A stretch of 64,000 nucleotides of DNA from Aequorivita vladivostokensis. GTDB lineage: Bacteria; Bacteroidota; Bacteroidia; Flavobacteriales; Flavobacteriaceae. Made by a program: the position numbers and the translations under genes. Below are positions 1-64,000 of this stretch, one piece after another. The notes beneath the pieces are model-generated. The model had not been told where the DNA came from and made no database searches. It worked only from the letters and a program-made list of their open reading frames with translations. Every line of letters begins with the position of its first letter. The first letter of the stretch is position 1. The stretch lies in contig NZ_JSVU01000001.1 of assembly GCF_000952855.1 (NCBI RefSeq), forward strand, positions 372,001 through 436,000, in the 5' to 3' direction.

Positions 1-37
1 TTATATTGACTAAATTTAGTATCTAATTTCTCTAATC

Positions 38-2818
38 ATGCAACAAGACATCTACAACCTCAAGAAAACACTGGATACCTCCAAAGAAAAACTTATTTAT
101 TACAGCCTTCCCGAACTTGAAAAACAAGGGCATAAGATAAAGCAAATGCCTTTCTCCATTCGGATTCTACTCGAGAATGCCCTGCGAAATTACGACGATT
201 TCTCAGTTACCAAGGAGCATTTGGAAACTGTCCTGAATTGGTCGCCCAAACAAAGTGAAAAAGACGTGGCGTTTAAGCCTGCTCGTGTTTTAATGCAGGA
301 CTTTACTGGGGTTCCGGCAGTGGTAGATATTGCCTCACTTCGTGCCGAAATGGCACGCAAGGGTGGGGACGCCTCAAAAATAAATCCATTGATTCCGGTA
401 GATTTGGTGATAGACCACAGTGTGCAGGTAGATTATTTTGCCGCCCAGTACGCTTACCAACGAAATATGGAAGAGGAATACAAGCGCAATAAGGAGCGCT
501 ATACTTTTTTAAAATGGGCGCAGAAATCATTTGATAATTTTAGCGTTGTGCCTCCGGGAATGGGAATTTGCCACCAAGTGAATTTGGAGTACTTCTCCAA
601 GGGAGCCATTGCGCGCGATGGCATGGTATTTCCAGATACCTTGGTGGGTACCGATAGCCATACGCCTATGGTAAATGGAATTGGGGTAGTAGCCTGGGGC
701 GTTGGGGGTATTGAGGCTGAGGCCGCCATTCTGGGCCAACCCATCTATTTTATAAGCCCCGAGGTAATCGGTTTGAGACTTACCGGAGACCTTCCTGTGG
801 GTTCCACCGCTACAGATTTAGTGCTCACCATTGCCAACCTGTTACGGAAATACGGGGTTGTGGGCAAATTTGTTGAGGTTTTTGGTCCTGGTTTGGATAA
901 TCTTTCGGTTCCGGATAGGGCGACCATCGGGAATATGTCGCCCGAGTTTGGTTGTACCATTACCTATTTCCCCATAGACAATAAAACCTTAGAATACATG
1001 CGGGACAGCAACCGCAGCGAGGAACAGATCCAATTGGTAGAGGATTATTGCAAAGCGAATATGCTTTGGAGGCAAGATGAGGAAATGATTAAATACACCG
1101 ATGTGCTGGAATTGGACATTTCCACTGTTCAGCCAACTGTGGCAGGGCCTAAACGCCCACAGGATAAAATCCTTCTTACTGAGTTGAAGGATAAATTTAT
1201 TGAACTTGAACACGCTTCCTTCGGAAGAAAATACATAAAACACTCCGAACGCGAAGAGGCCATTACCCGCTGGAAGGAGGAAGGTGGAAGCCAACCGGTA
1301 AAACAATCCCACCGTCCGGCGCCCGACGTTGAGATTGAGGCCAAAATAAAGAATGGTTTAAAAACTGTTTGGATTTCGCAGGGCAACGAAAAGTATATGC
1401 TTTCAGACGGGGCCGTGGCCATTGCTGCCATTACTTCGTGTACAAACACTTCCAATCCATTTGTAATGATAGGTGCGGGGCTGGTTGCAAGAAAGGCACG
1501 AGAACACGGCATCGACGTGAAACCTTGGGTAAAAACGTCCTTGGCACCGGGGTCAAAAGTTGTTACAGACTATCTTGAAAAAGCCGATTTATTAAAAGAT
1601 TTGGAAGCCTTACAGTTCCATTTGGTGGGCTATGGCTGTACATCCTGTATCGGTAATTCGGGTCCGTTGCCTCCTGAAATTTCTAAGGCCGTGGACGAAA
1701 ATGACCTAATAGTTACTTCCGTGCTTTCTGGAAACCGAAATTTTGAGGCCCGAATTCACTCGCAGGTAAAAATGAATTTTTTGATGTCGCCTATGCTCGT
1801 GGTTGCTTTCGCCATTGCGGGAAGGGTGGATATTGACCTAACCGAGGAACCTTTGAGCTTTGACCGTAATGGCAAGCCGGTTTTTCTGAAGGATATTTGG
1901 CCGACGGACGATGAAATTCACGAAGTAATGAAAACGGTACTTACGGCTAAAGATTTCAAAAAGAATTATGACGAAATCTTTGAAGGCAATGAAATTTGGA
2001 GAAATCTGGAAGTACCCGATGATAAGTTGTATCAATGGCAGGACGATTCTACCTATATTAAGGAAGTGCCATTTTTCCATAACCTTTCCGACGACCCCAA
2101 GCCACTTCAGAATATAGAAGGAGCCCGTGCGCTTTTGGCCCTTGGAGATAGCATTACTACAGACCACATTTCGCCGGCCGGGGCTTTTTCGGAAGATTCC
2201 GCAGCCGGTAAATATTTAATCTCAAGAGGTGTGGAGAAGAAAAATTTCAACAGTTATGGTTCCCGCCGTGGAAACGATGAAGTGATGGTCCGCGGTACTT
2301 TTGCCAACGTGCGTATCAACAACCAATTGGCAAACAGGGAGGGTGGCTATACCACCCATCTTCCATCGGGAGAGGAAATGACGGTTTATGATGCCGCACA
2401 AAAATATATAAAGGATAAAACCCCGCTCATCGTGCTTACCGGCAAGGAATACGGTAGCGGTTCTTCCCGCGACTGGGCTGCCAAGGGAACTTTTCTTTTG
2501 GGCGTTAAGGCCGTTCTGGCAGAAAGTTATGAACGCATCCATCGCAGTAATTTGATTATGATGGGGGTGCTGCCTTTGGAATATTTAGAAGGTGAAAGTG
2601 CAAAATCGCACGGGTTGACCGGTAAGGAATATTTCAGTATTACGGGCATTGAGAACGATTTGACTCCTTCAAAAAAAGTAACGGTTACTGCCAAAGACGA
2701 GGATGGCAAGGAAATTGAATTCAAAGCCATCGCAAGGCTGGATTCTCCAATTGAGGTGGCGTATTACCAAAATGAGGGTATCCTTCAATATGTGTTGCGA
2801 CAATTTTTGAAGCAATAA
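38..2818 (+). CDS. acnA: Aconitate hydratase, AcnA type
   Basis: A 926-residue cytosolic aconitase that interconverts citrate and isocitrate in the TCA cycle. The three cysteines expected to ligand the 4Fe-4S cluster are visible: Cys468 in SCTNTSNP, and Cys534 and Cys537 in GYGCTSCIGNSG. The swivel domain lies at the C-terminus, with the substrate-binding GSGSSRDWAAKG motif near residues 806-817. Length and motif order match the AcnA/IRP1-like family and not AcnB. The start ATG is 37 bases from the window edge, so the promoter may lie outside. The gene appears monocistronic; a palindrome follows the stop codon. Very secure assignment. Confidence 0.97.
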   Translation: MQQDIYNLKKTLDTSKEKLIYYSLPELEKQGHKIKQMPFSIRILLENALRNYDDFSVTKEHLETVLNWSPKQSEKDVAFKPARVLMQDFTGVPAVVDIASLRAEMARKGGDASKINPLIPVDLVIDHSVQVDYFAAQYAYQRNMEEEYKRNKERYTFLKWAQKSFDNFSVVPPGMGICHQVNLEYFSKGAIARDGMVFPDTLVGTDSHTPMVNGIGVVAWGVGGIEAEAAILGQPIYFISPEVIGLRLTGDLPVGSTATDLVLTIANLLRKYGVVGKFVEVFGPGLDNLSVPDRATIGNMSPEFGCTITYFPIDNKTLEYMRDSNRSEEQIQLVEDYCKANMLWRQDEEMIKYTDVLELDISTVQPTVAGPKRPQDKILLTELKDKFIELEHASFGRKYIKHSEREEAITRWKEEGGSQPVKQSHRPAPDVEIEAKIKNGLKTVWISQGNEKYMLSDGAVAIAAITSCTNTSNPFVMIGAGLVARKAREHGIDVKPWVKTSLAPGSKVVTDYLEKADLLKDLEALQFHLVGYGCTSCIGNSGPLPPEISKAVDENDLIVTSVLSGNRNFEARIHSQVKMNFLMSPMLVVAFAIAGRVDIDLTEEPLSFDRNGKPVFLKDIWPTDDEIHEVMKTVLTAKDFKKNYDEIFEGNEIWRNLEVPDDKLYQWQDDSTYIKEVPFFHNLSDDPKPLQNIEGARALLALGDSITTDHISPAGAFSEDSAAGKYLISRGVEKKNFNSYGSRRGNDEVMVRGTFANVRINNQLANREGGYTTHLPSGEEMTVYDAAQKYIKDKTPLIVLTGKEYGSGSSRDWAAKGTFLLGVKAVLAESYERIHRSNLIMMGVLPLEYLEGESAKSHGLTGKEYFSITGIENDLTPSKKVTVTAKDEDGKEIEFKAIARLDSPIEVAYYQNEGILQYVLRQFLKQ

Positions 2819-2830
2819 ATTTGTGATTCG

Positions 2831-2866
2831 TTAATTCGGGATTGGTTAATTCAAATCCCGAATTAA
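2831..2866. repeat. Perfect inverted repeat after acnA
   Basis: Thirteen-base arms TTAATTCGGGATT and AATCCCGAATTAA enclose a 10-base loop just after the acnA stop. There is no T-run, so a standard terminator is not evident. The word resembles the GATTCG-type tandem units after the response regulator at 10723. Confidence 0.6.
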
Positions 2867-2899
2867 ACAATCCTTAATCCCAAATTGATAAATCCCGAA

Positions 2900-3226
2900 A
2901 TGATTCTCCTTGTCCGAGCAAAACTTTTAAGAAAGAATTTCGACGGAATGGCGCTTTGGCCTTTTCTTATTTTAAGACATCACGGCCAGAAAAGGGATGC
3001 CGTTTTTTTGAATCACGAAAAAATTCACCTTCGCCAACAAGCAGAATTGCTGTTGGTTTTTTTCTATTTATGGTATGGTATTGAATTTCTTGTCAGGTGG
3101 TTCCAATATAAAAACCGGCACCAAGCCTATAGAAATATTTCATTTGAGCGCGAAGCCTATCATCACGAAAGTGATTTCAGTTATTTAAAAAGCAGAAGTA
3201 TTTTCGGATTTCTGAAATTTATTTAA
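2900..3226 (+). CDS. Small membrane-associated protein with HEKIH motif
   Basis: A 108-residue protein of unknown function. It has one clear hydrophobic segment (AELLLVFFYLWYGIEFLV) right after the sequence LNHEKIHLRQQ, and a FEREAY motif further on. HExxH followed by a downstream glutamate is the layout of a zinc metallopeptidase site, but the protein is very short for a peptidase and catalysis is only a guess. The ATG at 2900 was preferred to a TTG five codons upstream. Proteins of this size and pattern are, from memory, common in flavobacteria and unnamed. It stands alone between acnA and the Old Yellow Enzyme gene. Confidence 0.7.
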   Translation: MILLVRAKLLRKNFDGMALWPFLILRHHGQKRDAVFLNHEKIHLRQQAELLLVFFYLWYGIEFLVRWFQYKNRHQAYRNISFEREAYHHESDFSYLKSRSIFGFLKFI

Positions 3227-3298
3227 AAGCCTTGTCCCAAAAAGACATAACGTGGGTGTTTCCACTGGATAATAAACAATAGCAATAAATAATAAAAA

Positions 3299-4366
3299 AT
3301 GAGCATCCTCTTTTCCCCCCTAAAAATAAAATCGAAAACCTTTAAAAACCGAATGGTGGTTTCACCTATGTGCATGTACAGCAGTGTTGACGGGTTTGCA
3401 AACGATTTTCATCTCGTGCATCTCGGAAGCCGTGCCGTTGGGGGCTCTGCCTTGATAATTCAGGAAGCAACGGCCGTTTCGCCCGAGGGAAGAATTACCC
3501 ACGGCGATATGGGTCTTTGGAAAGACGCACATATTGAAAAATCGAAACAAATTGTAGATTTCGTCCACTCGCAAGATGCTTTGATGGGAATCCAATTGGC
3601 GCACGCGGGCAGAAAAGCGAGCTATCAGTTACCAAAGGATGGTGCTAGAAAAATTGCGCCAGAAGATAAAAACGGTTGGCAAACGGTATCTGCATCCGCT
3701 TTGCCTTTTCGCGAAGGAGAGCCAGCCCCGATTGCCTTGGATGCTTTGGGGATTGAAAAAGTAAAAAATGATTACGCCGAAGCAACCCGTCGCGCGGAAA
3801 AAGCCGGTTATGATGTAGTCGAAATACACGCCGCCCACGGTTACTTATTTCACCAATTCTATTCACCATTGGCAAACGAACGCACCGATGAATACGGTGG
3901 AAGTTTTGAAAACAGAATTCGATTTCTATTGGAAGTTACTGAAGTTGTCCGAAAGGAATGGCCGGAAGAAAAACCATTATTCGTAAGGATTTCCGCGACC
4001 GATTGGACCGAAGGCGGTTGGACGGTTGAAGATGCCGTAAAACTTTCAGTTGAACTTAAAAAACTGGGAGTTGATTTGATTGATACTTCTTCCGGCGGAA
4101 ACGTTCCCAAGGCAACCATTCCCAGCAAACCGGGCTATCAAGTTCCCTTTGCGGCGCAGATTAAAAAAGAGGCAAATATCCTAACGGGTGCCGTGGGCCA
4201 AATCACAACCGCCGAGCAGTCTGAGGAAATTTTGAAAACTGGAAAAGCCGACTTGATCCTCTATGCCCGCGAAAGCCTAAGGCAACCGTATTTTCCTTTG
4301 CACGCCGCTACTGAGTTGGGGGTAGATGTGGAATGGCCATTGCAATACCAAAGGGCCAAAATATAA
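3299..4366 (+). CDS. Old Yellow Enzyme family NADPH dehydrogenase (YqjM/NamA-like)
   Basis: A 355-residue FMN-dependent ene-reductase of the YqjM class, reducing activated C=C bonds of enals, enones or related electrophiles. The TIM barrel begins at once; Cys25 and Tyr27 in SPMCMYS match the redox-tuning Cys/Tyr of YqjM, and the His pair that binds the substrate carbonyl lies in [13 protein letters not shown]. The phosphate-binding C-terminal region carries [14 protein letters not shown]. It is followed 11 bases later by another flavin enzyme, so the two probably form an operon for oxidative or electrophile metabolism. Family assignment is secure; the physiological substrate is unknown. Confidence 0.93.
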
Positions 4367-4377
4367 ACAGGATAAAT

Positions 4378-5379
4378 ATGAAAGCTTTGTTACAAAATAT
4401 CCCTTTATCTGTGTTGGATTTGGTACCCGTTATTCAGGGAAGCAGCCATAAAAAGGCTATGGAAAATAGTTTGGCTTTGGCACAACAGGCAGAGAAATTA
4501 GGGTATAAGCGCTTTTGGATTTCGGAACACCACAACGCCGAAAGCCTTGTAAGTTCCGCCACACCGTTGCTGATAGGCTATGTAGCGGAAAACACCAAAA
4601 CTATCCGCGTAGGTTCGGGCGGGGTTATGCTGCCCAATCACGCCCCGCTTATTGTTGCGGAACAATTTGGGACCCTCGCTACCCTATATCCAGATAGGAT
4701 TGACCTGGGTTTGGGCCGTGCGCCGGGTACCGATCAAGTTACCGCCAGAGCGCTTAGGCGGGAACGGATAGAAACGGTCAATGACTTTCCAAATGACGTT
4801 CAGGAACTTTCAAATTATTTTTCAAAATCCAATTCCCACAGCCCCGTCCGTGCCATTCCGGGGGAAGGCTTGGAAGTGCCGCTATATCTTTTGGGTTCGA
4901 GTACGTTTAGTGCCCAACTGGCAGGCGCATTGGGATTGCCCTACGCTTTCGCGAGCCATTTTGCGCCCACCCATCTGCACGATGCACTGCGATTATACCA
5001 TTCAAACTTTGAGCCTTCAAAACAGTTGCAAAAACCCTATACCATGGCCTGTATTAACGTAGTGGTAGCGGATACCGATGAAGAAGCTGAATATTTGTCC
5101 ACAAGCATGAAATTATTTATGCTGAACGTAATCCGAAATACCCGGAAACCGTTGCAACCGCCGGTAAGAAGTATGGATGGACTTTGGAATTCCCTTGAAG
5201 AGGCGCACATTTCACAAATGATGCAATATTCTTTCGTAGGAAGCACCGAAAGAGTACAAAAAAAATTAAATGCTTTTGTTGCCGAAACAAGGATTGACGA
5301 ACTGATTACCGTTGCCCATATTTATGACCAACAGGCCAGGTTAAAGTCTTTTGAGTTATTGGCACAACTGAAAAAATAA
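4378..5379 (+). CDS. LLM-class flavin-dependent oxidoreductase
   Basis: A 333-residue luciferase-like monooxygenase-fold protein (F420/FMN class, MsnO8/YhbW-like group). Features seen are the N-terminal [14 protein letters not shown], the WISEHHN motif that in this family lies near the flavin, the [23 protein letters not shown] strand typical of bacterial luciferase-like proteins (given here in part: [14 protein letters not shown]), and [11 protein letters not shown]. An ATG at 4333 lies inside the previous gene; the ATG at 4378, 11 bases after that gene's stop, gives the usual family N-terminus [14 protein letters not shown]. Likely co-transcribed with the ene-reductase. Substrate unknown. 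Confidence 0.88.
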
Positions 5380-5394
5380 AAAGTTTGTTTTCTG

Positions 5395-5402
5395 TACCTT
5401 CG
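5395..5402 (+). promoter_or_regulatory. Putative -7 box of the HAD gene
   Basis: TACCTTCG lies 15 bases before the ATG at 5417 and is one base off the Bacteroidota TAnnTTTG consensus. No well-spaced -33 TTTG was found, so support is partial. Confidence 0.35.
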
Positions 5403-5416
5403 CAAAAAAAGCCGAT

Positions 5417-6061
5417 ATGCTAAAAGCCGTACTTTTTGATATGGATGGGGTAATTGTGGATACCGAACCTCTGCACCGCAAAGCCTACTTCAGAATGTTT
5501 GAGGATATGAAAATTGACGTGGGCCAAGCAATGTATGATTCCTTTACTGGGCAGGCCACCTTGCCTATTTGCAGAACGCTTTGCGGGCATTTCGGCATTT
5601 CTGAAAGTCCCGAACATCTGGTTGCAACCAAAAGAAAACACTTTAAATACCTTTTTGAAAACGATAACGACCTTGCGCTTTTGGATGGCGTTCACGATTT
5701 AATAAAAGATTATCACAGGAACGGATTGACATTGGTTTTGGCATCTTCGGCTTCCATGCCAAACATCAATCGTATTTTTGAGCGTTTCGACCTCGATAAA
5801 TATTTTAAGGCAAAAATAAGCGGCGCCGATTTGAAGGCATCCAAGCCACACCCCGAAATTTTTATAAAGGCCGCGGAACTCGCTGGGGAGCAAACGCAAA
5901 ATTGTATGGTGATTGAAGATTCCACTAACGGCATTGCTGCCGCCAAAGCTGCAAATATTTACTGCGTAGGCTTTAAAAGTCCGCATTCAACCAATCAGGA
6001 TTATAGTAAAGCGGATAGGGTAATTACCAGTTTTGAGGAGATTGCGTTTGCAAAATTATAA
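5417..6061 (+). CDS. HAD-superfamily hydrolase, beta-phosphoglucomutase-like
   Basis: A 214-residue soluble HAD protein, subfamily IA. Motif I is DMDGVIVDTEP with nucleophile Asp8 and acid/base Asp10; motif II is LVLASSAS; the lysine of motif III is in ASKPHPEIFIKAA; motif IV is VIEDSTNGIAAAKAA. The helical cap between motifs I and II resembles beta-phosphoglucomutase and 2-deoxyglucose-6-phosphatase relatives, so sugar phosphate is a likely substrate, but this cannot be decided from sequence. The TAA stop at 6059-6061 shares its last base with a palindromic element that starts at 6061. Confidence 0.9.
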   Translation: MLKAVLFDMDGVIVDTEPLHRKAYFRMFEDMKIDVGQAMYDSFTGQATLPICRTLCGHFGISESPEHLVATKRKHFKYLFENDNDLALLDGVHDLIKDYHRNGLTLVLASSASMPNINRIFERFDLDKYFKAKISGADLKASKPHPEIFIKAAELAGEQTQNCMVIEDSTNGIAAAKAANIYCVGFKSPHSTNQDYSKADRVITSFEEIAFAKL

Positions 6062-6091
6062 ACCTAACAGGTCTTAAATACCTGTTAGGTT
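6061..6091. repeat. REP-like palindrome, copy 1
   Basis: Arms AACCTAACAGGT and ACCTGTTAGGTT around a 7-base loop. It begins on the last base of the HAD stop codon. It is the partner of the copy at 6692-6724, and the two bracket the RAYT pseudogene. Confidence 0.85.
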
Positions 6092-6134
6092 TTACATCCT
6101 ATAAATCCATAATATCTTCCAAGCCAAATACTCT

Positions 6135-6667
6135 CTAATGGTGCCAATATTCAAAACTATCCTTATCGATTAAATTGAAAATAGTTTGTTTATCAATATT
6201 TGAATTTTTATTGGAAACAAAAGCTTTAAATGAAGAATGGGGATATTCTTTGTAATCTTCAGTAAAACCATGCTTAACAGGATTCAAATGTATGTAGCCC
6301 AAAATCTGAACCAAACATTTTCATCCATTACCCGCTTCCGTTTCAAATGTTCTTGAAATAAACTGCCACTTCTAGCGTAAGCTTTATTGATTGCTTTCGT
6401 ATAGGCGTTAAACATATTGGAAAATGCTTGATGGGGTCGGTCTTTATATTTGTGGGAAATAGCATTTCCATCTTTAATTCTCAGTAGAATGTGGAAATGA
6501 TTTTTCAGAAGACAATATGCGTAAATATCTGCAATTGGAAGAATATACTTTTTCAGTAACTGTAGGAAATAGATATAATTTTTATCTTCAATAAAAATAT
6601 TCTTTTTATTGTTTCCTCTGTTGAAAATATGATAGGTTGCGCCGAGTTCTATAACATCTTGTTTCAT
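6135..6667 (-). pseudogene. REP-associated tyrosine transposase (RAYT), frameshifted
   Basis: A Y1/HUH-type transposase of the IS200/RAYT class, broken by one frameshift. From ATG at 6667 the first frame gives 127 residues with the HUH pair in LLKNHFHILLRI and tyrosines in NAYTKAINKAYARSGSLFQ, then ends at a stop after WFRFWATYI. Reading one frame over from about position 6308 continues the family sequence: ILGYIHLNPVKHGF, then YKEYPHSSFKAF, to a stop at 6135. Adding back one base gives an intact 177-residue protein, the normal RAYT length. The element lies alone between two matching palindromes (6061, 6692), the arrangement expected for a REP/RAYT unit. Presumably inactive, unless rescued by frameshifting. 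Confidence 0.85.
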
Positions 6668-6679
6668 TTTGAGTGATTT

Positions 6680-8125
6680 TTAACGGAGCTCAAACCTAAC
6701 AGGTCTCGAAGACCTGTTAGGTTTTGGGGGTCTGGTAGATTTTAAATCAAAATAAACCACATTCCGCTCCCCATGCTTTTTAAGATGACTTCGGATAATT
6801 GCGTGCGTATGATAACTGGCTGGCTGCAATTTTAAAAAAGGTTCGTAGTCCTCAATATTGCAAATGGCTTCGCTCCGGTCAAAAAAACCAAAACCTTTGT
6901 ATTGCCCTTCAGCAACCAATGCAAAAGCTATTTCGCCTTTCGTTCTTCCTTTTCCTTGAATGGCAAAACTGGGTTTGTTTTCCTCTAATGAGCGAATGGC
7001 GGCCTGTACTTTTAAATTGTAATCGGCTACTTTCTCAGAACCTTCACAAACGCCTTCGCAATTTTTTATTCGATAGTGGGAGCATTTTTCAGAAGTGCTC
7101 TGCAAGGTGCAAAAACGGGGACATAAATTAAAAGTCTCGCAAATTTCTTCCAGTTTTTCCACAGCTTCGGCCCGGTTGTAAAAAGTGCTTACCGAATCTT
7201 GGATTGCCTTGGTTTTTCCCAACGCAAGCTGTATAATGCCGCGCTGATTCACATAACTGATAATTTGGTAGGTGGTAGCAGGCCATTTCTGCGCCCGGTT
7301 GAATTTTGGGTAATGTTTCCGAATGTGTTCCGATTCAACTAACAAAGCCAATAATTCATTTCCTGTAAGTTCGTAATCTATAAAATGCGTTTCCTGCCCA
7401 AGTTGGTATTCCTTTGTCTTTTTATCATAAAAATGGCTCAAAACCCGCTTTTTGATATTCTTTGCCTTTCCGGCATAAATCACTTGGTGTTTTTGGTTTT
7501 TGAATAGATAGATGCCAGCTTCCTCGGGCAGTTCGTTAATCTGTTCCGCTGGGATGTGCGGGGGAAGCGTAGCCTGTTTGGAACGCGGATTCAAAAAGGA
7601 ATTAATAGTGCTGAAATCTTCGTCCAACGAAAGCAAGCGTTGAAAGAGAATTACCGTGGCATCCACATCGCCCTCTGCACGGTGGCGGTTAAAGTGCGGA
7701 ATATTTATGGTGTTGCAAAGCCTTCCCAAACTATAAGACAAATGTCCGGGAATCAATTTGCGCGAAAGCCGGACGGTGCAAAGTTTTTTTCGATTGTAGT
7801 GTTGCCCCAAAAGCCGAAACTCGCCACGGATAACGTTGTAGTCAAAACTTACGTTGTGCGCCACAAACACAGCGTCTTTAGTGAATTCCTCTATCGTTTC
7901 AGCAACTTCAAAAAACCGAGGCGCATCGGCAACCATATCATTGTCAATACCAGTTAAGGCGGTAATGTGCTGCGGAATGTCGCGTTCCGGATTTACGAGC
8001 GTGGTGTATTTATCCACCACTTCGCCATCCTTTAAAAGTGCGATACAGATTTCGGTAATACGATTGCCGGCTATGCCGCCGCCAGTGGTTTCTACGTCTA
8101 TAATTGCGAAAAGTTGTGATTGCAT
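6680..8125 (-). CDS. DEDDh exonuclease fused to UvrC-type GIY-YIG domain
   Basis: A 481-residue DNA-processing protein. Residues about 1-170 form a DnaQ-like 3'-5' exonuclease (AIIDVETTGG at the N-terminus, AHNVSFDYNVI, then HRAEGDVDAT with the last catalytic residues). Residues about 195-280 form a UvrC-like GIY-YIG domain (EEAGIYLFKN, VIYAGKAKNIKKRV). A Cys-rich stretch (CPRFCTLQSTSEKC and CEGVC) follows. The architecture is known in Bacteroidota and Actinobacteria and is thought to act in DNA repair. A longer frame upstream to 8221 exists, but ATG 8125 gives the standard exonuclease N-terminus. The last codons, KPNRSSRPVRF, are encoded entirely by a REP-like palindrome. Confidence 0.92.
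   Translation of the reverse strand: MQSQLFAIIDVETTGGGIAGNRITEICIALLKDGEVVDKYTTLVNPERDIPQHITALTGIDNDMVADAPRFFEVAETIEEFTKDAVFVAHNVSFDYNVIRGEFRLLGQHYNRKKLCTVRLSRKLIPGHLSYSLGRLCNTINIPHFNRHRAEGDVDATVILFQRLLSLDEDFSTINSFLNPRSKQATLPPHIPAEQINELPEEAGIYLFKNQKHQVIYAGKAKNIKKRVLSHFYDKKTKEYQLGQETHFIDYELTGNELLALLVESEHIRKHYPKFNRAQKWPATTYQIISYVNQRGIIQLALGKTKAIQDSVSTFYNRAEAVEKLEEICETFNLCPRFCTLQSTSEKCSHYRIKNCEGVCEGSEKVADYNLKVQAAIRSLEENKPSFAIQGKGRTKGEIAFALVAEGQYKGFGFFDRSEAICNIEDYEPFLKLQPASYHTHAIIRSHLKKHGERNVVYFDLKSTRPPKPNRSSRPVRFELR
6692..6724. repeat. REP-like palindrome, copy 2, inside a coding sequence
   Basis: Fifteen-base arms AAACCTAACAGGTCT and AGACCTGTTAGGTTT around loop CGA. It is 33 bases long, exactly eleven codons, and lies in frame in the end of the exonuclease/GIY-YIG gene. 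Confidence 0.9.
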
Positions 8126-8268
8126 TTTTTGTTTGCTGGGAAAACAAATGTAGGGAAAGAAATCTAAATATATGGAATATTTCCTGTTAAATGGAAATAA
8201 TCCAACCGCACACGCGTTCAATCGCTACAATCCATACGGAAAATCAATAACAATTGTGCTATTATCAA

Positions 8269-8276
8269 TATCTTTG
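8269..8276 (+). promoter_or_regulatory. Putative -7 promoter box for the two-component operon
   Basis: TATCTTTG matches the Bacteroidota TAnnTTTG consensus and lies 22 bases before the kinase ATG. A -33 TTTG at standard spacing is not obvious. Confidence 0.45.
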
Positions 8277-8298
8277 ACCAAACATTTATAGCCTCTCC

Positions 8299-9387
8299 AT
8301 GACCCTTGAAAAAAACCTGAAAGAACGCATTAAAGAGCTTACCTGCCTGTATGAGGTTTCCTCCATTATCGTAAATAACGACTATAAAGCATTGGACAAA
8401 ACCTTATATTCCATTGCGTTGAGTCTTCGGAAATCGTTGCAATACAGTAAGAATGCGACGGTTGAGATTGTTTCGGAGCCCTTTCATCTTATTTCTTCGG
8501 CCCTTCCCAAAAAGACGGTTTCAATTGAAAGCAACATCTCTATTTTCAACGAGCCCAAGGGTTTTATAAGAATGCATTATCCCGCAGATAAATTCACCAA
8601 AAAGGATTTTTTAAAGGAAGAAAAGAAATTGCTGCAAAATGTGGCCATAAATGTTGGCGATTTGTTGGAGCGCGTTGCCATTCGCGAGAACGAGGCAATT
8701 ATAAAACGAAAAATGGAGCATGCCGACCGGTTGAGTATTTTGGGCGAAATAACTGCGGGAATTGCCCACGAATTGAACACGCCGCTCGCAAATATTTTGG
8801 GCTTTGCCGAATTGCTGAAAAGTAAGGAACCTGAAAATACCCAAACCAGCAAAGACCTCGATAAAATAATAAACAGCGCCATTTTTTCCCGCGAGGTGGT
8901 TAAGAAACTGATGTTCTTTGCCTGCGAAATGCCACAGAATTTGGGCGAAACCGATATTGTTCCAGTAATAAACGAGGCCATGAACCTGCTGGACCCAACT
9001 CTAAAAAAGAACGAGGTAAAATACAAGGTGAACCTTCCCAAAGGCGAGGTTTTGATGAAAGTGGACACCATACAATTGACGCAGGTTATCTTCAATTTAG
9101 TGCTGAACGCCATCTACTTTTCACCTAAAAACGGACAGATTACCGTAACTTTGGAAGAGACCAAAAAGAAGATTGTCCTTAAGATTGCAGATGAGGGTCC
9201 GGGCATCACTTCAGAACTTATTCCGAAGATATTCCAGCCCTTTTTCACCACAAAAACCGTGGGCGATGGCTCGGGGCTGGGATTGAGCGTGGTGCACGGA
9301 ATTATAAAGGGCCATCGGGGAACCATAGATTATCAGTCCAATAATCCCACAGGTGCCATTTTTATTATTACTTTTCCCAAACAATAG
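8299..9387 (+). CDS. Soluble sensor histidine kinase (NtrB-like)
   Basis: A 362-residue histidine kinase without transmembrane segments. Residues about 1-130 look like a GAF-type sensing domain; a short coiled stretch (NEAIIKRKMEHADRLSILGE) leads into the HisKA domain with phospho-acceptor His157 in AGIAHELNTPLANILG. The HATPase domain has the N box VLNAIYFSP, G1 box DEGPGI, F box FQPFFTTK and G2 box GSGLGLSVVHGI. The response regulator follows after five bases, so the pair forms one operon. A cytosolic kinase beside a sigma-54 activator and a sigma-54-driven glutamate dehydrogenase suggests sensing of internal nitrogen or amino acid state; that role is inferred. Confidence 0.93.
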   Translation: MTLEKNLKERIKELTCLYEVSSIIVNNDYKALDKTLYSIALSLRKSLQYSKNATVEIVSEPFHLISSALPKKTVSIESNISIFNEPKGFIRMHYPADKFTKKDFLKEEKKLLQNVAINVGDLLERVAIRENEAIIKRKMEHADRLSILGEITAGIAHELNTPLANILGFAELLKSKEPENTQTSKDLDKIINSAIFSREVVKKLMFFACEMPQNLGETDIVPVINEAMNLLDPTLKKNEVKYKVNLPKGEVLMKVDTIQLTQVIFNLVLNAIYFSPKNGQITVTLEETKKKIVLKIADEGPGITSELIPKIFQPFFTTKTVGDGSGLGLSVVHGIIKGHRGTIDYQSNNPTGAIFIITFPKQ

Positions 9388-9392
9388 CTGCC

Positions 9393-10724
9393 ATGCTTCA
9401 AAAGGAGAACATATTAATAGTAGATGACGATATCAACATCCTGGAATTGCTCCAGCGGCATCTGCATTCCATGAATTATCATACCTATAAGGCCGTTTCG
9501 GTAAAGGAGGCTGTGGCTATCCTTCGCGATTCCGAAATCGATTTGCTGATTACCGACCTCAAAATGCCGGAAGTGGATGGTTTTGAACTTATTCAATTTG
9601 CCTCCGAGCACTATCCCAATATGCCAAAACTGGTTGTTACGGGCTATCCTTCGGTGCAGGATGCACTCTCCGCAATAAAATCGGGTGCAGTGGATTATCT
9701 GGTGAAACCGTTTACCAAAGAAGAATTGAAACAAAGTGTTTTGAAATCGCTTTCAACGGCGACGAAACGAAAAATTTCATCCGCAACTTCCCGCCAAGGA
9801 ACTCAGAGCGAATCAAAAAAATACAACGAGATAATCGGCGAAAGCGAGGGCATAAAAAATGTAATTCAGATTATAGACCGCGTAAAGGACAATAAGGCCA
9901 CCATTTTTATAAGCGGTGAAAGCGGTACGGGAAAAGAGCTGGTTGCGCGTTCCATTCACTACAACGGCAAGTTTTCACGTGCACCATTTATCTCGGTAAA
10001 TTGCGGCGGAATTCCTGAAAATCTTTTGGAATCAGAACTTTTTGGGTATGTGAAGGGGGCCTTTACCGGTGCCAATGAAAACCGCGACGGCTTTTTTCAA
10101 GCGGCAGATGGCGGCACCATTTTTTTGGATGAAATAGGAAATGCTTCTCTCGCAGTCCAATCCAGACTTTTAAGAGTGTTGCAGGAAAAGGAAGTGATGA
10201 AGGTGGGCGACCGGAAAACCGAAAAAATTGACGTGCGCGTTATTGCCGCCACCAATAGCAATTTAAAGGAAATGATTGCGAAGGAAACCTTTCGCGAGGA
10301 CCTCTTTTACCGTTTGACGGTGGTGGAAATAAACGTGCCACCGCTGCGCGACCGGAAAGAGGATATCCCGCTGCTGGCGGATAAGTTTCTCTTTAAATAT
10401 GGCAATGAATATAAAGACCGCTACGTTACCATAGACCCTGAAGCCCAAGTGCTATTGCAGCGTTACGATTGGCCGGGCAATATCCGCGAGTTGGAAAACG
10501 TAATCCAACGTGCGGTGATTATGTGTGATAGGACCATTGGCGTAGAGGATTTGCCGGAGACGCTCAAATATCAAATAGATTTTCCCAAGGAGGAATTGGT
10601 TCCCCTGAAGGAAATGGAAAAAAAATATATTGAAAAAGTACTCGCGGCAACCGGCAACAACCAAACCAAGGCGGCCGAAATTCTCAACATAGACCGTAAG
10701 ACACTGCGTTCCAAAATTGGGTGA
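9393..10724 (+). CDS. Sigma-54-dependent response regulator (NtrC family)
   Basis: A 443-residue enhancer-binding transcription activator. The receiver domain (about 1-120) has acidic residues DDD near the start, phospho-acceptor Asp55 in LLITDLKMPEVDG and Lys in YLVKPF. The central AAA+ domain (about 145-375) carries Walker A GESGTGKE, the sigma-54-contacting GAFTGA loop in GYVKGAFTGANEN, and Walker B GGTIFLDEIG. The C-terminus is a Fis-type helix-turn-helix (NNQTKAAEILNIDRKTLRSK). All motifs needed for sigma-54 activation are intact. Partner of the upstream kinase. The nearest good sigma-54 promoter is 380 bases downstream at 11108, in front of the gdh operon, which is the obvious target. 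Confidence 0.95.
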   Translation: MLQKENILIVDDDINILELLQRHLHSMNYHTYKAVSVKEAVAILRDSEIDLLITDLKMPEVDGFELIQFASEHYPNMPKLVVTGYPSVQDALSAIKSGAVDYLVKPFTKEELKQSVLKSLSTATKRKISSATSRQGTQSESKKYNEIIGESEGIKNVIQIIDRVKDNKATIFISGESGTGKELVARSIHYNGKFSRAPFISVNCGGIPENLLESELFGYVKGAFTGANENRDGFFQAADGGTIFLDEIGNASLAVQSRLLRVLQEKEVMKVGDRKTEKIDVRVIAATNSNLKEMIAKETFREDLFYRLTVVEINVPPLRDRKEDIPLLADKFLFKYGNEYKDRYVTIDPEAQVLLQRYDWPGNIRELENVIQRAVIMCDRTIGVEDLPETLKYQIDFPKEELVPLKEMEKKYIEKVLAATGNNQTKAAEILNIDRKTLRSKIG

Positions 10725-10764
10725 TTCGTTGATTTGGGATTCGTTGATTCGGGATTCGTTGATG
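10723..10764. repeat. Three tandem 15-base units after the response regulator
   Basis: GATTCGTTGATTTGG, GATTCGTTGATTCGG and GATTCGTTGATGC follow each other, starting inside the stop codon at 10722-10724. Function unknown. Confidence 0.7.
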
Positions 10765-11107
10765 CTTAGTTTTTATTTTTAGCTTGGCTCTTTCCGCTTT
10801 TCTATATTTAAAATTGAAATGAAAATTATTTTAAGGAAAATGGTTTCTTCGCTACGTTATTTCATTTTGGAAGAAACGATTCATTCTTTGAGACGAAAGA
10901 GTTTGTGTCTATAAAATTCAAATTTCAAATCCCAAAAAGCCTTTGGAATTGGGAATTTCTTCTTTTTCGAAATATAAAATTATTGGGTAATTTCTCCCCA
11001 CCTCGGAAATAATGCCCCAATCCTAAAAGAATTGAAAATTTCACTAGAAAGATTTAAATAACTAGTAATCAGAGTATTAAATAATATTTTAAAAAATTTT
11101 ATGTCGA
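10765..11107. other. Non-coding region upstream of the sigma-54 promoter
   Basis: AT-rich stretch without a credible gene. It contains an imperfect dyad at about 10982-11024 (arms starting ATTGGG and ending CCCCAAT), roughly 85-125 bases upstream of the -24 box, which is where an NtrC-type activator normally binds. The activator site is a suggestion only. Confidence 0.4.
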
Positions 11108-11123
11108 TGGCACACACCTTGCC
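11108..11123 (+). promoter_or_regulatory. Sigma-54 (-24/-12) promoter of the gdh operon
   Basis: TGGCACACACCTTGCC contains the invariant GG and GC separated by exactly ten bases, and fits the TGGCAC-N5-TTGC consensus. The expected transcription start is about 11134, giving a short leader before the ATG at 11151. A complete NtrC-family activator gene ends 383 bases upstream. Confidence 0.85.
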
Positions 11124-11137
11124 AATAGGTATGGCAA
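11119..11137. promoter_or_regulatory. Inverted repeat over the -12 box and start site
   Basis: TTGCCA-N7-TGGCAA overlaps the -12 element and the predicted transcription start. It could be a repressor site acting on top of the sigma-54 promoter. Confidence 0.45.
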
Positions 11138-11150
11138 ACAAGAAGTACTT

Positions 11151-11324
11151 ATGACTAATAACCCTACAAATCAATGCCTTGAATGTGCGCACGCTGCTTA
11201 TTGTGTGCTAACGCACAATCATTCAGCGGTGTTTTCCTGTAGTGAGTTTGACGAACTGCAACACCGCGCCCCGGAACCTTTACTGAAAATAACCCAAAGA
11301 AAGCCTGAAATGGCGACTATTTAA
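11151..11324 (+). CDS. 57-residue Cys-rich protein ahead of gdh
   Basis: A short gene not recognised by name. The protein starts MTNNPTNQCLECAHAAYCVL and has four cysteines (positions 9, 12, 18 and 30), followed by SEFDELQHRAPEP. The CxxC-N5-C spacing plus a fourth cysteine suggests a small metal-binding or redox fold. It starts about 17 bases after the predicted sigma-54 transcription start and ends 14 bases before the glutamate dehydrogenase ATG, so it is the first gene of that operon. I believe small proteins with this cysteine pattern followed by a CSEYE/CSEFD motif recur in flavobacteria, but cannot confirm that here. Function unknown. Confidence 0.75.
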   Translation: MTNNPTNQCLECAHAAYCVLTHNHSAVFSCSEFDELQHRAPEPLLKITQRKPEMATI

Positions 11325-11338
11325 AAACAACTATTAAA

Positions 11339-12634
11339 ATGATAAACACACAAACAGTGGAAAAACCGCAACCTGTAAAACGAGGAATGTTGGACAACGT
11401 GTTGGAGCAATTCAACAGCGCTGCAGACAAGATTGACTTGAATCCAAACGTTCGCAAGATTCTTAGCATCACTAACACTGAGATTATTATTCACTTCCCG
11501 GTCCGTATGGACAATGGCAATGTGGAAATATTCACCGGCTATCGCGTGCAGCATAACAACGCACTTGGTCCTTACAAAGGGGGTCTTCGCTACCATCCGA
11601 CCGTAGATATTGACGCAGCGCGTGCTTTGGCTATGTGGATGACCTGGAAAACCTCGTTGGCTGGTTTGCCTTACGGCGGTGCAAAAGGAGGAATCCAGAT
11701 TGACCCTTCAAAATATTCAAAAGGAGAATTGGAGCGCATTACGCGAAGATTTACCTATGCGCTGGGCGAGAATATTGGCCCAGAGCACGATATTCCGGCT
11801 CCAGACGTAAATACAAACGACCAGACCATGGCGTGGATTGCGGATACGTATATGAGTACCAAGAGTACCAGCGAGCGTTCCAAAAACCAACACGTAGTTA
11901 CAGGAAAACCTGTAGGAAGTGGCGGTTTGGAAGGTCGTGACCGCGCAACGGGCTACGGCGTATTTTTGACCATTAAATTTTGGGCTGAAAAGAACAATGA
12001 GAGCCTAAAAGGTAAAACCTTTATCGTTCAAGGTTTTGGAAACGTAGGCTATTGGGCTTCACATTTCTTGGAAAAAGAAGGTGCAAAAATGGTTGGGGTG
12101 CAAGATGCATTCGGTAGTCTTCAAAACAAAGAAGGTATTACCGTTGAGGATCTTTTCAACTATGGCAAGGCCAATAACGGCAGCATTGTAGGTTTCCCAG
12201 AAGCAGATGACTTGGACGGCAAGGAATTCTTTGGCTTGGATTGCGACATCTGTATTCCAGCAGCTTTGGGCAACCAAATTACGAAAGAAAACGCACATTC
12301 CATAAAAGCTACTTTGATTGCTGAAGGCGCCAATGGCCCGACAGATGTGGAAGGCGAAAAAATATTGTTGGAGCGTGGTATCACCATCATTCCAGATATT
12401 ATGTGCAACTCCGGTGGCGTGATTGGAAGTTATTTTGAATGGCTTCAAAACCGTAACGGAGAGCTTTGGCAGATGGACGAGATTTTGGAAAAACTGGAGA
12501 AAAAACTTCGGTCAACCTTTAAGAAAGTTTCGGCCTATTCCGAAGAGAAAGAAATCGATATGCGAACCGCAGCCTTTGCCATCGCAATTGAACGTATTGA
12601 AAAAGCCTATGTGCTAAGAGGGATTTTCCCATAA
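11339..12634 (+). CDS. gdhA: Glutamate dehydrogenase (RocG/GudB type)
   Basis: A 431-residue hexameric-type glutamate dehydrogenase, interconverting glutamate with 2-oxoglutarate and ammonium. The dimerisation/substrate domain includes GPYKGGLRYHP and the catalytic lysine region LPYGGAKGGIQIDP; the Rossmann domain includes VQGFGNVGYWA; the C-terminus ends AIERIEKAYVLRGIFP. Length fits the short catabolic class such as Bacillus RocG, which is also sigma-54 regulated in Bacillus subtilis. Here a sigma-54 promoter lies 200 bases upstream and the Cys-rich gene comes first in the transcript. A terminator follows. Coenzyme preference cannot be settled from sequence alone. Confidence 0.96.
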   Translation: MINTQTVEKPQPVKRGMLDNVLEQFNSAADKIDLNPNVRKILSITNTEIIIHFPVRMDNGNVEIFTGYRVQHNNALGPYKGGLRYHPTVDIDAARALAMWMTWKTSLAGLPYGGAKGGIQIDPSKYSKGELERITRRFTYALGENIGPEHDIPAPDVNTNDQTMAWIADTYMSTKSTSERSKNQHVVTGKPVGSGGLEGRDRATGYGVFLTIKFWAEKNNESLKGKTFIVQGFGNVGYWASHFLEKEGAKMVGVQDAFGSLQNKEGITVEDLFNYGKANNGSIVGFPEADDLDGKEFFGLDCDICIPAALGNQITKENAHSIKATLIAEGANGPTDVEGEKILLERGITIIPDIMCNSGGVIGSYFEWLQNRNGELWQMDEILEKLEKKLRSTFKKVSAYSEEKEIDMRTAAFAIAIERIEKAYVLRGIFP

Positions 12635-12650
12635 TTAATTTGAATCCATA

Positions 12651-12705
12651 AAGATGGAACATCGCTCCTCAATTGTCGTAAATGGCAATGATGTTCCATC
12701 TTTTA
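12651..12705 (+). terminator. Rho-independent terminator of the gdh operon
   Basis: Perfect 13-base arms AAGATGGAACATC and GATGTTCCATCTT around a 26-base loop, with a short T tract at the 3' side. Confidence 0.75.
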
Positions 12706-12724
12706 TAATACTGAAACAGAAACC

Positions 12725-13141
12725 ATGAAATATGGAAATTTGATATTAGAGAAAAAGGAGTACGTTTTTTTGAAGCGTTTACTCAACGTTACTGGTTATT
12801 ACAAAGATGAAAATACGAAGGTTTCCCTTAAGAAATTAAGCGGCGAACTTACCAGTGCCATTATTTACGACCATGAGGAAATGCCGGCTGATGTAATTCG
12901 CTTCAACAGCGTAGTTACAGTAGAATCCGGAACCTGGAAAACGGAATTTCAATTGGTAATTCCTACCGAACGCGATATTGCGGCAAACAAGATTTCCATT
13001 CTGGCGCCCATGGGCTCTGCCGTAATGGGCTATGCCGAGGGCGATTCCGTAATCTGGAATTTTCCAAATGGCACCAAAGAACTTAAAATCACCAGCGTAA
13101 AGCAGGCTGAAAGACCAATTGATATTGACGTATTATCATAG
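12725..13141 (+). CDS. GreA/GreB C-terminal-like (Rnk-like) protein
   Basis: A 138-residue protein whose second half is the FKBP-like C-terminal domain of transcript cleavage factors: VIRFNSVVTVESGTW, FQLVIPTERD, SILAPMGSAVMGYAEGDSVIWNFPNG. The long antiparallel coiled coil of GreA is missing; the N-terminus is short as in Rnk-type proteins that bind RNA polymerase without stimulating cleavage. Binding to the secondary channel is therefore the likely mode, but unproven. It lies 20 bases past the gdh terminator and 26 bases before the next gene. Confidence 0.8.
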   Translation: MKYGNLILEKKEYVFLKRLLNVTGYYKDENTKVSLKKLSGELTSAIIYDHEEMPADVIRFNSVVTVESGTWKTEFQLVIPTERDIAANKISILAPMGSAVMGYAEGDSVIWNFPNGTKELKITSVKQAERPIDIDVLS

Positions 13142-13167
13142 TTTTTATCATTTAAAAATTTTACATC

Positions 13168-13548
13168 ATGCAGATTTACAATCACGATACACCCGAAGCA
13201 ATAGCATTCAAGAATAATTCCATAGAGTTGGACAACTGGATAGAACATCTCAATTATATTGAAAAGGAGATCATCAATCTGTTAAACCTCGGAAATACGG
13301 AGCTTTCAAAAGTCTTTGAATCTAAAAATGTTATTGAGAAACTGGCGCGTGAAAAGGAAACCAATACGGCAGCGATTGACGCTTTCCTAAAATACAAAGA
13401 AGGTTTGCCAAAGGCCGCCGAATGTGAGGATGTGGATTGCGATATGTTTTATGTAACCGAACATGAAAAGTTTAGAAAAACATACTTGGCGCATCTAAAA
13501 AGATACAGGGAAGTGAAAGAGGAATACTTCAGTATGTTAAGCAAATAA
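13168..13548 (+). CDS. Conserved hypothetical helical protein
   Basis: A 126-residue soluble, strongly helical and acidic protein that I do not recognise. Hydrophobic heptads (for example in LDNWIEHLNYIEKEIINLL and RKTYLAHLKRYREVKEEYF) suggest a coiled-coil or helical bundle. Two cysteines sit in AECEDVDCDMFYV. No signal peptide or membrane segment. It lies between the Rnk-like gene and the transhydrogenase operon, 30 bases before pntAA, and could share a transcript with either. Confidence 0.7.
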   Translation: MQIYNHDTPEAIAFKNNSIELDNWIEHLNYIEKEIINLLNLGNTELSKVFESKNVIEKLAREKETNTAAIDAFLKYKEGLPKAAECEDVDCDMFYVTEHEKFRKTYLAHLKRYREVKEEYFSMLSK

Positions 13549-13578
13549 TAAGAAAAAGGAATATTTCAATATTAATCT

Positions 13579-14712
13579 ATGAACGAACAGCCACAGCCCA
13601 AAACTATAGGAATCCTAAAAACCCCAAACGATCCGCGGGTTTGTTTGTTGCCCAAGGAAGTAAAAAGACTTACCGGGGAGTTGAAGCTCAATATCCTTTT
13701 TGAGCCTGGGCTGGGCAGTTCGCTACAAATTGACGATGCTGAATATGTACAGGCGGGAGCTATCAGTCAATCTCGCGAGTCAATTTTTAAAAATTCGGAT
13801 ACCATCGTATCCATAAACCATACTTTTAGCGAAGTGGAAATGAAGGGGGGTTGTTGCTTCATTGGTATTTTCAACCCCCTCTTTCATGATTCCAAACTCG
13901 CTATATACCAAAAAAATGGCGCCACGGTTTATAGTTTGGATTTGCTTCCAAGAACTACTCTTGCGCAGTCTATGGACGTGCTTTCGTCCATGGCCTCCCT
14001 TGCTGGCTATAGGGCTGTCATAAAAGCAGCGGAAGTGTATAACGGAGTTTTCCCAATGTTTACAACCGCCGCGGGAACACTTACCCCGGTCAAGATTTTA
14101 GTGCTCGGTGCAGGCGTTGCAGGGCTACAAGCCATTGCTACCGCCCGTCGTTTGGGCGCGGTCGTTGAGGCCTTTGACGTGCGCAAATCTGCCGGAGAGG
14201 AAGTACGAAGTCTTGGTGCAATTTTTATTGAAGTTGAAGGCTATACCGAGTCTGCAAATGCAGGCGGGTATGCGGTGGAGCAGAGTGAGGAATATCAAAA
14301 AAAGCAGAAAGAATTAATACACAATCACATTCTAACGGCAAATATCGTAATCAGTACTGCCAATATCCCAGGGAGAAAGGCACCCTTGCTCATTGAAACA
14401 CGATCTGTGGAAGCAATGCAGCCCGGCAGCGTGATCATTGACCTGGCGGCAGAACAGGGCGGAAACTGCGAGCTTTCAAAAAACAAGGAAATTATCAATC
14501 ACAACGGAGTTACTATTTTGGGCCACTCAAGCCTTTCAACGGAAATACCCGCGGCTGCTTCAAAATTGCTTTCCAATAACTATTTCTCATTTATAAAGTA
14601 CAAACAAAAGGCAGAAGACCAACCAGATGATCCATTGCTCACCGCTTCCCAAATTATGAAGGAAGGCCAATGGACGCACCCACATTTCACCAAACAACTA
14701 CAACCAGCATAA
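13579..14712 (+). CDS. pntAA: NAD(P) transhydrogenase subunit alpha, part 1
   Basis: A 377-residue cytosolic NAD(H)-binding domain (dI) of the proton-translocating transhydrogenase, which couples proton entry to reduction of NADP by NADH. It has an alanine dehydrogenase-like fold: N-terminal KTPNDPRVCLLPKEVKRL, conserved SMDVLSSMASLAGYRAV, the Rossmann motif LVLGAGVAGLQAIATARRLG and the mobile-loop region ESANAGGYAVE. The subunit is split from the membrane part, as in Rhodospirillum and many Bacteroidota. pntAB starts three bases after its stop. Confidence 0.95.
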   Translation: MNEQPQPKTIGILKTPNDPRVCLLPKEVKRLTGELKLNILFEPGLGSSLQIDDAEYVQAGAISQSRESIFKNSDTIVSINHTFSEVEMKGGCCFIGIFNPLFHDSKLAIYQKNGATVYSLDLLPRTTLAQSMDVLSSMASLAGYRAVIKAAEVYNGVFPMFTTAAGTLTPVKILVLGAGVAGLQAIATARRLGAVVEAFDVRKSAGEEVRSLGAIFIEVEGYTESANAGGYAVEQSEEYQKKQKELIHNHILTANIVISTANIPGRKAPLLIETRSVEAMQPGSVIIDLAAEQGGNCELSKNKEIINHNGVTILGHSSLSTEIPAAASKLLSNNYFSFIKYKQKAEDQPDDPLLTASQIMKEGQWTHPHFTKQLQPA

Positions 14713-14715
14713 ATT

Positions 14716-15012
14716 ATGGATTTCATAAATCAACACATCCAGGAAATTTATTTTGTCATTTTTTGTGTCTTTATCGGCATAGAAGTAATCGCCAATGTGC
14801 CCGCTATTTTGCATACGCCTCTAATGAGCGGCGCCAATGCCATTAGTGGGGTTATTTTGGTAGGAGCAATTATCGTGATGCTACGGGTGCCGGCGGACGA
14901 TTACCTCAACCTCACTTTGGGGGGAATCGCGGTTTTTCTCGGCACCCTTAACATTTCTGGCGGATTTTTCGTAACCGGACGTATGCTGAAAATGTTTAGT
15001 CCTAAAAAATAA
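14716..15012 (+). CDS. pntAB: NAD(P) transhydrogenase subunit alpha, part 2
   Basis: A 98-residue membrane protein with three hydrophobic helices (IYFVIFCVFIGIEVIANV; AISGVILVGAIIVML; LTLGGIAVFLGTLNISGGFF), the small dII half of transhydrogenase. It pairs with PntB to form the proton channel. The HTPLMSGANAISG motif after helix 1 is characteristic. It overlaps neither neighbour: three bases after pntAA and 131 bases before pntB, a gap that contains a terminator-like hairpin. Confidence 0.94.
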   Translation: MDFINQHIQEIYFVIFCVFIGIEVIANVPAILHTPLMSGANAISGVILVGAIIVMLRVPADDYLNLTLGGIAVFLGTLNISGGFFVTGRMLKMFSPKK

Positions 15013-15040
15013 TTCCTCAATTATTGACTCAATACTGAAA

Positions 15041-15098
15041 GACACAAAACATAAGCAACCTCAATTTAAAAAATCGCTTATGTTTTGGTCTTTTTTTT
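15041..15098 (+). terminator. Terminator or attenuator inside the pnt operon
   Basis: A 15-base-pair stem with one bulged base (arms 15041-15056 and 15076-15090; core AAAACATAAGC / GCTTATGTTTT), a 19-base loop, and eight T directly after. It has the form of an intrinsic terminator but lies between pntAB and pntB. Confidence 0.7.
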
Positions 15099-15143
15099 AA
15101 GTCGTTCTATTTTCCATTAAAAACAAAATTTCATAATTAAACC

Positions 15144-16532
15144 ATGTACGCAATCATAGAAGTAGGTTATTTAATTGCCACCCTGTCCTTTCTGGGAGGT
15201 TTGAAATTTATGAGTTCCCCAAAAAATGCGAAAACGGGAAACCTAATAGCCGCCTTGGGCATGGTCCTCGCCGTGGTCCTCACTTTTATCGCTGCGGTAA
15301 CGGCAACCGTTCCCTATACCAATTTAATAATTATGCTCTTGGCAATCGCCGTGGGAACGGTTATCGGCAAAAGGCTCTCAGACAAAGTTGAAATGACTGG
15401 CATGCCCCAACTGGTCTCGTTATTCAATGCCACGGGTGGCGGCTGTGCTATGCTTCTTGGCTTGGTAGAGGCCAACCAAATTGATCCCTTCACTACCATT
15501 CTGGGCAATAAAATCCTACTTATAGCCGGGTTGATAACGGGAGCAGTAGCCTTAACGGGAAGTATTATAGCAGAGCGAAAATTGGCCGGAAAAGTAAAAG
15601 ACAGACGCAGTAAAACTGTCATCCTTTCCGCAAGGATACTTTTGGGTTTGATGGTATTATTGCCTGTGCTCTATTTTTTCGGAATCATTCCTATCGGGTT
15701 TACAGCTTTTATGTATGTACTGGCAGCCATAGCCATGGTTTATGGCGTGCTCTTCGTTCTTCCGATTGGAGGTGCCGATATGCCGGTAGTAATTTCACTT
15801 TTAAATAGTATCACGGGTATTGCAACAGCTTTTGCAGGTTTTGTTTACGGCAACAAGGCAATGATTGCGGGCGGTATTTTCGTGGGTGCCGCGGGAATTC
15901 TACTTACGCTTTTAATGTGTAAGGCGATGAACCGTTCCTTGATGAAAGTGCTTGCCGGCACCTTCAAAAAGAGCAAAACCGGCGCTGTGGAAGCAGAGCA
16001 GGAGATTAAGGAAATAAGCATTTCTGAAACGGCCTTATCGCTTTCGTTTGCGCAAAAAGTAGCCATCGTTCCCGGTTACGGACTTGCGGTTGCACAAGCG
16101 CAACACATTTGTGGCCAGTTGCAACAATTATTAGAAAAGCGTCACGTGGGGGTAGATTACATTATCCATCCTGTGGCTGGCCGTATGCCGGGACATATGA
16201 ACGTGCTGCTTGCCGAGGCCAATGTGGAGTATTCCCACTTAAAGGAAATGGACGAGGGCAACGAAAACATGGCGCAATACGATACCGTATTGGTCATTGG
16301 CGCCAACGATGTGGTTAACCCCGCCGCCGAAAACAATCCCGATAGTCCGGTGTACGGTATGCCCATTATCCGGGCGCACGAAAGCAAGCAGGTAATTGTT
16401 ATGAAACGAAGTATGGGCAAAGGCTATGCAGGCGTTCAAAACGACCTTTTCGCACTGGATAATTGCAGTATTCTTTTTGGCGATGCGAAGTCGTCTTTGC
16501 AGGAGATCGTGAATCAATTAAAACTGATTTAA
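15144..16532 (+). CDS. pntB: NAD(P) transhydrogenase subunit beta
   Basis: A 462-residue protein with the large membrane half (about residues 1-270, eight to nine helices) followed by the cytosolic NADP(H)-binding dIII domain. The dIII nucleotide fold is visible in VAIVPGYGLAVAQAQH, HPVAGRMPGHMNVLLAEA and VIGANDVVNPAA, all standard for PntB. Membrane landmarks include MPQLVSLFNATGGG and MPVVISLLNSITGIATAF. It needs PntAA and PntAB; the gene is 131 bases downstream of pntAB with a terminator-like hairpin between, so subunit ratio may be set there. Confidence 0.95.
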   Translation: MYAIIEVGYLIATLSFLGGLKFMSSPKNAKTGNLIAALGMVLAVVLTFIAAVTATVPYTNLIIMLLAIAVGTVIGKRLSDKVEMTGMPQLVSLFNATGGGCAMLLGLVEANQIDPFTTILGNKILLIAGLITGAVALTGSIIAERKLAGKVKDRRSKTVILSARILLGLMVLLPVLYFFGIIPIGFTAFMYVLAAIAMVYGVLFVLPIGGADMPVVISLLNSITGIATAFAGFVYGNKAMIAGGIFVGAAGILLTLLMCKAMNRSLMKVLAGTFKKSKTGAVEAEQEIKEISISETALSLSFAQKVAIVPGYGLAVAQAQHICGQLQQLLEKRHVGVDYIIHPVAGRMPGHMNVLLAEANVEYSHLKEMDEGNENMAQYDTVLVIGANDVVNPAAENNPDSPVYGMPIIRAHESKQVIVMKRSMGKGYAGVQNDLFALDNCSILFGDAKSSLQEIVNQLKLI

Positions 16533-16677
16533 GCTATAGTTATTAGGTATAACTTCCTCAAAATATCCTCTACATTTCATACGGCGTATAATCGCGTTTG
16601 TTATTTCTGCCACCGTTAAAATATCGTGAAACCCCGATTGCCTTTCCCGCATTAGCATTATTTTTAATGAAAATGCT

Positions 16678-17460
16678 ATGACTATGAGATCAATTTGGAA
16701 TGGTTCAATAAGCTTTGGCCTAGTGTCAATCCCCATAAAAATGTACAGCGCATCGGAAGACAGAAAACTCGATCTGGACATGCTCGACGTTCATGACAAT
16801 GCACGCATCCGCTACAAACGCGTAAATGAGGAAACAGGCAAGGAAGTGGAATGGAAGGATATCGTTAAGGGGTTTAAGAAAGGCGACAGTTATATTGTGC
16901 TGGACAAGGAAGATTTTGAAAAGGCCAATATGAAGAAGAGCAAGACCATAGACATAGAAGAGTTTGTGGAGGAAAGTGAGATAAGCGATCTTTTGTATAA
17001 AAGCCCTTATTTTTTGGAACCCCAAAAAGAGGGGGGCAAAAGTTATAATCTGCTCCGCGATGCTTTAAAAAAAACAAAAAAATTGGGCGTGGCCACATTC
17101 GTAATGCGCCAAAAGGAACATTTGAGTCTTATCGGTGTTTATAAAAATGCGTTGGTGCTGCATGTGATCCGTTTTGCCGATGAAATCCGTGACCCTGGTG
17201 AATTGAAACTGCCTTCTACGAAAGTTTCAAAAAAGGAAGTAGATATGGCACTTTCCCTTATTGAGAATTACACCACAGATTTCAAGCTCGATAAGTATAA
17301 AGACATTTACAACAAACAGTTGATGAAGATAATCAACAACAAGGCGGCGGGGAAAACGACCCGCACTAAGAAGGTGGACACAACCCCAACGCAGGCGGAT
17401 GATTTAATGGCGAAACTAAAAGCCAGTCTCGAACGGAAAAAGAAAAGTAAAGCTTCCTAA
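16678..17460 (+). CDS. ku: Bacterial Ku, DNA end-binding protein
   Basis: A 260-residue homodimeric Ku that encircles double-strand DNA ends and recruits LigD for non-homologous end joining. The N-terminal signature RSIWNGSISFGLVSIPIKMYSA is standard (the first residues, RSIWNGSISFGLVSIP, are shown), as are RIRYKRVNEETGKEV and FEKANMKKSKTIDIEEFV. The C-terminal tail is lysine-rich, as usual. Two ATGs, 16678 and 16684, are possible starts; homologues usually begin at MRS. LigD starts two bases after the stop, so the two are translationally linked. No Shine-Dalgarno is visible. Confidence 0.95.
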   Translation: MTMRSIWNGSISFGLVSIPIKMYSASEDRKLDLDMLDVHDNARIRYKRVNEETGKEVEWKDIVKGFKKGDSYIVLDKEDFEKANMKKSKTIDIEEFVEESEISDLLYKSPYFLEPQKEGGKSYNLLRDALKKTKKLGVATFVMRQKEHLSLIGVYKNALVLHVIRFADEIRDPGELKLPSTKVSKKEVDMALSLIENYTTDFKLDKYKDIYNKQLMKIINNKAAGKTTRTKKVDTTPTQADDLMAKLKASLERKKKSKAS

Positions 17461-17462
17461 TC

Positions 17463-19886
17463 GTGGGCTTAGAAGATTATATTCGGAAACGCAAGTTTGA
17501 CGAAACCCCCGAGCCAGAGGGCGAAATGAGCAGGGAGGATGCCAGGCGTTTTGTAATCCAAAGACATCAAGCCCGCCGTCTTCATTACGACTTACGATTG
17601 GAAATGGAAGGCGTGCTCAAAAGTTGGGCAGTCCCCAAAGGTCCGTCCATGAATCCGTCTGATAAACGACTGGCGATTATGACCGAGGACCACCCAGTTA
17701 AATACCTCACCTTTCACGGTACTATTCCAAAAGGTAATTATGGTGCTGGCGTTATGGATATTTGGGATGAAGGAACCTATAAAATTTTGGAAAGCGATGA
17801 CGGTGTAGATCCAATTAAGCAATTGGAAAGGGGAGATCTAAAAATTGAATTCTTCGGAAAAAAAATAAAGGGAAGCTTCGCGTTGGTACATACAAATAGG
17901 GGCAGTGAAAAAAACCAATGGCTGCTCATAAAAAAGAAAGATAACTTTGCCACTGATTTGGAATATGACGCTGAGGTTTTTGCCGCTTCCGCCAAGCCAA
18001 TAAAATCAAGCAAGATAAAAGCGCTCAATCCACAAGAATTTATAAAACCCATGCTGGCCAGCCCGGCCAAAAAGATTTTTAAGGACCCCGATTGGGTTTT
18101 TGAACTTAAATGGGATGGTTATCGGGTAATGGCCAATGTTTTTAATGGCCGCGTGGAGCTCTACTCCCGCAACGGTATTTCATATAATACTAAATTTGCA
18201 GCTATCACCAAGGAATTGCAAGACCTTCCGCACGATTGCATTTTGGACGGCGAAGTGGTAATCGTGGATTATAACGGAACTCCCGATTTTCAAAAACTGC
18301 AAAATTACGATCCCGAAATTACCGAAGGGGCACTTCGTTATTATGTTTTTGATCTTCTTCACCTCAATGGCCACGACACTATATCGCTGCCCCTGTTGGA
18401 ACGAAAAAGCCTTCTACCCGAGATATTGGAAGATTTTCAGCATATTCTTTATTGCGACCATATAGAAGCTATGGGCCCCACCCTCTACAAACGGGCCACT
18501 GAAGCTGGCATGGAAGGGGTGATTGCCAAGAAGGCAGATTCCGCTTATACGCCCGGCTACCGCAGTGAGCAGTGGCTGAAAATAAAAAGTACCAATACCG
18601 AAGACGCAATTATCTGTGGCTATACCGACTCAGTAAAAGGAGGAGCCATTTTTGGGTCCCTTATTTTGGGGATGTACCAAGAGGAAAATCTTATTTACGT
18701 AGGTAATTGTGGGTCGGGATTTTCTGCTTCGGAACAGCGGCAACTGCTACAGAAACTTCAATCTCTTGAAACGGAAACCAATCCCTTCGGAAAGAAAATT
18801 TCGCTTAAGGGAAGAAATCCGCATTGGGTAAAGCCCGAACTGGTCTGCGAAGTGAAATTTTCGGAATGGACAAAGAGCGGCTTAATGCGCCATCCTATTT
18901 ATAAAGGACTCCGCCGCGACAAGGAATGGACCGAGGCCACGCCACAGCCATCAAAAGATAAGTCTTCCAAGGCAACAAAAAGCAACGATTCGTATTTGGA
19001 GGTAAATGGGGTATCTGTACCTGTTTCCAATCTAGATAAAGTCTATTGGCCGGATGCCGGCTATACCAAATACGACTTGATCGATTATTATCTGCATATT
19101 TCTGAAATCATCCTGCCATACCTAAAGGATCGGCCCCAAAATCTGCACCGCCATCCCAACGGTATTTTAAAACCTTCCTTCTATCAAAAAGACAACGAAA
19201 CCTTGCCGGACTGGGTAGAAACTGTAAAAATTTATTCCGAATCTTCCAAAAAGGATATTGATTATCTACTTTGTCAAAATGAGGCCACCTTGCTATATAT
19301 GGCAAATTTGGGCTGCATCGAAATCAATCCTTGGAATTCTACCGTACAAAATCTTGAACATCCCTCATATACGGTGATAGATATAGATCCTTCCGAGAAA
19401 AATAATTTTGAAGAGGTGATTGAGGTGGTGTTGGCCACCAAAGAGGTATTGGATCTTGCCAAAATAAAGGGCTATTGTAAAACTTCCGGTTCTAGTGGGA
19501 TGCACATATACATTCCATTGGGCAGTAATTACAGCTACAATGAGGCCCGCGATTTTACGAAACTGCTGTGCTATTTTATCCACGAAAAATTGCCAAAGCT
19601 CACCAGTATGGAGCGTGCAGTAAAGAATCGGAAAGGCAAGATTTACTTAGATTACTTACAAAACCGCAGGGGCCAAACCTTGGCGGCTCCCTATTGCGCA
19701 AGGCCCAAAAAAGGCGCGCCTGTTTCTGCTCCACTATCTTGGAAGGAAGTAAAGCCTGGTCTTGCCATCTTGGATTTTACCATAAAATCCATGCCCCAGC
19801 GCCTTACGGAAATGGGCGATTGGTTCGCTCCCGTTTTGGGGAAGGGGATTGATATGGAGCGGGCGATCGATAATTTAGGGAAATAA
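17463..19886 (+). CDS. ligD: Multidomain ATP-dependent DNA ligase LigD
   Basis: An 807-residue end-joining enzyme with three domains. The 3'-phosphoesterase domain (about 30-150) has RHQARRLHYDLRLEMEG and WAVPKGPS. The ATP-dependent ligase domain (about 200-510) has the adenylated Lys216 in ELKWDGYRV and the OB-fold part ending WTKSGLMRHPIYKGLR. The primase-polymerase domain (about 525-800) has metal ligands in VIDIDPSEKN and the SGSSGMHIYIPL motif. The order phosphoesterase-ligase-polymerase is the Pseudomonas-like one. The GTG start at 17463 is two bases after ku. All active-site motifs appear intact. Confidence 0.96.
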   Translation: MGLEDYIRKRKFDETPEPEGEMSREDARRFVIQRHQARRLHYDLRLEMEGVLKSWAVPKGPSMNPSDKRLAIMTEDHPVKYLTFHGTIPKGNYGAGVMDIWDEGTYKILESDDGVDPIKQLERGDLKIEFFGKKIKGSFALVHTNRGSEKNQWLLIKKKDNFATDLEYDAEVFAASAKPIKSSKIKALNPQEFIKPMLASPAKKIFKDPDWVFELKWDGYRVMANVFNGRVELYSRNGISYNTKFAAITKELQDLPHDCILDGEVVIVDYNGTPDFQKLQNYDPEITEGALRYYVFDLLHLNGHDTISLPLLERKSLLPEILEDFQHILYCDHIEAMGPTLYKRATEAGMEGVIAKKADSAYTPGYRSEQWLKIKSTNTEDAIICGYTDSVKGGAIFGSLILGMYQEENLIYVGNCGSGFSASEQRQLLQKLQSLETETNPFGKKISLKGRNPHWVKPELVCEVKFSEWTKSGLMRHPIYKGLRRDKEWTEATPQPSKDKSSKATKSNDSYLEVNGVSVPVSNLDKVYWPDAGYTKYDLIDYYLHISEIILPYLKDRPQNLHRHPNGILKPSFYQKDNETLPDWVETVKIYSESSKKDIDYLLCQNEATLLYMANLGCIEINPWNSTVQNLEHPSYTVIDIDPSEKNNFEEVIEVVLATKEVLDLAKIKGYCKTSGSSGMHIYIPLGSNYSYNEARDFTKLLCYFIHEKLPKLTSMERAVKNRKGKIYLDYLQNRRGQTLAAPYCARPKKGAPVSAPLSWKEVKPGLAILDFTIKSMPQRLTEMGDWFAPVLGKGIDMERAIDNLGK

Positions 19887-20087
19887 AAGAGGTTGGTTGG
19901 ATTCGGTCTCTGTTTAGTATTTTTATCATTTTACACTCAAAGACAACTACTGCCCTCCGTCGCTTTGGAATCTAAAAAGTTTATCTTAGCTTTTATCGCT
20001 TGGAATTTTCTCTCGTTTTAACGACAAATATGCATGTTAACAGAGGAGCTAGTACTACCTTTACATAAAAATAATTGCCCAAAGTAA

Positions 20088-20864
20088 TTGAAAGAGTTTT
20101 ATAAAAATGCCGCTATCATTGGCTTTGTGTCCAAAGGAATTATTTACGTGGTAATAGGGGCACTTTCCCTGTTGGCAGCTTTGAACATGGGAGGCGATAG
20201 TTCGGGCACCAATCAGGCGCTATTGTTCCTGAAAAAGCAACCTTTTGGGCAGGTATTATTGCTGCTCCTTGGCGTAGGTCTTCTTTGCTATTCTTTCTGG
20301 ATGTTTCTTCAAGCTTTTAAAGATCCTGAAAATATTGGTTCGGATTACAAGGCGAAATTACGCCGCTTTGGTCTTTTTACCACGGGCTTAGTCTATGTAG
20401 TTGTGGCTCTTCTGTGTTTTTATCATCTTTTTACCTATCCCATGGAGGAAAGCTCTAACTCGCGCTATCTGGATTTTTTGGGACCTACAACCTTAAGCTA
20501 CGTTTTTATCGGCATTGGTATTGTTTTGACCATGCAGGGGGTTGTACTTACCGTAGGAGTTATTAAGGGCGGGTTGTTGGATCAGTTTAATTTGGAAGGA
20601 AGGAAAGGCGCGGCCATTATAAGAACAGTAGGGCAGTTCGGGTTTTACGCCCGTGCCTTTGTAGTGGCCATTATTGCCTATTTCTTTTTCCGCGCGGGAA
20701 TTTATACGGGCAACCACGAAATTAAGGGCATACAGGATGCTTTTAAATTCTTGGATCAATCCACCTTTGGAAGAATATTGATGGCTATTACCGCTGTTGG
20801 ATTTATTTCATATGGAGCATTTTTTGTGTTGCTAACGCGATATCGGAGTTTTGAAAAGGAATGA
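20088..20864 (+). CDS. DUF1206 membrane protein
   Basis: A 258-residue inner membrane protein of the DUF1206 family, function unknown. It is built of three two-helix repeats, each opening with a version of FYKNAAIIGFVSKGIIYVVIGA (repeat starts near residues 3, 87 and 180; first copy shown in part: GFVSKGIIYVVIGA) and containing a PFGQ/TFGR-type turn. No ATG exists near the start; TTG at 20088 gives the expected family N-terminus. About 200 bases without recognisable features precede it. Probably single-gene transcription unit. Confidence 0.85.
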   Translation: MKEFYKNAAIIGFVSKGIIYVVIGALSLLAALNMGGDSSGTNQALLFLKKQPFGQVLLLLLGVGLLCYSFWMFLQAFKDPENIGSDYKAKLRRFGLFTTGLVYVVVALLCFYHLFTYPMEESSNSRYLDFLGPTTLSYVFIGIGIVLTMQGVVLTVGVIKGGLLDQFNLEGRKGAAIIRTVGQFGFYARAFVVAIIAYFFFRAGIYTGNHEIKGIQDAFKFLDQSTFGRILMAITAVGFISYGAFFVLLTRYRSFEKE

Positions 20865-20952
20865 TCTGATTTTTAATAAAACTTAGAATGTTCCAATTTT
20901 CAAAAATAGAGTGTGCATGACCCAAATTACTTATAAAATTGCAGCAGAATTC

Positions 20953-21192
20953 CTACTCACATTTTCCTTGTGTCCAGGAAGTAATCCCAGCACGGTCCGC
21001 TGCGCAAGGATTGCTGTAGGTTGTGCCATCGCAGCCGCAAACAGGATTGTATTCCATGGTGCAGGGGCCATCGCTGATTTTTGATTCGTCTATACAAGTA
21101 ACCTCCTTGGATGTACCGCAGGAGGCGAAAGCCAGCAATGTTACAGTGAGAAATGCTATGCTTGTAAAAAAGTAAGGAATGGAAATCTTCAT
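20953..21192 (-). CDS. Kazal-type protease inhibitor-like lipoprotein
   Basis: A 79-residue precursor with a lipoprotein signal peptide (LLAFASC, lipidated Cys25) and a single Kazal-like domain. Six cysteines at 33, 44, 52, 54, 63 and 78 follow the Kazal pattern, and the typical PVCGCDGTTYSNPCAA core is present. Kazal domains usually inhibit serine proteases extracellularly; bacterial lipoprotein versions are common in Bacteroidota with no defined target. The gene stands alone, oriented against its neighbours, with short spacers on both sides. Confidence 0.9.
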   Translation of the reverse strand: MKISIPYFFTSIAFLTVTLLAFASCGTSKEVTCIDESKISDGPCTMEYNPVCGCDGTTYSNPCAADRAGITSWTQGKCE

Positions 21193-21289
21193 CGCTTCTA
21201 TATAAAATTTATATCCTAAAAGTAGTAATAATTTTAATTTCGAGGGTTTTTTATCTCAATCTTGCAATATATAAACATTCAAAAAGCCC

Positions 21290-21297
21290 TATTTTTG
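21290..21297 (+). promoter_or_regulatory. Putative -7 promoter box of ppa
   Basis: TATTTTTG fits TAnnTTTG and lies 21 bases before the ppa ATG. The closest TTG upstream (21262) is spaced too widely, so the -33 part is uncertain. Confidence 0.45.
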
Positions 21298-21318
21298 CAT
21301 TCCTTAAAATTCAACAAT

Positions 21319-21831
21319 ATGAAAAAGACGTTCGACGTACTGATAGAAATCCCAAAAGGAAGCCGCAACAAATACGAATATGATTTTGAGCTGAAGAAAA
21401 TCCGCTTCGACAGGATGCTTTTCAGCAGTATGATGTATCCGGCCGATTACGGTTTTATCCCGGAAACATTGGCCTTGGACGGCGACCCGCTGGACGTTTT
21501 GGTGTTGGGGGGTGAACCTACTTTCCCGATGTGCGTGATGGAGGTGAAGCCCATAGGCGTTTTCCACATGGCCGATGAGAAAGGGCCCGATGAAAAAGTA
21601 ATCTGCGTACCCATTTCCGATCCTATCTGGAGCAGCCTCAACGACCTTTCTGATATGAACCCTCACTTGGTACGGGAGATTGAACATTTCTTTCAGGTAT
21701 ATAAAGATCTCGAAAAGAAGAAAGTTGATGTAGGGGGTTGGGGTGACGCCGGGGAGGCTGTTGAAATTTACAATCAATGCGTAAAGCGCTACAAAGAAAC
21801 GCCTGAGGTGCAGGGACATTTCAGTATATAA
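21319..21831 (+). CDS. ppa: Soluble inorganic pyrophosphatase, family I
   Basis: A 170-residue cytosolic family I pyrophosphatase hydrolysing PPi to phosphate. The substrate and metal site is visible in EIPKGSRNKYEYD, YPADYGFIPETLALDGDPLDVLVL (core YPADYGFIP and DGDPLDVLVL) and the acid residues in DEKVICVPISDP. The frame extends upstream to 21262, but ATG 21319 gives the normal N-terminus MKKTFDVLIEIPKG. The next gene on the same strand is the membrane pyrophosphatase, so the cell has both a wasteful and an energy-conserving route for PPi, encoded side by side. Confidence 0.95.
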   Translation: MKKTFDVLIEIPKGSRNKYEYDFELKKIRFDRMLFSSMMYPADYGFIPETLALDGDPLDVLVLGGEPTFPMCVMEVKPIGVFHMADEKGPDEKVICVPISDPIWSSLNDLSDMNPHLVREIEHFFQVYKDLEKKKVDVGGWGDAGEAVEIYNQCVKRYKETPEVQGHFSI

Positions 21832-21838
21832 TTAGCAT

Positions 21839-21923
21839 GACAGAAGACGGTATAACATAAGACGTAGGACTGATTTATTATATTTTTTTTAGTCTTACGT
21901 CCTAAGTCTTATCGTCTTACGTC
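21839..21923. repeat. Imperfect inverted repeat of AGACGTAAGAC-type words
   Basis: Words such as AAGACGTAGGACT on the left and AGTCTTACGTCC on the right form an inverted repeat around an AT-rich centre. Similar low-complexity word repeats occur at 34597-34632 and, with a different word, at 40993-41071. Confidence 0.55.
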
Positions 21924-21972
21924 TATTCACAAACTACGTCATTTTGGTGTTTCGTATCCCAAACCATTTCCC

Positions 21973-21980
21973 TATTTTTG
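21973..21980 (+). promoter_or_regulatory. Putative -7 promoter box of hppA
   Basis: TATTTTTG fits TAnnTTTG and precedes a 38-base leader to the hppA ATG. A weak -33 element (TTTCG near 21950) is at plausible spacing. Confidence 0.45.
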
Positions 21981-22018
21981 CAGTCGCAAATTTGAAACCA
22001 ATCTAAATTAATTAAATA

Positions 22019-24511
22019 ATGGAACAGAACATTATCTTTATTCCTATTGCTCTTGCCGTATTGGGCCTTTTGTTTATGCTCGTTAAAATGAGCTGGGTAA
22101 AAAAGCAGCCCGCAGGTAGCGATCGCATGCAGTTTATTTCAAAAAGTATCAAAGAAGGCGCCTTGGCGTTCCTAAATGCAGAATACCGTTTGTTGGTAGT
22201 TTTTGCCGTTATTGCCGCAGTACTTTTGTTTGTGGTTTCACAAATGGTTCCGTCCACCAGTTGGATGATTGTGCCCGCCTTTATCTGTGGGGCAATCTTT
22301 TCGGCATTGGCCGGAAATATCGGGATGCGTATTGCCACCGATGCCAATGCCCGTACTGCCGAAGCTGCCAAAACCAGTCTTCCGCAGGCACTTAAAGTTT
22401 CCTTTGGCGGTGGTACCGTTATGGGGCTTGGCGTTGCCGGACTTGCAGTATTGGGATTGAGCTTGTTTTTCCTTTTCTTTCTTGGCCAATTTATTGGCAC
22501 CGATCCTTTAAATTTTTATGATGAAATGACCATCGTGCTCGAAGCCCTTGCAGGCTTCTCTTTGGGTGCGGAAAGTATTGCGCTTTTTGCCCGTGTGGGT
22601 GGTGGTATCTATACAAAAGCTGCCGACGTAGGTGCTGACCTTGTAGGTAAGGTGGAAGCGGGTATTCCTGAGGATGATCCGCGAAACCCTGCAACCATAG
22701 CCGATAACGTGGGTGATAACGTAGGCGACGTAGCGGGAATGGGTGCTGACCTTTTCGGAAGTTATGTGGCCACCGTACTTGCCGCAATGGTATTGGGTAA
22801 TTACGTAATCCGCGATATGTCCCTTGATATTCCATTTACCGATAATTTTAACAATATGGGGCCTATCCTCTTGCCTGTGGTAATTGCAGGTGTGGGTATT
22901 CTTGCCTCTATTATTGGAACCTTCTTCGTAAAAATCAAGAATAATGACGCAAAAGAAGCCCAAGTTCAAAAGGCTTTGGATACCGGAAACTGGGCAGCGA
23001 TCATCCTAACGCTTATCGCCAGTTGGTTCTTGATAGACTGGATGCTTCCGGACACTATGAATATGAAATTTTTCGGCGAAGGCTATAAAACCATCCCTTC
23101 AATAAACGTTTTCTGGGCGGCCTGTATCGGTCTTGCCGTAGGGGCGCTTATTTCCTTCGTAACCGCTTATTATACAAGTCTTGGTAAAAAGCCGGTTCTT
23201 GATATTGTGAAAAATTCTTCCACCGGCGCCGCTACCAATATTATTGCAGGTCTTGCCGTAGGTATGAAATCTACCTTTGCTTCCGTGATTCTTTTTGCGG
23301 CTGCTATTTACGGATCGTACGAACTTGCTGGTTTTTACGGAGTTGCTTTGGCCGCTTCAGCAATGATGGCTACTACAGCTATGCAGCTTGCTATTGATGC
23401 TTTCGGTCCTATTGCCGATAATGCAGGTGGTGTTGCTGAAATGAGCGAACTGGATCCACAGGTGCGTGAGCGTACCGATGTTTTGGATTCCGTTGGAAAC
23501 ACTACGGCTGCCGTTGGGAAAGGTTTCGCAATCGCTTCTGCTGCCTTGACAGCTTTGGCTCTGTTTGCAGCTTATGTAACCTTTACAGGTATTGACGGTA
23601 TCAATATTTTCCGTGCTGATGTGCTTGCAATGTTGTTCGTGGGTGGGATGATTCCGGTGGTATTCTCTGCAATGGCAATGAAATCTGTTGGAAAGGCCGC
23701 TATGGAAATGGTACAGGAGGTACGTCGCCAGTTCCGTGAAATTCCTGGTATAATGGAAGGTACCGGAACTCCGGAATACGCAAAATGTGTGGATATTTCT
23801 ACCAAAGCTGCCTTGAAGGAAATGTTGCTTCCAGGTTTGCTTACTATTATTACGCCAATAATCATCGGACTCGTATTCGGCGCCGAGCCACTTGGTGGCT
23901 ATATGGCCGGGGTTTGTGTGAGCGGTGTTATGTGGGCTATTTTCCAAAACAACGCCGGTGGAGCTTGGGATAATGCCAAGAAATCTTTTGAAGCTGGTGT
24001 AATGATCAATGGCGAAATGACCTATAAAGGAAGCGACGCGCACAAAGCAGCCGTAACGGGTGATACCGTGGGCGATCCGTTTAAGGATACTTCGGGTCCA
24101 TCTATGAACATTCTTATTAAGCTTACCTGTTTGGTGGGTCTGGTTATCGCGCCAATCCTCGGAAACCACGGCGATGTGGTTATGGCCTCTGAAACCTCTT
24201 CGGAAGAAGTTTACTTTATTGATGCCGAAGGAAACAAGACCATTCTTACCGAAAAGCAAGTGGAATATCTTGAAAATGGGGAAACTAGCACTATTGAAGG
24301 AGGGGAAAACCTAAAAAACAAAACTGAAACTGTTGTTGAAATGTTGAAAAACGAAAACAATGATCAAGTAACTGCAAACGTAACTATCATAAGAACCGTT
24401 GAAGGTGTTGAAACTACCGAAACCAAAACCTTTACAGGCACCGAAGAAGAAGTTCGCGCTCAGTTGAAGGATGTGGACGGGGTAAAAATAAAAATAAAGG
24501 ATAAGGAATAA
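22019..24511 (+). CDS. hppA: Membrane-bound ion-translocating pyrophosphatase
   Basis: An 830-residue integral membrane pyrophosphatase that couples PPi hydrolysis to outward pumping of H+ or Na+. The catalytic loop [21 protein letters not shown] (shown: [11 protein letters not shown]) and [20 protein letters not shown]-type acidic motif are intact. The [10 protein letters not shown] motif has Ala where K+-independent enzymes have Lys, so this is predicted to be the K+-dependent class. After the last membrane helix (about residue 720) there is an unusual polar tail of about 109 residues, which should face the periplasm. It lies downstream of soluble ppa, with its own promoter-like box and terminator. 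Confidence 0.95.
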
Positions 24512-24529
24512 TTTCTTTTCTTAAAAATG

Positions 24530-24557
24530 AAAACCCTGCCAATCGGCAGGGTTTTTT
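24530..24557 (+). terminator. Rho-independent terminator of hppA
   Basis: Stem AACCCTGCC / GGCAGGGTT with loop AATC, followed by a run of T. It lies 19 bases after the hppA stop. Confidence 0.9.
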
Positions 24558-24587
24558 ATTTATAAAATTTACTATCTTGGTGCTGCT

Positions 24588-25853
24588 ATGGATTATAACG
24601 ACATTGTTACATTGGCTATTGCCTTTGGTTTGGGAATGCTGGTAGGCCTCCAAAGGCAGAAAAGCGACCACGAAATGGCTGGTGTACGCACCTTTACCCT
24701 CATTTCGATTATGGGGGTTGTTTCTGCATTTTTGGCCCGCGATTTTGACAATCCCTTTATTCTTCCTGTTTTGGGCCTATGTATAACCGCACTTTTGGTA
24801 ACCGCCAATGTGATAAAACTCAAAAAATTAAATGATACCGATATTGGCCAGACCACGGAAGTTGCCGCCCTGCTTATGTTTGCGGTAGGAGCTTATTTGG
24901 TTATGGGCGATAGGATGGTAGCCGTGATTGTAGGAAGTTCTATGGCCATTCTGCTTTATGTTAAAGAACATCTACATAATTTTATCGAAAATCTAAAGGA
25001 AAAGGATCTTGCCGCCATCATGACTTTTGTGGGAATTTCCTTGGTAATCCTTCCGCTGTTGCCCGATAAAACCTATGGTCCGCTGGATGTGCTAAACCCA
25101 CGCAATATTTGGCTTATGGTAACGCTGATTGTTGGTATAAGTGTGGTAGGTTATTTCATCTATAAATTTGTGGGCAAGAAAGTGGGGATTATCTCCAACG
25201 GAATCTTAGGTGGCTTAATCAGCAGTACGGCAACCACCGTTAGCTATGCGCGAAAAACTAAGGATGCCGAATCAATTAATAAAATGGCGGCATTTGTAAT
25301 TACCGCTGCATCGGCCATAGCGTTAGTAAGAGTCTTGGTAGAGGTGGGCGTGGTAATTCCCGAAAAATTGCCGGAAATAGTACTGCCACTTTTAACGGTC
25401 TTTATTCTTATGGCGCTGCTTTGCGTTGGTTTGTTTTACATTATCAGTAAAAATGGCGGGGATGAAGAAATGCCCGAGCCCAAAAACCCGGCGCAATTTA
25501 AAAGCGCGTTGATATTCGGCTTGCTTTATGGCGGAATTTTATTGGCAGTAGCCTTCACCAAACAGGAATTTGGAAACGAGGCGCTTTATATAGTTGCAAT
25601 TATAAGCGGTCTCACAGATGTGGATGCCATCACCCTATCCCTTTCACAATTAATGAAAGGTGATGGCCTAAATACTTCCACGGGGTGGCGACTTATTTTG
25701 TTGGCATCGCTGTCCAACCTGCTTTTTAAGGGAATTATGGCAGCTGTTTTGGGCACGAAACAATTGGCTAAATGGGTAGGTGTTTCCTTCGGAATAACTA
25801 TCGCTTTTGGATTATTGGTAATGTGGCTTTGGCCCGAAGGCTGGCATCTATAA
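24588..25853 (+). CDS. MgtC/SapB-DUF4010 membrane protein
   Basis: A 421-residue inner membrane protein with about 12 hydrophobic helices. The N-terminal third is MgtC/SapB-like (AIAFGLGMLVGLQRQ, AGVRTFTLISIMGVVSAF) and the remainder is DUF4010 (ISNGILGGLISSTATTVSYARK, SGLTDVDAITLSLSQL). The function of this fusion is not established; the repeated TDVDAITLSLS and STATT motifs suggest transport. The next gene starts seven bases after its stop, so the two are probably an operon. Confidence 0.88.
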   Translation: MDYNDIVTLAIAFGLGMLVGLQRQKSDHEMAGVRTFTLISIMGVVSAFLARDFDNPFILPVLGLCITALLVTANVIKLKKLNDTDIGQTTEVAALLMFAVGAYLVMGDRMVAVIVGSSMAILLYVKEHLHNFIENLKEKDLAAIMTFVGISLVILPLLPDKTYGPLDVLNPRNIWLMVTLIVGISVVGYFIYKFVGKKVGIISNGILGGLISSTATTVSYARKTKDAESINKMAAFVITAASAIALVRVLVEVGVVIPEKLPEIVLPLLTVFILMALLCVGLFYIISKNGGDEEMPEPKNPAQFKSALIFGLLYGGILLAVAFTKQEFGNEALYIVAIISGLTDVDAITLSLSQLMKGDGLNTSTGWRLILLASLSNLLFKGIMAAVLGTKQLAKWVGVSFGITIAFGLLVMWLWPEGWHL

Positions 25854-25859
25854 TTGCGT

Positions 25860-26861
25860 ATGTTCAAAAAAGACCCCATCCAGATTATTACCTTTCGCAG
25901 TTACGGCACAGCGAACCATTTATATGTAAAAGGCAGGGCAATACAGGACGAAGGTATCGATTTATCCAAAACGGGATTTTTCAATTTAATTTGGAACAGT
26001 TGGAAACGTTTTGAGACGGACAAAGTAAAAAATACCCACTTAATCCTCACCCTTCCCGATGGAAGAAAACTGGAAACCAGTACCGATAACCAAGGCTATT
26101 TTTTAATCGATATTACAATAGAAAACCTGCTTTCCCTGACGGATGCCGAAGGTTGGCTTGAATACTCCATTTCTTTCGCAACAGAAATTAAGGGAAGGGA
26201 AATTCAACAGAATAATAATTTTAAAGGCGAAATATTAATCCCTTCGGAAGAAGCAAAGTTTGGCGTAGTCAGTGATATTGACGACACCATTCTCCACACG
26301 GGACTTACGTCTTTTTTTAAATGGGCAGTAATTAAAAACACCTTTTTTAAAAGAGCTGAAAAGCGTATTCCCTTGGAAGGTGCAGCAGGTTTTTATCATC
26401 AATTGCACGATGGGAAGTCAGGCAGCGACTGCAATCCAGTTTTTTACGTAAGCCACAGCCCTTGGAATCTGTACCGTTATTTGGAAGTATTCCTTCAAAA
26501 GAATAACTTTCCGAAAGGCTCCATTCTGCTTCGCGATTTCATAAATCCTTTCGGCAAAAAACCGCCAAGGGGCGAAAAACCGCAAAAACAGAAAGAGATT
26601 TTGAATATTATGAAAACCTATCCAAAGTTGCCATTTATCTTAATTGGCGACAGCGGGGAGCACGACCCCGATATTTACATCGAAATTGCCGAGGCGCATC
26701 CCGAACGTATTCTGGCCCTCTATTTGCGAAACGTAAATCACAAAAGGAAAATGATACGGGTAAAGGGACTCTTTAAGGATTATGAGACCGTGCCCGTACT
26801 TTTGGTTGAAAACAGTAAAGCCGCAGTAGTACACGCCCGAGAGATGGGCTTTATTCGGTAA
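25860..26861 (+). CDS. App1-family phosphatase (DUF2183)
   Basis: A 333-residue soluble protein with the App1 phosphatidate phosphatase catalytic domain in its second half: nucleophile motif SDIDDTILHTGLTS (about residues 139-152), YVSHSPWNLYRYLE, and GDSGEHDPDIY. The N-terminal part (about 1-115) is a beta-rich domain of the kind found in bacterial relatives. Yeast App1 dephosphorylates phosphatidic acid; bacterial substrates are unproven. The ATG at 25860 was chosen over a TTG two codons upstream. The 3' end overlaps the convergent ppk1 gene by 11 bases. Confidence 0.88.
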   Translation: MFKKDPIQIITFRSYGTANHLYVKGRAIQDEGIDLSKTGFFNLIWNSWKRFETDKVKNTHLILTLPDGRKLETSTDNQGYFLIDITIENLLSLTDAEGWLEYSISFATEIKGREIQQNNNFKGEILIPSEEAKFGVVSDIDDTILHTGLTSFFKWAVIKNTFFKRAEKRIPLEGAAGFYHQLHDGKSGSDCNPVFYVSHSPWNLYRYLEVFLQKNNFPKGSILLRDFINPFGKKPPRGEKPQKQKEILNIMKTYPKLPFILIGDSGEHDPDIYIEIAEAHPERILALYLRNVNHKRKMIRVKGLFKDYETVPVLLVENSKAAVVHAREMGFIR

Positions 26862-28890
26862 GATTTTTGAAATATTCATAAATCGCAAGTTGCGACTGTA
26901 CTTTCTTTGCTGAATTTTTTACGTATTCATTCTTTTGTTCGGCATCGATAATTCGGGCTTTTACGTTATCGTTCAGCTCTATATTGATAATATCGCGAAT
27001 GGTTTTTTTATGGTCTTCATCCAAAATGGGCGTTACCACTTCAATGCGGTGGGTCAAGTTGCGAGTCATCCAATCTGCCGAGCCTATAAAAAGTTGCTCG
27101 TCGCCATCATTTCCGAAAATATAAATTCTTCCGTGCTCCAAAAAGCGGTCCACTATACTGGTAATGGAAATATTTTCACTCTGACCTTCTATTCCGGGAA
27201 CAAGGGAGCACATTCCGCGAATCAATAACCGTACTTCAACCCCTGCATTGCTGGCTTTGTAAAGTTCCTTTATCATTCCCTCGTCCTGCAGACTGTTCAT
27301 TTTTAGAATAATCAAACCCTTTTTGCCTTCGTTGGCAAGGGCGATTTCCCGTTCCACCAAGGCCGTAAAACGTTCGCGGGTGGTAAATGGCGACACCAAT
27401 AATTGCTTTGTCTTTGGCACAATCATATCGCGCTCCAAGACCATAAATACTTTCTTAAGGTCCTTGGTTATTTTTTTGTGGGCCGTCATCAATCCAAAAT
27501 CTGTGTAAAGGGTGGCCGTATTTTCGTTGAAATTGCCAGTGGCAATGTAGGCATAGCGCTTGATTTTTTCTTCAACTTCCCTTTCAATATAAAGTATTTT
27601 GGAATGCACCTTAATATCGGGATAACTGTAAATGACCCGCGCTCCATTTTTTCTGAAAATGGCGCCCCATTTTAAATTGTTTTGTTCGTCAAAACGGGCC
27701 TTCACCTCAATAAAAACCGATACGTCCTTTCCGTTTTTGGCGGCTAAGGCAATGGCATCGTTCAAATCAGATTCGTCTGCCGCGCGGTAAATTGTGATTT
27801 TTATGGTTTTGACCTGTGGGTCATTTGCCGCTTCCTGCATCAGTCTGATTACAGGTTTAAAACTTTGGTAGGGATAGTGCAGCAATTGGCCTTTTTTGTC
27901 GATAGCCTCGAAAATCGAATTACAATTTTCCAATACCGGATGGGGAAGTGGCGGCAGCTTTTCATTGGACAGCTTTATCTGCGTGGGGTTGGGGAACTGC
28001 ATAAAATCCTTAAAATTATGATAGCGCCCGCCCAGGACCACATCGGTATGGGTTACGTCCAGTGCCTTTTTCAGAATTTCCCTGAAATCCTCTGGCATTT
28101 CGGGGTCTATTAAAACCCGCGTGGCCTGGCCCGTATCGCGATTGGGAAGGGCGGCTTTTATCTTTTCCATTAAATTACCGGAGAATTCATCCTCGATATA
28201 CAATTCGGCATCGCGCGAAATTTTAAGGGAATGAAAGGCCGTATCCCTTTTTTCTGAAAATTCCTTCTGAAGGTTGTATTTTAAAATATCGTCAATAAAA
28301 GTAATGTGAAATGTTTTGTCGTCCGCCGAAGGGAAAACAAAAAACCGTGGCTCCGTCTCGGGAATTTCCACCATTAAAAATTCATCGTCGGCAGTTTGGG
28401 CGGCCAAGTAAAGCCTTTCGTTTTTTACGAATACCGAATGTTGCTCGGTGCAGGGATTGCAGCTTATTTCGGTAATCTGCTTTAGGCTTTCCTCATAATA
28501 TTTGGTTGCGATTTCCCGCTGTTCTTCCGAAAAATTCTCGTGGCGTATCAAATGTATTCCTTCCGAAGCCAACTGCGGAATTATTTCTTCATTGAAAATT
28601 TTTCCGAATTCATTTTGCTGGATATCGACCTGTTTTTTGATTTCCTTTAAAACCTTGTTGGGTTTGGTAATCAGCTTTTTCCGAAGCGGTTTTTCAATGG
28701 TTTTTATCTGTCGGATATCGGAAACCCGAACGCGAAAAAATTCATCGAGATTTGATGAAAAAATTGCCAAAAACTTGATGCGCTCATAGAGCGGATTGCG
28801 CACGTCTGCCGCTTCCTGCAGAACGCGATGGTTAAAGCGGAGCCAGGAAAGGTCTCGATGGTAAAATTTAGTATTGTAGAGTGATGCCAT
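26851..28890 (-). CDS. ppk1: Polyphosphate kinase 1
   Basis: A 679-residue enzyme that reversibly transfers the terminal phosphate of ATP to polyphosphate. N-terminal YHRDLSWLRFNHRVLQEA and SNLDEFFRVRV are characteristic. The two phospholipase D-like catalytic domains carry KVHSKILYIERE with the phosphorylated histidine and ATGNFNENTATLYTDFGLM, and later RGMCSLVPGIEG and HGRIYIFGNDG. Length is normal for the family. The gene is followed downstream (on the map, to its left) by convergent App1 with an 11-base overlap. PPi and polyphosphate enzymes (ppa, hppA, ppk1) therefore cluster within 8 kb. Confidence 0.96.
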   Translation of the reverse strand: MASLYNTKFYHRDLSWLRFNHRVLQEAADVRNPLYERIKFLAIFSSNLDEFFRVRVSDIRQIKTIEKPLRKKLITKPNKVLKEIKKQVDIQQNEFGKIFNEEIIPQLASEGIHLIRHENFSEEQREIATKYYEESLKQITEISCNPCTEQHSVFVKNERLYLAAQTADDEFLMVEIPETEPRFFVFPSADDKTFHITFIDDILKYNLQKEFSEKRDTAFHSLKISRDAELYIEDEFSGNLMEKIKAALPNRDTGQATRVLIDPEMPEDFREILKKALDVTHTDVVLGGRYHNFKDFMQFPNPTQIKLSNEKLPPLPHPVLENCNSIFEAIDKKGQLLHYPYQSFKPVIRLMQEAANDPQVKTIKITIYRAADESDLNDAIALAAKNGKDVSVFIEVKARFDEQNNLKWGAIFRKNGARVIYSYPDIKVHSKILYIEREVEEKIKRYAYIATGNFNENTATLYTDFGLMTAHKKITKDLKKVFMVLERDMIVPKTKQLLVSPFTTRERFTALVEREIALANEGKKGLIILKMNSLQDEGMIKELYKASNAGVEVRLLIRGMCSLVPGIEGQSENISITSIVDRFLEHGRIYIFGNDGDEQLFIGSADWMTRNLTHRIEVVTPILDEDHKKTIRDIINIELNDNVKARIIDAEQKNEYVKNSAKKVQSQLAIYEYFKNLTE

Positions 28891-28948
28891 AGTATAATGG
28901 CAAAATAATGGTTTTACGGATAGAATACTGTAAGGGAAACGTTAAGGT

Positions 28949-29563
28949 TTAAAATAGCCCGTGAAGCTCCGCGTCTATCTTATTGATTACTTGGCCCAAA
29001 TGCTCGGGATCGTCCACAAAATTTATGTTGTCCACGTCAAAAATAATGAGGTTGCCCTTATCATACCCGTGGATCCACGCTTCGTACCTTTCGTTCAAAC
29101 GGCTTAGGTAGTCAATGCTGATGGAATTTTCATAATCGCGGCCGCGCTTGTGTATCTGGTTCACCAAATTTGGAATGCTGCTGCGCAAATAGATAAGTAG
29201 ATCGGGACCTTCGGTAACGCTTTCCATTAAATCGAAAAGCGAGCGGTAGTTTTCAAAATCGCGGTTGGTCATCAAGCCCATGGCGTGCAGATTTGGCGCA
29301 AAAATGTAGGCATCTTCGTAAATGGTCCTATCCTGGATTACGTTCTTTCCCTTTTCGCGAATTTCGAGAATCTGGCGAAAGCGGCTGTTCAAAAAGTAGA
29401 TTTGAAGGTTAAAGGACCAACGCTCCATCTGGTTGTAGAAATCGTCCAAATAGGGGTTGTCCTCCACATCTTCATAATGGGCCTGCCATTTGTAATGTTT
29501 TGCCAATAAACGGGTAAGGGTGGTTTTTCCGGAACCTATGTTTCCTGCAATTGCAACGTGCAT
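28949..29563 (-). CDS. Deoxynucleoside kinase
   Basis: A 204-residue kinase of the dNK/dGK-dCK family, phosphorylating deoxynucleosides for salvage. It has the P-loop GNIGSGKTT at residues 7-15, the catalytic acidic motif VIQDRTIYEDAYIFA (DR-type arginine and glutamate) and the lid-like RGRDYENSI. ATG 29563 lies two bases before the end of the upstream gene (29566), so the two minus-strand genes are probably co-transcribed. Substrate spectrum is not predictable from sequence. Confidence 0.93.
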   Translation of the reverse strand: MHVAIAGNIGSGKTTLTRLLAKHYKWQAHYEDVEDNPYLDDFYNQMERWSFNLQIYFLNSRFRQILEIREKGKNVIQDRTIYEDAYIFAPNLHAMGLMTNRDFENYRSLFDLMESVTEGPDLLIYLRSSIPNLVNQIHKRGRDYENSISIDYLSRLNERYEAWIHGYDKGNLIIFDVDNINFVDDPEHLGQVINKIDAELHGLF

Positions 29564-29565
29564 AG

Positions 29566-30366
29566 CTATTCTTTCTTTGGGGTGGTTAGTTTAAATTTGC
29601 GCAAAATTTCGCCGTCATAAATATACAGGAAATCATTTGTAAGCTGCAAGTCTTTAATGGTTATTTCGGGCAACTTCAGCTGCACGGTGGTATGATCCAT
29701 TTCCGTATTTCTTCTTGCAAAATCCGGAAGGTAATAAAGCGAGTTTTCTTTTAAGGCGACCAAGTTTTCGTTCTGCTGAATTATTTTTTCGTAGCCTTCC
29801 GAAGGTGCCTCATTCAGAATACTTCCGTAAATATTAAAGGCGCGCAATTTTTTTTCGGTCAAAGTGAAGCAATAATTGAAATTACTGGCCTGCGAGAGCA
29901 ATTTTCCTGGGAAGGGCTGCGAAACCACGGTCTGCAATTTTGAGCCGTAATTATACATTTCCAACTGTTGCGTGTCCACATTAAAGAGCCACAAGCTGTT
30001 GCCGCCGGCGTTGGTGGCGGTACTTACGTTCAAAAATTGCGGCAGGTTGTTAAAGTTGATGCGTTCAATCTCATTCAGTTTGTTGTCCAGCATCACCACC
30101 GTATTCGTATCCTGAAAAAATACGACCACTTTCAGCGGGTTGATGATATCTACGGAAGTGATCCGCCCCAATTGCAGATCGTTAAAGAGAAAATTACCAT
30201 CGGGGCCCTGTTTGTGGATTACACTGTCTTTTATGAAATAACTGTTTTTGTAATTATCAAAACCTATAAATCTATCGGCAACAAAAGGAACTTTACTTTC
30301 AAGCGTGACGCTTTGGGCAATGCCAAGGTGGCAAACAAGCAATAAAAAGAGGAAAAGCTGTTTCAT
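29566..30366 (-). CDS. Secreted or periplasmic hypothetical protein, propeller-like
   Basis: A 266-residue exported protein of unknown function. A signal peptide is clear (MKQLFLFLLLVCHLGIAQS, cleaved after AQ). The mature part consists of short beta-strand repeats with aromatic and Asp/Asn turns (FIGFDNYKNSYFI, LWLFNVDTQQLEMYNY, LYYLPDFARRN), suggesting a small beta-propeller. The frame is open upstream to 30411, but ATG 30366 starts the signal peptide. Its leader is an element shared with the DUF4136 lipoprotein gene at 59808. The dNK gene follows directly. Confidence 0.78.
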   Translation of the reverse strand: MKQLFLFLLLVCHLGIAQSVTLESKVPFVADRFIGFDNYKNSYFIKDSVIHKQGPDGNFLFNDLQLGRITSVDIINPLKVVVFFQDTNTVVMLDNKLNEIERINFNNLPQFLNVSTATNAGGNSLWLFNVDTQQLEMYNYGSKLQTVVSQPFPGKLLSQASNFNYCFTLTEKKLRAFNIYGSILNEAPSEGYEKIIQQNENLVALKENSLYYLPDFARRNTEMDHTTVQLKLPEITIKDLQLTNDFLYIYDGEILRKFKLTTPKKE

Positions 30367-30462
30367 CTGTGTACGATATTTGAGAAATAGGAAGAAGGAA
30401 TGCCGCGACATAGATATTCATTTCGTTTACAATTTGTTAATCGGCATTTCATAAAGTTGCAA
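30367..30462 (-). promoter_or_regulatory. Shared leader element, copy A
   Basis: A 96-base region ending at the start codon of the 30366 gene. It shares two conserved blocks with 59809-59901: one next to the start codon (GATGGAATGCC-type, plus-strand ATATTTGAGAAATAGGAAG) and one distal (GGCATTTCATA then GTTGCAA). The arms GGAATGCCG (30397-30405) and CGGCATTTC (30442-30450) can pair. Confidence 0.7.
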
Positions 30463-30575
30463 GTTACAAAATGAAGGTTTTATTTAAACGAAAAATAATG
30501 TAACAGATTATAAACTGGGACGTCTTAGTGTTAAGAACGCTATTTGTTCAAACAAATTAAACTATTTTTAAACAT

Positions 30576-30605
30576 TTTGGTCAAAGTGTTTTACTTTTAC
30601 ATTTA
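30576..30605 (+). promoter_or_regulatory. Putative promoter of the GLPGLI gene
   Basis: TTTG (30576-30579), an 18-base spacer and TACATTTA (30598-30605), one base off TAnnTTTG. It lies 17 bases before the ATG. Confidence 0.4.
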
Positions 30606-30622
30606 CCATCAAAATATTATTT

Positions 30623-31498
30623 ATGATACGATATACCCTAATATTCCTATTACTTTTATCATTTAGCATAAACGCCCAAAACATCAGCGGCCAAGCCTTT
30701 TACGAATCCAAGACCACGGTAGATATGGACGCTCTTGGCGGCGGCCGTGAAATGAGCGAGGAGATGAAAAAAACCGTCGCCCAAATGATGAAGAGTGCCT
30801 TGGAGAAAACCTACATTCTTACTTTCAACAAAGACGAATCCATTTATAAGGAACAGGAAAAGCTGGATGCCGCCCCGATGAATCCCGGTTTTAAGATGAT
30901 GATGAGCAGCTACACGCCCGGCGCACAGTACAAAAACCTAAAAACGGGACGGATAATTGAGGAAAATGAATTCTTTGGAAAGCAGTTTTTGGTAACAGAT
31001 TCCATCAAAAGCTTGGATTGGCAAATCACCAAGGAATCCAAGCCCATTGGGCAATACATCGCTTTCAAGGCCACGGCAATCAAAAAGGTGGACCCGAACG
31101 ATTACAGCATGGCGCGCCCAAAAAAGAAGGACGAAAAAGAAAACGCCGAAATTAAAAAGGATACCGCCCAACCCCAAGACCCGATGGACATGATTGAAAT
31201 TCCAGAGGAAATTGAGGTAACGGCTTGGTTTACGCCACAAATTCCGGTGAGCAATGGGCCCGGGGAGTACGCAGGTTTACCCGGACTTATTTTGGAATTG
31301 AATGTTTACAGAACCACGCTTTTATGTTCCAAAATAGTGATGAATCCAAAAGATTCCGAAAAAATTGAGCCGCCAACGAAGGGCAAAAAGGTAACCCGCG
31401 AGGAATACGTAAAAATAGTAAAGGAAAAAACTGAAGAGCTTCGGGAGAATTTTCAGAATAGGGGCGGCAATGGCCGTCGCGGTGGATTTGGGGGGTAA
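30623..31498 (+). CDS. GLPGLI family protein
   Basis: A 291-residue exported protein of the Bacteroidota GLPGLI family, named for the motif seen here as YAGLPGLILEL near residue 216. It begins with a signal peptide (MIRYTLIFLLLLSFSINAQ). The last 50 residues are basic and end in a Gly/Arg-rich tail (RGGNGRRGGFGG). Function is unknown, but the family is regularly encoded just before a TonB-dependent-receptor-like outer membrane protein, as here (96 bases apart). A palindromic repeat occupies the gap. The pair may act together at the outer membrane. Confidence 0.9.
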   Translation: MIRYTLIFLLLLSFSINAQNISGQAFYESKTTVDMDALGGGREMSEEMKKTVAQMMKSALEKTYILTFNKDESIYKEQEKLDAAPMNPGFKMMMSSYTPGAQYKNLKTGRIIEENEFFGKQFLVTDSIKSLDWQITKESKPIGQYIAFKATAIKKVDPNDYSMARPKKKDEKENAEIKKDTAQPQDPMDMIEIPEEIEVTAWFTPQIPVSNGPGEYAGLPGLILELNVYRTTLLCSKIVMNPKDSEKIEPPTKGKKVTREEYVKIVKEKTEELRENFQNRGGNGRRGGFGG

Positions 31499-31518
31499 TA
31501 TTAAAACTTCTTCGCGTC

Positions 31519-31570
31519 CTCTGCGCCTCTGCGGTGTAAATTTTACCGCAAAGACGCAGAGGGCGCAGAG
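31519..31570. repeat. GC-rich palindrome between GLPGLI and outer membrane protein genes
   Basis: Left arm CTCTGCGCCTCTGCGGT and right arm ACCGCAAAGACGCAGAGGGCGCAGAG form an imperfect hairpin. It is more GC-rich than its surroundings, as expected of an inserted REP-like element. Confidence 0.7.
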
Positions 31571-31594
31571 TTTGAAAATAGTTTAAAACATTAA

Positions 31595-34354
31595 ATGAAT
31601 AGAACACTAATCATCATCTTCTGCATTTTTGGATGTTCCTTGTCCGCCCAAAGCATAAAGGTAAAAGGTACCATCAAGGACAGCATCGGTAATCCGCTGG
31701 AATTTGCCAATGTAATCGCATCCGTAAAATCCTCCGGCGCCACGGAATCCTACGGAATTACCAATCATCAAGGCCGGTATCAATTAGACCTTCCCAAAGG
31801 AAATACCTACATTTTGCGAGCAAGCTTTCTGGGTTACGAAACCAAGGAGCAAACGGTAAATGTGCCCGCCGACGCCGAAAATATCGACTTAGATTTCATT
31901 TTAAATCCGCAAGAAAACCAATTGGACGATGTGGAAATTGTGTATGAAATGCCCGTAACCGTAAAAGGCGATACCATAGTTTACAACGCAGACAGTTTCA
32001 CAAATGGCGACGAAAGAAAGCTGGGCGACGTGATGAAAAAGCTTCCCGGCGTTGAGGTAAACGACGAAGGCGAAATACAAGTGGAGGGAAAGACCGTTTC
32101 AAAAGTAATGGTGGAAGGCAAGGATTTCTTTGACGGCGACAGCAAATTAGCAACCAAAAACATTCCCGCAGATGCCGTGGATAAAGTAGAAGTGCTTCGA
32201 AATTATAACGAAGTGGACCAAATGCGCGGCCTCGGAAACGACCGCGACAACGTGGCCATTAACATAAAACTTAAGGAAGGAAAGAAGAATTTCTGGTTTG
32301 GGGAAGTTACGGCAGGTGCGGGAATTGCGGATGAATACGGCGAAGAAAACGGCAGGTATTTGGTACACCCAAAACTTTTCTATTACAGTCCGAAGTACAG
32401 TATAAACGTGATAACAGATTTCAACAATATTGGCGAAGTGCCTTTTACATTTCGCGATTATTTCAACTTTACGGGCGGGTTTAAAAATTTCAACAAGGGC
32501 GGAGGCACCAGTTTTAGGATTAGCGATAGCGACCTTGGCTTTGCGGTTTCACAGAACGACCGCGCAAAAAGTATTGACGCAAAATTTATAGCCGGAAATT
32601 TCAGTTATGCTGTGAATGACAAACTCGATATAAGTGGTTTTGGAATTTTGAGCGATAATGAAATGAACATCGTAAACAATTCCATTCGGCAGTTTATTGA
32701 AGAGGGAATTACTGAAAACACCAGTACGAATAACGACCAGCGCAACCAATTGGCAATGCTGAAATTGAGCAGTACCTATAAACCGAATGTAAATTTTCAG
32801 CTGGATTACGACGCGCTTATCAAAACTTCAAAGCAAACGGAGGACGACGCCACCATTTCAATAGTGGGAGGCAATCAAAACGACATTTCCGAAGTGAAGG
32901 AAAACAAGCCTTTTTCCATCAATCAAACGGCGAACGCTTACTATACTTTAAACGACAAAAATATTTTTGCTGCGGAAGTCCAGCATTTATATCAGAACGA
33001 AGATCCGTTTTACCAAGCGGTGCAGGACGATGTTCCTTTTCGCGGCGTTTTCACGGAAATAGACGAAATGAATCCCTTCAATAGCGATGCCGATACGTTT
33101 GACCCTTTGGAGAAATCGGACCGATATAACATCAACCAAAATAAAACCGTGAAAAGTAACAAGTTGGATGCAAAGGTTGATTATTACTATGTTCTCAACA
33201 ATGTGAGCAATTTGAATTTTACGCTTGGAACTACCTACAGTAACCAAAATTTCAATTCCGGAATATTTCAGATTTTGGACAACGGCAGCCAAAATGATTT
33301 CACCGAGGACGATTTCAACAATGATGTAACCTACACATTTACCGATGCTTTTTTAGGGCTTCACTATAAACTGAAAAGTGGGAAATTCATCTTTAATCCG
33401 GGCGTTACGCTTCACAATTACTATCTGAAAAACGAGCAATTGGGCGCCGCTTCCACTCAAAACGATTGGAGAGTTCTGCCCGACGTAAACGTGGTTTTGG
33501 AATTGAAGAAAAGTGAAAATCTGCGTTTCAATTATGCAATCACTTCAGAATACAGCGATGTGAACAATTATGCCGAAGCCTATGTTTTCAATAATTACAA
33601 CCGTCTTTTCCGCGGAAATCGGGAGCTGGAAAATTCGCTTTCGCACAGTTATAATTTAACCTATTTCAGTTTTAATCTTTTCAACTACACCAACATTGGC
33701 GGAAATTTAAGTTATACCCGACGCATCGATGCCATCAAGACCGATACGGATTTGGTGGGCATTAGCCAGGTGAGCAGAGCTGTTAATTTTGACAGCAATT
33801 TTCCCGACGAAACGTTTTCGGCCTTGGGACGGTTCAGCAAAACAATCAAAAAGGTACAGTTCAAGCTGGATGCGGCCGTTTTCCTGAGCAAGACCAACAA
33901 TATCATTAACGGGGAAATCCGCGCGAGTAAAAGTTTTACGCAGAATTACAACGCCAGTGTTTTAAGCAATTTCAAAAGCTTTCCAAATTTTGAGGTGGGC
34001 TATCGCTTTATGAAAAACGATTACGACAACGGCGGTTCTACCCAGATATTTTTTACAAATCGCCCGTATGCCAACGTGAATATTCGGTTTTTGAAAAACT
34101 TCAATCTTTTTGCCGAGTGGGATTATTACAATTATACCAACGAGGCCAAAACGATAGGGAACAGCTACTCTTTCTTTAACGCAAATCTCTATTACCAAAA
34201 CGGGGATAGTCCTTGGGAATTTTCGGTGCGGGCCACAAATATCCTCGATACCGAATCTATCAACAACGATAGTTTTACGGACCAATTCAACACCACTTCG
34301 CAGTATTTCGTGATGCCCCGTATTGTGATGTTTGTTATAAAATATGATTTGTAG
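31595..34354 (+). CDS. TonB-dependent-receptor-like outer membrane beta-barrel protein
   Basis: A 919-residue outer membrane protein. It has a signal peptide (IIIFCIFGCSLSAQS), a carboxypeptidase-regulatory-like domain (about 22-105: GTIKDSIGNPLEFANVIA, YQLDLPKGNTYILRASFLGYE in part), a plug-like domain (about 120-220: LGDVMKKLPGVEVNDEGE and VEGKDFFDGD) and a long barrel of aromatic-ended strands to the C-terminus. It belongs to the outer-membrane-beta-barrel group often paired with GLPGLI proteins. No SusD partner is present, so glycan uptake is not indicated; cargo is unknown. A hairpin with T-run follows at 34436. Confidence 0.9.
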   Translation: MNRTLIIIFCIFGCSLSAQSIKVKGTIKDSIGNPLEFANVIASVKSSGATESYGITNHQGRYQLDLPKGNTYILRASFLGYETKEQTVNVPADAENIDLDFILNPQENQLDDVEIVYEMPVTVKGDTIVYNADSFTNGDERKLGDVMKKLPGVEVNDEGEIQVEGKTVSKVMVEGKDFFDGDSKLATKNIPADAVDKVEVLRNYNEVDQMRGLGNDRDNVAINIKLKEGKKNFWFGEVTAGAGIADEYGEENGRYLVHPKLFYYSPKYSINVITDFNNIGEVPFTFRDYFNFTGGFKNFNKGGGTSFRISDSDLGFAVSQNDRAKSIDAKFIAGNFSYAVNDKLDISGFGILSDNEMNIVNNSIRQFIEEGITENTSTNNDQRNQLAMLKLSSTYKPNVNFQLDYDALIKTSKQTEDDATISIVGGNQNDISEVKENKPFSINQTANAYYTLNDKNIFAAEVQHLYQNEDPFYQAVQDDVPFRGVFTEIDEMNPFNSDADTFDPLEKSDRYNINQNKTVKSNKLDAKVDYYYVLNNVSNLNFTLGTTYSNQNFNSGIFQILDNGSQNDFTEDDFNNDVTYTFTDAFLGLHYKLKSGKFIFNPGVTLHNYYLKNEQLGAASTQNDWRVLPDVNVVLELKKSENLRFNYAITSEYSDVNNYAEAYVFNNYNRLFRGNRELENSLSHSYNLTYFSFNLFNYTNIGGNLSYTRRIDAIKTDTDLVGISQVSRAVNFDSNFPDETFSALGRFSKTIKKVQFKLDAAVFLSKTNNIINGEIRASKSFTQNYNASVLSNFKSFPNFEVGYRFMKNDYDNGGSTQIFFTNRPYANVNIRFLKNFNLFAEWDYYNYTNEAKTIGNSYSFFNANLYYQNGDSPWEFSVRATNILDTESINNDSFTDQFNTTSQYFVMPRIVMFVIKYDL

Positions 34355-34435
34355 TTGAAAACAATTCGCACCTATTTTCAGTAAAATTATATTTAGAAGA
34401 AACGGCTGTAATATCAGTAATAATGGTAAGAAAAT

Positions 34436-34458
34436 GTAATATTGCAATATTACTTTTT
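34436..34458 (+). terminator. Possible terminator after the outer membrane protein
   Basis: Perfect 18-base palindrome GTAATATTGCAATATTAC followed by five T. The stem is AT-rich, and hairpin formation needs some central bases as loop, so strength is doubtful. Confidence 0.45.
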
Positions 34459-34639
34459 ACCTTCCCATCAAAATAATTTTTAGATCAAATCCGTACGCCA
34501 CCAATTAAAACATAACCCATATGTCTTTTTGAAAATCCTCCAATCATTGTAAAAGAATCTTTATTTTTGATACGAATTTCCGCAAAGCAAGGCATTTTAT
34601 GTCTTAAGTCTTATAGCGCAGCGGTCTTAAATCTTTTTT

Positions 34640-35254
34640 ATGCGAAACATCCTTCTCGGAATTGTAATTGCCTTTGTAATCGTCTTCGGCCTGCGGTATT
34701 GTGAAAACAAAAAGGAAAACCGTGAAATACTTGAAGCGAATACAGCCCTCATTCAAAAAGAATTGAAAAACGTGGGCAAATTGATTGTTACCGAAGGTGG
34801 TTATGCACAGGTTTTTACATATAACGACAGCAAAGATTTAATGTACGGATTATTCGATGCGCGAAAGAAAGCCTTGATTGTTATCAATGCAAAGGCAACA
34901 ATCGCCTATGATCTAAGTGAAGTGAAAACTGATATTGATGAGACTACAAAGACGGTAACCATTACAAATATTCCCGAGCCGGAGCTTTCCATAAACCCAA
35001 ACATACAGTATTATGATGTTACCCAAGATTATCTCAACCAGTTCACCGCATCAGATTACAACAAAATAAAAAGCCGGGTTGAAAAATCACTCAAAAAGAA
35101 AATTGAAGCTTCAGAATTGCGCACGAATGCTGAAAACAGACTGATTTCCGAACTTCAGAAAATTTATATTCTCACCAACTCGATGGGGTGGACGCTGAAA
35201 TACAATTCTACCGTAGTTGAAAATGAAGCGGAACTGCAAAAGCTGAAACTATAG
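34640..35254 (+). CDS. DUF4230 protein, membrane-anchored
   Basis: A 204-residue protein with one N-terminal transmembrane helix (ILLGIVIAFVIVFGLRYC) and a periplasmic DUF4230 domain: KLIVTEGGYAQVF, KALIVINAKATIAYDLSEV and VTITNIPEPELSINPNIQYYDV (key part ITNIPEPELSINP). This resembles the SPFH/band-7-like beta fold seen in the family, followed by a helix rich in charged residues. Function unknown. It overlaps the convergent nuclease gene by six bases. Upstream lie 285 bases holding the possible terminator and low-complexity repeat words. Confidence 0.87.
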   Translation: MRNILLGIVIAFVIVFGLRYCENKKENREILEANTALIQKELKNVGKLIVTEGGYAQVFTYNDSKDLMYGLFDARKKALIVINAKATIAYDLSEVKTDIDETTKTVTITNIPEPELSINPNIQYYDVTQDYLNQFTASDYNKIKSRVEKSLKKKIEASELRTNAENRLISELQKIYILTNSMGWTLKYNSTVVENEAELQKLKL

Positions 35255-35575
35255 CATGTATTCTTTCGCGTGGCCATTCTGTACCAGCCATTGGTTCAAA
35301 TCTACATCGCCAATGATAATGTTTGCAAGGTAGCGACCGTATTTTTCCTGTTTGTCCTTGTACGAATTGATGGTAACTTCCTTATCCAGAATCATCGCCC
35401 GCACAATATCGCGAACCACCAATCCTTTTTCCCGTTCCTCTCCACGAATTTCCGGAGTGTCTATTCCGTAAAGACGAAATTTCATTTGCTGAAAATGGTA
35501 AAACCCCAAATCTACCATTGCGGTAATGGTATCTCCGTCATAAACCTCTATAACTTTTGCTTTGTATTGATACAT
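35249..35575 (-). CDS. Thermonuclease-like (SNase) domain protein
   Basis: A 108-residue staphylococcal nuclease homologue. The calcium and catalytic motifs are present: YDGDTITAMVDLG, MKFRLYGIDTPEIRG (with the catalytic Arg/Glu region) and KYGRYLANIIIGDVDLN. It is shorter than staphylococcal nuclease and has no signal peptide or lipobox, so an intracellular role is likely, unlike the classic secreted enzyme. It converges on the DUF4230 gene with a six-base overlap. Confidence 0.9.
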   Translation of the reverse strand: MYQYKAKVIEVYDGDTITAMVDLGFYHFQQMKFRLYGIDTPEIRGEEREKGLVVRDIVRAMILDKEVTINSYKDKQEKYGRYLANIIIGDVDLNQWLVQNGHAKEYML

Positions 35576-35653
35576 AATTTCAAATTTTTGTTAGTCATTA
35601 TAAAGCTACAAAAAACTGAAATTCAACACTTTAAAAAATATAGAAATTTTATC

Positions 35654-35682
35654 CCTCCCTTCGGGAGGTTCAGGGTGGGCTT
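35654..35682. repeat. CCTCCCTTCGGGAGG intergenic palindrome
   Basis: Six-base GC arms CCTCCC and GGGAGG around TTC, followed by TTCAGGGTGGGCTT. It lies directly after the rhodanese stop codon. Of the same general style as the CCCCCTTTGAAGGGGG repeats in this window. Confidence 0.65.
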
Positions 35683-35986
35683 ATAATTTCTTGCTCAAAC
35701 TAAACCAGCCACCGCCATTCATCGCCTCTATACCGTTGCTTTTTAAAATTCCTGCCGCGCTGGCACTGCGCATGCCGCTTGCACAACAGGCAATTACGGG
35801 TTTATTCCATTTTTTTATTTCGCCTATTTTTGAAGAAATATTCTGGAGCGGAATATTTTTCGATCCCGGAATAGCCCCACTTTCATATTCGCCTTTGCTG
35901 CGAACATCCACGATTATGGCGCCGCGGCTTTTAAAATCCTGTATTTTCTTAGTCTTATTTCCGAATAAAAAATCAAATAGTCCCAT
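35681..35986 (-). CDS. Rhodanese-like domain protein
   Basis: A 101-residue single-domain rhodanese. The structural motifs are AIIVDVRSKGEYESGAIPGSKNIPL (shown in part: VDVRSKGEYESG) and the active-site loop ACCASGMRSASAA, where the second of two adjacent cysteines is at the catalytic position. Such proteins carry persulfide sulfur or act in thiol relay. It begins with a short hydrophobic stretch (MGLFDFLFGNK) that is not a convincing signal peptide. It lies 41 bases downstream of the aromatic hydroxylase on the same strand. Confidence 0.9.
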   Translation of the reverse strand: MGLFDFLFGNKTKKIQDFKSRGAIIVDVRSKGEYESGAIPGSKNIPLQNISSKIGEIKKWNKPVIACCASGMRSASAAGILKSNGIEAMNGGGWFSLSKKL

Positions 35987-36000
35987 ATAATATTTTTTGC

Positions 36001-36023
36001 CACCCTGAGCGCAGTCGAAGGGT
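36001..36023. repeat. GCGCAGTCGA-family repeat
   Basis: ACCCT-GAGCGCAGTCGA-AGGGT, a short hairpin with a shared GCGCAGTCGA core, in the gap between the hydroxylase and rhodanese genes. Relatives lie at 38818, 44074, 44999 and 53827. Confidence 0.75.
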
Positions 36024-36027
36024 CTTT

Positions 36028-37797
36028 TTATTTAATAATTTCTTTTGTTTTTGTTTCTAAAAGTTCCAATCCTCCTTCAATCAAATGTGACACTTTTGGT
36101 CGCTGTTGCTTCAAATTTAAAAGATGCTTTAAAACTTGTTCAGAAAAATCTGAATCAAATTGTGCAACCAATTCATAAATTTCCAGTGGCAGCAGCCAAT
36201 CGGTTGGATGATTTTCTTCTAAAATTTTAAAGATTTGCTGAAGTTTTGTCGTATCAATTTCTTCAGAATTACGAATTTCCCGAACCTCTTTGTAAAGAGA
36301 ATTTAATTCCTTTTCTTTTTCAGATAATTGGGGTCGGATGGTTTCGCGGGTAGCAGTGTGCGTTACCAAATCAAACGAATGATAATCGGCCGCTCCCGCA
36401 AAGGCTGAAACAATTTCCTTACCCACGGCCATATCAAAATCGCCCATTTCGGGGGAAAACAACACTTCATTTTTATATTTTACGGTACAGTCTGTAAACT
36501 GAATCAGCATCAATTCCCCGCGAAGGTTTCGTATTCCGGTGACGTTCAGGCCTGCAACGGTTATTCCGCTTTCAAATTCAAACGAAATCGGTTTTCCGTC
36601 GTAAAAATTATAAGCCTGCAAATCGCGCGGCCCCATATTTTCTATAGCGAGATTGATTCCTTTCAATTTCCCCAAAGGCGAACGGAACCCATTTTTATGG
36701 CGGCTCACCCCGTGGCCAATTACTTCTTTTTCACGGTAGGAAAGTGCAGTTTCACCTTCAGTTTCAAAATACACCACCTCATTATCCTCATTTTTTATCA
36801 TTCTCGAGAAATGGCCGCTAATTTGAAGTCCCGTGCTTATTTCAATAGTCCCGAGCTGTTTGGATTTTATGAGTTTTTTTAAACCTCGCCAACCGCCTTT
36901 CCGAACGGCCATGGTGTTTGCAAATTCTTCCAAAACTTCTTGTAAATACGCAAAATCTGGTGTTACATAAAGTTGCGGCTGTGGTTTCGTAATGTCGAAA
37001 TCTTGATAAGCCGCTTCAATGGAGTAGGGGATTTTCTTCACTTCCTCTTTCATACACCAAACACTTTCGCCAATGGAGGAAAGCAGTCCGGCCCCGTAAA
37101 TCTTCGGATTTTCAACCGTACCAACCATTCCGTATTCCACGGTCCACCAATGCAGATTTCGAATCAGGGAAATTTCCGAAGGTTTCACTTTTTTATTTTG
37201 AAGTTCCTCTACACGGGCTTCGGCGGCGTTTATCAATTCCTTCGAAATCCCTTCGGCTTCCTTTAAAATAGAAAGCTCGCGAACGGCTTCATACATATCA
37301 ATATCGCGTGCGCTGGAAATTGCTTTGGCGCCCACTTCCCCAAAACGACGCAGATATTCCGCGTAATCGGGACTTGCAATAATGGGAGCGTGGCCTGCGC
37401 CTTCGTGAATAATATCGGGCGCTGGCGTGTATTCTATATTTTCAAGTTGGCGGATGTCGCTCGCAATAACCAGCACTTTGTACGCTTGAAATTCCATAAA
37501 AGCATTCGGCGGAATAAATCCGTCAACGGCAACGGCAGCCCAGCCAATTTCCTTTAAAATACGGTTCATCCCGTACATGGAAGGAATTTCATCTATGGAA
37601 ATACCAGTTTTTTTGAGCCCCCCCAAATAACTTTCATGGGCAACCTTTGCCAGATAATCTACATTTTTTCGCATTACATAGCGCCACACCGCTTGGTTTA
37701 TGGGCGTGTACTGCTCATAGTTTTGCGATTTTATATACTGTTTCAAATGCGGCGGCAACCGGTCCAGCAATTCGTTGGTTTCAATCTTGCTTTCCAT
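36028..37797 (-). CDS. Aromatic amino acid hydroxylase, long form (phenylalanine 4-monooxygenase)
   Basis: A 589-residue pterin-dependent hydroxylase. The catalytic domain (about 1-310) has the iron ligands in PDIIHEGAGHAP and a later Glu within YAEYLRRFGE, and RNLHWWTVEYGMVGT. Usual bacterial phenylalanine hydroxylases have under 300 residues; here about 280 more follow, a C-terminal region starting near GLQISGHFSRM with no recognisable motif, known from flavobacterial long forms. Converts phenylalanine to tyrosine, most likely. It lies divergent from the candidate small RNA and next to the paa cluster. Three palindromes precede its start. Confidence 0.9.
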   Translation of the reverse strand: MESKIETNELLDRLPPHLKQYIKSQNYEQYTPINQAVWRYVMRKNVDYLAKVAHESYLGGLKKTGISIDEIPSMYGMNRILKEIGWAAVAVDGFIPPNAFMEFQAYKVLVIASDIRQLENIEYTPAPDIIHEGAGHAPIIASPDYAEYLRRFGEVGAKAISSARDIDMYEAVRELSILKEAEGISKELINAAEARVEELQNKKVKPSEISLIRNLHWWTVEYGMVGTVENPKIYGAGLLSSIGESVWCMKEEVKKIPYSIEAAYQDFDITKPQPQLYVTPDFAYLQEVLEEFANTMAVRKGGWRGLKKLIKSKQLGTIEISTGLQISGHFSRMIKNEDNEVVYFETEGETALSYREKEVIGHGVSRHKNGFRSPLGKLKGINLAIENMGPRDLQAYNFYDGKPISFEFESGITVAGLNVTGIRNLRGELMLIQFTDCTVKYKNEVLFSPEMGDFDMAVGKEIVSAFAGAADYHSFDLVTHTATRETIRPQLSEKEKELNSLYKEVREIRNSEEIDTTKLQQIFKILEENHPTDWLLPLEIYELVAQFDSDFSEQVLKHLLNLKQQRPKVSHLIEGGLELLETKTKEIIK

Positions 37798-37825
37798 AGT
37801 TCAAAAGTATAGAATATTAGATTTT

Positions 37826-37878
37826 TTTCACTATAATAGTGAAATTGATGTAATTTTTTTACATTTGTCATTGACAAA
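37826..37878. promoter_or_regulatory. Three consecutive palindromes upstream of the hydroxylase
   Basis: TTTCACTATAATAGTGAAA (37826-37844), ATGTAATTTTTTTACAT (37848-37864) and TTTGTCATTGACAAA (37864-37878) follow one another. On the minus strand a TACTTTTG box lies at 37802-37809, right before the hydroxylase ATG; on the plus strand TACATTTG (37860-37867) faces the candidate small RNA. They look like operator sites in a divergent control region. Confidence 0.6.
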
Positions 37879-38046
37879 AAACCCACCTGCTCCTGCAGAT
37901 GGGTCTAATTAAAATACTAACCGTTCAGTTCACGAAGGATTAGATAAATTAGAAACAAAATTAAATACAACGTATCCATAGAGTCTAATTTTATGAAGCG
38001 TTAATATTAGAGAGCCGAGATACTGCAATATCTCGGTTTCTTTTTT
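37873..38046 (+). ncRNA. Candidate small RNA with 5' hairpin and terminator
   Basis: A non-coding stretch of about 170 bases with the parts of a small RNA gene: a TACATTTG -7 box at 37860, a 5' hairpin (ACCCACCTGC 37881-37890 / GCAGATGGGT 37895-37904) and a strong intrinsic terminator at 38015-38046. The 5' end is a guess from the -7 box. A 14-codon frame starting MGLIKILTVQ lies inside and could make it a leader peptide instead. Confidence 0.5.
38015..38046 (+). terminator. Intrinsic terminator of the candidate small RNA
   Basis: CCGAGATA / TATCTCGG stem with a 6-base loop and a T-rich tail. No plus-strand protein gene ends upstream, so it most likely ends a non-coding transcript. Confidence 0.8.
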
Positions 38047-38207
38047 CATAACGGATAACTTCATTACCGTTCGATACAAATTTACTTCGTTTAAAATGAA
38101 CGTTAAAACAAACTTGTCAACATTAAAAACCTATTTAAGCACCTGAATATCAATTAATTGTTTCTTTTGTCGAAAATAGAGATGTTTATAATCCCTATAT
38201 TACATCA

Positions 38208-38777
38208 ATGAAAACACTTTCCAGAAAAGACGAAATAATATCGGTAGCAGCACATCTTTTTAACGAAAAAGGATATAAAGCCGTTTCCATGCGTGATATT
38301 GCGACGGCATTGGACATAAAGGCTGCGAGTCTTTATAACCACATTAGCGGAAAGCAGGAAATACTTTCTGAAATCATTTTGAAAGTTGCGGAGGAATTTA
38401 CGGTTGGAATGGAAAAAGTGGTTGATGAAAATAGTTCAGCAATAAAAAAGGTTGAAAAGGTAATTGAACTTCACATAGATATTACGGTAAATCATTCCGA
38501 AGCACTTGCAGCGTTGAACAATGATTGGATGCATTTGGAAGATGAAGATTTAAAAGCTTTTGTGAAAATGCGGGAAGACTATGAAGAAAATTTCCGAAGC
38601 ATAATAAAACAAGGGATCGACGCTGGAGAAATAAAGCGATATCACCCCGAAGTAATACTTTTTTCAATACTTTCCACATTGCGAACATTGTATTTATGGA
38701 ATCAAAAAAGGGGAAAATTGGACGTGAATATTTTAAAAAAAGATATGGTTTCGGTTTTGATAAAAGGTATTGTATAA
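38208..38777 (+). CDS. TetR/AcrR-family regulator of the paa cluster
   Basis: A 189-residue repressor-type regulator. The N-terminal helix-turn-helix is AAHLFNEKGYKAVSMRDIATALDIKAASLYNHISGK in form (key part VSMRDIATALDIKAASLYNH, residues about 28-47), followed by an all-helical ligand-binding domain. The paa operon starts 127 bases downstream on the same strand, and a perfect palindrome overlaps that promoter. By analogy with PaaR of Corynebacterium and Thermus, phenylacetyl-CoA or a later CoA ester is the likely inducer; this is inferred from position only. Confidence 0.85.
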   Translation: MKTLSRKDEIISVAAHLFNEKGYKAVSMRDIATALDIKAASLYNHISGKQEILSEIILKVAEEFTVGMEKVVDENSSAIKKVEKVIELHIDITVNHSEALAALNNDWMHLEDEDLKAFVKMREDYEENFRSIIKQGIDAGEIKRYHPEVILFSILSTLRTLYLWNQKRGKLDVNILKKDMVSVLIKGIV

Positions 38778-38817
38778 ACTTTTCATTTCCAGCGCAGTCC
38801 AGAACAATTTTTGGACG

Positions 38818-38840
38818 TCTCGACAGCGCTCGACGTGACA
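38818..38840. repeat. GCGCAGTCGA-family repeat, inverted
   Basis: TCTCGACAGCGCTCGACGTGACA, reading in reverse as GTCACGTCGAGCGCTGTCGAGA. One base from the common core. It lies between the TetR stop and the paa promoter. Confidence 0.6.
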
Positions 38841-38850
38841 AAGTTAATAA

Positions 38851-38882
38851 TTTGCAATTCTAACTAACAAACGTTAGTTTTG
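38851..38882 (+). promoter_or_regulatory. paa operon promoter with overlapping operator
   Basis: TTTG (38851-38854), a 20-base spacer and TAGTTTTG (38875-38882) match the Bacteroidota -33/-7 consensus. The perfect palindrome AACTAACAAACGTTAGTT-type site (arms AACTAAC and GTTAGTT, 38862-38879) lies across the spacer and the -7 box, a layout for repression by the adjacent TetR protein. The operon's first GTG is 22 bases downstream. Confidence 0.75.
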
Positions 38883-38904
38883 TTAACTTAATTCGATAAA
38901 AAAA

Positions 38905-39978
38905 GTGGCGAAATTTCATAAAATAAAAGTAAGGGACGTTTACAAAGAAACAGACGACTGTTCGGTGATTACCTTTGATGTTCCCGAGAATTTGGCTGAA
39001 GAATTCCACTTCCGTCAAGGCCAGCATTTAACTTTAAAAGCCGATATTGAAGGCGAAGACACACGCCGTTCCTACAGCTTGTGCTCCAGCCCTATTGATA
39101 AGCAATGGCAAGTGGCGGTAAAAACCATTCCGGGCGGCAAGTTTTCAACCTTTGTAAATTCAAGGTTACAGGCTGGCGATACGCTGGAGATTATGGAACC
39201 CAGCGGGATGTTTGGCGTGGAAATTCAACCTAAAAAAGCCAAAAACTATCTGTTTTTTGCAGCTGGAAGCGGTATTACGCCCGTGCTTTCAATGATCAAA
39301 ACACATTTAGCGTTGGAGCCAAAGGCAACTTGCAAGCTGTTTTATGTGAATAGAACGGCGAAATCCATTATCTTTAAGGAAGCTTTGGAACAGTTGCGGA
39401 ACCAGTATTTTGGCAGATTGGAAATTTATTATATCCTTACGAAAGAACGCCGCGATATAGAACTTTTCAACGGACGTTTTGACGATGAAAAGATGCGGGT
39501 TTTGACCAAAACCTTTATCGACATTCCAGATACCAGTGAAGTGTTCCTGTGTGGGCCCGAAGAAATGGTGAGCTACGTGAGCAATTATTTGGTGGAAGCA
39601 GGTTTGCCGAAAGAATTGATTCATTTTGAACTGTTCGTAACCGGATTGACCGAAGAAGATAAAAAACGTGCCGAACGCTTGGCGCAACAAAATGTGGAAG
39701 GTGTTGAGGTGACCATTGTGGATGCAGGAAAGGAATTCCAATTTACAATGACAAAAGATTTTGATAATATCCTCGATGCTGCTTTGGCCGCGGGTGCCGA
39801 TTTGCCCTTTGCTTGCAAAGGCGGGGTTTGCAGCACTTGCAAATGCCAAATTTTGGAAGGCAGTGTGGAGATGAAAATAAATTACGCTTTGGAAGAAAAA
39901 GAAGTTGCGCAAAACTTTGTATTGAGTTGCCAAGCAGTTCCAACTTCCGAAAAAGTTAAAGTAGATTTTGATGTTTAA
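38905..39978 (+). CDS. paaE: Phenylacetyl-CoA epoxidase reductase subunit PaaE
   Basis: A 357-residue reductase that passes electrons from NAD(P)H through FAD and a 2Fe-2S cluster to the PaaA oxygenase. FAD-binding RRSYSLCSSP, nicotinamide region FAAGSGITPVLSMIK, and a C-terminal plant-type ferredoxin domain with cysteines in CKGGVCSTCKC and a fourth in LSCQAVP. The GTG start gives a normal N-terminus (AKFHKIKVRDVYKETDDCS). Unlike the E. coli order (paaABCDE), PaaE comes first here, directly after the operator. Confidence 0.95.
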   Translation: MAKFHKIKVRDVYKETDDCSVITFDVPENLAEEFHFRQGQHLTLKADIEGEDTRRSYSLCSSPIDKQWQVAVKTIPGGKFSTFVNSRLQAGDTLEIMEPSGMFGVEIQPKKAKNYLFFAAGSGITPVLSMIKTHLALEPKATCKLFYVNRTAKSIIFKEALEQLRNQYFGRLEIYYILTKERRDIELFNGRFDDEKMRVLTKTFIDIPDTSEVFLCGPEEMVSYVSNYLVEAGLPKELIHFELFVTGLTEEDKKRAERLAQQNVEGVEVTIVDAGKEFQFTMTKDFDNILDAALAAGADLPFACKGGVCSTCKCQILEGSVEMKINYALEEKEVAQNFVLSCQAVPTSEKVKVDFDV

Positions 39979-40008
39979 TTCCCCCTTTGAAGGGGGCTAG
40001 GGGGATGT
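39977..40008. repeat. 32-base exact repeat, copy 1
   Basis: Contains CCCCCTTTGAAGGGGG and a GCTAGGGGGATG tail. Identical to 63182-63213 over 32 bases. It starts inside the paaE stop codon and fills the paaE-paaA gap. Confidence 0.9.
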
Positions 40009-40032
40009 TCTCTTAGTCTTAAAATATATTTT

Positions 40033-40989
40033 ATGAGTGAAAAAGAAGTGAAAAACCTAGAAGAAATTTTCGAAGCCCGCATTGCGCGCGACGAAAAGAT
40101 AGAGCCGAAAGACTGGATGCCGGAGAAATACCGTCAGACCCATATTCGGCAGATAAGTCAGCACGCCCATTCGGAAATTATTGGGATGCTTCCCGAAGGC
40201 AACTGGATTACCCGTGCACCTTCATTACGAAGAAAAGCAGCATTACTTGCAAAAGTGCAGGATGAAGCTGGACACGGATTGTATCTGTATTCAGCTTGTG
40301 AAACCCTTGGTATTTCGCGGGATGAATTATACGAACAATTGCATTCCGGAAAGGCGAAATATTCTTCCATTTTCAACTACCCAACAATCACTTGGGCCGA
40401 TATGGGCGCCATTGGCTGGTTGGTTGACGGTGCAGCGATCATCAATCAGGTACCGCTTTGCAATACGTCTTTTGGACCGTATGCAAGAGCGATGGTGCGT
40501 GTTTGCAAGGAAGAAAGTTTTCACCAGCGTCAAGGTTTTGAAATTATGCTAACGCTTTGCCGCGGTACGGAAGAACAAAAACCCATGGCGCAAGATGCGC
40601 TAAACCGATGGTGGTGGCCAAGTTTGATGATGTTGGGGCCAACAGATGCGGAGTCGGTTCACACCGAGCAATCCATGAAATGGAAATTGAAACGTAAGAG
40701 TAACGACGAGCTTCGTCAGCAATTTATAGACCAGACTGTACCGCAGGCAGATTTGCTGGGACTTACAATTCCGGATCCAGATTTGAAATTTAATGAAGAA
40801 ACCGGACATTATGATTTCGGCGAAATTGATTGGGATGAATTTTGGCAAGTAGTAAAAGGCCACGGTCCGTGCAACAAAGAACGAATGAGCGCCCGGGTGA
40901 ACGCATGGAACAATGGCGAATGGGTTCGCGATGCAGCAATGGCTTATGCGGAAAAGAACGCAAATAGAAAAGTAGCGAAAGCAAGTTAA
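40033..40989 (+). CDS. paaA: Phenylacetyl-CoA epoxidase catalytic subunit PaaA
   Basis: A 318-residue di-iron oxygenase subunit that converts phenylacetyl-CoA to its ring-1,2-epoxide, in complex with PaaB, PaaC and PaaE. The ferritin-like carboxylate/histidine motifs are visible: [17 protein letters not shown] (with the ExxH) and [14 protein letters not shown] (second ExxH). The N-terminus [19 protein letters not shown] is typical. The gap to paaB is a long inverted repeat. Confidence 0.97.
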
Positions 40990-40992
40990 ATA

Positions 40993-41071
40993 GACGTGAG
41001 ACGTGAGATATGAGACGTGAGAAAGGCGTCTAAATCTCACATCTCACATCTCAAATACAATATCTCATGTC
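40993..41071. repeat. Inverted word repeat between paaA and paaB
   Basis: Left half is built from GACGTGAGATATGAG-type words, right half from CTCACATCTCA and ATATCTCATGTC, so the two halves are mutually inverted. The paaB ATG lies at its right edge. No gene lies inside, unlike the related repeat around the S23-type gene. Confidence 0.75.
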
Positions 41072-41357
41072 TGAAAAGAAAAACTGGCCCCTTTGGGAAA
41101 TATTTGTCCGCAGTAAAAATGGCTTGGAGCACCGTCATTTTGGTAGCCTCCACGCCGCCGATGCAGAAATGGCATTGGAAAATGCCCGCGATGTTTACAC
41201 GCGCCGAAACGAAGGCGTGAGCATTTGGGTGGTGGAAAGCAAACATATTACAGCCTCCAATCCCGCTGATAATGGCGAACTTTTTGAGCCTGCGCAGGAC
41301 AAAGTATATCGCCACCCCACTTTTTATGATTTGCCGGATGAGGTGAAGCATATGTAA
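41067..41357 (+). CDS. paaB: Phenylacetyl-CoA epoxidase subunit PaaB
   Basis: A 96-residue small subunit of the epoxidase. Family motifs: WPLWEIFVRSKNGLEHRH, HAADAEMALENARDVYTRR (in part) and VEGVSIWVV-like GVSIWVVESKHI. It contributes to the multimeric PaaABC assembly and has no catalytic residues of its own. A TTCCCGC palindrome starts two bases after its stop. Confidence 0.95.
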   Translation: MSEKKNWPLWEIFVRSKNGLEHRHFGSLHAADAEMALENARDVYTRRNEGVSIWVVESKHITASNPADNGELFEPAQDKVYRHPTFYDLPDEVKHM

Positions 41358-41359
41358 AA

Positions 41360-41377
41360 TTCCCGCGAAGGCGGGAA
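41360..41377. repeat. TTCCCGC palindrome, copy A
   Basis: TTCCCGC-GAAG-GCGGGAA followed by TCTCATCA and an A-rich tail. Directly after paaB. Confidence 0.85.
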
Positions 41378-41448
41378 TCTCATCATTTGAAAGCAGAAAT
41401 TCGGTTTTATGTAAAAGAAAAAATGGTATAATAGATATCCAGCTAATT

Positions 41449-41490
41449 TGATTCGGAAAATATAAAATATGAACGCAACATCAAAAGATT
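41449..41490 (+). repeat. Direct repeat of the paaC start region, left copy
   Basis: Contains TGATTCGGAAA, an AT spacer and ATATGAACGCAACATCAAAA. It is nearly identical to 41917-41960, which holds the real paaC start. The two copies bracket the GIY-YIG gene. Confidence 0.88.
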
Positions 41491-41549
41491 TCCGCGAAGG
41501 CGGGAATCTCATCAATATGAAACCGAAATCCGATTCTCTAAATAAATGA
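41469..41549 (+). pseudogene. Decayed copy of the paaC 5' end
   Basis: A 26-codon remnant beginning MNATSKD, the same first seven residues as PaaC, then running through a palindrome (FREGGNLIN) into a stop. Its TGA at 41547 overlaps the GIY-YIG ATG at 41546 as ATGA, so ribosomes starting here could reinitiate on the nuclease gene. It is best explained as one half of a duplicated paaC initiation region. Confidence 0.75.
41490..41506. repeat. TTCCCGC palindrome, copy B (one C lost)
   Basis: TTCCGC-GAAG-GCGGGAA followed by TCTCATCAAT. It lies in the decayed paaC 5' copy. Confidence 0.8.
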
Positions 41550-41821
41550 AAAATTGGTATGTCTATATTATGTCCAACAAACCGAAAGGTGTCATTTACA
41601 TTGGCATTACAGATAATATTGATGCTCGGGTTGAAGAACATAAAAACAAGGTTTTTCGAAATTCCTTCACAGCAAAATACAATTGCGATAAACTGGTTTA
41701 TTATGAAGAATTCAAAGAGGGGTTTAAAGCTTCCCAACGGGAAAAACAGTTTGATTTAAGTGTAAACTGGAACAATGAAAATTTAATTTATAAAACAAAC
41801 CGTTTTCCCATTCGGGAGTAA
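41546..41821 (+). CDS. Small GIY-YIG nuclease inserted in the paa operon
   Basis: A 91-residue single-domain GIY-YIG endonuclease of the YhbQ/UvrC-like small type: WYVYIMSNKPKGVIYIGITDN contains the WYVYIMSN and VIYIGIT strands, then ARVEEHK, TAKYNCDKLVYYEEF and REKQF. The last residues (NRFPIRE) run into a degenerate palindrome and depart from the family end. It has no role in phenylacetate breakdown. Copies of a TTCCCGC palindrome stand on both sides, and the region carrying the paaC start is duplicated around it, so it looks like a small mobile unit. Its start codon overlaps the stop of the decayed paaC start copy. Confidence 0.85.
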   Translation: MKNWYVYIMSNKPKGVIYIGITDNIDARVEEHKNKVFRNSFTAKYNCDKLVYYEEFKEGFKASQREKQFDLSVNWNNENLIYKTNRFPIRE

Positions 41822-41838
41822 TTCCCGCGCAGACGGAA
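41822..41838. repeat. TTCCCGC palindrome, copy C (degenerate)
   Basis: TTCCCGC-GCAG-ACGGAA followed by TCCCATCAATTAAAAACAG, like the tails of copies A and B. It starts right at the GIY-YIG stop. Confidence 0.7.
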
Positions 41839-41916
41839 TCCCATCAATTAAAAACAGAAACTTGATTTTCACGATAACAAATAGTCGGTATCTAAATGTC
41901 AGAAACCATTTAAATA

Positions 41917-41960
41917 TGATTCGGAAATAAATTAAAATATGAACGCAACATCAAAAGATT
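41917..41960 (+). repeat. Direct repeat of the paaC start region, right copy
   Basis: TGATTCGGAAA, then AT-rich bases, then ATATGAACGCAACATCAAAA, holding the functional paaC ATG at 41939. Confidence 0.88.
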
Positions 41961-42709
41961 CCCGCCTTCGCGGGAATTACATCCTAACAATAGCAGACAA
42001 CTCCCTAATCCTAGCCCAGCGCTTGGGCGAGCTCTGCGGCCACGGCCCAACTTTGGAAACGGATATTGCCCTAACCAATATTGCTCTGGATTTGCTGGGC
42101 CAGACCCGAAGCTATTACCAATATGCCGCAAAGATTTCCGAAGAAGATAAAACTGAAGATGATATTGCCTTCTTAAGAATTGAAAGGGAATACAAAAACT
42201 GTCTCTTGGTTGAACAGCCAAACACACATTTCGGCTATGTTATCGGGCGTCAGTTTCTCTTCGATGTTTACCATTTTATGTTGATGGAGAAGCTACAAAA
42301 TAGTCCCGATGAAACTTTGGCCGCAATCGCCAAAAAAGGAATTAAGGAAGTGAGTTACCACAAACGATTTTCTTCCGATTGGGTGAAACGTTTAGGCGAC
42401 GGCACCGAGGAAAGTAAAGCTAAAATGCAAGAAGCAATTGACGATCTGTGGCGATTTACGGATGAACTTTTCTTTATGACCGAAGCTGAAAAAGAAATGG
42501 CAAAAGAAGGAATTGGCATTGATGTTTCAACTTTCAAAGAAAAATATTACGAAGAGGTTTCCGAAGTTTTAAAACAAGCCACGCTTACTGTTCCGGAAAA
42601 TAAATATTTCACAAAAGGCGGAAAAGAGGGGATTCACACAGAGCATATGGGTTATATTTTGGCAGATTTGCAATATATGCAACGCACATATCCTAATATG
42701 CAATGGTAA
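41939..42709 (+). CDS. paaC: Phenylacetyl-CoA epoxidase structural subunit PaaC
   Basis: A 256-residue ferritin-like subunit that forms the core heterodimer with PaaA; it lacks the metal site and is structural. Family motifs: NSLILAQRLGELCGHGPTLE, TNIALDLLGQTRSYYQYAA and EVSYHKRFSSDWVKRLGDGT in part. The first residues MNATSKDSRLRGN do not belong to the family; codons 7-13 (DSRLRGN) are the translation of a palindrome. The native start region is duplicated upstream around the GIY-YIG gene. Confidence 0.95.
   Translation: MNATSKDSRLRGNYILTIADNSLILAQRLGELCGHGPTLETDIALTNIALDLLGQTRSYYQYAAKISEEDKTEDDIAFLRIEREYKNCLLVEQPNTHFGYVIGRQFLFDVYHFMLMEKLQNSPDETLAAIAKKGIKEVSYHKRFSSDWVKRLGDGTEESKAKMQEAIDDLWRFTDELFFMTEAEKEMAKEGIGIDVSTFKEKYYEEVSEVLKQATLTVPENKYFTKGGKEGIHTEHMGYILADLQYMQRTYPNMQW
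41959..41976. repeat. TTCCCGC palindrome, copy D, inside paaC
   Basis: TTCCCGC-CTTC-GCGGGAA, inverted with respect to copies A-C. It is translated in frame at PaaC residues 7-13. Confidence 0.88.
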
Positions 42710-42782
42710 AAAAGTTAGCGATTTCTGATTTAGAAGTAATAAAACTTCAAAATCTGCAATCAAAAATCGATGATCTTCAATA

Positions 42783-43289
42783 ATGATGATACTTACAGAA
42801 AAACCAAACATACAAGATCATTTAATTCCAGTTCTGAAAAATATTTCAGACCCGGAGATTCCTGTGCTTTCTGTTTTGGATTTGGGTGTAATTCGTGAAG
42901 CGGTTGAAAAGGATGGAATTGTTCAAATTAAACTTACACCCACATATTCCGGTTGCCCGGCAATGGATGTGATTGCAGATGATTTAAAAAAAGCCTTTTC
43001 AGAAATAGGAAAAAATGTAGAAGTTGAATTGGTTCTTTCCCCAGCCTGGTCAACGGATTGGATTTCAGAAGAAGGACTCCAAAAAATGGAGGAATACGGC
43101 ATTGCCCGTCCGCTTTCGGAATCGCATGACAAAGACGTTTTGCTCGGTGAAAAAAAGATGGTCAAATGTCCGCAGTGTGGAAGCACAAATACCCATCTTG
43201 TTAGTCAATTTGGTTCCACGGCCTGTAAAGCTTTGTTTAAATGTGATGATTGCCAGGAACCGTTTGATTACTTTAAATGTTTAAAATAA
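42783..43289 (+). CDS. paaD: PaaD, iron-sulfur maturation-type protein of the paa operon
   Basis: A 168-residue protein with an N-terminal MIP18/SufT (DUF59) domain (ISDPEIPVLSVLDLGVIREA, LTPTYSGCPAMDVI) and a C-terminal zinc ribbon with four cysteines (CPQCGSTNT and CDDC). It is required for phenylacetate oxidation in other bacteria and is thought to help mature the PaaE iron-sulfur cluster. Two adjacent ATGs (42783, 42786) are possible starts. paaG follows after two bases. Confidence 0.94.
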   Translation: MMILTEKPNIQDHLIPVLKNISDPEIPVLSVLDLGVIREAVEKDGIVQIKLTPTYSGCPAMDVIADDLKKAFSEIGKNVEVELVLSPAWSTDWISEEGLQKMEEYGIARPLSESHDKDVLLGEKKMVKCPQCGSTNTHLVSQFGSTACKALFKCDDCQEPFDYFKCLK

Positions 43290-43291
43290 AA

Positions 43292-44071
43292 ATGAAAAGC
43301 ATAACCACCCAAATAGAAAACAAAGTAGCAACCCTAACCCTAAACCGTCCCGAGGTTTTCAATAGTTTCAATCGCGAAATGGCGCTATTGCTTCAAAACG
43401 AATTGGATGCCTGCGAAAAAAATCCAAAAGTTCGCGCAATCGTACTCACCGGAAGCGGAAAGGCTTTCTGTGCCGGTCAGGATTTAAAGGAAGTCACTTC
43501 GCCGGAATTGAACCCCGGTTTCAAAAAAATTCTTGAGGAACACTACAATCCTATTATATCCCGAATTCGAAATATTGAAAAGCCAATCATCGGCGCAATC
43601 AATGGAGTTGCCGCAGGTGCAGGCGCCAATATTGCCTTGGCCTGCGATGTGGTCGTCGCTTCGGAAAATGCCAGTTTTATTCAGTCTTTCAGTAAAATCG
43701 GGTTGGTGCCCGATAGCGCCGGGACTTTCTTCTTACCGCGGTTGATTGGGTTCCAAAAAGCTTCGGCTTTAATGATGTTGGGCGATAAAGTTTCTGCAAT
43801 GGAAGCCGAAAAACTGGGAATGGTTTATAAAACCGTTCCTTCAGAAAATTTTATGGAAGAGGTGAATAATATAGCCTCCATTTTGGCAAACATGCCAACC
43901 AAAGCATTGGGACTTACAAAGCGATTGTTGAACAAATCGATGCAGAATTCGTTGGAAGAACAACTCAATCTGGAAAGCAAACTTCAAATAGAATCGGCCC
44001 AAAGCGAAGATTATGCAGAAGGTGTTGATGCGTTTGTAAACAAACGGAAACCGAATTTTAAAGGAAAGTAA
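43292..44071 (+). CDS. paaG: PaaG, ring-1,2-epoxyphenylacetyl-CoA isomerase
   Basis: A 259-residue crotonase-fold enzyme that isomerises the epoxide to oxepin-CoA and also shifts a double bond later in the pathway. Seen are the CoA-binding FCAGQDLKEV, oxyanion-hole GAINGVAAGAGANIALACD in part, and the VPDSAGTFFLPRLIG segment with the catalytic Asp typical of PaaG. The C-terminus GLTKRLLNKS is also family-like. An in-frame ATG at 43277 lies inside paaD; ATG 43292, two bases after the paaD stop, was preferred. Confidence 0.92.
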   Translation: MKSITTQIENKVATLTLNRPEVFNSFNREMALLLQNELDACEKNPKVRAIVLTGSGKAFCAGQDLKEVTSPELNPGFKKILEEHYNPIISRIRNIEKPIIGAINGVAAGAGANIALACDVVVASENASFIQSFSKIGLVPDSAGTFFLPRLIGFQKASALMMLGDKVSAMEAEKLGMVYKTVPSENFMEEVNNIASILANMPTKALGLTKRLLNKSMQNSLEEQLNLESKLQIESAQSEDYAEGVDAFVNKRKPNFKGK

Positions 44072-44073
44072 AT

Positions 44074-44117
44074 TGTCACCCTGAGCGCTCCCGATAGTTA
44101 TCAGGACGAGGGGTTTT
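44074..44117. repeat. Diverged CACCCTGAGCGC-type intergenic repeat
   Basis: TCACCCTGAGCGCTCCCGAT and a matching GGACGAGGGGT segment in the paaG-paaH gap. Its beginning is like the repeat at 36001. Confidence 0.6.
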
Positions 44118-44135
44118 ATATATGAAATAAATAAA

Positions 44136-45317
44136 ATGATCAAAAAAGTTGGAATAATTGGCGGAGGAACGATGGGAAGCGGCATAGCACAAGTAGCCGC
44201 CACGGCAGGTTGCTCAGTAAAATTGTACGATACCAAAACGGAAGCTTTGGAAAAAGCCAAAGCCGATCTCGAAAAAATAATGGACCATTTGGTTGAAAAG
44301 GGCAAAATCAATTCCGAAGAAAAACAGCGCATCCAAAACAATATAAAATATGTCAATTCTCTAAAAGAACTGAAAGATTCAGATTTGACCATTGAAGCGA
44401 TAGTTGAAAATCTCGACATTAAAAAGAATGTGTTTTCGACCCTCGAAAAATTTGTGAGCGACGATTGCATCATTGCCTCAAATACTTCTTCTTTATCGAT
44501 AGCATCAATCGCTTCATCCCTTCAGAAACCAGAGCGCTGCATCGGTATTCACTTTTTCAATCCAGCACCTTTAATGAAATTGGTTGAGGTTATCCCAGCC
44601 GTCCAAACTTCCGAAGAAACCTTAAAAATTTCAGTAAAGACAATTACCGATTGGGGAAAAATTGTTGCCGTTGCAAAAGATACTCCCGGCTTTATTGTGA
44701 ACCGCGTAGCCCGTCCATTTTACGGCGAAGCACTTCGCATTTATGAGGAGGGAATTGCATCATTTGCTGAAATTGACACCGCAATGAAGGAAATCGGCGG
44801 TTTCAGAATGGGCCCTTTCGAGCTTATGGATTTTATTGGAAACGACGTAAATTATACCGTCACCGAAACGGTTTTTGAAGCCTTCTATTACGATCCGCGC
44901 TACAAACCTTCTTTCACCCAAAAGCGTTTTGCCGAAGCTGGTTATTTGGGAAGAAAGAGCGGAAAGGGGTATTATAATTATTCAGACGATGGAAAAATGT
45001 CAGTTCGGGCGCAGTCGAGAACGCATTCTGAGGGAACAGTTTCTTCAACAGAAATATTTGAAAGAATATTAATAATGCTAATAAACGAAGCCGCAGACGC
45101 CCTGTTTTGGAACATCGCTTCCGCAGAAGATATCAACAACGCAATGACCAAAGGTGTGAACTATCCGAAAGGCTTATTAGCTTGGGCCGATGAAAAGGGA
45201 ATGGATTGGTGTGTAAAAAAAATGGACGAACTTTACGATGAATATCACGAGGACAGGTATCGTTGTTCGCCGTTGTTAAGACGGATGAACAAAGGAGGTT
45301 TGAGGTTTGGGGTATGA
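44136..45317 (+). CDS. paaH: PaaH, 3-hydroxyacyl-CoA dehydrogenase
   Basis: A 393-residue NAD-dependent dehydrogenase that oxidises 3-hydroxyadipyl-CoA to 3-oxoadipyl-CoA. The Rossmann motif is GIIGGGTMGSGIAQVAATAG and the catalytic His lies in GIHFFNPAPLMKLVEV. A second, C-terminal 3HCDH domain (INEAADALFWNIASAEDI) is present. Between the domains, residues about 288-296 (MSVRAQSRT) are encoded by a GCGCAGTCGAGAAC repeat, an in-frame insertion in a linker. The C-terminal FGV-stop falls within the left repeat flanking the S23-type gene. Confidence 0.94.
   Translation: MIKKVGIIGGGTMGSGIAQVAATAGCSVKLYDTKTEALEKAKADLEKIMDHLVEKGKINSEEKQRIQNNIKYVNSLKELKDSDLTIEAIVENLDIKKNVFSTLEKFVSDDCIIASNTSSLSIASIASSLQKPERCIGIHFFNPAPLMKLVEVIPAVQTSEETLKISVKTITDWGKIVAVAKDTPGFIVNRVARPFYGEALRIYEEGIASFAEIDTAMKEIGGFRMGPFELMDFIGNDVNYTVTETVFEAFYYDPRYKPSFTQKRFAEAGYLGRKSGKGYYNYSDDGKMSVRAQSRTHSEGTVSSTEIFERILIMLINEAADALFWNIASAEDINNAMTKGVNYPKGLLAWADEKGMDWCVKKMDELYDEYHEDRYRCSPLLRRMNKGGLRFGV
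44999..45022. repeat. GCGCAGTCGA-family repeat inside paaH
   Basis: GTCAGTTCGGGCGCAGTCGA then GAAC, a full-length member of the intergenic repeat family, here in the coding frame of paaH. Confidence 0.8.
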
Positions 45318-45326
45318 GGTATGAGG
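45311..45326. repeat. GGTATGAGG repeat, left flank of the S23-type gene
   Basis: Tandem GGTATGAGGTATGAGG. The paaH stop codon TGA (45315-45317) lies within it. Inverted relative to 45745-45768. Confidence 0.75.
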
Positions 45327-45347
45327 CTCCAAAAAAGAATTAGATTT

Positions 45348-45725
45348 ATGAAATCGGAATATCATTTTAGATTTGAGGAATTACAGGTTTACCAAAAAGC
45401 GATTGCTTTTGGGGAAATTGTAAATTCCTTGGTCAAGAAATTTCCAAGGGATGAACGATTTGAATTAACATCCCAATTCAAAAGAGCTTCAGATTCTATT
45501 GCACTGAATATTGCGGAAGGGTCATCAGGTACGGATAGACAGTTTTATAATTATTTGGGAAATTCTTGGCACAGTGCGGAAGAATGCGTGGCCTGCAGTG
45601 CAAAAGCAAGATTGCGTAATTATATTAATTTTGAAGAAGATGAAGAAGTGCGAAAAAATATTACCGAGCTTTCCAAAATGATTACAAGTCTAAGGAATAC
45701 AATTTCAAAAAGAATAAAAAAATAG
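45348..45725 (+). CDS. Four-helix-bundle protein (S23/IVP family)
   Basis: A 125-residue helical protein of the S23-like family, first described from intervening sequences of 23S rRNA genes: FRFEELQVYQKAIAFGEIV at the start, QFKRASDSIALNIAEGSSG in the middle, and HSAEECVACSAKARLR. It has no role in phenylacetate breakdown. ATG 45348 was chosen over one nine codons upstream, which falls inside a repeat. It interrupts the paaH-paaI junction and is bracketed by inverted GGTATGAGG / CCTCATACC repeats, so it appears to be an inserted unit. Biochemical function is unknown. Confidence 0.88.
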   Translation: MKSEYHFRFEELQVYQKAIAFGEIVNSLVKKFPRDERFELTSQFKRASDSIALNIAEGSSGTDRQFYNYLGNSWHSAEECVACSAKARLRNYINFEEDEEVRKNITELSKMITSLRNTISKRIKK

Positions 45726-45744
45726 TCGCTATGCCCTCCTCACA

Positions 45745-45768
45745 CCTCATACCACAACACCTCATACC
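45745..45768. repeat. CCTCATACC repeat, right flank of the S23-type gene
   Basis: CCTCATACC twice, 6 bases apart, the inverse of 45311-45326. It lies inside the first codons of the longest paaI frame. Confidence 0.75.
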
Positions 45769-45775
45769 TGCAAAG

Positions 45776-46153
45776 ATGCTCTCCCTGGATGCTTTCAGCC
45801 AATGGCTCGGCATCGAAATATTGGAAGTTGAAAAAGGTAGATGCAAGGTGGCGATGACAGTACGAAAGGAAATGCTAAACAGTATGAACAAAGCCCACGG
45901 CGGGATAAGTTATAGTTTGGCCGATACCGCATTCGGATTTGCAGCGAATACCCACGGAAAATATGCGGTTTCTATTGAAACTTCAATTAATCACATTGAG
46001 GCGTTGAACGAGGGCGATTATTTAACAGCAGAATCTGTGATTGAAAAAGTAGGGAATAAATTGGGGTTCAATATTGTTGAAGTAAAGCGTGGCGATGAGC
46101 TAGTAGCTCTTTTCAAAGGCGTAGTGTATCGAACCAGTAAAGACTGGGAATAA
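45776..46153 (+). CDS. paaI: PaaI-type hotdog thioesterase
   Basis: A 125-residue hotdog-fold thioesterase that removes CoA from stalled pathway intermediates. Family motif: HGGISYSLADTAFGFAANTHG with the catalytic Asp and preceding NKAHGG. The frame is open back to an ATG at 45731, but those 15 extra residues (MPSSHLIPQHLIPAK) are translated from the CCTCATACC repeat; the internal ATG at 45776 gives the usual N-terminus MLSLDAFSQWLGI. If the upstream ATG is used, the repeat has lengthened the protein. Confidence 0.9.
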   Translation: MLSLDAFSQWLGIEILEVEKGRCKVAMTVRKEMLNSMNKAHGGISYSLADTAFGFAANTHGKYAVSIETSINHIEALNEGDYLTAESVIEKVGNKLGFNIVEVKRGDELVALFKGVVYRTSKDWE

Positions 46154-46191
46154 TTTCAACTTCAAAATCAATTAACTAACACATAGAAATT

Positions 46192-47049
46192 ATGAAATGG
46201 CAAGGTAGAAGAAAAAGCGGTAATCTGGACGACCGACGGGGAATGAGCAAAGGCAAACTGGCCGCAGGTGGCGGAATTGTAGTAACAATAATCGTCCTTG
46301 CTCTAAATTTTTTCGGTGGCGAAACCGGGCAACAACTTGCCCCTATCGTTGAACAATTAGGAAACAGCCAGACTGTCCAGCAAACGGAACAAAGAGAGCT
46401 AACCGCCCAGGAAAAAGAAATGGGCAACTTTATGGCTACCGTTTTGGCCGATACAGAAGATGTTTGGAACCAGATTTTTACCCAAAATAATATTGGCGAT
46501 TATAAAGAACCCACAATGGTTTTATTTACAGATGCTGTAAGTACTGCCTGTGGAAATGCAAGCTCAGCTTCAGGCCCGTTTTACTGCCCTGCCGATCAAA
46601 AAGTATATATGGACTTGGCATTTTTTGACGAATTGAAAACCCGTTTTGGCGCTAAGGGCGGAGATTTCGCCATAGCCTACGTTACCGCCCACGAGATAGG
46701 GCATCACGTGCAGACGTTGCTGGGAACATCGCAAAAAGTAACCCAATTGCAACGCCAAAACAGAAGTGAAGCCAACAGATTATCGGTCGCTTTGGAACTG
46801 CAGGCCGATTTTTACGCGGGGCTTTGGGCACATTACAACCAAGAATATTTGGAAGAAGGTGATATTGAGGAGGCTTTGAGCGCAGCCAACGCGGTGGGTG
46901 ATGACGCTATTCAAAAGAGAACCCAAGGCGATGTGGTGCCCGATAGTTTTACTCACGGAAGCTCAGAACAACGTATGAAATGGTTTATGAAAGGCTATAA
47001 AACTGGTGATATAAAGCAAGGCGATACCTTTTCGGAAATTTTAAATTAG
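46192..47049 (+). CDS. YpfJ-family neutral zinc metallopeptidase
   Basis: A 285-residue membrane-anchored protein. One N-terminal helix (LAAGGGIVVTIIVLALNFF, about residues 22-40) precedes the peptidase domain, which has the zinc motif TAHEIGHHVQTLLG (HExxH) and ELQADFYAGLWAHY with the third ligand. The N-terminal KWQGRRKSGNLDDRRG is a family hallmark. Substrate and role are unknown. It sits inside the paa gene order, between paaI and paaJ, with short gaps on both sides, so it is probably transcribed with them. Confidence 0.9.
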   Translation: MKWQGRRKSGNLDDRRGMSKGKLAAGGGIVVTIIVLALNFFGGETGQQLAPIVEQLGNSQTVQQTEQRELTAQEKEMGNFMATVLADTEDVWNQIFTQNNIGDYKEPTMVLFTDAVSTACGNASSASGPFYCPADQKVYMDLAFFDELKTRFGAKGGDFAIAYVTAHEIGHHVQTLLGTSQKVTQLQRQNRSEANRLSVALELQADFYAGLWAHYNQEYLEEGDIEEALSAANAVGDDAIQKRTQGDVVPDSFTHGSSEQRMKWFMKGYKTGDIKQGDTFSEILN

Positions 47050-47062
47050 AATAAAACTTAGA

Positions 47063-48268
47063 ATGAAAGACGCATATATAATTGACGGAATACGAACACC
47101 AATTGGCAGCTACCAAGGCACGTTAAGCACTATAAGAACTGATGATTTGGCGGCATTGGTAATTGCTGAAATAGTAAAAAGAAACATAAACATCCCCAAA
47201 GAAGCGTACGATGATGTAATCTTGGGCTGCGCAAATCAAGCTGGGGAAGACAATCGGAATGTGGCACGAATGGCATCTCTTTTAGCGGGATTGCCAGTTA
47301 CGGTGCCAGGGGAAACCGTAAACCGACTTTGCAGCAGCGGACTTTCAGCAATCATCCATGCAAACCGGGCGATAAAAGCGGGCGACGGCGATTTATTTAT
47401 TTCCGGCGGAGTAGAAAATATGACGCGTGGCCCATACGTAATTGCAAAACCATCCTCTGCTTTTGGGACAGATGCCAAAATGTACGATTCCAGTTTTGGT
47501 TGGCGTTTCGTAAACCCCAAAATGGCTGAAATGTACGGCACTGATGGGATGGGAAACACTGCCGAAAATTTAGTTGAAAAACATAAAATTAATCGTGAAG
47601 ACCAAGATGCTTTTGCATATAACTCTCAAATGAAAGCTGCAAAAGCCCAACAAAATGGAAGGCTTTCAAAAGAAATCGTTCCGGTTGAAATTCCGCAGCG
47701 CAAAAAAGATCCAATAATTTTTAAAGAAGATGAATTTATTCGCCCCGAAACTACAAAAGAAGTTTTGGCAAAACTACGTCCCGCCTTTAAAAAAGATGGT
47801 AGCGTAACTGCCGGAAATTCTTCAGGATTGAATGATGGTGCTGCGGCAACTATTATCGCTTCGGAAGATGCCGTGAAAAAATACAATTTAAAACCAATTG
47901 CCAGAATAGTAAGTTCAGCAGTAGTTGGAGTAGAGCCACGAATTATGGGTATCGGTCCCGTTGCGGCTTCAAATAAAGCTTTGGAAAAAGCATGTTTGAA
48001 AATGGAAGATATGGACGTGATTGAATTAAACGAAGCTTTTGCCTCGCAAGCATTGGCGTGCATCCGTGAATGGGGATTGAAAGATGACGACCCACGCATC
48101 AATCCAAACGGCGGTTCTATTGCCATTGGTCATCCGCTCGGGGTTACCGGGACGCGAATTGCTTATTCCGCAGCTTTGGAACTTCAACTTCAAAATAAAA
48201 AATACGCTTTAATCACCATGTGTGTGGGCGTTGGCCAAGGATATGCGGCTGTCATTGAGCGAGTTTAA
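47063..48268 (+). CDS. paaJ: PaaJ-type 3-oxoadipyl-CoA thiolase
   Basis: A 401-residue thiolase that cleaves 3-oxoadipyl-CoA to succinyl-CoA and acetyl-CoA, the last step of the pathway. The acyl-accepting cysteine is in NRLCSSGLSAI, the second active-site His in NGGSIAIGHPLGVTGTR, and the second Cys in TMCVGVGQGYA. PcaF of the beta-ketoadipate route is near identical in kind, but the paa context settles the name. A 13-base gap separates it from the peptidase gene. Confidence 0.94.
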   Translation: MKDAYIIDGIRTPIGSYQGTLSTIRTDDLAALVIAEIVKRNINIPKEAYDDVILGCANQAGEDNRNVARMASLLAGLPVTVPGETVNRLCSSGLSAIIHANRAIKAGDGDLFISGGVENMTRGPYVIAKPSSAFGTDAKMYDSSFGWRFVNPKMAEMYGTDGMGNTAENLVEKHKINREDQDAFAYNSQMKAAKAQQNGRLSKEIVPVEIPQRKKDPIIFKEDEFIRPETTKEVLAKLRPAFKKDGSVTAGNSSGLNDGAAATIIASEDAVKKYNLKPIARIVSSAVVGVEPRIMGIGPVAASNKALEKACLKMEDMDVIELNEAFASQALACIREWGLKDDDPRINPNGGSIAIGHPLGVTGTRIAYSAALELQLQNKKYALITMCVGVGQGYAAVIERV

Positions 48269-48312
48269 AAAATTGTTTTCCGCTTCATTGCGGATTGCTA
48301 AAAAATTTAAAA

Positions 48313-50811
48313 ATGAAAAAATTACATAATTACGTCACGGGACAATGGCTTGAAGGAAATGGCGAAGGCGTGCCAATGCACGACGCCATTACTGGTGAAA
48401 TCATTGCCCTTTCAGATACAGAAGGACTAGATTTTGCTGAAATCCTGCAATACGGAAGAACCAAAGGAGGCGAAGTACTTAGAAAGATGACCTTTCAGGA
48501 ACGCGGAAATATGTTAAAATCGCTGGCCCTGCATTTGGTTAAAAAGAAAGCCGATTTTTATGAAATCAGCTACCGAACGGGCGCAACAAAAGTGGATAGC
48601 TGGATTGATATTGAAGGTGGTTTCGGAAATCTTTTTGCCAATGCTTCCCTCAGAAAATTATTCCCAAACCAATCCTATCACGTTGAAGGCGAACCCATCG
48701 ATTTGTCGCGCGGTGGCCGTTTTATGGCACATCACATTATGGTGCCGAAGCGCGGGGTGGCAATTCATATAAACGCTTTCAATTTCCCGGTTTGGGGTAT
48801 GCTTGAAAAATGTGCTGTCAATTGGATGGCTGGTGTTCCTGCCGTTGTTAAACCAGCCACAAACACTTCTTTTTTAACTGAAGCCGTAGTTCGTGAAATT
48901 ATCGCTTCAAAAATATTACCTGAAGGGGCTTTACAGCTTATTACAGGTTCGGCACGAACTATTCTCGATAGCGTGGAATCGCAGGATGTGGTTACATTCA
49001 CCGGGTCTGCAACTACAGGAAGAATGCTGAAAGCGCATAAAAGAATTATAGAGGAAGCGGTGCCATTTACGATGGAAGCAGATAGTTTGAACGCCTCTGT
49101 TTTGGGAGAAGATGCCGCTCCGGGAACGCCTGAATTCGATCTTTTTATCAAAGAAGTGCGAAATGAAATGACAGTGAAGTGCGGACAAAAATGTACTGCC
49201 ATCCGTCGGGTGATTGTTCCAGAAAATTTAGTTGAAGATGTGCAAATTGCACTTGGAAATGCCCTTTCAAAAGTAACCATTGGCGATCCGCGTTTAAAGG
49301 AAGTCCGAATGGGCTCTTTGGTGAGTTTGGATCAAGTACAGGAGGTGCGGGAACGCGTTCAAGAATTATCGAAAACCGCAAGTATTGTTTACGGTAATTT
49401 GGATAAAATAGACGTGATTGGCGCTGATGCTAAAAAAGGTGCTTTCTTGGCTCCAATTTTACTTCGCGAAGACAATCCGTTTAAAAATTTATCCGTTCAC
49501 GAAACCGAAGCTTTCGGTCCAGTGAGTACAATCATGCCTTATAAAAATTTAGACGAAGCTATCACGTTGGTACAAATGGGGAAAGGTTCCTTGGTTTCTT
49601 CAATCGCGACAAACGATGATAAAATTGCCAAAGAATACGTAATAAATGCAGCTTCCCACCACGGAAGGATTTTAGTTCTAAACCGTGAAAGCGCCAAAGA
49701 AAGTACAGGTCACGGTTCACCTTTACCAAGTTTGGTCCATGGAGGTCCGGGCCGCGCCGGCGGAGGCGAGGAAATGGGCGGTGTGCGTGGTATTAAACAT
49801 TATATGCAGCGAACAGCCATTCAAGGTTCACCGACAACTTTAACGGAAATCACAGGAATTTATCAAGCGAATGCAAAATATAAAGAGGCGGAACAACATC
49901 CTTTTAAGTATCATTGGGAAGACATAGAACCCGGAATGTCTCTAAAAACAAATAACCGTACGCTTACAGATACAGATATTATCAACTTTGCCAATCTTAC
50001 CTGGGATCATTTTTACGCGCATACCGATATTACTTCGCTCGACGGAAGTATTTTCGAAAAGCGTACCGCCCACGGCTACTTTATAATTTCCGCAGCGGCC
50101 GGGCTTTTCGTTTATCCAAATAAAGGTCCAGTAGCTGCAAATTACGGTTTGGAGGATTGTCGTTTTCTACGTCCATTATATCATAATGACACCATTTACG
50201 TACGATTAACCTGCAAACAAAAGGTAGATAGAGATGTCGCTTCCGCAGAACATCCTAGCGGAATTGTAAAATGGTTTGTCGAGGTTTTTGATACCGAAGA
50301 TGAATTGGTAGCCGTTGCAACAATTCTCACCATGGTTCAAAAGAAACAGGAAACTTTTGTTGAAATGACCGATGAAAAAATCGAGGAATGCTTGAACAAA
50401 CTAACCGAAGATACCAAGCCAAAATGGGGCATCATGACACCCCAACATATGTTGGAACATTTGGAGTACACCTATAAGATAGCTTCGGGAAAAGTTCAGG
50501 ATTTTGAGGTTGCCACACCCGAAAAGATTTTGGAAAAAGTCCATGCGAGCCTTTATAACTATGACAAATTTCCTCGAAATACAAATTTCCCACAATTGGA
50601 AAAAGATACTTTGGATACATTGAAACATTCCGATTTAGCAACGGCTAAGGAGAAATTTTTAGAGGAAAGGGAAGCATATAAAAAATATTTCAAAGAAAAT
50701 CCTGAAGCCAAATTGAACAATTTGGTTTTTGGTGAAATGAATCGGTACGAATGGTATTTGTTGGAGCGGAAGCATTTAAACCACCATTTCGAGCAATTCG
50801 GACTAATTTAA
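48313..50811 (+). CDS. paaZ: PaaZ, oxepin-CoA hydrolase / semialdehyde dehydrogenase, with extra C-terminal domain
   Basis: An 832-residue bifunctional ring-opening enzyme. The aldehyde dehydrogenase domain (about 1-515) has FNFPVWGMLEKCA, TFTGSATTGRML, the Glu in TMEADSLNASV and catalytic Cys in VKCGQKCTAIRR. The MaoC-like oxepin-CoA hydrolase domain (about 525-675) has LTWDHFYAHTD and AHGYFIISAAAG. Residues about 680-832 form a third, helical domain (PKWGIMTPQHMLEHLEYTYK, ERKHLNHHFEQFGL) resembling DinB-like/DUF1569 proteins, absent in E. coli PaaZ. A TTG at 48295 is in frame, but ATG 48313 fits homologues. Confidence 0.94.
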   Translation: MKKLHNYVTGQWLEGNGEGVPMHDAITGEIIALSDTEGLDFAEILQYGRTKGGEVLRKMTFQERGNMLKSLALHLVKKKADFYEISYRTGATKVDSWIDIEGGFGNLFANASLRKLFPNQSYHVEGEPIDLSRGGRFMAHHIMVPKRGVAIHINAFNFPVWGMLEKCAVNWMAGVPAVVKPATNTSFLTEAVVREIIASKILPEGALQLITGSARTILDSVESQDVVTFTGSATTGRMLKAHKRIIEEAVPFTMEADSLNASVLGEDAAPGTPEFDLFIKEVRNEMTVKCGQKCTAIRRVIVPENLVEDVQIALGNALSKVTIGDPRLKEVRMGSLVSLDQVQEVRERVQELSKTASIVYGNLDKIDVIGADAKKGAFLAPILLREDNPFKNLSVHETEAFGPVSTIMPYKNLDEAITLVQMGKGSLVSSIATNDDKIAKEYVINAASHHGRILVLNRESAKESTGHGSPLPSLVHGGPGRAGGGEEMGGVRGIKHYMQRTAIQGSPTTLTEITGIYQANAKYKEAEQHPFKYHWEDIEPGMSLKTNNRTLTDTDIINFANLTWDHFYAHTDITSLDGSIFEKRTAHGYFIISAAAGLFVYPNKGPVAANYGLEDCRFLRPLYHNDTIYVRLTCKQKVDRDVASAEHPSGIVKWFVEVFDTEDELVAVATILTMVQKKQETFVEMTDEKIEECLNKLTEDTKPKWGIMTPQHMLEHLEYTYKIASGKVQDFEVATPEKILEKVHASLYNYDKFPRNTNFPQLEKDTLDTLKHSDLATAKEKFLEEREAYKKYFKENPEAKLNNLVFGEMNRYEWYLLERKHLNHHFEQFGLI

Positions 50812-50823
50812 ATTTAAAATATT

Positions 50824-51579
50824 TTGGAAAAACCATACGTAAACATAACAACCGAAAAAGGAATTGCAACAATAGAGTTCTTCCATCCGGCACACAATAG
50901 CCTTCCGGGAGATTTGTTGGCAAAACTTGCAAATACAATCACCGAAGCTGGAAATAACGATGAGGTGAAAGTAATTATTCTGAAAAGCGGCGGCGATAGA
51001 ACATTCTGTGCGGGTGCGAGTTTTAACGAATTGATAAACATAAACGACCCAGAAACGGGAAAGGTTTTTTTCAGCGGATTTGCAAACGTTATCAACGCGA
51101 TGCGGAAATGCCCAAAGTTTATAATTGGTAGAATCCAAGGGAAAACCGTTGGTGGTGGTGTGGGCGTTGCTTCGGCTACCGATTTTTGTATGGCTACAAA
51201 ATTTGCAGCAATTAAGTTAAGTGAATTAAATGTGGGAATCGGCCCCTTTGTAGTGGGTCCCGCAGTTGAGAGAAAATTAGGTTTAAGCGCAATGAGCCAA
51301 ATAGCCATTGATGCAAATTCATTCTACGAAGCCGCATGGGCGCGTCAAAAAGGTTTGTACAATCAGGTTTTTGATACTTTGGAAGAATTGGATGAAGCCG
51401 TTCAAAAATTCGCAGAAAATCTTTGCAATTACAATCCCGAAGCCATGAAAGAAATGAAAAAAGTATTTTGGAGCGGCACGGAGGATTGGGATGAACTTTT
51501 GGCCGAAAGAGCAGTGATTTCAGGGAGATTGGTGCTAAGTGATTTTACGAAGGAAACATTAAAACGATTTAATAATTAA
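50824..51579 (+). CDS. Enoyl-CoA hydratase/isomerase, PaaF-like
   Basis: A 251-residue crotonase-fold protein, probably the 2,3-dehydroadipyl-CoA hydratase (PaaF role) because PaaG is already present. Motifs: TFCAGASFNELI (CoA pocket) and GRIQGKTVGGGVGVASATDF (oxyanion hole). The sequence is divergent from canonical PaaF: the usual catalytic Glu pair region reads LNVGIGPFVVGPAVERKLG, so another hydratase or an isomerase function is possible. No ATG is available; the TTG at 50824, 12 bases after paaZ, is the likely start. Confidence 0.85.
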   Translation: MEKPYVNITTEKGIATIEFFHPAHNSLPGDLLAKLANTITEAGNNDEVKVIILKSGGDRTFCAGASFNELININDPETGKVFFSGFANVINAMRKCPKFIIGRIQGKTVGGGVGVASATDFCMATKFAAIKLSELNVGIGPFVVGPAVERKLGLSAMSQIAIDANSFYEAAWARQKGLYNQVFDTLEELDEAVQKFAENLCNYNPEAMKEMKKVFWSGTEDWDELLAERAVISGRLVLSDFTKETLKRFNN

Positions 51580-51583
51580 GGAA

Positions 51584-51925
51584 ATGACATTAAATCAGAA
51601 ACATTCCGAAGAACTCCCAAAAGAATTTAGACTTTCGAAGTCACGAATAATGTATATAGAAAATAAATCTGAAGGACTTGAAGGTGATGCTAGAATTGGT
51701 AGGGTTTATTTTTCTAAAACTGGAAGAACTCTATATTATAAGGGAAGAAAATTCCAAAGCTTAAAGGGAAATGGGTTTAAGTCCAATTATTTTGATGTTG
51801 AAAGTGGCGATGAGTTTTGGATTTCAGGGCCTAGAAAAGATAAAAGTGATAGGTTATACGGTGGAAATCTAAATGTTGAAATTGATTCTGATGTTTTAGG
51901 AGAATATAAAGAATATATTAAATGA
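51584..51925 (+). CDS. Conserved hypothetical protein in the paa operon
   Basis: A 113-residue soluble protein without a known function. It contains IGRVYFSKTGRTLYYKGRKF, GFKSNYFDVESGDEFWISGP and RKDKSDRLYGG, a compact beta-rich pattern. I recall related small proteins in many bacteria, sometimes mislabelled as 1-deoxyxylulose-5-phosphate synthase, a name that has no support in the sequence. It begins four bases after the hydratase and its TGA overlaps the paaY ATG (ATGA), so it is translationally coupled to the operon; a pathway role is not evident. Confidence 0.75.
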   Translation: MTLNQKHSEELPKEFRLSKSRIMYIENKSEGLEGDARIGRVYFSKTGRTLYYKGRKFQSLKGNGFKSNYFDVESGDEFWISGPRKDKSDRLYGGNLNVEIDSDVLGEYKEYIK

Positions 51926-52527
51926 TTTATTCCTTTAAAGGCCATATCCCAGTAATCCACGAATCCAGTTTCGTCCACCCTTTGGCGGCCGTTACTGGCA
52001 ATGTGATTATTGGAAAAAACTGCTACATCGGTCCAGGTGCGGCAATTCGCGGCGATTGGGGCGAGATTATTTTGGAAGATGGCGTGAATGTTCAGGAAAA
52101 CTGCACGGTGCATATGTTTCCGGGGAAAAGTATTGTTTTGAAAGAAAGTGCGCATGTGGGCCACGGAGCAATAATCCACGGTGCAAATTTGGGCCGAAAT
52201 TGCTTGATAGGAATGAACAGCGTAATTATGGACGATGCCGAAATTGGCGATGAATGTATTGTTGGCGCAATGAGTTTTGTAAAAGCCGAGGAAAAATTCC
52301 CGAAGCGTAAATTGATTGTCGGCAATCCCGCCAAAGCAATAAAAGATATTTCAGATGAAATTATTGCGTGGAAAACCGCCGGAACCCGATTGTACCAGCA
52401 ATTACCAACAGATTGCCACGAAAGTTTAAGAGAAGTGGAGCCACTTCGAGAAATTCCGGCAAATCGTCCAAAACAAGAAGATTTTTATAAAACGTTGGAA
52501 GATTTCAGAAAAGAGAAAAAAGAATAA
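51922..52527 (+). CDS. paaY: PaaY-like gamma-carbonic anhydrase family hexapeptide protein
   Basis: A 201-residue left-handed beta-helix protein of the PaaY/CaiE type. Hexapeptide turns run from GNVIIGKNCYIGPGAAIRGD through GHGAIIHGANLGRNCLIGMN; the three zinc-ligand histidines of the gamma-carbonic anhydrase fold are represented in CTVHMFPG, HVGHGAIIHG. PaaY in Pseudomonas is a thioesterase acting on stalled CoA esters of the pathway. The ATG overlaps the preceding stop and E2 follows eight bases later. Confidence 0.9.
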   Translation: MIYSFKGHIPVIHESSFVHPLAAVTGNVIIGKNCYIGPGAAIRGDWGEIILEDGVNVQENCTVHMFPGKSIVLKESAHVGHGAIIHGANLGRNCLIGMNSVIMDDAEIGDECIVGAMSFVKAEEKFPKRKLIVGNPAKAIKDISDEIIAWKTAGTRLYQQLPTDCHESLREVEPLREIPANRPKQEDFYKTLEDFRKEKKE

Positions 52528-52535
52528 AGACAACT

Positions 52536-53822
52536 ATGTCGAAAACAGAATTTAAAATGCCCAAAATGGGCGAGAGCATATCCGAAGGAACGATTATCAA
52601 TTGGTTGGTAAACGAAGGCGACTCGTTTGAGGAAGGGGATATTTTGCTGGAAGTTGCAACCGATAAAGTGGATAACGAAGTTCCCGCACCAGCTTCGGGA
52701 AAAATGCTTGAGCATAAATTTAAGGCAAAAGATGTTGTTCCCGTGGGGGAAGTAATCGCAATTTTGGAGTTTTCTGAAGAGAAAGGAGCTCCAAAATCCA
52801 CGAGTAAAACTTCAGAAAAAACGGTTTCTAAAACCGAAATTTCGGAAAAACCGAAAGCACAAAAACAAATTTCAAAATCAGCTTCCTTTAAAGTAAACGA
52901 AAACGTTTTCATTTCGCCATTGGTTGATAGTATTGCTCGCAAAAATCATATCAGTTACGATGAATTGGCTAGAATTTCCGGAACTGGAAAAGAGGGTCGG
53001 CTGCGTAAAAGCGATGTTACGAATTATCTTGAAAATGGGCGTCCGTTCCAGTTTGCGCAAGCCATTCCAGAAGTTTCGGGATTTCAGGTTCCCGATTTGA
53101 AATTCGATAAAGGAAAAGGCAAGATCGTGGAAATGGACCGTATGCGCCAAATGATAGCCGACCATATGGTTTTCAGCAAGCACACTTCGCCACATGTAAC
53201 GGCTTATGTAGAGGCAGATTTGACCGAAATGGTAAATTGGCGCAATGATATTAAAGTTGCTTTTCAGAAAAAATACAACGAAAAACTCACATTTACTCCG
53301 CTATTTATTGAATGTGTTGCGAAAGCGATTACAGATTTTCCAATGATAAATTCTACGCTTGATGGAAAAAATATTATTGTAAAAGATGAAATAAATATCG
53401 GGATGGCGACCGCGCTTCCGTCGGGAAACTTGATTGTTCCCGTGGTGAAAAATGCCGATAAAAAGAACTTAAAAGAATTGGCCGAAACCACAAACGAGCT
53501 CGTCGGAAAAGCGCGCGACAACAAATTAAAAGCGGACGAAACAAAGGGCAGTACTTTTACAATAAGCAATGTGGGTACTTTTGGAAGTTTGATGGGAACG
53601 CCAATAATCAACCAACCCGAAGCCGCAATTCTCGCAACCGGAATCATTAAAAAACGAGCTGAAGTGATGGAGCGAGAAGAAGGTGATATAATTGAAATAC
53701 GGCAAATGATGTATTTGTCACTTTCCTTTGACCATAGAATTGTAGATGGCTATTTGGCGGGATCTTTCCTTAGAAGAATTGCCGATTATATGGAACAGTT
53801 TGATACTAACAGAAAAATTTAA
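52536..53822 (+). CDS. 2-oxoacid dehydrogenase E2 (dihydrolipoamide acyltransferase)
   Basis: A 428-residue acyltransferase core of a 2-oxoacid dehydrogenase complex. Domains: one lipoyl domain (about 1-77) with the lipoylated lysine in EVATDKVDNEVPAP; an Ala/Lys/Ser linker; a peripheral subunit-binding domain (about 125-165: SPLVDSIARKNHISYDEL); and the catalytic domain with HHRI-type active-site motif SFDHRIVDGYLAGSF. It starts eight bases after the paaY stop, so it is part of the paa transcript. Branched-chain or phenylpyruvate-type 2-oxoacids are the likely substrates. E3 is not in this window. Confidence 0.92.
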   Translation: MSKTEFKMPKMGESISEGTIINWLVNEGDSFEEGDILLEVATDKVDNEVPAPASGKMLEHKFKAKDVVPVGEVIAILEFSEEKGAPKSTSKTSEKTVSKTEISEKPKAQKQISKSASFKVNENVFISPLVDSIARKNHISYDELARISGTGKEGRLRKSDVTNYLENGRPFQFAQAIPEVSGFQVPDLKFDKGKGKIVEMDRMRQMIADHMVFSKHTSPHVTAYVEADLTEMVNWRNDIKVAFQKKYNEKLTFTPLFIECVAKAITDFPMINSTLDGKNIIVKDEINIGMATALPSGNLIVPVVKNADKKNLKELAETTNELVGKARDNKLKADETKGSTFTISNVGTFGSLMGTPIINQPEAAILATGIIKKRAEVMEREEGDIIEIRQMMYLSLSFDHRIVDGYLAGSFLRRIADYMEQFDTNRKI

Positions 53823-53826
53823 TAAT

Positions 53827-53855
53827 GTCAGGTCGAGCGCAGTCGAGACCTCGTT
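53827..53855. repeat. GCGCAGTCGA-family repeat between E2 and E1
   Basis: GTCAGGTCGAGCGCAGTCGA followed by GACCTCGTT; the AGGTC and GACCT ends can pair. It occupies most of the E2-E1 gap. Confidence 0.8.
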
Positions 53856-53867
53856 AAGAATAAAAAA

Positions 53868-55928
53868 GTGAATATTTCAAAAGATATATTAAAGAAGGCC
53901 TTCAAAAACCTCGTCACTGCAAAGGCGATGACCGAGATATATGAGGAAAACTTCAAGATTGTTTCAAAATACGTACACGCAACTTCGCGTGGGCATGAAG
54001 TAATACAAACCGCTGTGGGAATGCAGCTTTTACCGCAGGATTATGCTTTTCCGTATTATCGTGACGACTCAATGTTGCTGGCAATCGGGATGAATCCGTA
54101 TGAACTGATGCTACAGGTTTTAGCGAAAAAAGACGATCCATTTTCTGGGGGAAGAACCTATTATTCACACCCTAGTTTAAAGGATGATGACAAACCGAAA
54201 ATTCCACACCAAAGTTCCGCAACGGGAATGCAGGCTATTCCCGCAACGGGAGTGGCAATGGGGTTTTGGTATAAAGAATCGTTTAAGGCAGAATTTAAAA
54301 ATGAAACTTCTGAATCTCCAATTGTAGTTTGCAGTTTAGGAGATGCTTCCGTAACCGAGGGCGAAGTAGCCGAAGCCTTTCAAATGGCGGCTTTAAAGCA
54401 ATTGCCAATTCTATATTTGGTGCAGGATAATGGTTGGGATATTTCAGCAAATGCGGCGGAAACCCGTGCGCAGAATGCTTTTGAATACGCTGCAGGTTTT
54501 CACGGTTTGGAAGCGGTTTCAATAGACGGAACCGATTTTGAGGAAAGTTACAATACAATTCAAGATGTAATTTCAAAAATTAGGGAAGAACGCAGACCGT
54601 TTTTGGTGCACGCCAAAGTACCGCTTTTGAACCATCATACTTCTGGAGTCAGAATGGAGTTTTATCGCGATGATCTTGATGAAGCCAGAAGTCGCGATCC
54701 CTATCCAAAGTTGAAAAAACTGCTTTTGAAGAATGGTTTTTCTGAAAAGGAGCTTCAAGAAATCGAAATCGAAATCAAAACCGAAATCGAAAAATCACTT
54801 GAAAAAGCTTTGAAAGCCGAAGACCCAAAACCGGGAGATTTATTTACCCACGATTTTGCCCCTACAACAATTACCGAGGAAGTAGGCGAACGTTCCCCAA
54901 AAGGTGGCGAAAAAGTTGTGATGGTAGATTGCGCGCTTTTCGCAATTGAGGAGTTGATGGCTAAACATCCCGAATGTTTATTGTACGGGCAAGACGTTGG
55001 CGGCCGTTTGGGTGGTGTTTTTCGCGAAGCGGCGACGCTAGCTCAGAAGTTTGGCGACAACCGTGTTTTTAATACGCCCATTCAAGAAGCATTTATCGTC
55101 GGTTCCACAGTTGGAATGAGCGCCGTGGGATTGAAACCAATTGTTGAGGTTCAGTTTGCAGATTATATTTGGCCGGGACTCAATCAACTTTTTACAGAAG
55201 TGTCCCGAAGCTGCTATCTTTCAAATGGAAAATGGCCCGTTTCAATGATTCTTCGAGTCCCCATTGGCGCTTACGGCAGCGGCGGTCCGTACCATTCCTC
55301 TTCCGTCGAAAGTGTCGTTACAAATATTCGCGGGTTGAAAATAGCATACCCCAGCAACGGAGCCGATTTAAAAGGTTTGATGAAAGCTGCATATTACGAC
55401 CCAAATCCAGTTGTAATTTTTGAACACAAAGGTTTGTACTGGAGCAAAGTGAAGGGAACCAAAGGCGCAACTTCGCTGATGCCCGATGCAGATTATATTT
55501 TGCCTTTCGGGAAAGCTTGGGTCTTACAGGAAATATGGAAGCAGGAAGAGGAAGAAACACTTTCCATAATCACTTACGGAATGGGCGTACACTGGGCGAT
55601 GAACGCTTCGGAAGAACTTGGAATGCAGGATAAAATTGAAGTAGTTGACCTTCGAACACTGCATCCTTTGGATTATGACACGGTTTTCAAAAGTGTAAAA
55701 AAATGCGGAAAATGTCTTGTTGTAACCGAGGAACCTTCTGAAAACGGTTTCAGCAGAGGGCTTCAAGGAAAAATTCAAGAGGAATGTTTTCAGCAGTTGG
55801 ATGCACCCGTAATGCTGATCGGTTCAGAAAATATGCCCGCAATTCCACTTAATTCAACTTTAGAGGAAACAATGATTCCATCAACCGAAAAAGTAAAGCA
55901 GAAGATTTTAGAGGTTTTGAGCTATTGA
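53868..55928 (+). CDS. 2-oxoacid dehydrogenase E1, fused alpha and beta
   Basis: A 686-residue thiamine-diphosphate enzyme with alpha and beta subunits in one chain. The alpha part (about 1-325) has the ThDP motif GDASVTEGEVAEAFQMAA leading to VQDNGWDIS; the beta part (about 345-686) has YGQDVGGRLGGVF, QEAFIVGSTVGMS, VPIGAYGSGGPYHSSS and VTEEPSENGFSRG. It decarboxylates a 2-oxoacid and passes the acyl group to E2. The GTG start at 53868 follows a palindromic repeat. Annotated relatives in Bacteroidota are called branched-chain (2-oxoisovalerate) dehydrogenase E1; location at the end of the paa cluster suggests phenylpyruvate as an alternative. Confidence 0.92.
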   Translation: MNISKDILKKAFKNLVTAKAMTEIYEENFKIVSKYVHATSRGHEVIQTAVGMQLLPQDYAFPYYRDDSMLLAIGMNPYELMLQVLAKKDDPFSGGRTYYSHPSLKDDDKPKIPHQSSATGMQAIPATGVAMGFWYKESFKAEFKNETSESPIVVCSLGDASVTEGEVAEAFQMAALKQLPILYLVQDNGWDISANAAETRAQNAFEYAAGFHGLEAVSIDGTDFEESYNTIQDVISKIREERRPFLVHAKVPLLNHHTSGVRMEFYRDDLDEARSRDPYPKLKKLLLKNGFSEKELQEIEIEIKTEIEKSLEKALKAEDPKPGDLFTHDFAPTTITEEVGERSPKGGEKVVMVDCALFAIEELMAKHPECLLYGQDVGGRLGGVFREAATLAQKFGDNRVFNTPIQEAFIVGSTVGMSAVGLKPIVEVQFADYIWPGLNQLFTEVSRSCYLSNGKWPVSMILRVPIGAYGSGGPYHSSSVESVVTNIRGLKIAYPSNGADLKGLMKAAYYDPNPVVIFEHKGLYWSKVKGTKGATSLMPDADYILPFGKAWVLQEIWKQEEEETLSIITYGMGVHWAMNASEELGMQDKIEVVDLRTLHPLDYDTVFKSVKKCGKCLVVTEEPSENGFSRGLQGKIQEECFQQLDAPVMLIGSENMPAIPLNSTLEETMIPSTEKVKQKILEVLSY

Positions 55929-55968
55929 TTTTTCTTAATCTTGCTATAAATATTTTTAAATCCACATT

Positions 55969-57579
55969 ATGAAAACAATTATTACAATTTCTTGCTTTTT
56001 ATCAATGTTTGTTGCCTCTGCACAGTGGACAACAGATACAGATACAAATACACTTGTGGCTGAATCTGGCGAACTTGATGTACAAGCCAAAGGAACTACG
56101 GACGGACAAACCTACGTGGTTTATTGGAAAAACGTTGGAGCGTCTACCAACATTGAGCTGCGAATGCAAGTTATGGATGCCGAAGGAAACCGAACGTTAG
56201 GGAATGATGGAATGCTGGTGAGCGACCAAATACCGATGAGCAGTTTTACTGTAATTATGAATACAGTAGTTGATATGGATGATCATCTTTATATAGGCGT
56301 GACTGGAACCGGTGGGGGAGACCCTGCCTATGTTTTCAAAATGGATACTGCTGGCAACCATTTATGGGGTGCCAATGGTGTAAATGTGGGCAGTGGAAAC
56401 ATAGTTACTGTTTTGCCACTTTCTGCTGGTGGTGCTATTGTTAGCTGGTTAGGATCTTCTGGCGCTGTAATGCAAAAATATGACGGAAGTGGGAATGCGG
56501 TTTGGCCAACTACCCAACCGCTAACTGCAGGTTCAGGCTTTGCTGCTCCAGGCAATTTTTTTGAAATTTCTGGGGGAGAATATATTGCCGTTTTTCATAA
56601 ACTGTTAAGCGGTATAAATTCAAATTTATATGCCCAAAGATATGATTCGGACGGAAATCCAGTATGGTCAAATACCGTGCAAATTGCGGATAGAGCTACC
56701 GCCTTTAACCGTTCCTATACAGGTTTGCAGGATGGTGATGTAGTCTATATGGGTTATTCTGCTTCCGCTGGAACTCGATTTGACTCCTATTTACAACGAA
56801 TTAATCCTGACGGAACATTGCCTTGGGGTATCAATGGATCCGATTTTGACACCAATGAAACAGATTATGAAATGGATACTGAAATTGCATTCCAATCAGG
56901 ATCGCAATACGTTTGGGCCATTGCGACCTATACTGATACAAATCAAAACGAACGAGGTGAATATGTTCAAAAATTTAATAAAGAATCTGGCGCACGTCAA
57001 TTTACAGATAACGCGAAGGTTGTTTTCGCCATTGGAGATGATATATCCCATGCTGGACCACTTCGTTTAAGAAATGGCAATCCGCTTTTTTTGATGGAAG
57101 AAGGAGAGAACAATGGAGTTTCACCCACCACTTTAAATGCCGTCTATCTTGACGAAAACGGTGACTTTGCTTGGCCGGAAGAAACCCGTCCAGTAGCGAC
57201 CTTTGCAGCAGCAAAAATCAGAGTGAATTTTACAGAGGAAGCAAATATGCAGAATGTGGCAGTTTTTGCTGAGGATAAAGGTAGTGGTCTAAAAATTTAT
57301 GCTCAGAATATTGAGGATGAAACTGCAGGAATTGAAGAATTTTCAAATGTTTCCATATTCTTTACAAATCCTGTGAAAGATGAAATGATTTTAAAGAGCA
57401 ATTCACCTATCGAATCAATTTCAATTTATAATGTTTTGGGCCAACAATTGTTTTCCGCCAAATATAGTGGCGAAACCGAGGCAAATATTAATGCCCAAAA
57501 CTGGAAATCTGGAATTTATTTTATGAATGTTTCTACAAATGAAATCGTTAATAAGGGAATAAAACTGATAAAACAGTAA
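55969..57579 (+). CDS. Secreted protein with T9SS type A sorting domain
   Basis: A 536-residue exported protein. It has a signal peptide (MKTIITISCFLSMFVASAQ), a central region of repeated beta-strand units with Asp/Gly/Asn turns (YVFKMDTAGNHLWG, VMQKYDGSGNAVWP, YAQRYDSDGNPVWS, LQRINPDGTLPWG: a repeated hydrophobic-x-D-G-N-x-x-W pattern suggesting a beta-propeller), and a C-terminal type IX sorting domain (FFTNPVKDEMILK, ISIYNVLGQQLF, SGIYFMNVS, KGIKLIKQ). It is therefore placed on the cell surface or secreted through T9SS. Molecular function is unknown. A terminator follows. Confidence 0.92.
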   Translation: MKTIITISCFLSMFVASAQWTTDTDTNTLVAESGELDVQAKGTTDGQTYVVYWKNVGASTNIELRMQVMDAEGNRTLGNDGMLVSDQIPMSSFTVIMNTVVDMDDHLYIGVTGTGGGDPAYVFKMDTAGNHLWGANGVNVGSGNIVTVLPLSAGGAIVSWLGSSGAVMQKYDGSGNAVWPTTQPLTAGSGFAAPGNFFEISGGEYIAVFHKLLSGINSNLYAQRYDSDGNPVWSNTVQIADRATAFNRSYTGLQDGDVVYMGYSASAGTRFDSYLQRINPDGTLPWGINGSDFDTNETDYEMDTEIAFQSGSQYVWAIATYTDTNQNERGEYVQKFNKESGARQFTDNAKVVFAIGDDISHAGPLRLRNGNPLFLMEEGENNGVSPTTLNAVYLDENGDFAWPEETRPVATFAAAKIRVNFTEEANMQNVAVFAEDKGSGLKIYAQNIEDETAGIEEFSNVSIFFTNPVKDEMILKSNSPIESISIYNVLGQQLFSAKYSGETEANINAQNWKSGIYFMNVSTNEIVNKGIKLIKQ

Positions 57580-57603
57580 ACTTGTTTAATCCCAATTTTA
57601 AAA

Positions 57604-57635
57604 AAGTCTTCCCGTTTTGCGGAAAGGCTTTTTTT
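57604..57635 (+). terminator. Terminator after the T9SS protein gene
   Basis: Stem AGTCTTCCCG / CGGAAAGGCT (one G-U pair, one mismatch), loop TTTTG, then seven T. It also separates the convergent minus-strand gene, whose stop is at 57634. Confidence 0.75.
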
Positions 57636-58182
57636 ATTCATTAGTTACATCATTATCGTCTTCTTTAAAAACAAGCGGATGATCCTCTTCGCCAAGTCCC
57701 ACAATTTTGATCATATTTATAACAGTATTGTAAAGCATCAAAATTACAGAAACCATCCCGCCGCTCAACAATGAAGAAAGAAACAGGGTGGCCCAATATA
57801 TGTTTGAATACCAAGTAGTGGGCAATTCTTCCGATTCGGTAATGGGAATATTGAATATTTGAAAAAGAATAATGGCTATTACAAAAAGGACTGTATCCAA
57901 CTTTGCAATAGCCATAACTTGCGTATAATGCTCGCGCTTTAACTTTGACTTGGAGCCCGAACTTATTCCCAAAAGGGTTAGCAAAAGCGCCAAAATAGTT
58001 GCCGAAGCAAGGACAATAGTGTTGCAGAGCATATTTATCCCTGGCAGGGAAGAGGTGATTAGTTTTTTTGCTTCGTATCCGGAAATATTTCCCAAAAGGA
58101 AAACTCCAGCGCCAGTAATAATTGCTGCAATCAGTCCTCCATATAGAGAGCGCTGATTATATTTTGAAAGTTTTAGCATCAA
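57634..58182 (-). CDS. Hypothetical membrane protein, four helices
   Basis: A 182-residue inner membrane protein that I do not recognise. Four hydrophobic segments: LYGGLIAAIITGAGVFLLG, MLCNTIVLASATILALLLTLLG, LDTVLFVIAIILFQIF and IYWATLFLSSLLSGGMVSVILML (each about 18-23 residues). Basic loop SGSKSKLKREHY between helices 2 and 3; the acidic C-terminal tail (EEDHPLVFKEDDNDV) is soluble. No functional motif is visible. It converges on the T9SS protein gene and shares the terminator hairpin with it. Confidence 0.75.
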   Translation of the reverse strand: MMLKLSKYNQRSLYGGLIAAIITGAGVFLLGNISGYEAKKLITSSLPGINMLCNTIVLASATILALLLTLLGISSGSKSKLKREHYTQVMAIAKLDTVLFVIAIILFQIFNIPITESEELPTTWYSNIYWATLFLSSLLSGGMVSVILMLYNTVINMIKIVGLGEEDHPLVFKEDDNDVTNE

Positions 58183-58234
58183 TACCTTTTAAAGAAAATA
58201 TACAATACGGAATTTTGTACCGTAAAAAATTCAT

Positions 58235-59146
58235 TTAAAAGTAAAGATACAAACTAGCATTTATAAAATGGGTGTCAATAATTAAAGGAATTATGTCGCC
58301 ATCGCCAATAAAAGTAAGATCATTCTCATATTCGGGAATATAGCTTACAATCACCCCTAAGGATTTTTTGTCATCCAGTGAAAATAAAACCCCTGCTTTT
58401 GGAATTAAAAAGGCGCTGCCTTCTGTTTGCTTTATTTTATAGCCATCATACTTGCCGTCGTAATGATCGCGAACCAGACCTGCACCTATTCCAATAAGTG
58501 GCTGGATTGAACCCTTTTTGTTGAAATGATACTCTGCCCCCAAACTTGCTCTGTAAGAATTCTTTTTGAAATTTGTGGTAAATGGCGAATTGCTAAAATC
58601 TTTATCGCCCGAAAATGCAGCACTTGCTTCCAAAGTGAAGTAAAGGCTTCCTTGTAACGAACCAATAAATCCTGGAGTTGCGGCAACGCCAAAACTAAGT
58701 TGGCCCTGTGTTAAATTTTCATAATCATCAAAGTTGAAGAAACTAATCCGGTTCAAGGAACCACCAATACTTGCAAAGAGTTTATATTCGTCACCCTGAA
58801 AATTTGCAGCCTGCTCAATTTCTTTTTCAGTAGGTTCAAAAGTGGTGTAATTACATTTATTATACCTCTCCACGGCCTGTATAAGTTGCCCCTCTGTAAC
58901 AATTCGTGATTCAAAAACCGATTGTCTCAATTCCTCACAATCCTTAAACAGAACGGCAAGTGTTCCTTGCACGTGTTTATCTTCATTGGGCCGAATGTTA
59001 ATTTTTTTTATAGTGCCATCTGTTTTTTTGATTTCATAGATGCCTTCTGCAGTGCGGATTAAAGTAGCTTTTCCCGTAACCAGTTCCTGTGCCTGTATTC
59101 CAAAACTGACAAAAAATACTAGCAGTAATAATTTAATAGATTTCAT
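58235..59146 (-). CDS. Outer membrane beta-barrel protein
   Basis: A 303-residue exported protein. After the signal peptide (MKSIKLLLLVFFVSFGIQAQ) comes a soluble part (about 21-115) with YEIKKTDGTIKKINIRPNED and two conserved cysteines, then about eight amphipathic beta strands (FASIGGSLNRISF, LYFTLEASAAF, YRASLGAEYHF, PLIGIGAGLVR, HFINASLYLYF at the C-terminus), consistent with a small OmpW/PorT-type barrel. Function unknown. It is transcribed away from the neighbouring lipoprotein gene's direction, same strand, with a 122-base gap. Confidence 0.78.
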   Translation of the reverse strand: MKSIKLLLLVFFVSFGIQAQELVTGKATLIRTAEGIYEIKKTDGTIKKINIRPNEDKHVQGTLAVLFKDCEELRQSVFESRIVTEGQLIQAVERYNKCNYTTFEPTEKEIEQAANFQGDEYKLFASIGGSLNRISFFNFDDYENLTQGQLSFGVAATPGFIGSLQGSLYFTLEASAAFSGDKDFSNSPFTTNFKKNSYRASLGAEYHFNKKGSIQPLIGIGAGLVRDHYDGKYDGYKIKQTEGSAFLIPKAGVLFSLDDKKSLGVIVSYIPEYENDLTFIGDGDIIPLIIDTHFINASLYLYF

Positions 59147-59268
59147 ACCTTTTCTTTTTTTAAATTTTTAAATCGGATGAGGTCGATTTTTTTACGATAG
59201 CTTTAAGTAATAATCTCTTAAAACTATTTTTTCAGAACAAGGCTTTGTTAATTGAAGGTTTTCTAAAG

Positions 59269-59808
59269 TTATTTCTTCATCGCTCCGGGCGGATATTCCG
59301 CTAAAATTTTGGCTACAATTTCACGGATGCGCTCTTCTTTTCGTTCCATATCACTGGTAACCAAATCAGCGCTACCCATTCCCTGCCAAACCAGATTGTT
59401 GGTTTTGGCATCAATTAGGTCAATGTAAAGCGTCCCTTCTGTGGAACGGGCCACGTGGCTGCCGCCGTAATAGCTGCCATAATACCAAGGATTCCAGCCC
59501 CAGCCGTAACCGAAATTGTTGTTATAAACATCAACACGTTCACGTTCTTTGGTAAAAATACTGACCAGCAAATCAGGACTTTCTGATTTGGACATTCCTT
59601 TCGCTGAAAGTTCCGCCTCAATCGCGCGCAAAATTCGTTTTTTGTCGAGGTCGCTGATTTCAGCCTTGTCTATTCCCGGCTTAAAAAAAGCAAAGGAATT
59701 GTACTGGTTAAAATTTGCTTTTTTGTCATAATCGGTGACCACGCGAACGGTGGAGCATGAAGCGAAAACAAAAAGCAAGAGCAGGGGTAAAAATTTAAGT
59801 GCTTTCAT
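59269..59808 (-). CDS. DUF4136 lipoprotein
   Basis: A 179-residue lipoprotein. Signal peptide LPLLLLFVFASC with lipidated cysteine, followed by DUF4136 (VRVVTDYDKKANFNQYNSFAF, SPDLLVSIFTKERERV, LYIDLIDAKTNNLVWQGMGS). A Gly/Tyr/Trp-rich loop (YGWGWNPWYYGSYYGG) lies in the middle. Function unknown; the family is common in Bacteroidota envelopes. An upstream-extended frame to 59856 exists, but ATG 59808 starts the signal peptide. The leader is the same element as in front of the 30366 gene. hutU lies directly upstream on the same strand, ending at 59906. Confidence 0.88.
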   Translation of the reverse strand: MKALKFLPLLLLFVFASCSTVRVVTDYDKKANFNQYNSFAFFKPGIDKAEISDLDKKRILRAIEAELSAKGMSKSESPDLLVSIFTKERERVDVYNNNFGYGWGWNPWYYGSYYGGSHVARSTEGTLYIDLIDAKTNNLVWQGMGSADLVTSDMERKEERIREIVAKILAEYPPGAMKK

Positions 59809-59901
59809 CTGTATAAAATATTTGAGAAATAGGAAGATGGAATGCCCCAAAAACACCTTCTATTAATTAATAATCTGTTAGTGGGCATTTCATAGTTGCA
59901 A
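59809..59901 (-). promoter_or_regulatory. Shared leader element, copy B
   Basis: Homologous to 30367-30462. The paired arms are GGAATGCCC (59839-59847) and GGGCATTTC (59883-59891); compared with copy A the last pair is changed on both sides (G-C to C-G), keeping the stem. The middle of the loop differs. Confidence 0.7.
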
Positions 59902-59905
59902 TTTT

Positions 59906-61888
59906 TTATTTGAATAATTTATCATCAACGAAATTGGGAAGCGTAACCTTTAATTGCGGATTGTTTTGCATCGCACGTTTTATTGCGAAAACAGCTTCGT
60001 CATTCCGTGCCCAACTGCGTCTGGCTATTCCGTTGTTCACATCCCAGAAAAGCATATTTTCAAGTCGCCGTTGCGCGTCTGTACTACCATCAAGAACCAT
60101 TCCGAAACCGCCGTTTATCACTTCGCCCCAACCTACGCCACCACCGTTGTGGATGCTCACCCAAGTTGCCCCGCGAAAGCTATCGCCGATTACGTTTTGG
60201 ATGGCCATATCGGCCGTAAACCTGCTTCCATCGTATATATTTGAAGTTTCGCGATAGGGCGAATCGGTTCCCGAAACATCGTGATGGTCACGCCCCAAAA
60301 CTACCGGGCCAATTTTTCCTTCGGAAATTGCTTTGTTGAAAGCCGAAGCAATCTGCACACGCCCGTCTGAATCTGCATAAAGTATGCGTGCCTGCGAACC
60401 AACAACCAATTTGTTTTCCTGTGCGCCTTTAATCCAAGTGATGTTATCCTGCATTTGTTGCTGGATTTCCTTTGGCGAATTTTTCATCAATTCCTCCAAA
60501 ACAATACAAGCTATTTCATCGGTCTTTTGAAGATCTTCGGGTTTTCCCGAAGCGCATACCCAACGGAACGGCCCAAATCCGTAATCAAAACACATGGGGC
60601 CCATAATATCCTGCACGTAAGATGGATATTTGAATTCCTTATTTTTTTCTTCGGAAAGCACATCGGCACCTGCGCGTGAGGCTTCCAAAAGAAATGCATT
60701 TCCATAGTCGAAGAAATAGGTGCCTTTTGCAGTGTGCTTATTGATGGCTTCCACTTGGCGGCGCAGACTTTTTTGCACTTCCTTTTTGAATTCCTCGGGA
60801 TTGTTTGCCATCATTTCGTTCGCCTCTTCATACGTCAATCCAACGGGATAATAACCGCCCGCCCACGGATTGTGAAGCGAGGTTTGATCACTTCCCAAAT
60901 CAATTTTAATGTTTTCTTTATGAAACTTTTCCCAAACTTCCACCACGTTTCCGTCGTAGGCAATCGAAACGGTTTCCTTATTCGCCAATGCTTCTTTTAC
61001 GCGTTTTGAAAGTTTTTCCAAATCTGAAATTACTTCATCCACCCACCCTTGACTGTGTCTGGTTTCAGTTGCTTTTTTATTCACTTCGGCGCAGACCGTA
61101 ACGCAGCCTGCAATATTCCCGGCTTTGGGTTGCGCGCCGCTCATTCCGCCGAGACCGGAGGTAACAAACAAACCGCCTTTGGGTTCTTTTTCAATTTTTC
61201 TGAAACCGTTCAAAACCGTGATCGTGGTTCCGTGAACAATTCCCTGCGGCCCGATGTACATATAGCTGCCCGCGGTCATTTGTCCGTATTGCGTAACGCC
61301 AAGCGCATTGAATTTTTCCCAATCGTCGGATTTTGAATAATTCGGGATCATCATACCGTTGGTAACCACCACCCGCGGCGCGTCTTTATGGGAAGGAAAC
61401 AGCCCCAATGGATGTCCTGAATACATAACCAAAGTCTGCTCATCGGTCATTTCAGAAAGGTATTTCATCACCAAAAGATACTGTGCCCAGTTCTGGAAAA
61501 CCGCGCCATTTCCGCCATAGGTAATCAATTCGTGCGGGTGTTGCGCCACGGCATAATCCAAGTTGTTTTGAATCATTAGCATAATGGCTTTTGCCTGCTC
61601 GCATTTTCCGGGATATTCGGCAATGGGCCGGGCGTACATTTTATAATCTGGACGAAATCGATACATATAAATGCGCCCGTATTTTTCCAGCTCCTCGCGA
61701 AATTCGGGTAGGAGCGTAGCGTGGTTTTTCGGCTCGAAATAGCGAAGGGCGTTGTGCAGCGCGAGTTCCTTTTCTTCTTTTGAAAGGATTTCCTTTCGCT
61801 TTGGCGCGTGGTTTATGGATTGGTCGTAAGGTTTCTTTTCAGGTAAAACTGATGGAATGCCTTGTTGAATTTGTTCTTTAAAAGTCAT
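59906..61888 (-). CDS. hutU: Urocanate hydratase, long form
   Basis: A 660-residue enzyme that hydrates urocanate to imidazolone propionate, second step of histidine breakdown, with tightly bound NAD. Conserved segments: YGGNGAVFQNWAQYLL, MYSGHPLGLFPSH, SGLGGMSGAQPKAGNIAG (NAD pocket), GRDHHDVSGTDSPYRET and SIHNGGGVGWGE. It is about 100 residues longer than the common 550-residue type, a known variant in Bacteroidota. No other hut gene lies in the window. The DUF5522 mini-gene is 15 bases upstream on the same strand. Confidence 0.95.
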   Translation of the reverse strand: MTFKEQIQQGIPSVLPEKKPYDQSINHAPKRKEILSKEEKELALHNALRYFEPKNHATLLPEFREELEKYGRIYMYRFRPDYKMYARPIAEYPGKCEQAKAIMLMIQNNLDYAVAQHPHELITYGGNGAVFQNWAQYLLVMKYLSEMTDEQTLVMYSGHPLGLFPSHKDAPRVVVTNGMMIPNYSKSDDWEKFNALGVTQYGQMTAGSYMYIGPQGIVHGTTITVLNGFRKIEKEPKGGLFVTSGLGGMSGAQPKAGNIAGCVTVCAEVNKKATETRHSQGWVDEVISDLEKLSKRVKEALANKETVSIAYDGNVVEVWEKFHKENIKIDLGSDQTSLHNPWAGGYYPVGLTYEEANEMMANNPEEFKKEVQKSLRRQVEAINKHTAKGTYFFDYGNAFLLEASRAGADVLSEEKNKEFKYPSYVQDIMGPMCFDYGFGPFRWVCASGKPEDLQKTDEIACIVLEELMKNSPKEIQQQMQDNITWIKGAQENKLVVGSQARILYADSDGRVQIASAFNKAISEGKIGPVVLGRDHHDVSGTDSPYRETSNIYDGSRFTADMAIQNVIGDSFRGATWVSIHNGGGVGWGEVINGGFGMVLDGSTDAQRRLENMLFWDVNNGIARRSWARNDEAVFAIKRAMQNNPQLKVTLPNFVDDKLFK

Positions 61889-61903
61889 TTTCTAAAAATA
61901 TTT

Positions 61904-62074
61904 TTATTGATGCTTCCCAGTTTTTTTGTCAAAACCGTAAGGACAATGACGGCAACCGCTTTCACAGCAATATCCGCGTTTTAAGTGGTATTGTTCCGTA
62001 AAACATTTGTAGCCTTCGGGCGTAAGGTAATAATCGCCTTCTTCTAGCTCTATTTTTTTCTTTGGAAAAAGCAT
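61904..62074 (-). CDS. DUF5522 small Cys-rich protein
   Basis: A 56-residue protein, too short for most gene callers. Its sequence contains LEEGDYYLTPEGYKCFTEQY, then YCCESGCRHCPYGF, the hallmark of the DUF5522 family: four cysteines in CCxSGCRHC plus one upstream (Cys24). A metal-binding role is probable but not shown. It ends 15 bases before the hutU start codon, on the same strand, so it is likely the first gene of that transcript. Divergent from era, 100 bases away. Confidence 0.9.
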   Translation of the reverse strand: MLFPKKKIELEEGDYYLTPEGYKCFTEQYHLKRGYCCESGCRHCPYGFDKKTGKHQ

Positions 62075-62174
62075 TTCACAAAAGTAAGGATTTCAAGGCT
62101 GAAAGTTTTAAAATTGAACCAAATCCATTGTTTCGGGATTTAAGCCTTAAATTTGCAATATCAATTCCAAAGAA

Positions 62175-63062
62175 ATGACAAAACACAAGGCTGGATTCGT
62201 AAATATTATTGGAAACCCAAACGTGGGCAAAAGCACGTTGATGAACGCTTTTGTGGGTGAACGGCTTTCCATCATCACTTCCAAAGCGCAGACCACGCGC
62301 CATCGCATTTTGGGAATTGTGAACGGCGATGACTTTCAAGTGCTTTTGAGCGATACGCCCGGAATCATAAAACCTGCGTACCAATTGCAGGAAAGTATGA
62401 TGGATTTTGTGAAATCTGCCTTTGAGGATGCCGATATTCTTTTGTATTTGGTGGAATTGGGCGAAAAGGAATTGAAGGATGAAGCGTTTTTCAACAAAAT
62501 AACCAATTCAAAAATTCCAGTTTTATTGCTGATAAATAAAATTGACAAAGGCAACGAGGAGCTGCTTTCCGAAGCCTTAAAGCTTTGGCAGGAAAAAGTT
62601 CCGAATGCTGAAATTTTTGCGATTTCTGCACTACAAAATTTTGGGGTTCACGAAGTTTTTAATCGAATTATTGAATTGTTGCCCGAATCGCCGCCCTTTT
62701 ATCCAAAAGACCAACTCACCGATAAGCCCGAGCGATTTTTCGTAAACGAAGCCATTCGCGAAAAAATACTGATGCACTATAAAAAGGAAATTCCCTATTC
62801 CGTTGAAATTGATACCGAGGAATTTTTTGAGGACGAAAACATCATCCGCATCCGTAGTATAATTATGGTGGAGCGCGAAACGCAAAAGGGGATTATCATT
62901 GGCCACAAAGGTTCAGCTTTAAAGCGCGTGGGCACTGAAGCCCGAAAGGATTTGGAGAAATTCTTTGGAAAGCAAATTCATTTGGAACTTTATGTGAAGG
63001 TGAATAAAGATTGGAGAAGTAACGAAAAGCAGCTACGGCGATTTGGGTACAACCAGAAATAA
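62175..63062 (+). CDS. era: GTPase Era
   Basis: A 295-residue ribosome-assembly GTPase that binds the 3' end of 16S rRNA during 30S maturation. G1 GNPNVGKST, G2 region SKAQTTRHR, G3 DTPGI, G4 NKID, G5 SALQ; the C-terminal KH domain has IIIGHKGSALKRVGTEARKD and ends LYVKVNKDWRSNEKQLRRFGY. All are standard. der follows 780 bases downstream, as in other flavobacteria. Confidence 0.97.
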   Translation: MTKHKAGFVNIIGNPNVGKSTLMNAFVGERLSIITSKAQTTRHRILGIVNGDDFQVLLSDTPGIIKPAYQLQESMMDFVKSAFEDADILLYLVELGEKELKDEAFFNKITNSKIPVLLLINKIDKGNEELLSEALKLWQEKVPNAEIFAISALQNFGVHEVFNRIIELLPESPPFYPKDQLTDKPERFFVNEAIREKILMHYKKEIPYSVEIDTEEFFEDENIIRIRSIIMVERETQKGIIIGHKGSALKRVGTEARKDLEKFFGKQIHLELYVKVNKDWRSNEKQLRRFGYNQK

Positions 63063-63263
63063 ATTTCAAATCACAAATTCCAAATTCCAAGCTCGCCTGT
63101 CGATGGGCCGATACCGAACTCAACTCCTTTGAATATGGAATTTGAAAAAGTCCTACCCCAACCCTTCCAAAGAGAAGCAGTAATTCCCCCTTTGAAGGGG
63201 GCTAGGGGGATGTATTGATTTTGGAATTTATTCGGAATTTAAGACTTATTTGGAATTTGGTGC
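63063..63263. repeat. Repeat mosaic between era and the next gene
   Basis: A gene-free stretch holding AAATTCCAAATTCC words on the left and their inverse (GGAATTTATTCGGAATTT, then TTTGGAATTTGG) on the right, with the 32-base CCCCCTTTGAAGGGGG repeat in the middle. Confidence 0.6.
63182..63213. repeat. 32-base exact repeat, copy 2
   Basis: Identical to 39977-40008 over 32 bases and in the same orientation; contains CCCCCTTTGAAGGGGG. Confidence 0.9.
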
Positions 63264-63761
63264 TTAAAATTTGGAATTTATAATCTCATTCATAAAATCA
63301 TAAAGCTCGCGCATTCCGGGTTTTCCTTTTTTCTTTCCCATGGCTCCGGCGAAATACAGTAAAATCCAAGCCAATACCAAAACAACTGCAATAATGATTT
63401 GAATGGTTATCGGGTTTCCCAAATTGTAATTGGAGTACAACCAAGTCAAATCTACCATAAATAGAATTCCAACCGCAACATGCAGAAACATAAACATGGT
63501 CCACACAGTTGGATTTGGCCCGAAAAAACCGTGGAGGGAACAGGAGTTTTCATCTTTTTCAGTTATTTCCAAATGCAGTTGCGGCGACCAAAAATGCTGT
63601 TCCTTATTTGGAAGTTTTATAAAAATGTGATCGTCCACGCAGGAAATTATAAATCTATTTTGCGATTTTTTTACTTCCGAAAATTTCATAACCAATTGTG
63701 AACAGGGTTCTTCAAGTTCCATTTGGAAACGTGGGCGCAATACAATTTCATTGGAAAGCAT
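63264..63761 (-). CDS. Hypothetical membrane protein between era and der
   Basis: A 165-residue protein of unknown function. The N-terminal half is soluble and beta-rich (IVLRPRFQMELEEPCSQLVM, HFWSPQLHLEIT); then GFFGPNPTVWTMF, a distinctive motif; then two transmembrane helices (FMFLHVAVGILFMVDLTWLY and IIIAVVLVLAWILLYFAG) and a basic tail. I believe homologues stand at the same place between era and der in related genomes, sometimes mislabelled as GTP-binding proteins, but no GTPase motif is present. Confidence 0.75.
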   Translation of the reverse strand: MLSNEIVLRPRFQMELEEPCSQLVMKFSEVKKSQNRFIISCVDDHIFIKLPNKEQHFWSPQLHLEITEKDENSCSLHGFFGPNPTVWTMFMFLHVAVGILFMVDLTWLYSNYNLGNPITIQIIIAVVLVLAWILLYFAGAMGKKKGKPGMRELYDFMNEIINSKF

Positions 63762-63819
63762 TCTTTAATTATTTATTTTTAAAGCCGTTAAAATAGTATT
63801 TTTTCTGCCAACTAAAAGC

Positions 63820-63827
63820 TATTTTTG
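63820..63827 (+). promoter_or_regulatory. Putative -7 promoter box of der
   Basis: TATTTTTG, fitting TAnnTTTG, 18 bases before the der ATG. A -33 element was not clear. Confidence 0.5.
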
Positions 63828-63845
63828 CACCCTAAAATTAAGATT

Positions 63846-64000
63846 ATGAGCATTGTTGCCGTCGTAGGAAGACCAAATGTGGGAAAATCCACTTTTTTCA
63901 ATAGATTGATTCAGCGCAGGGAAGCCATTGTGGATGCGGTGAGCGGCGTTACGCGCGACCGCCATTACGGAAAAAGTGACTGGAACGGAAAGGAATTTTC
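63846..64000 (+). CDS. der: GTPase Der (EngA), 5' part only
   Basis: The first 51 codons of a ribosome-assembly GTPase that acts on the 50S subunit. Visible are the first G1 motif [16 protein letters not shown] and the G2-region [16 protein letters not shown], which identify the N-terminal GTPase domain of Der. The gene runs off the window at 64000, so the second GTPase and KH-like domains are not seen. Confidence 0.95.

Follow-up and report, generated by a model that had tools for sequence, protein, structure and literature searches.

The junction between paaB and paaC in Aequorivita vladivostokensis holds what is probably the decayed copy of a selfish element that is very small, has a single gene and would home to the junctions of operon genes. 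We give this explanation as a whole, including the decayed state of this copy, a probability of roughly 0.65. On the sequence evidence, the element is a recurring unit with a preference for operon junctions, with empty and decayed sites, duplications and open frames in some copies, clades of the nuclease that are specific to a site, and cross-genus pairs whose nucleases resemble each other more closely than their flanks do.

The locus in the window

The locus lies in a stretch of 64,000 nucleotides, here called the window. An initial annotation of this DNA had reported a 91-residue GIY-YIG gene between paaB and paaC and a doubled paaC start region, and both were confirmed. The parts of the locus, in window positions, are:

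41067..41357, + strand: paaB, upstream host gene (Pfam PaaB, NCBIfam TIGR02157)
41360..41377, + strand: palindrome 1, left-end type TTCCCGCGAAGGCGGGAA with tail TCTCATCA (pattern match)
41449..41490, + strand: left copy of the paaC start region, 42 nt (sequence repeat)
41489..41506, + strand: palindrome 2, left-end type, tail TCTCATCA, one mismatch in an arm
41546..41821, + strand: GIY-YIG nuclease gene, 91 aa (Pfam PF01541, E 2.8e-14)
41822..41838, + strand: palindrome 3, degenerate and one base short, tail TCCCATCA instead of TCTCATCA
41917..41960, + strand: right copy of the start region, 44 nt (sequence repeat)
41939..42709, + strand: paaC, downstream host gene (Pfam PaaA_PaaC, NCBIfam TIGR02158)
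41959..41976, - strand: palindrome 4, right-end (inverted) copy, inside paaC

Palindrome 1 starts 2 bp past the paaB stop codon. It recurs in identical form and position in Aequorivita vitellina (L087), and its left-end form is found in other genera. Palindrome 3 follows the nuclease stop directly, and palindrome 4 is translated in frame within PaaC as SRLRG; the N-terminus of PaaC is altered by the insert. Four TTCCCGC palindromes, one of them inverted, had been annotated and are present, but the tail described as common to three is shared by two; the third, which is degenerate, has TCCCATCA in its place. The right copy of the start region comprises bases before the paaC start, the start codon and codons 2-7, and the final 28 nt of the two copies are identical. 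The ATG of the left copy, at 41469, opens a 26-codon leader, MNATSKDFREGGNLINMKPKSDSLNK (41469-41549), whose TGA overlaps the nuclease ATG. The annotated MNATSKD and the overlapping stop therefore stand, whereas a stop right after MNATSKD does not, as 19 more codons come first. Translational coupling of a leader stop to the nuclease ATG is not general (13/39).

At up to three mismatches, the genome (3.27 Mb) has 32 strand matches to the TTCCCGC palindrome, two of them from a single site, C9:57052, that counts on both strands; the reversed control has 3. Within these ~620 bp lie three of the matches, where about 0.005 would be expected from the other 29. The nuclease of this clade is present in the genome as a single copy, a point against the homing explanation. 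The two other GIY-YIG genes of the genome (39-42% identity) have no such palindromes beside them. An Rfam scan of 40900-42200 returned eight matches at E up to 1, which were discarded because all are far under gathering scores, and PADLOC gave marginal matches only. Elsewhere in the window, the paaA-paaB junction (40992-41072) is filled by an inverted repeat, GTGAGACGTGAGATATGAGA..., without a GIY or IVP gene, and an IVP ORF (Pfam PF05635) lies at another junction, 45321-45725, with surrounding inverted repeats (local score 41).

Alignment with 15 relatives revealed a 20-residue in-frame gap in the window nuclease against all of them, while Y7, Y18, R28, H32 and E66 are retained. In the modelled structure of an intact relative (L289), helix 74-84 falls within the absent block. 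We infer that the window nuclease is probably inactive and, because it has lost 20 residues, that this copy is probably not autonomous.

The doubled start is probably later than the insertion, because L087, the nearest relative, carries the element and the palindrome in paaC and lacks the duplicated start. For the window alone, we therefore lean slightly towards an event that followed the arrival of the element, either a local duplication or a recombination of palindromes with each other, rather than a new insertion. The right copy sits between the nuclease and the palindrome in paaC, whereas in the E1/E2 copies described below it lies beyond the right palindrome; in four of those copies, a comparable repeat joins an older right end to start codons. 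A weak similarity also spans a 135/143-bp unit of palindrome, tail, spacer and start region (local score 36; shuffled 95% 29, maximum 40), and the window duplication may reach this whole unit. However, the start regions are near identical and the spacers barely alike, which is unexpected from one tandem duplication without an extra constraint. The annotation had proposed that the element duplicated its target and thereby restored paaC and gained a start. Target duplication and an offered start are indeed seen in some other copies, but the doubled start of the window is probably no scar of the original insertion, given its absence from L087.

The paaB-paaC junction across the genus

All 28 genus genomes gave PaaC, so 28 junctions were compared. 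The nuclease is present at three of them, in the window (L083), in A. vitellina (L087) and in A. viscosa (L109), and nuclease remnants are present at two (L099, L101). These five members have DSRLRG, DSHLRG, DSRLLG or DSRLLE at the PaaC start, compared to none of the 23 others, in which the start has LYNY, LYKY or LYYY (20 members) or MPNSFxFN (three members). The other inserts, sorted by eye, are of an inverted-repeat type with GGCATTAGG in 5 genomes and of a type with GAAATCGAAATC or alike in 10; the eight remaining junctions have other short repeats or little. Both insert types mostly come with 23S-IVP-like ORFs (Pfam on one ORF per type), and in L108, for which the available stretch is short, the repeat alone is visible.

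The paaC tree requires 16 or more changes of insert type and does not unite the five GIY rows in one clade (p-AU 9e-17), and the two sister rows of the window carry the two IVP insert types. As judged from these sequences, the paaB-paaC junction is an insertion hotspot with turnover. A single arrangement shared by all relatives, with no empty site, had been named in the annotation as the outcome that would speak against a mobile unit; the 28 genomes hold several different inserts at the junction instead.

In L084-L110, two repeat types bracket IVP ORFs at the junction used by the GIY element, and close paaC relatives differ in type. At three IVP junctions (L084, L088, L094), the MPNSFxFN start of PaaC apparently comes from an ATG within the right repeat of the insert, so start capture may not be peculiar to the GIY element. 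Five genus members (L095, L097, L098, L103 and L104) have a CCTTGAGCGCAGTCGAAAGG-like repeat at the junction. In A. viscosa (L109), the N-terminus of the nuclease is extended by palindrome-coded residues, MGGARKDSHLRGN, as in PaaC.

Structure, sites and spread of the unit in relatives

In Flavobacteriaceae relatives the unit is ~380 bp long and consists of a hairpin, a ~104-aa nuclease and an inverted hairpin past the stop. In other genera the left palindrome is TTCCTGCGNAGGCAGGAATCTC and the right one is inverted. From one genome per species (84,980 species), at least 592 candidates were obtained, and the best 80 of at least 536 confirmed relatives were analysed. A palindrome was called at no more than 4 mismatches to TTCCYGCNNNNGCRGGAA with at least 5 of 7 pairs. 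Among these best 80 loci, the left palindrome was present in 63, the right in 67 and both in 53, leaving 27 without both at that threshold. The count of 63 is a lower bound because the consensus missed a left hairpin of other sequence in paaA/paaB copies (L234, L236); a few hairpins in the counts, such as those of L241 and L260, have 4 mismatches and are weak. The left palindrome lies exactly at -35 from the nuclease ATG in 26 of the 80, and the palindrome background elsewhere in the same loci is 0.35 per kb. Wherever the tail could be read, the hairpin pair was inverted. Hairpins of a TTCCTGC type also occur in relatives and were covered by the inverted-repeat test.

The flanking ORFs of the best 80 loci are almost always co-directional with the nuclease (downstream 78/79, upstream 77/79). 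Recurrent junctions were dut/nucleotidyltransferase (34), enoyl-CoA hydratase/hexapeptide-protein (12), thiolase/paaZ-like (8) and E1/E2 (7), followed by paaA/paaB (7), paaI/paaJ (3) and single others; the gene names other than PaaA, PaaB and PaaC were read from translations. The paaB/paaC copies in this set are L281, L289 and, assigned by its downstream gene alone, L293. Across genomes of the family, the palindrome pattern was found in 92 of 187 with a nuclease match compared to 8 of 112 without (Fisher p 4e-15, kinship ignored), where a match at E up to 1e-3 takes in other GIY subfamilies. The relation between palindromes and nuclease that the annotation had asked for is thus present in the family. 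One dispersed inverted palindrome doublet was found (L036, at 976 and 1042).

Empty sites were found in congeners. In G230 the element lies between dut and the nucleotidyltransferase gene, while the matched flanks are 11 bp apart in G325, 7 bp in G326 and 40 bp in G327. In G324 the dut junction has a different insert next to a lone palindrome, and both G325 and G324 have element copies at other junctions (L213-L215). Among the best 30 of 42 dut junctions in Winogradskyella, the genus of G157, 7 hold the nuclease or a remnant, 9 are 25-50 bp long and 14 hold decayed hairpins or other inserts. We propose that copies decay through deletion, with the hairpins left behind. The recurrence at different junctions and the empty sites in relatives support the annotated idea that nuclease and palindromes form a mobile unit. 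An 8-bp TAAAATAA repeat in G230 is a single, A+T-rich case.

Duplication of target codons was detected at some sites. In a test of flank pairs, 5 of 53 exceeded the 99% level of mismatched pairs, and four of these are E1/E2 copies with repeats of 41-48 nt. There, the first codons of the lipoyl-domain gene are duplicated (48/48 nt in L282, 41/41 in L266, 42/43 in L273 and more weakly in L272); such duplications also occur in L060, L069 and L199. In L282, L069 and L199 the left copy comes directly after the gene's own start, with no remnant of an older element. In L060, L266, L272 and L273 the left copy is preceded by what remains of an older right end, and these four duplications may therefore be nested or tandem rearrangements rather than simple insertion scars. 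A target-site duplication of fixed length is ruled out, as lengths range from none detected up to 48 nt. Target duplication is not a fixed property of the element, because 48 of the 53 pairs were not above the null and the long duplications are confined to E1/E2 and the window.

Each of the six E1/E2 copies in which both ends are present carries a start inside the element (5 ATG, 1 TTG) from which the frame is open through the right hairpin; an example, read from the nuclease 3' end, is MKDNKRFPLSWELKMPKMGES. An alternative in-frame ATG lies 6-14 nt past the hairpin in E1/E2 copies, and start capture therefore falls short of proof. Of the 67 loci that have the right hairpin, 9 show an ATG close to the nuclease stop whose frame stays open across the hairpin. 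The upstream ORF ends within the element in 7 of 51 loci, with FLRRQES tails.

The nuclease tree (66 rows, 7 sites) requires 13 site changes compared to at least 31 in 200 shuffles. The tree omits 10 of the 80 loci, with a frame below 88 aa, and the site count a further 5 of 71 rows without a recurrent site; the alignment has few columns, many forks are open, and parsimony is blind to gain versus loss. Genus labels change 28 times for 26 genera on the same tree, compared to at least 39 in 50 shuffles. Between L219 (Meridianimaribacter) and L220 (Winogradskyella), identity is 94% for the nuclease compared to 78% and 77% for the flanking genes, and the block of high identity stops near the element end. 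The nuclease exceeds both flanks in similarity in 233 of 325 dut-site pairs. The identities of nuclease and flanks are correlated (r 0.65 and 0.69); because of this correlation and the fit of the genus labels, vertical descent accounts for much of the pattern. As far as the tree resolves them, nuclease clades follow insertion site across genera, as in homing.

Beyond the family, 161 of 395 genomes of the phylum match the nuclease profile at 1e-15. Inverted repeats of several sequence types exceeded the shuffled 95% level at 23 of 29 testable phylum loci (30 were returned, including those of the window and G157). Homologues in a plasmid collection had a significant inverted repeat in 5 of 6 cases (Neisseria gonorrhoeae, Planktothrix, Shinella, Spirosoma and Sinorhizobium); that of Photobacterium was not significant. 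A tblastn search of the nuclease against 50,697 phage records gave no match. The Planktothrix plasmid homologue (L360, 1201-1485) has a gene for a type IIL restriction enzyme on one side and drmA, a DISARM gene, on the other.

Proposed mechanism, rival explanations and known systems

The intact element would consist of a left hairpin, a single-domain GIY-YIG gene of ~104 codons and the same hairpin inverted past the stop. As the driver of movement, the nuclease would recognise a target where two operon genes meet and cut there or close by, or would cut hairpins formed by the palindromes in single-stranded DNA, and repair would copy the element into the break. The element would thus move horizontally into the same junction of other strains, with occasional jumps to new junctions. 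Its landing would be soft on both sides. Upstream, the element lies directly past the stop codon, or the upstream gene finishes inside the left hairpin. Downstream, several of the copies that enter the first codons of a gene have these codons twice, and a start at the 3' end of the nuclease gene, if used, would read through the right hairpin. Copies would then lose sequence by deletion while the hairpins stay.

A different account would make the nuclease a host-kept, hairpin-targeting single-strand nuclease with its own repeat family, of the Ssn/NTS type, which acts on palindromes in DNA uptake or repair and which, like the palindromes, spreads by ordinary transformation and homologous recombination rather than by inserting itself. 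The N. gonorrhoeae homologue (44% identity) agrees with this, as it has ATTCCCGC...GCGGGAAT repeats of dRS3 form on both sides in one record of the two found; dRS3 is described in PMC10745880. The palindromes also occur singly in the genome, and they track nuclease presence across the family. In fold, the L289 model is one compact domain (residues 98-111 with pLDDT <50) that resembles UPF0213 proteins and Slx1, a branched-DNA nuclease. PDB 1ywl matches the nuclease in a sequence search at E 1.7e-4, and the top Foldseek match of the model is 1zg2 (E 4.8e-3), with none reaching E 0.001. Pfam gave GIY-YIG and T5orf172 only, with no transposase domain. The host-kept nuclease alone does not predict the unit spacing, the placement at operon junctions or the target duplications, and we consider it an unlikely full account, though one that is biochemically compatible with a homing element. 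It is highly improbable that the palindromes are ordinary operon hairpins, serving mRNA stability or attenuation, with an unrelated host gene among them by chance. Hairpins of other sequence and 23S-IVP genes occur at the same junction, so the junction itself may favour hairpins. That explanation is nevertheless largely refuted, because the nuclease is enclosed by such pairs of hairpins in many genera and at several junctions that have nothing to do with each other, and because presence differs between congeners.

The selfish homing element has likenesses to several known systems. As outlined in PMC2988022, T4-like phages carry seg genes, small free-standing GIY-YIG genes between conserved genes at several sites. 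The element resembles these homing endonucleases in placing a nuclease gene between conserved genes at several sites, with empty sites in relatives; it differs from that outline in residing in bacterial chromosomes, in its inverted terminal palindromes and in the duplication of some target codons. Nuclease clades that match insertion sites, and horizontal spread into one and the same junction (13 changes compared to at least 31; L219/L220), are also as in free-standing homing endonucleases. In contrast to I-TevI-type enzymes, the ~104-aa nuclease has no separate DNA-binding region beyond the catalytic domain. REP/REPIN sequences with RAYT, in the account of PMC3116915, are small repeated palindromes in inverted pairs with an associated nuclease gene, and the dispersed palindromes (32 compared to 3 in the control), the inverted doublet and the nuclease gene described here are similar. 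The enzyme, however, is GIY-YIG rather than a tyrosine (Y1/HUH) transposase, the gene-bearing unit is common and the tail is TCTC. The tail tag of REP sequences is GTAG. The RAYT/REP likeness suggested by the annotation is therefore kept as an analogy only, insertion-site clades fitting a homing-like element better.

Ssn is a GIY-YIG single-stranded DNA endonuclease of Neisseria with NTS repeats. The nuclease resembles it in being a UPF0213-sized single-domain protein of ~100 aa with a Neisseria homologue among near-identical palindromes; to our knowledge, Ssn has been described without an operon-junction unit, start capture or site-specific clades. Rickettsia palindromic elements are palindromes in frame within host proteins, and here too a palindrome is read in frame in a host protein, but its place is among the first codons of the gene; we know of no nuclease gene inside those elements. 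The 23S rRNA intervening sequences are rRNA elements with IVP genes. Like them, the element places a small ORF in inverted repeats, and IVP ORFs occur at the same paaB-paaC junction in relatives, but these belong to a different protein family in which Pfam detects no GIY-YIG domain. In contrast to a conventional transposon or IS, the element has no transposase domain, and its duplication is not fixed, ranging from none detected to 48 nt.

No account of a unit of GIY-YIG gene and hairpins was found in the literature, as covered, incompletely and excluding preprints, by titles and abstract openings. Tentatively, and with rather more doubt than for the homing element itself, such units may form a distinct class in which one GIY-YIG nuclease, together with an inverted hairpin pair, makes up the whole of a homing unit suited to operons. 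The upstream protein could end with the left hairpin and the downstream one begin with the right hairpin and a start codon that overlaps or adjoins the nuclease stop, and duplicated target codons would complete the latter protein; the dRS3-like palindromes of other phyla would be dispersed footprints. If so, insertion would be tolerated even by central genes, those for 2-oxo acid dehydrogenases among them, and these would guard the element from loss. Two widespread orphan features, short ATTCCCGC-type hairpins and small GIY-YIG genes, are joined here in one apparently mobile unit. The unit offers a testable route by which a selfish element may insert among the first codons of an operon gene that the host needs and yet not destroy it. 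Natural cases (the identical 48-nt duplication and the empty sites of congeners) exist in culturable bacteria, so that a direct assay is possible for homing by a single-domain GIY-YIG nuclease. Other GIY-YIG subfamilies (L111, L113, L114 and L034) show closely similar copies clustered at one locus, four of them in L111, with these palindromes absent nearby.
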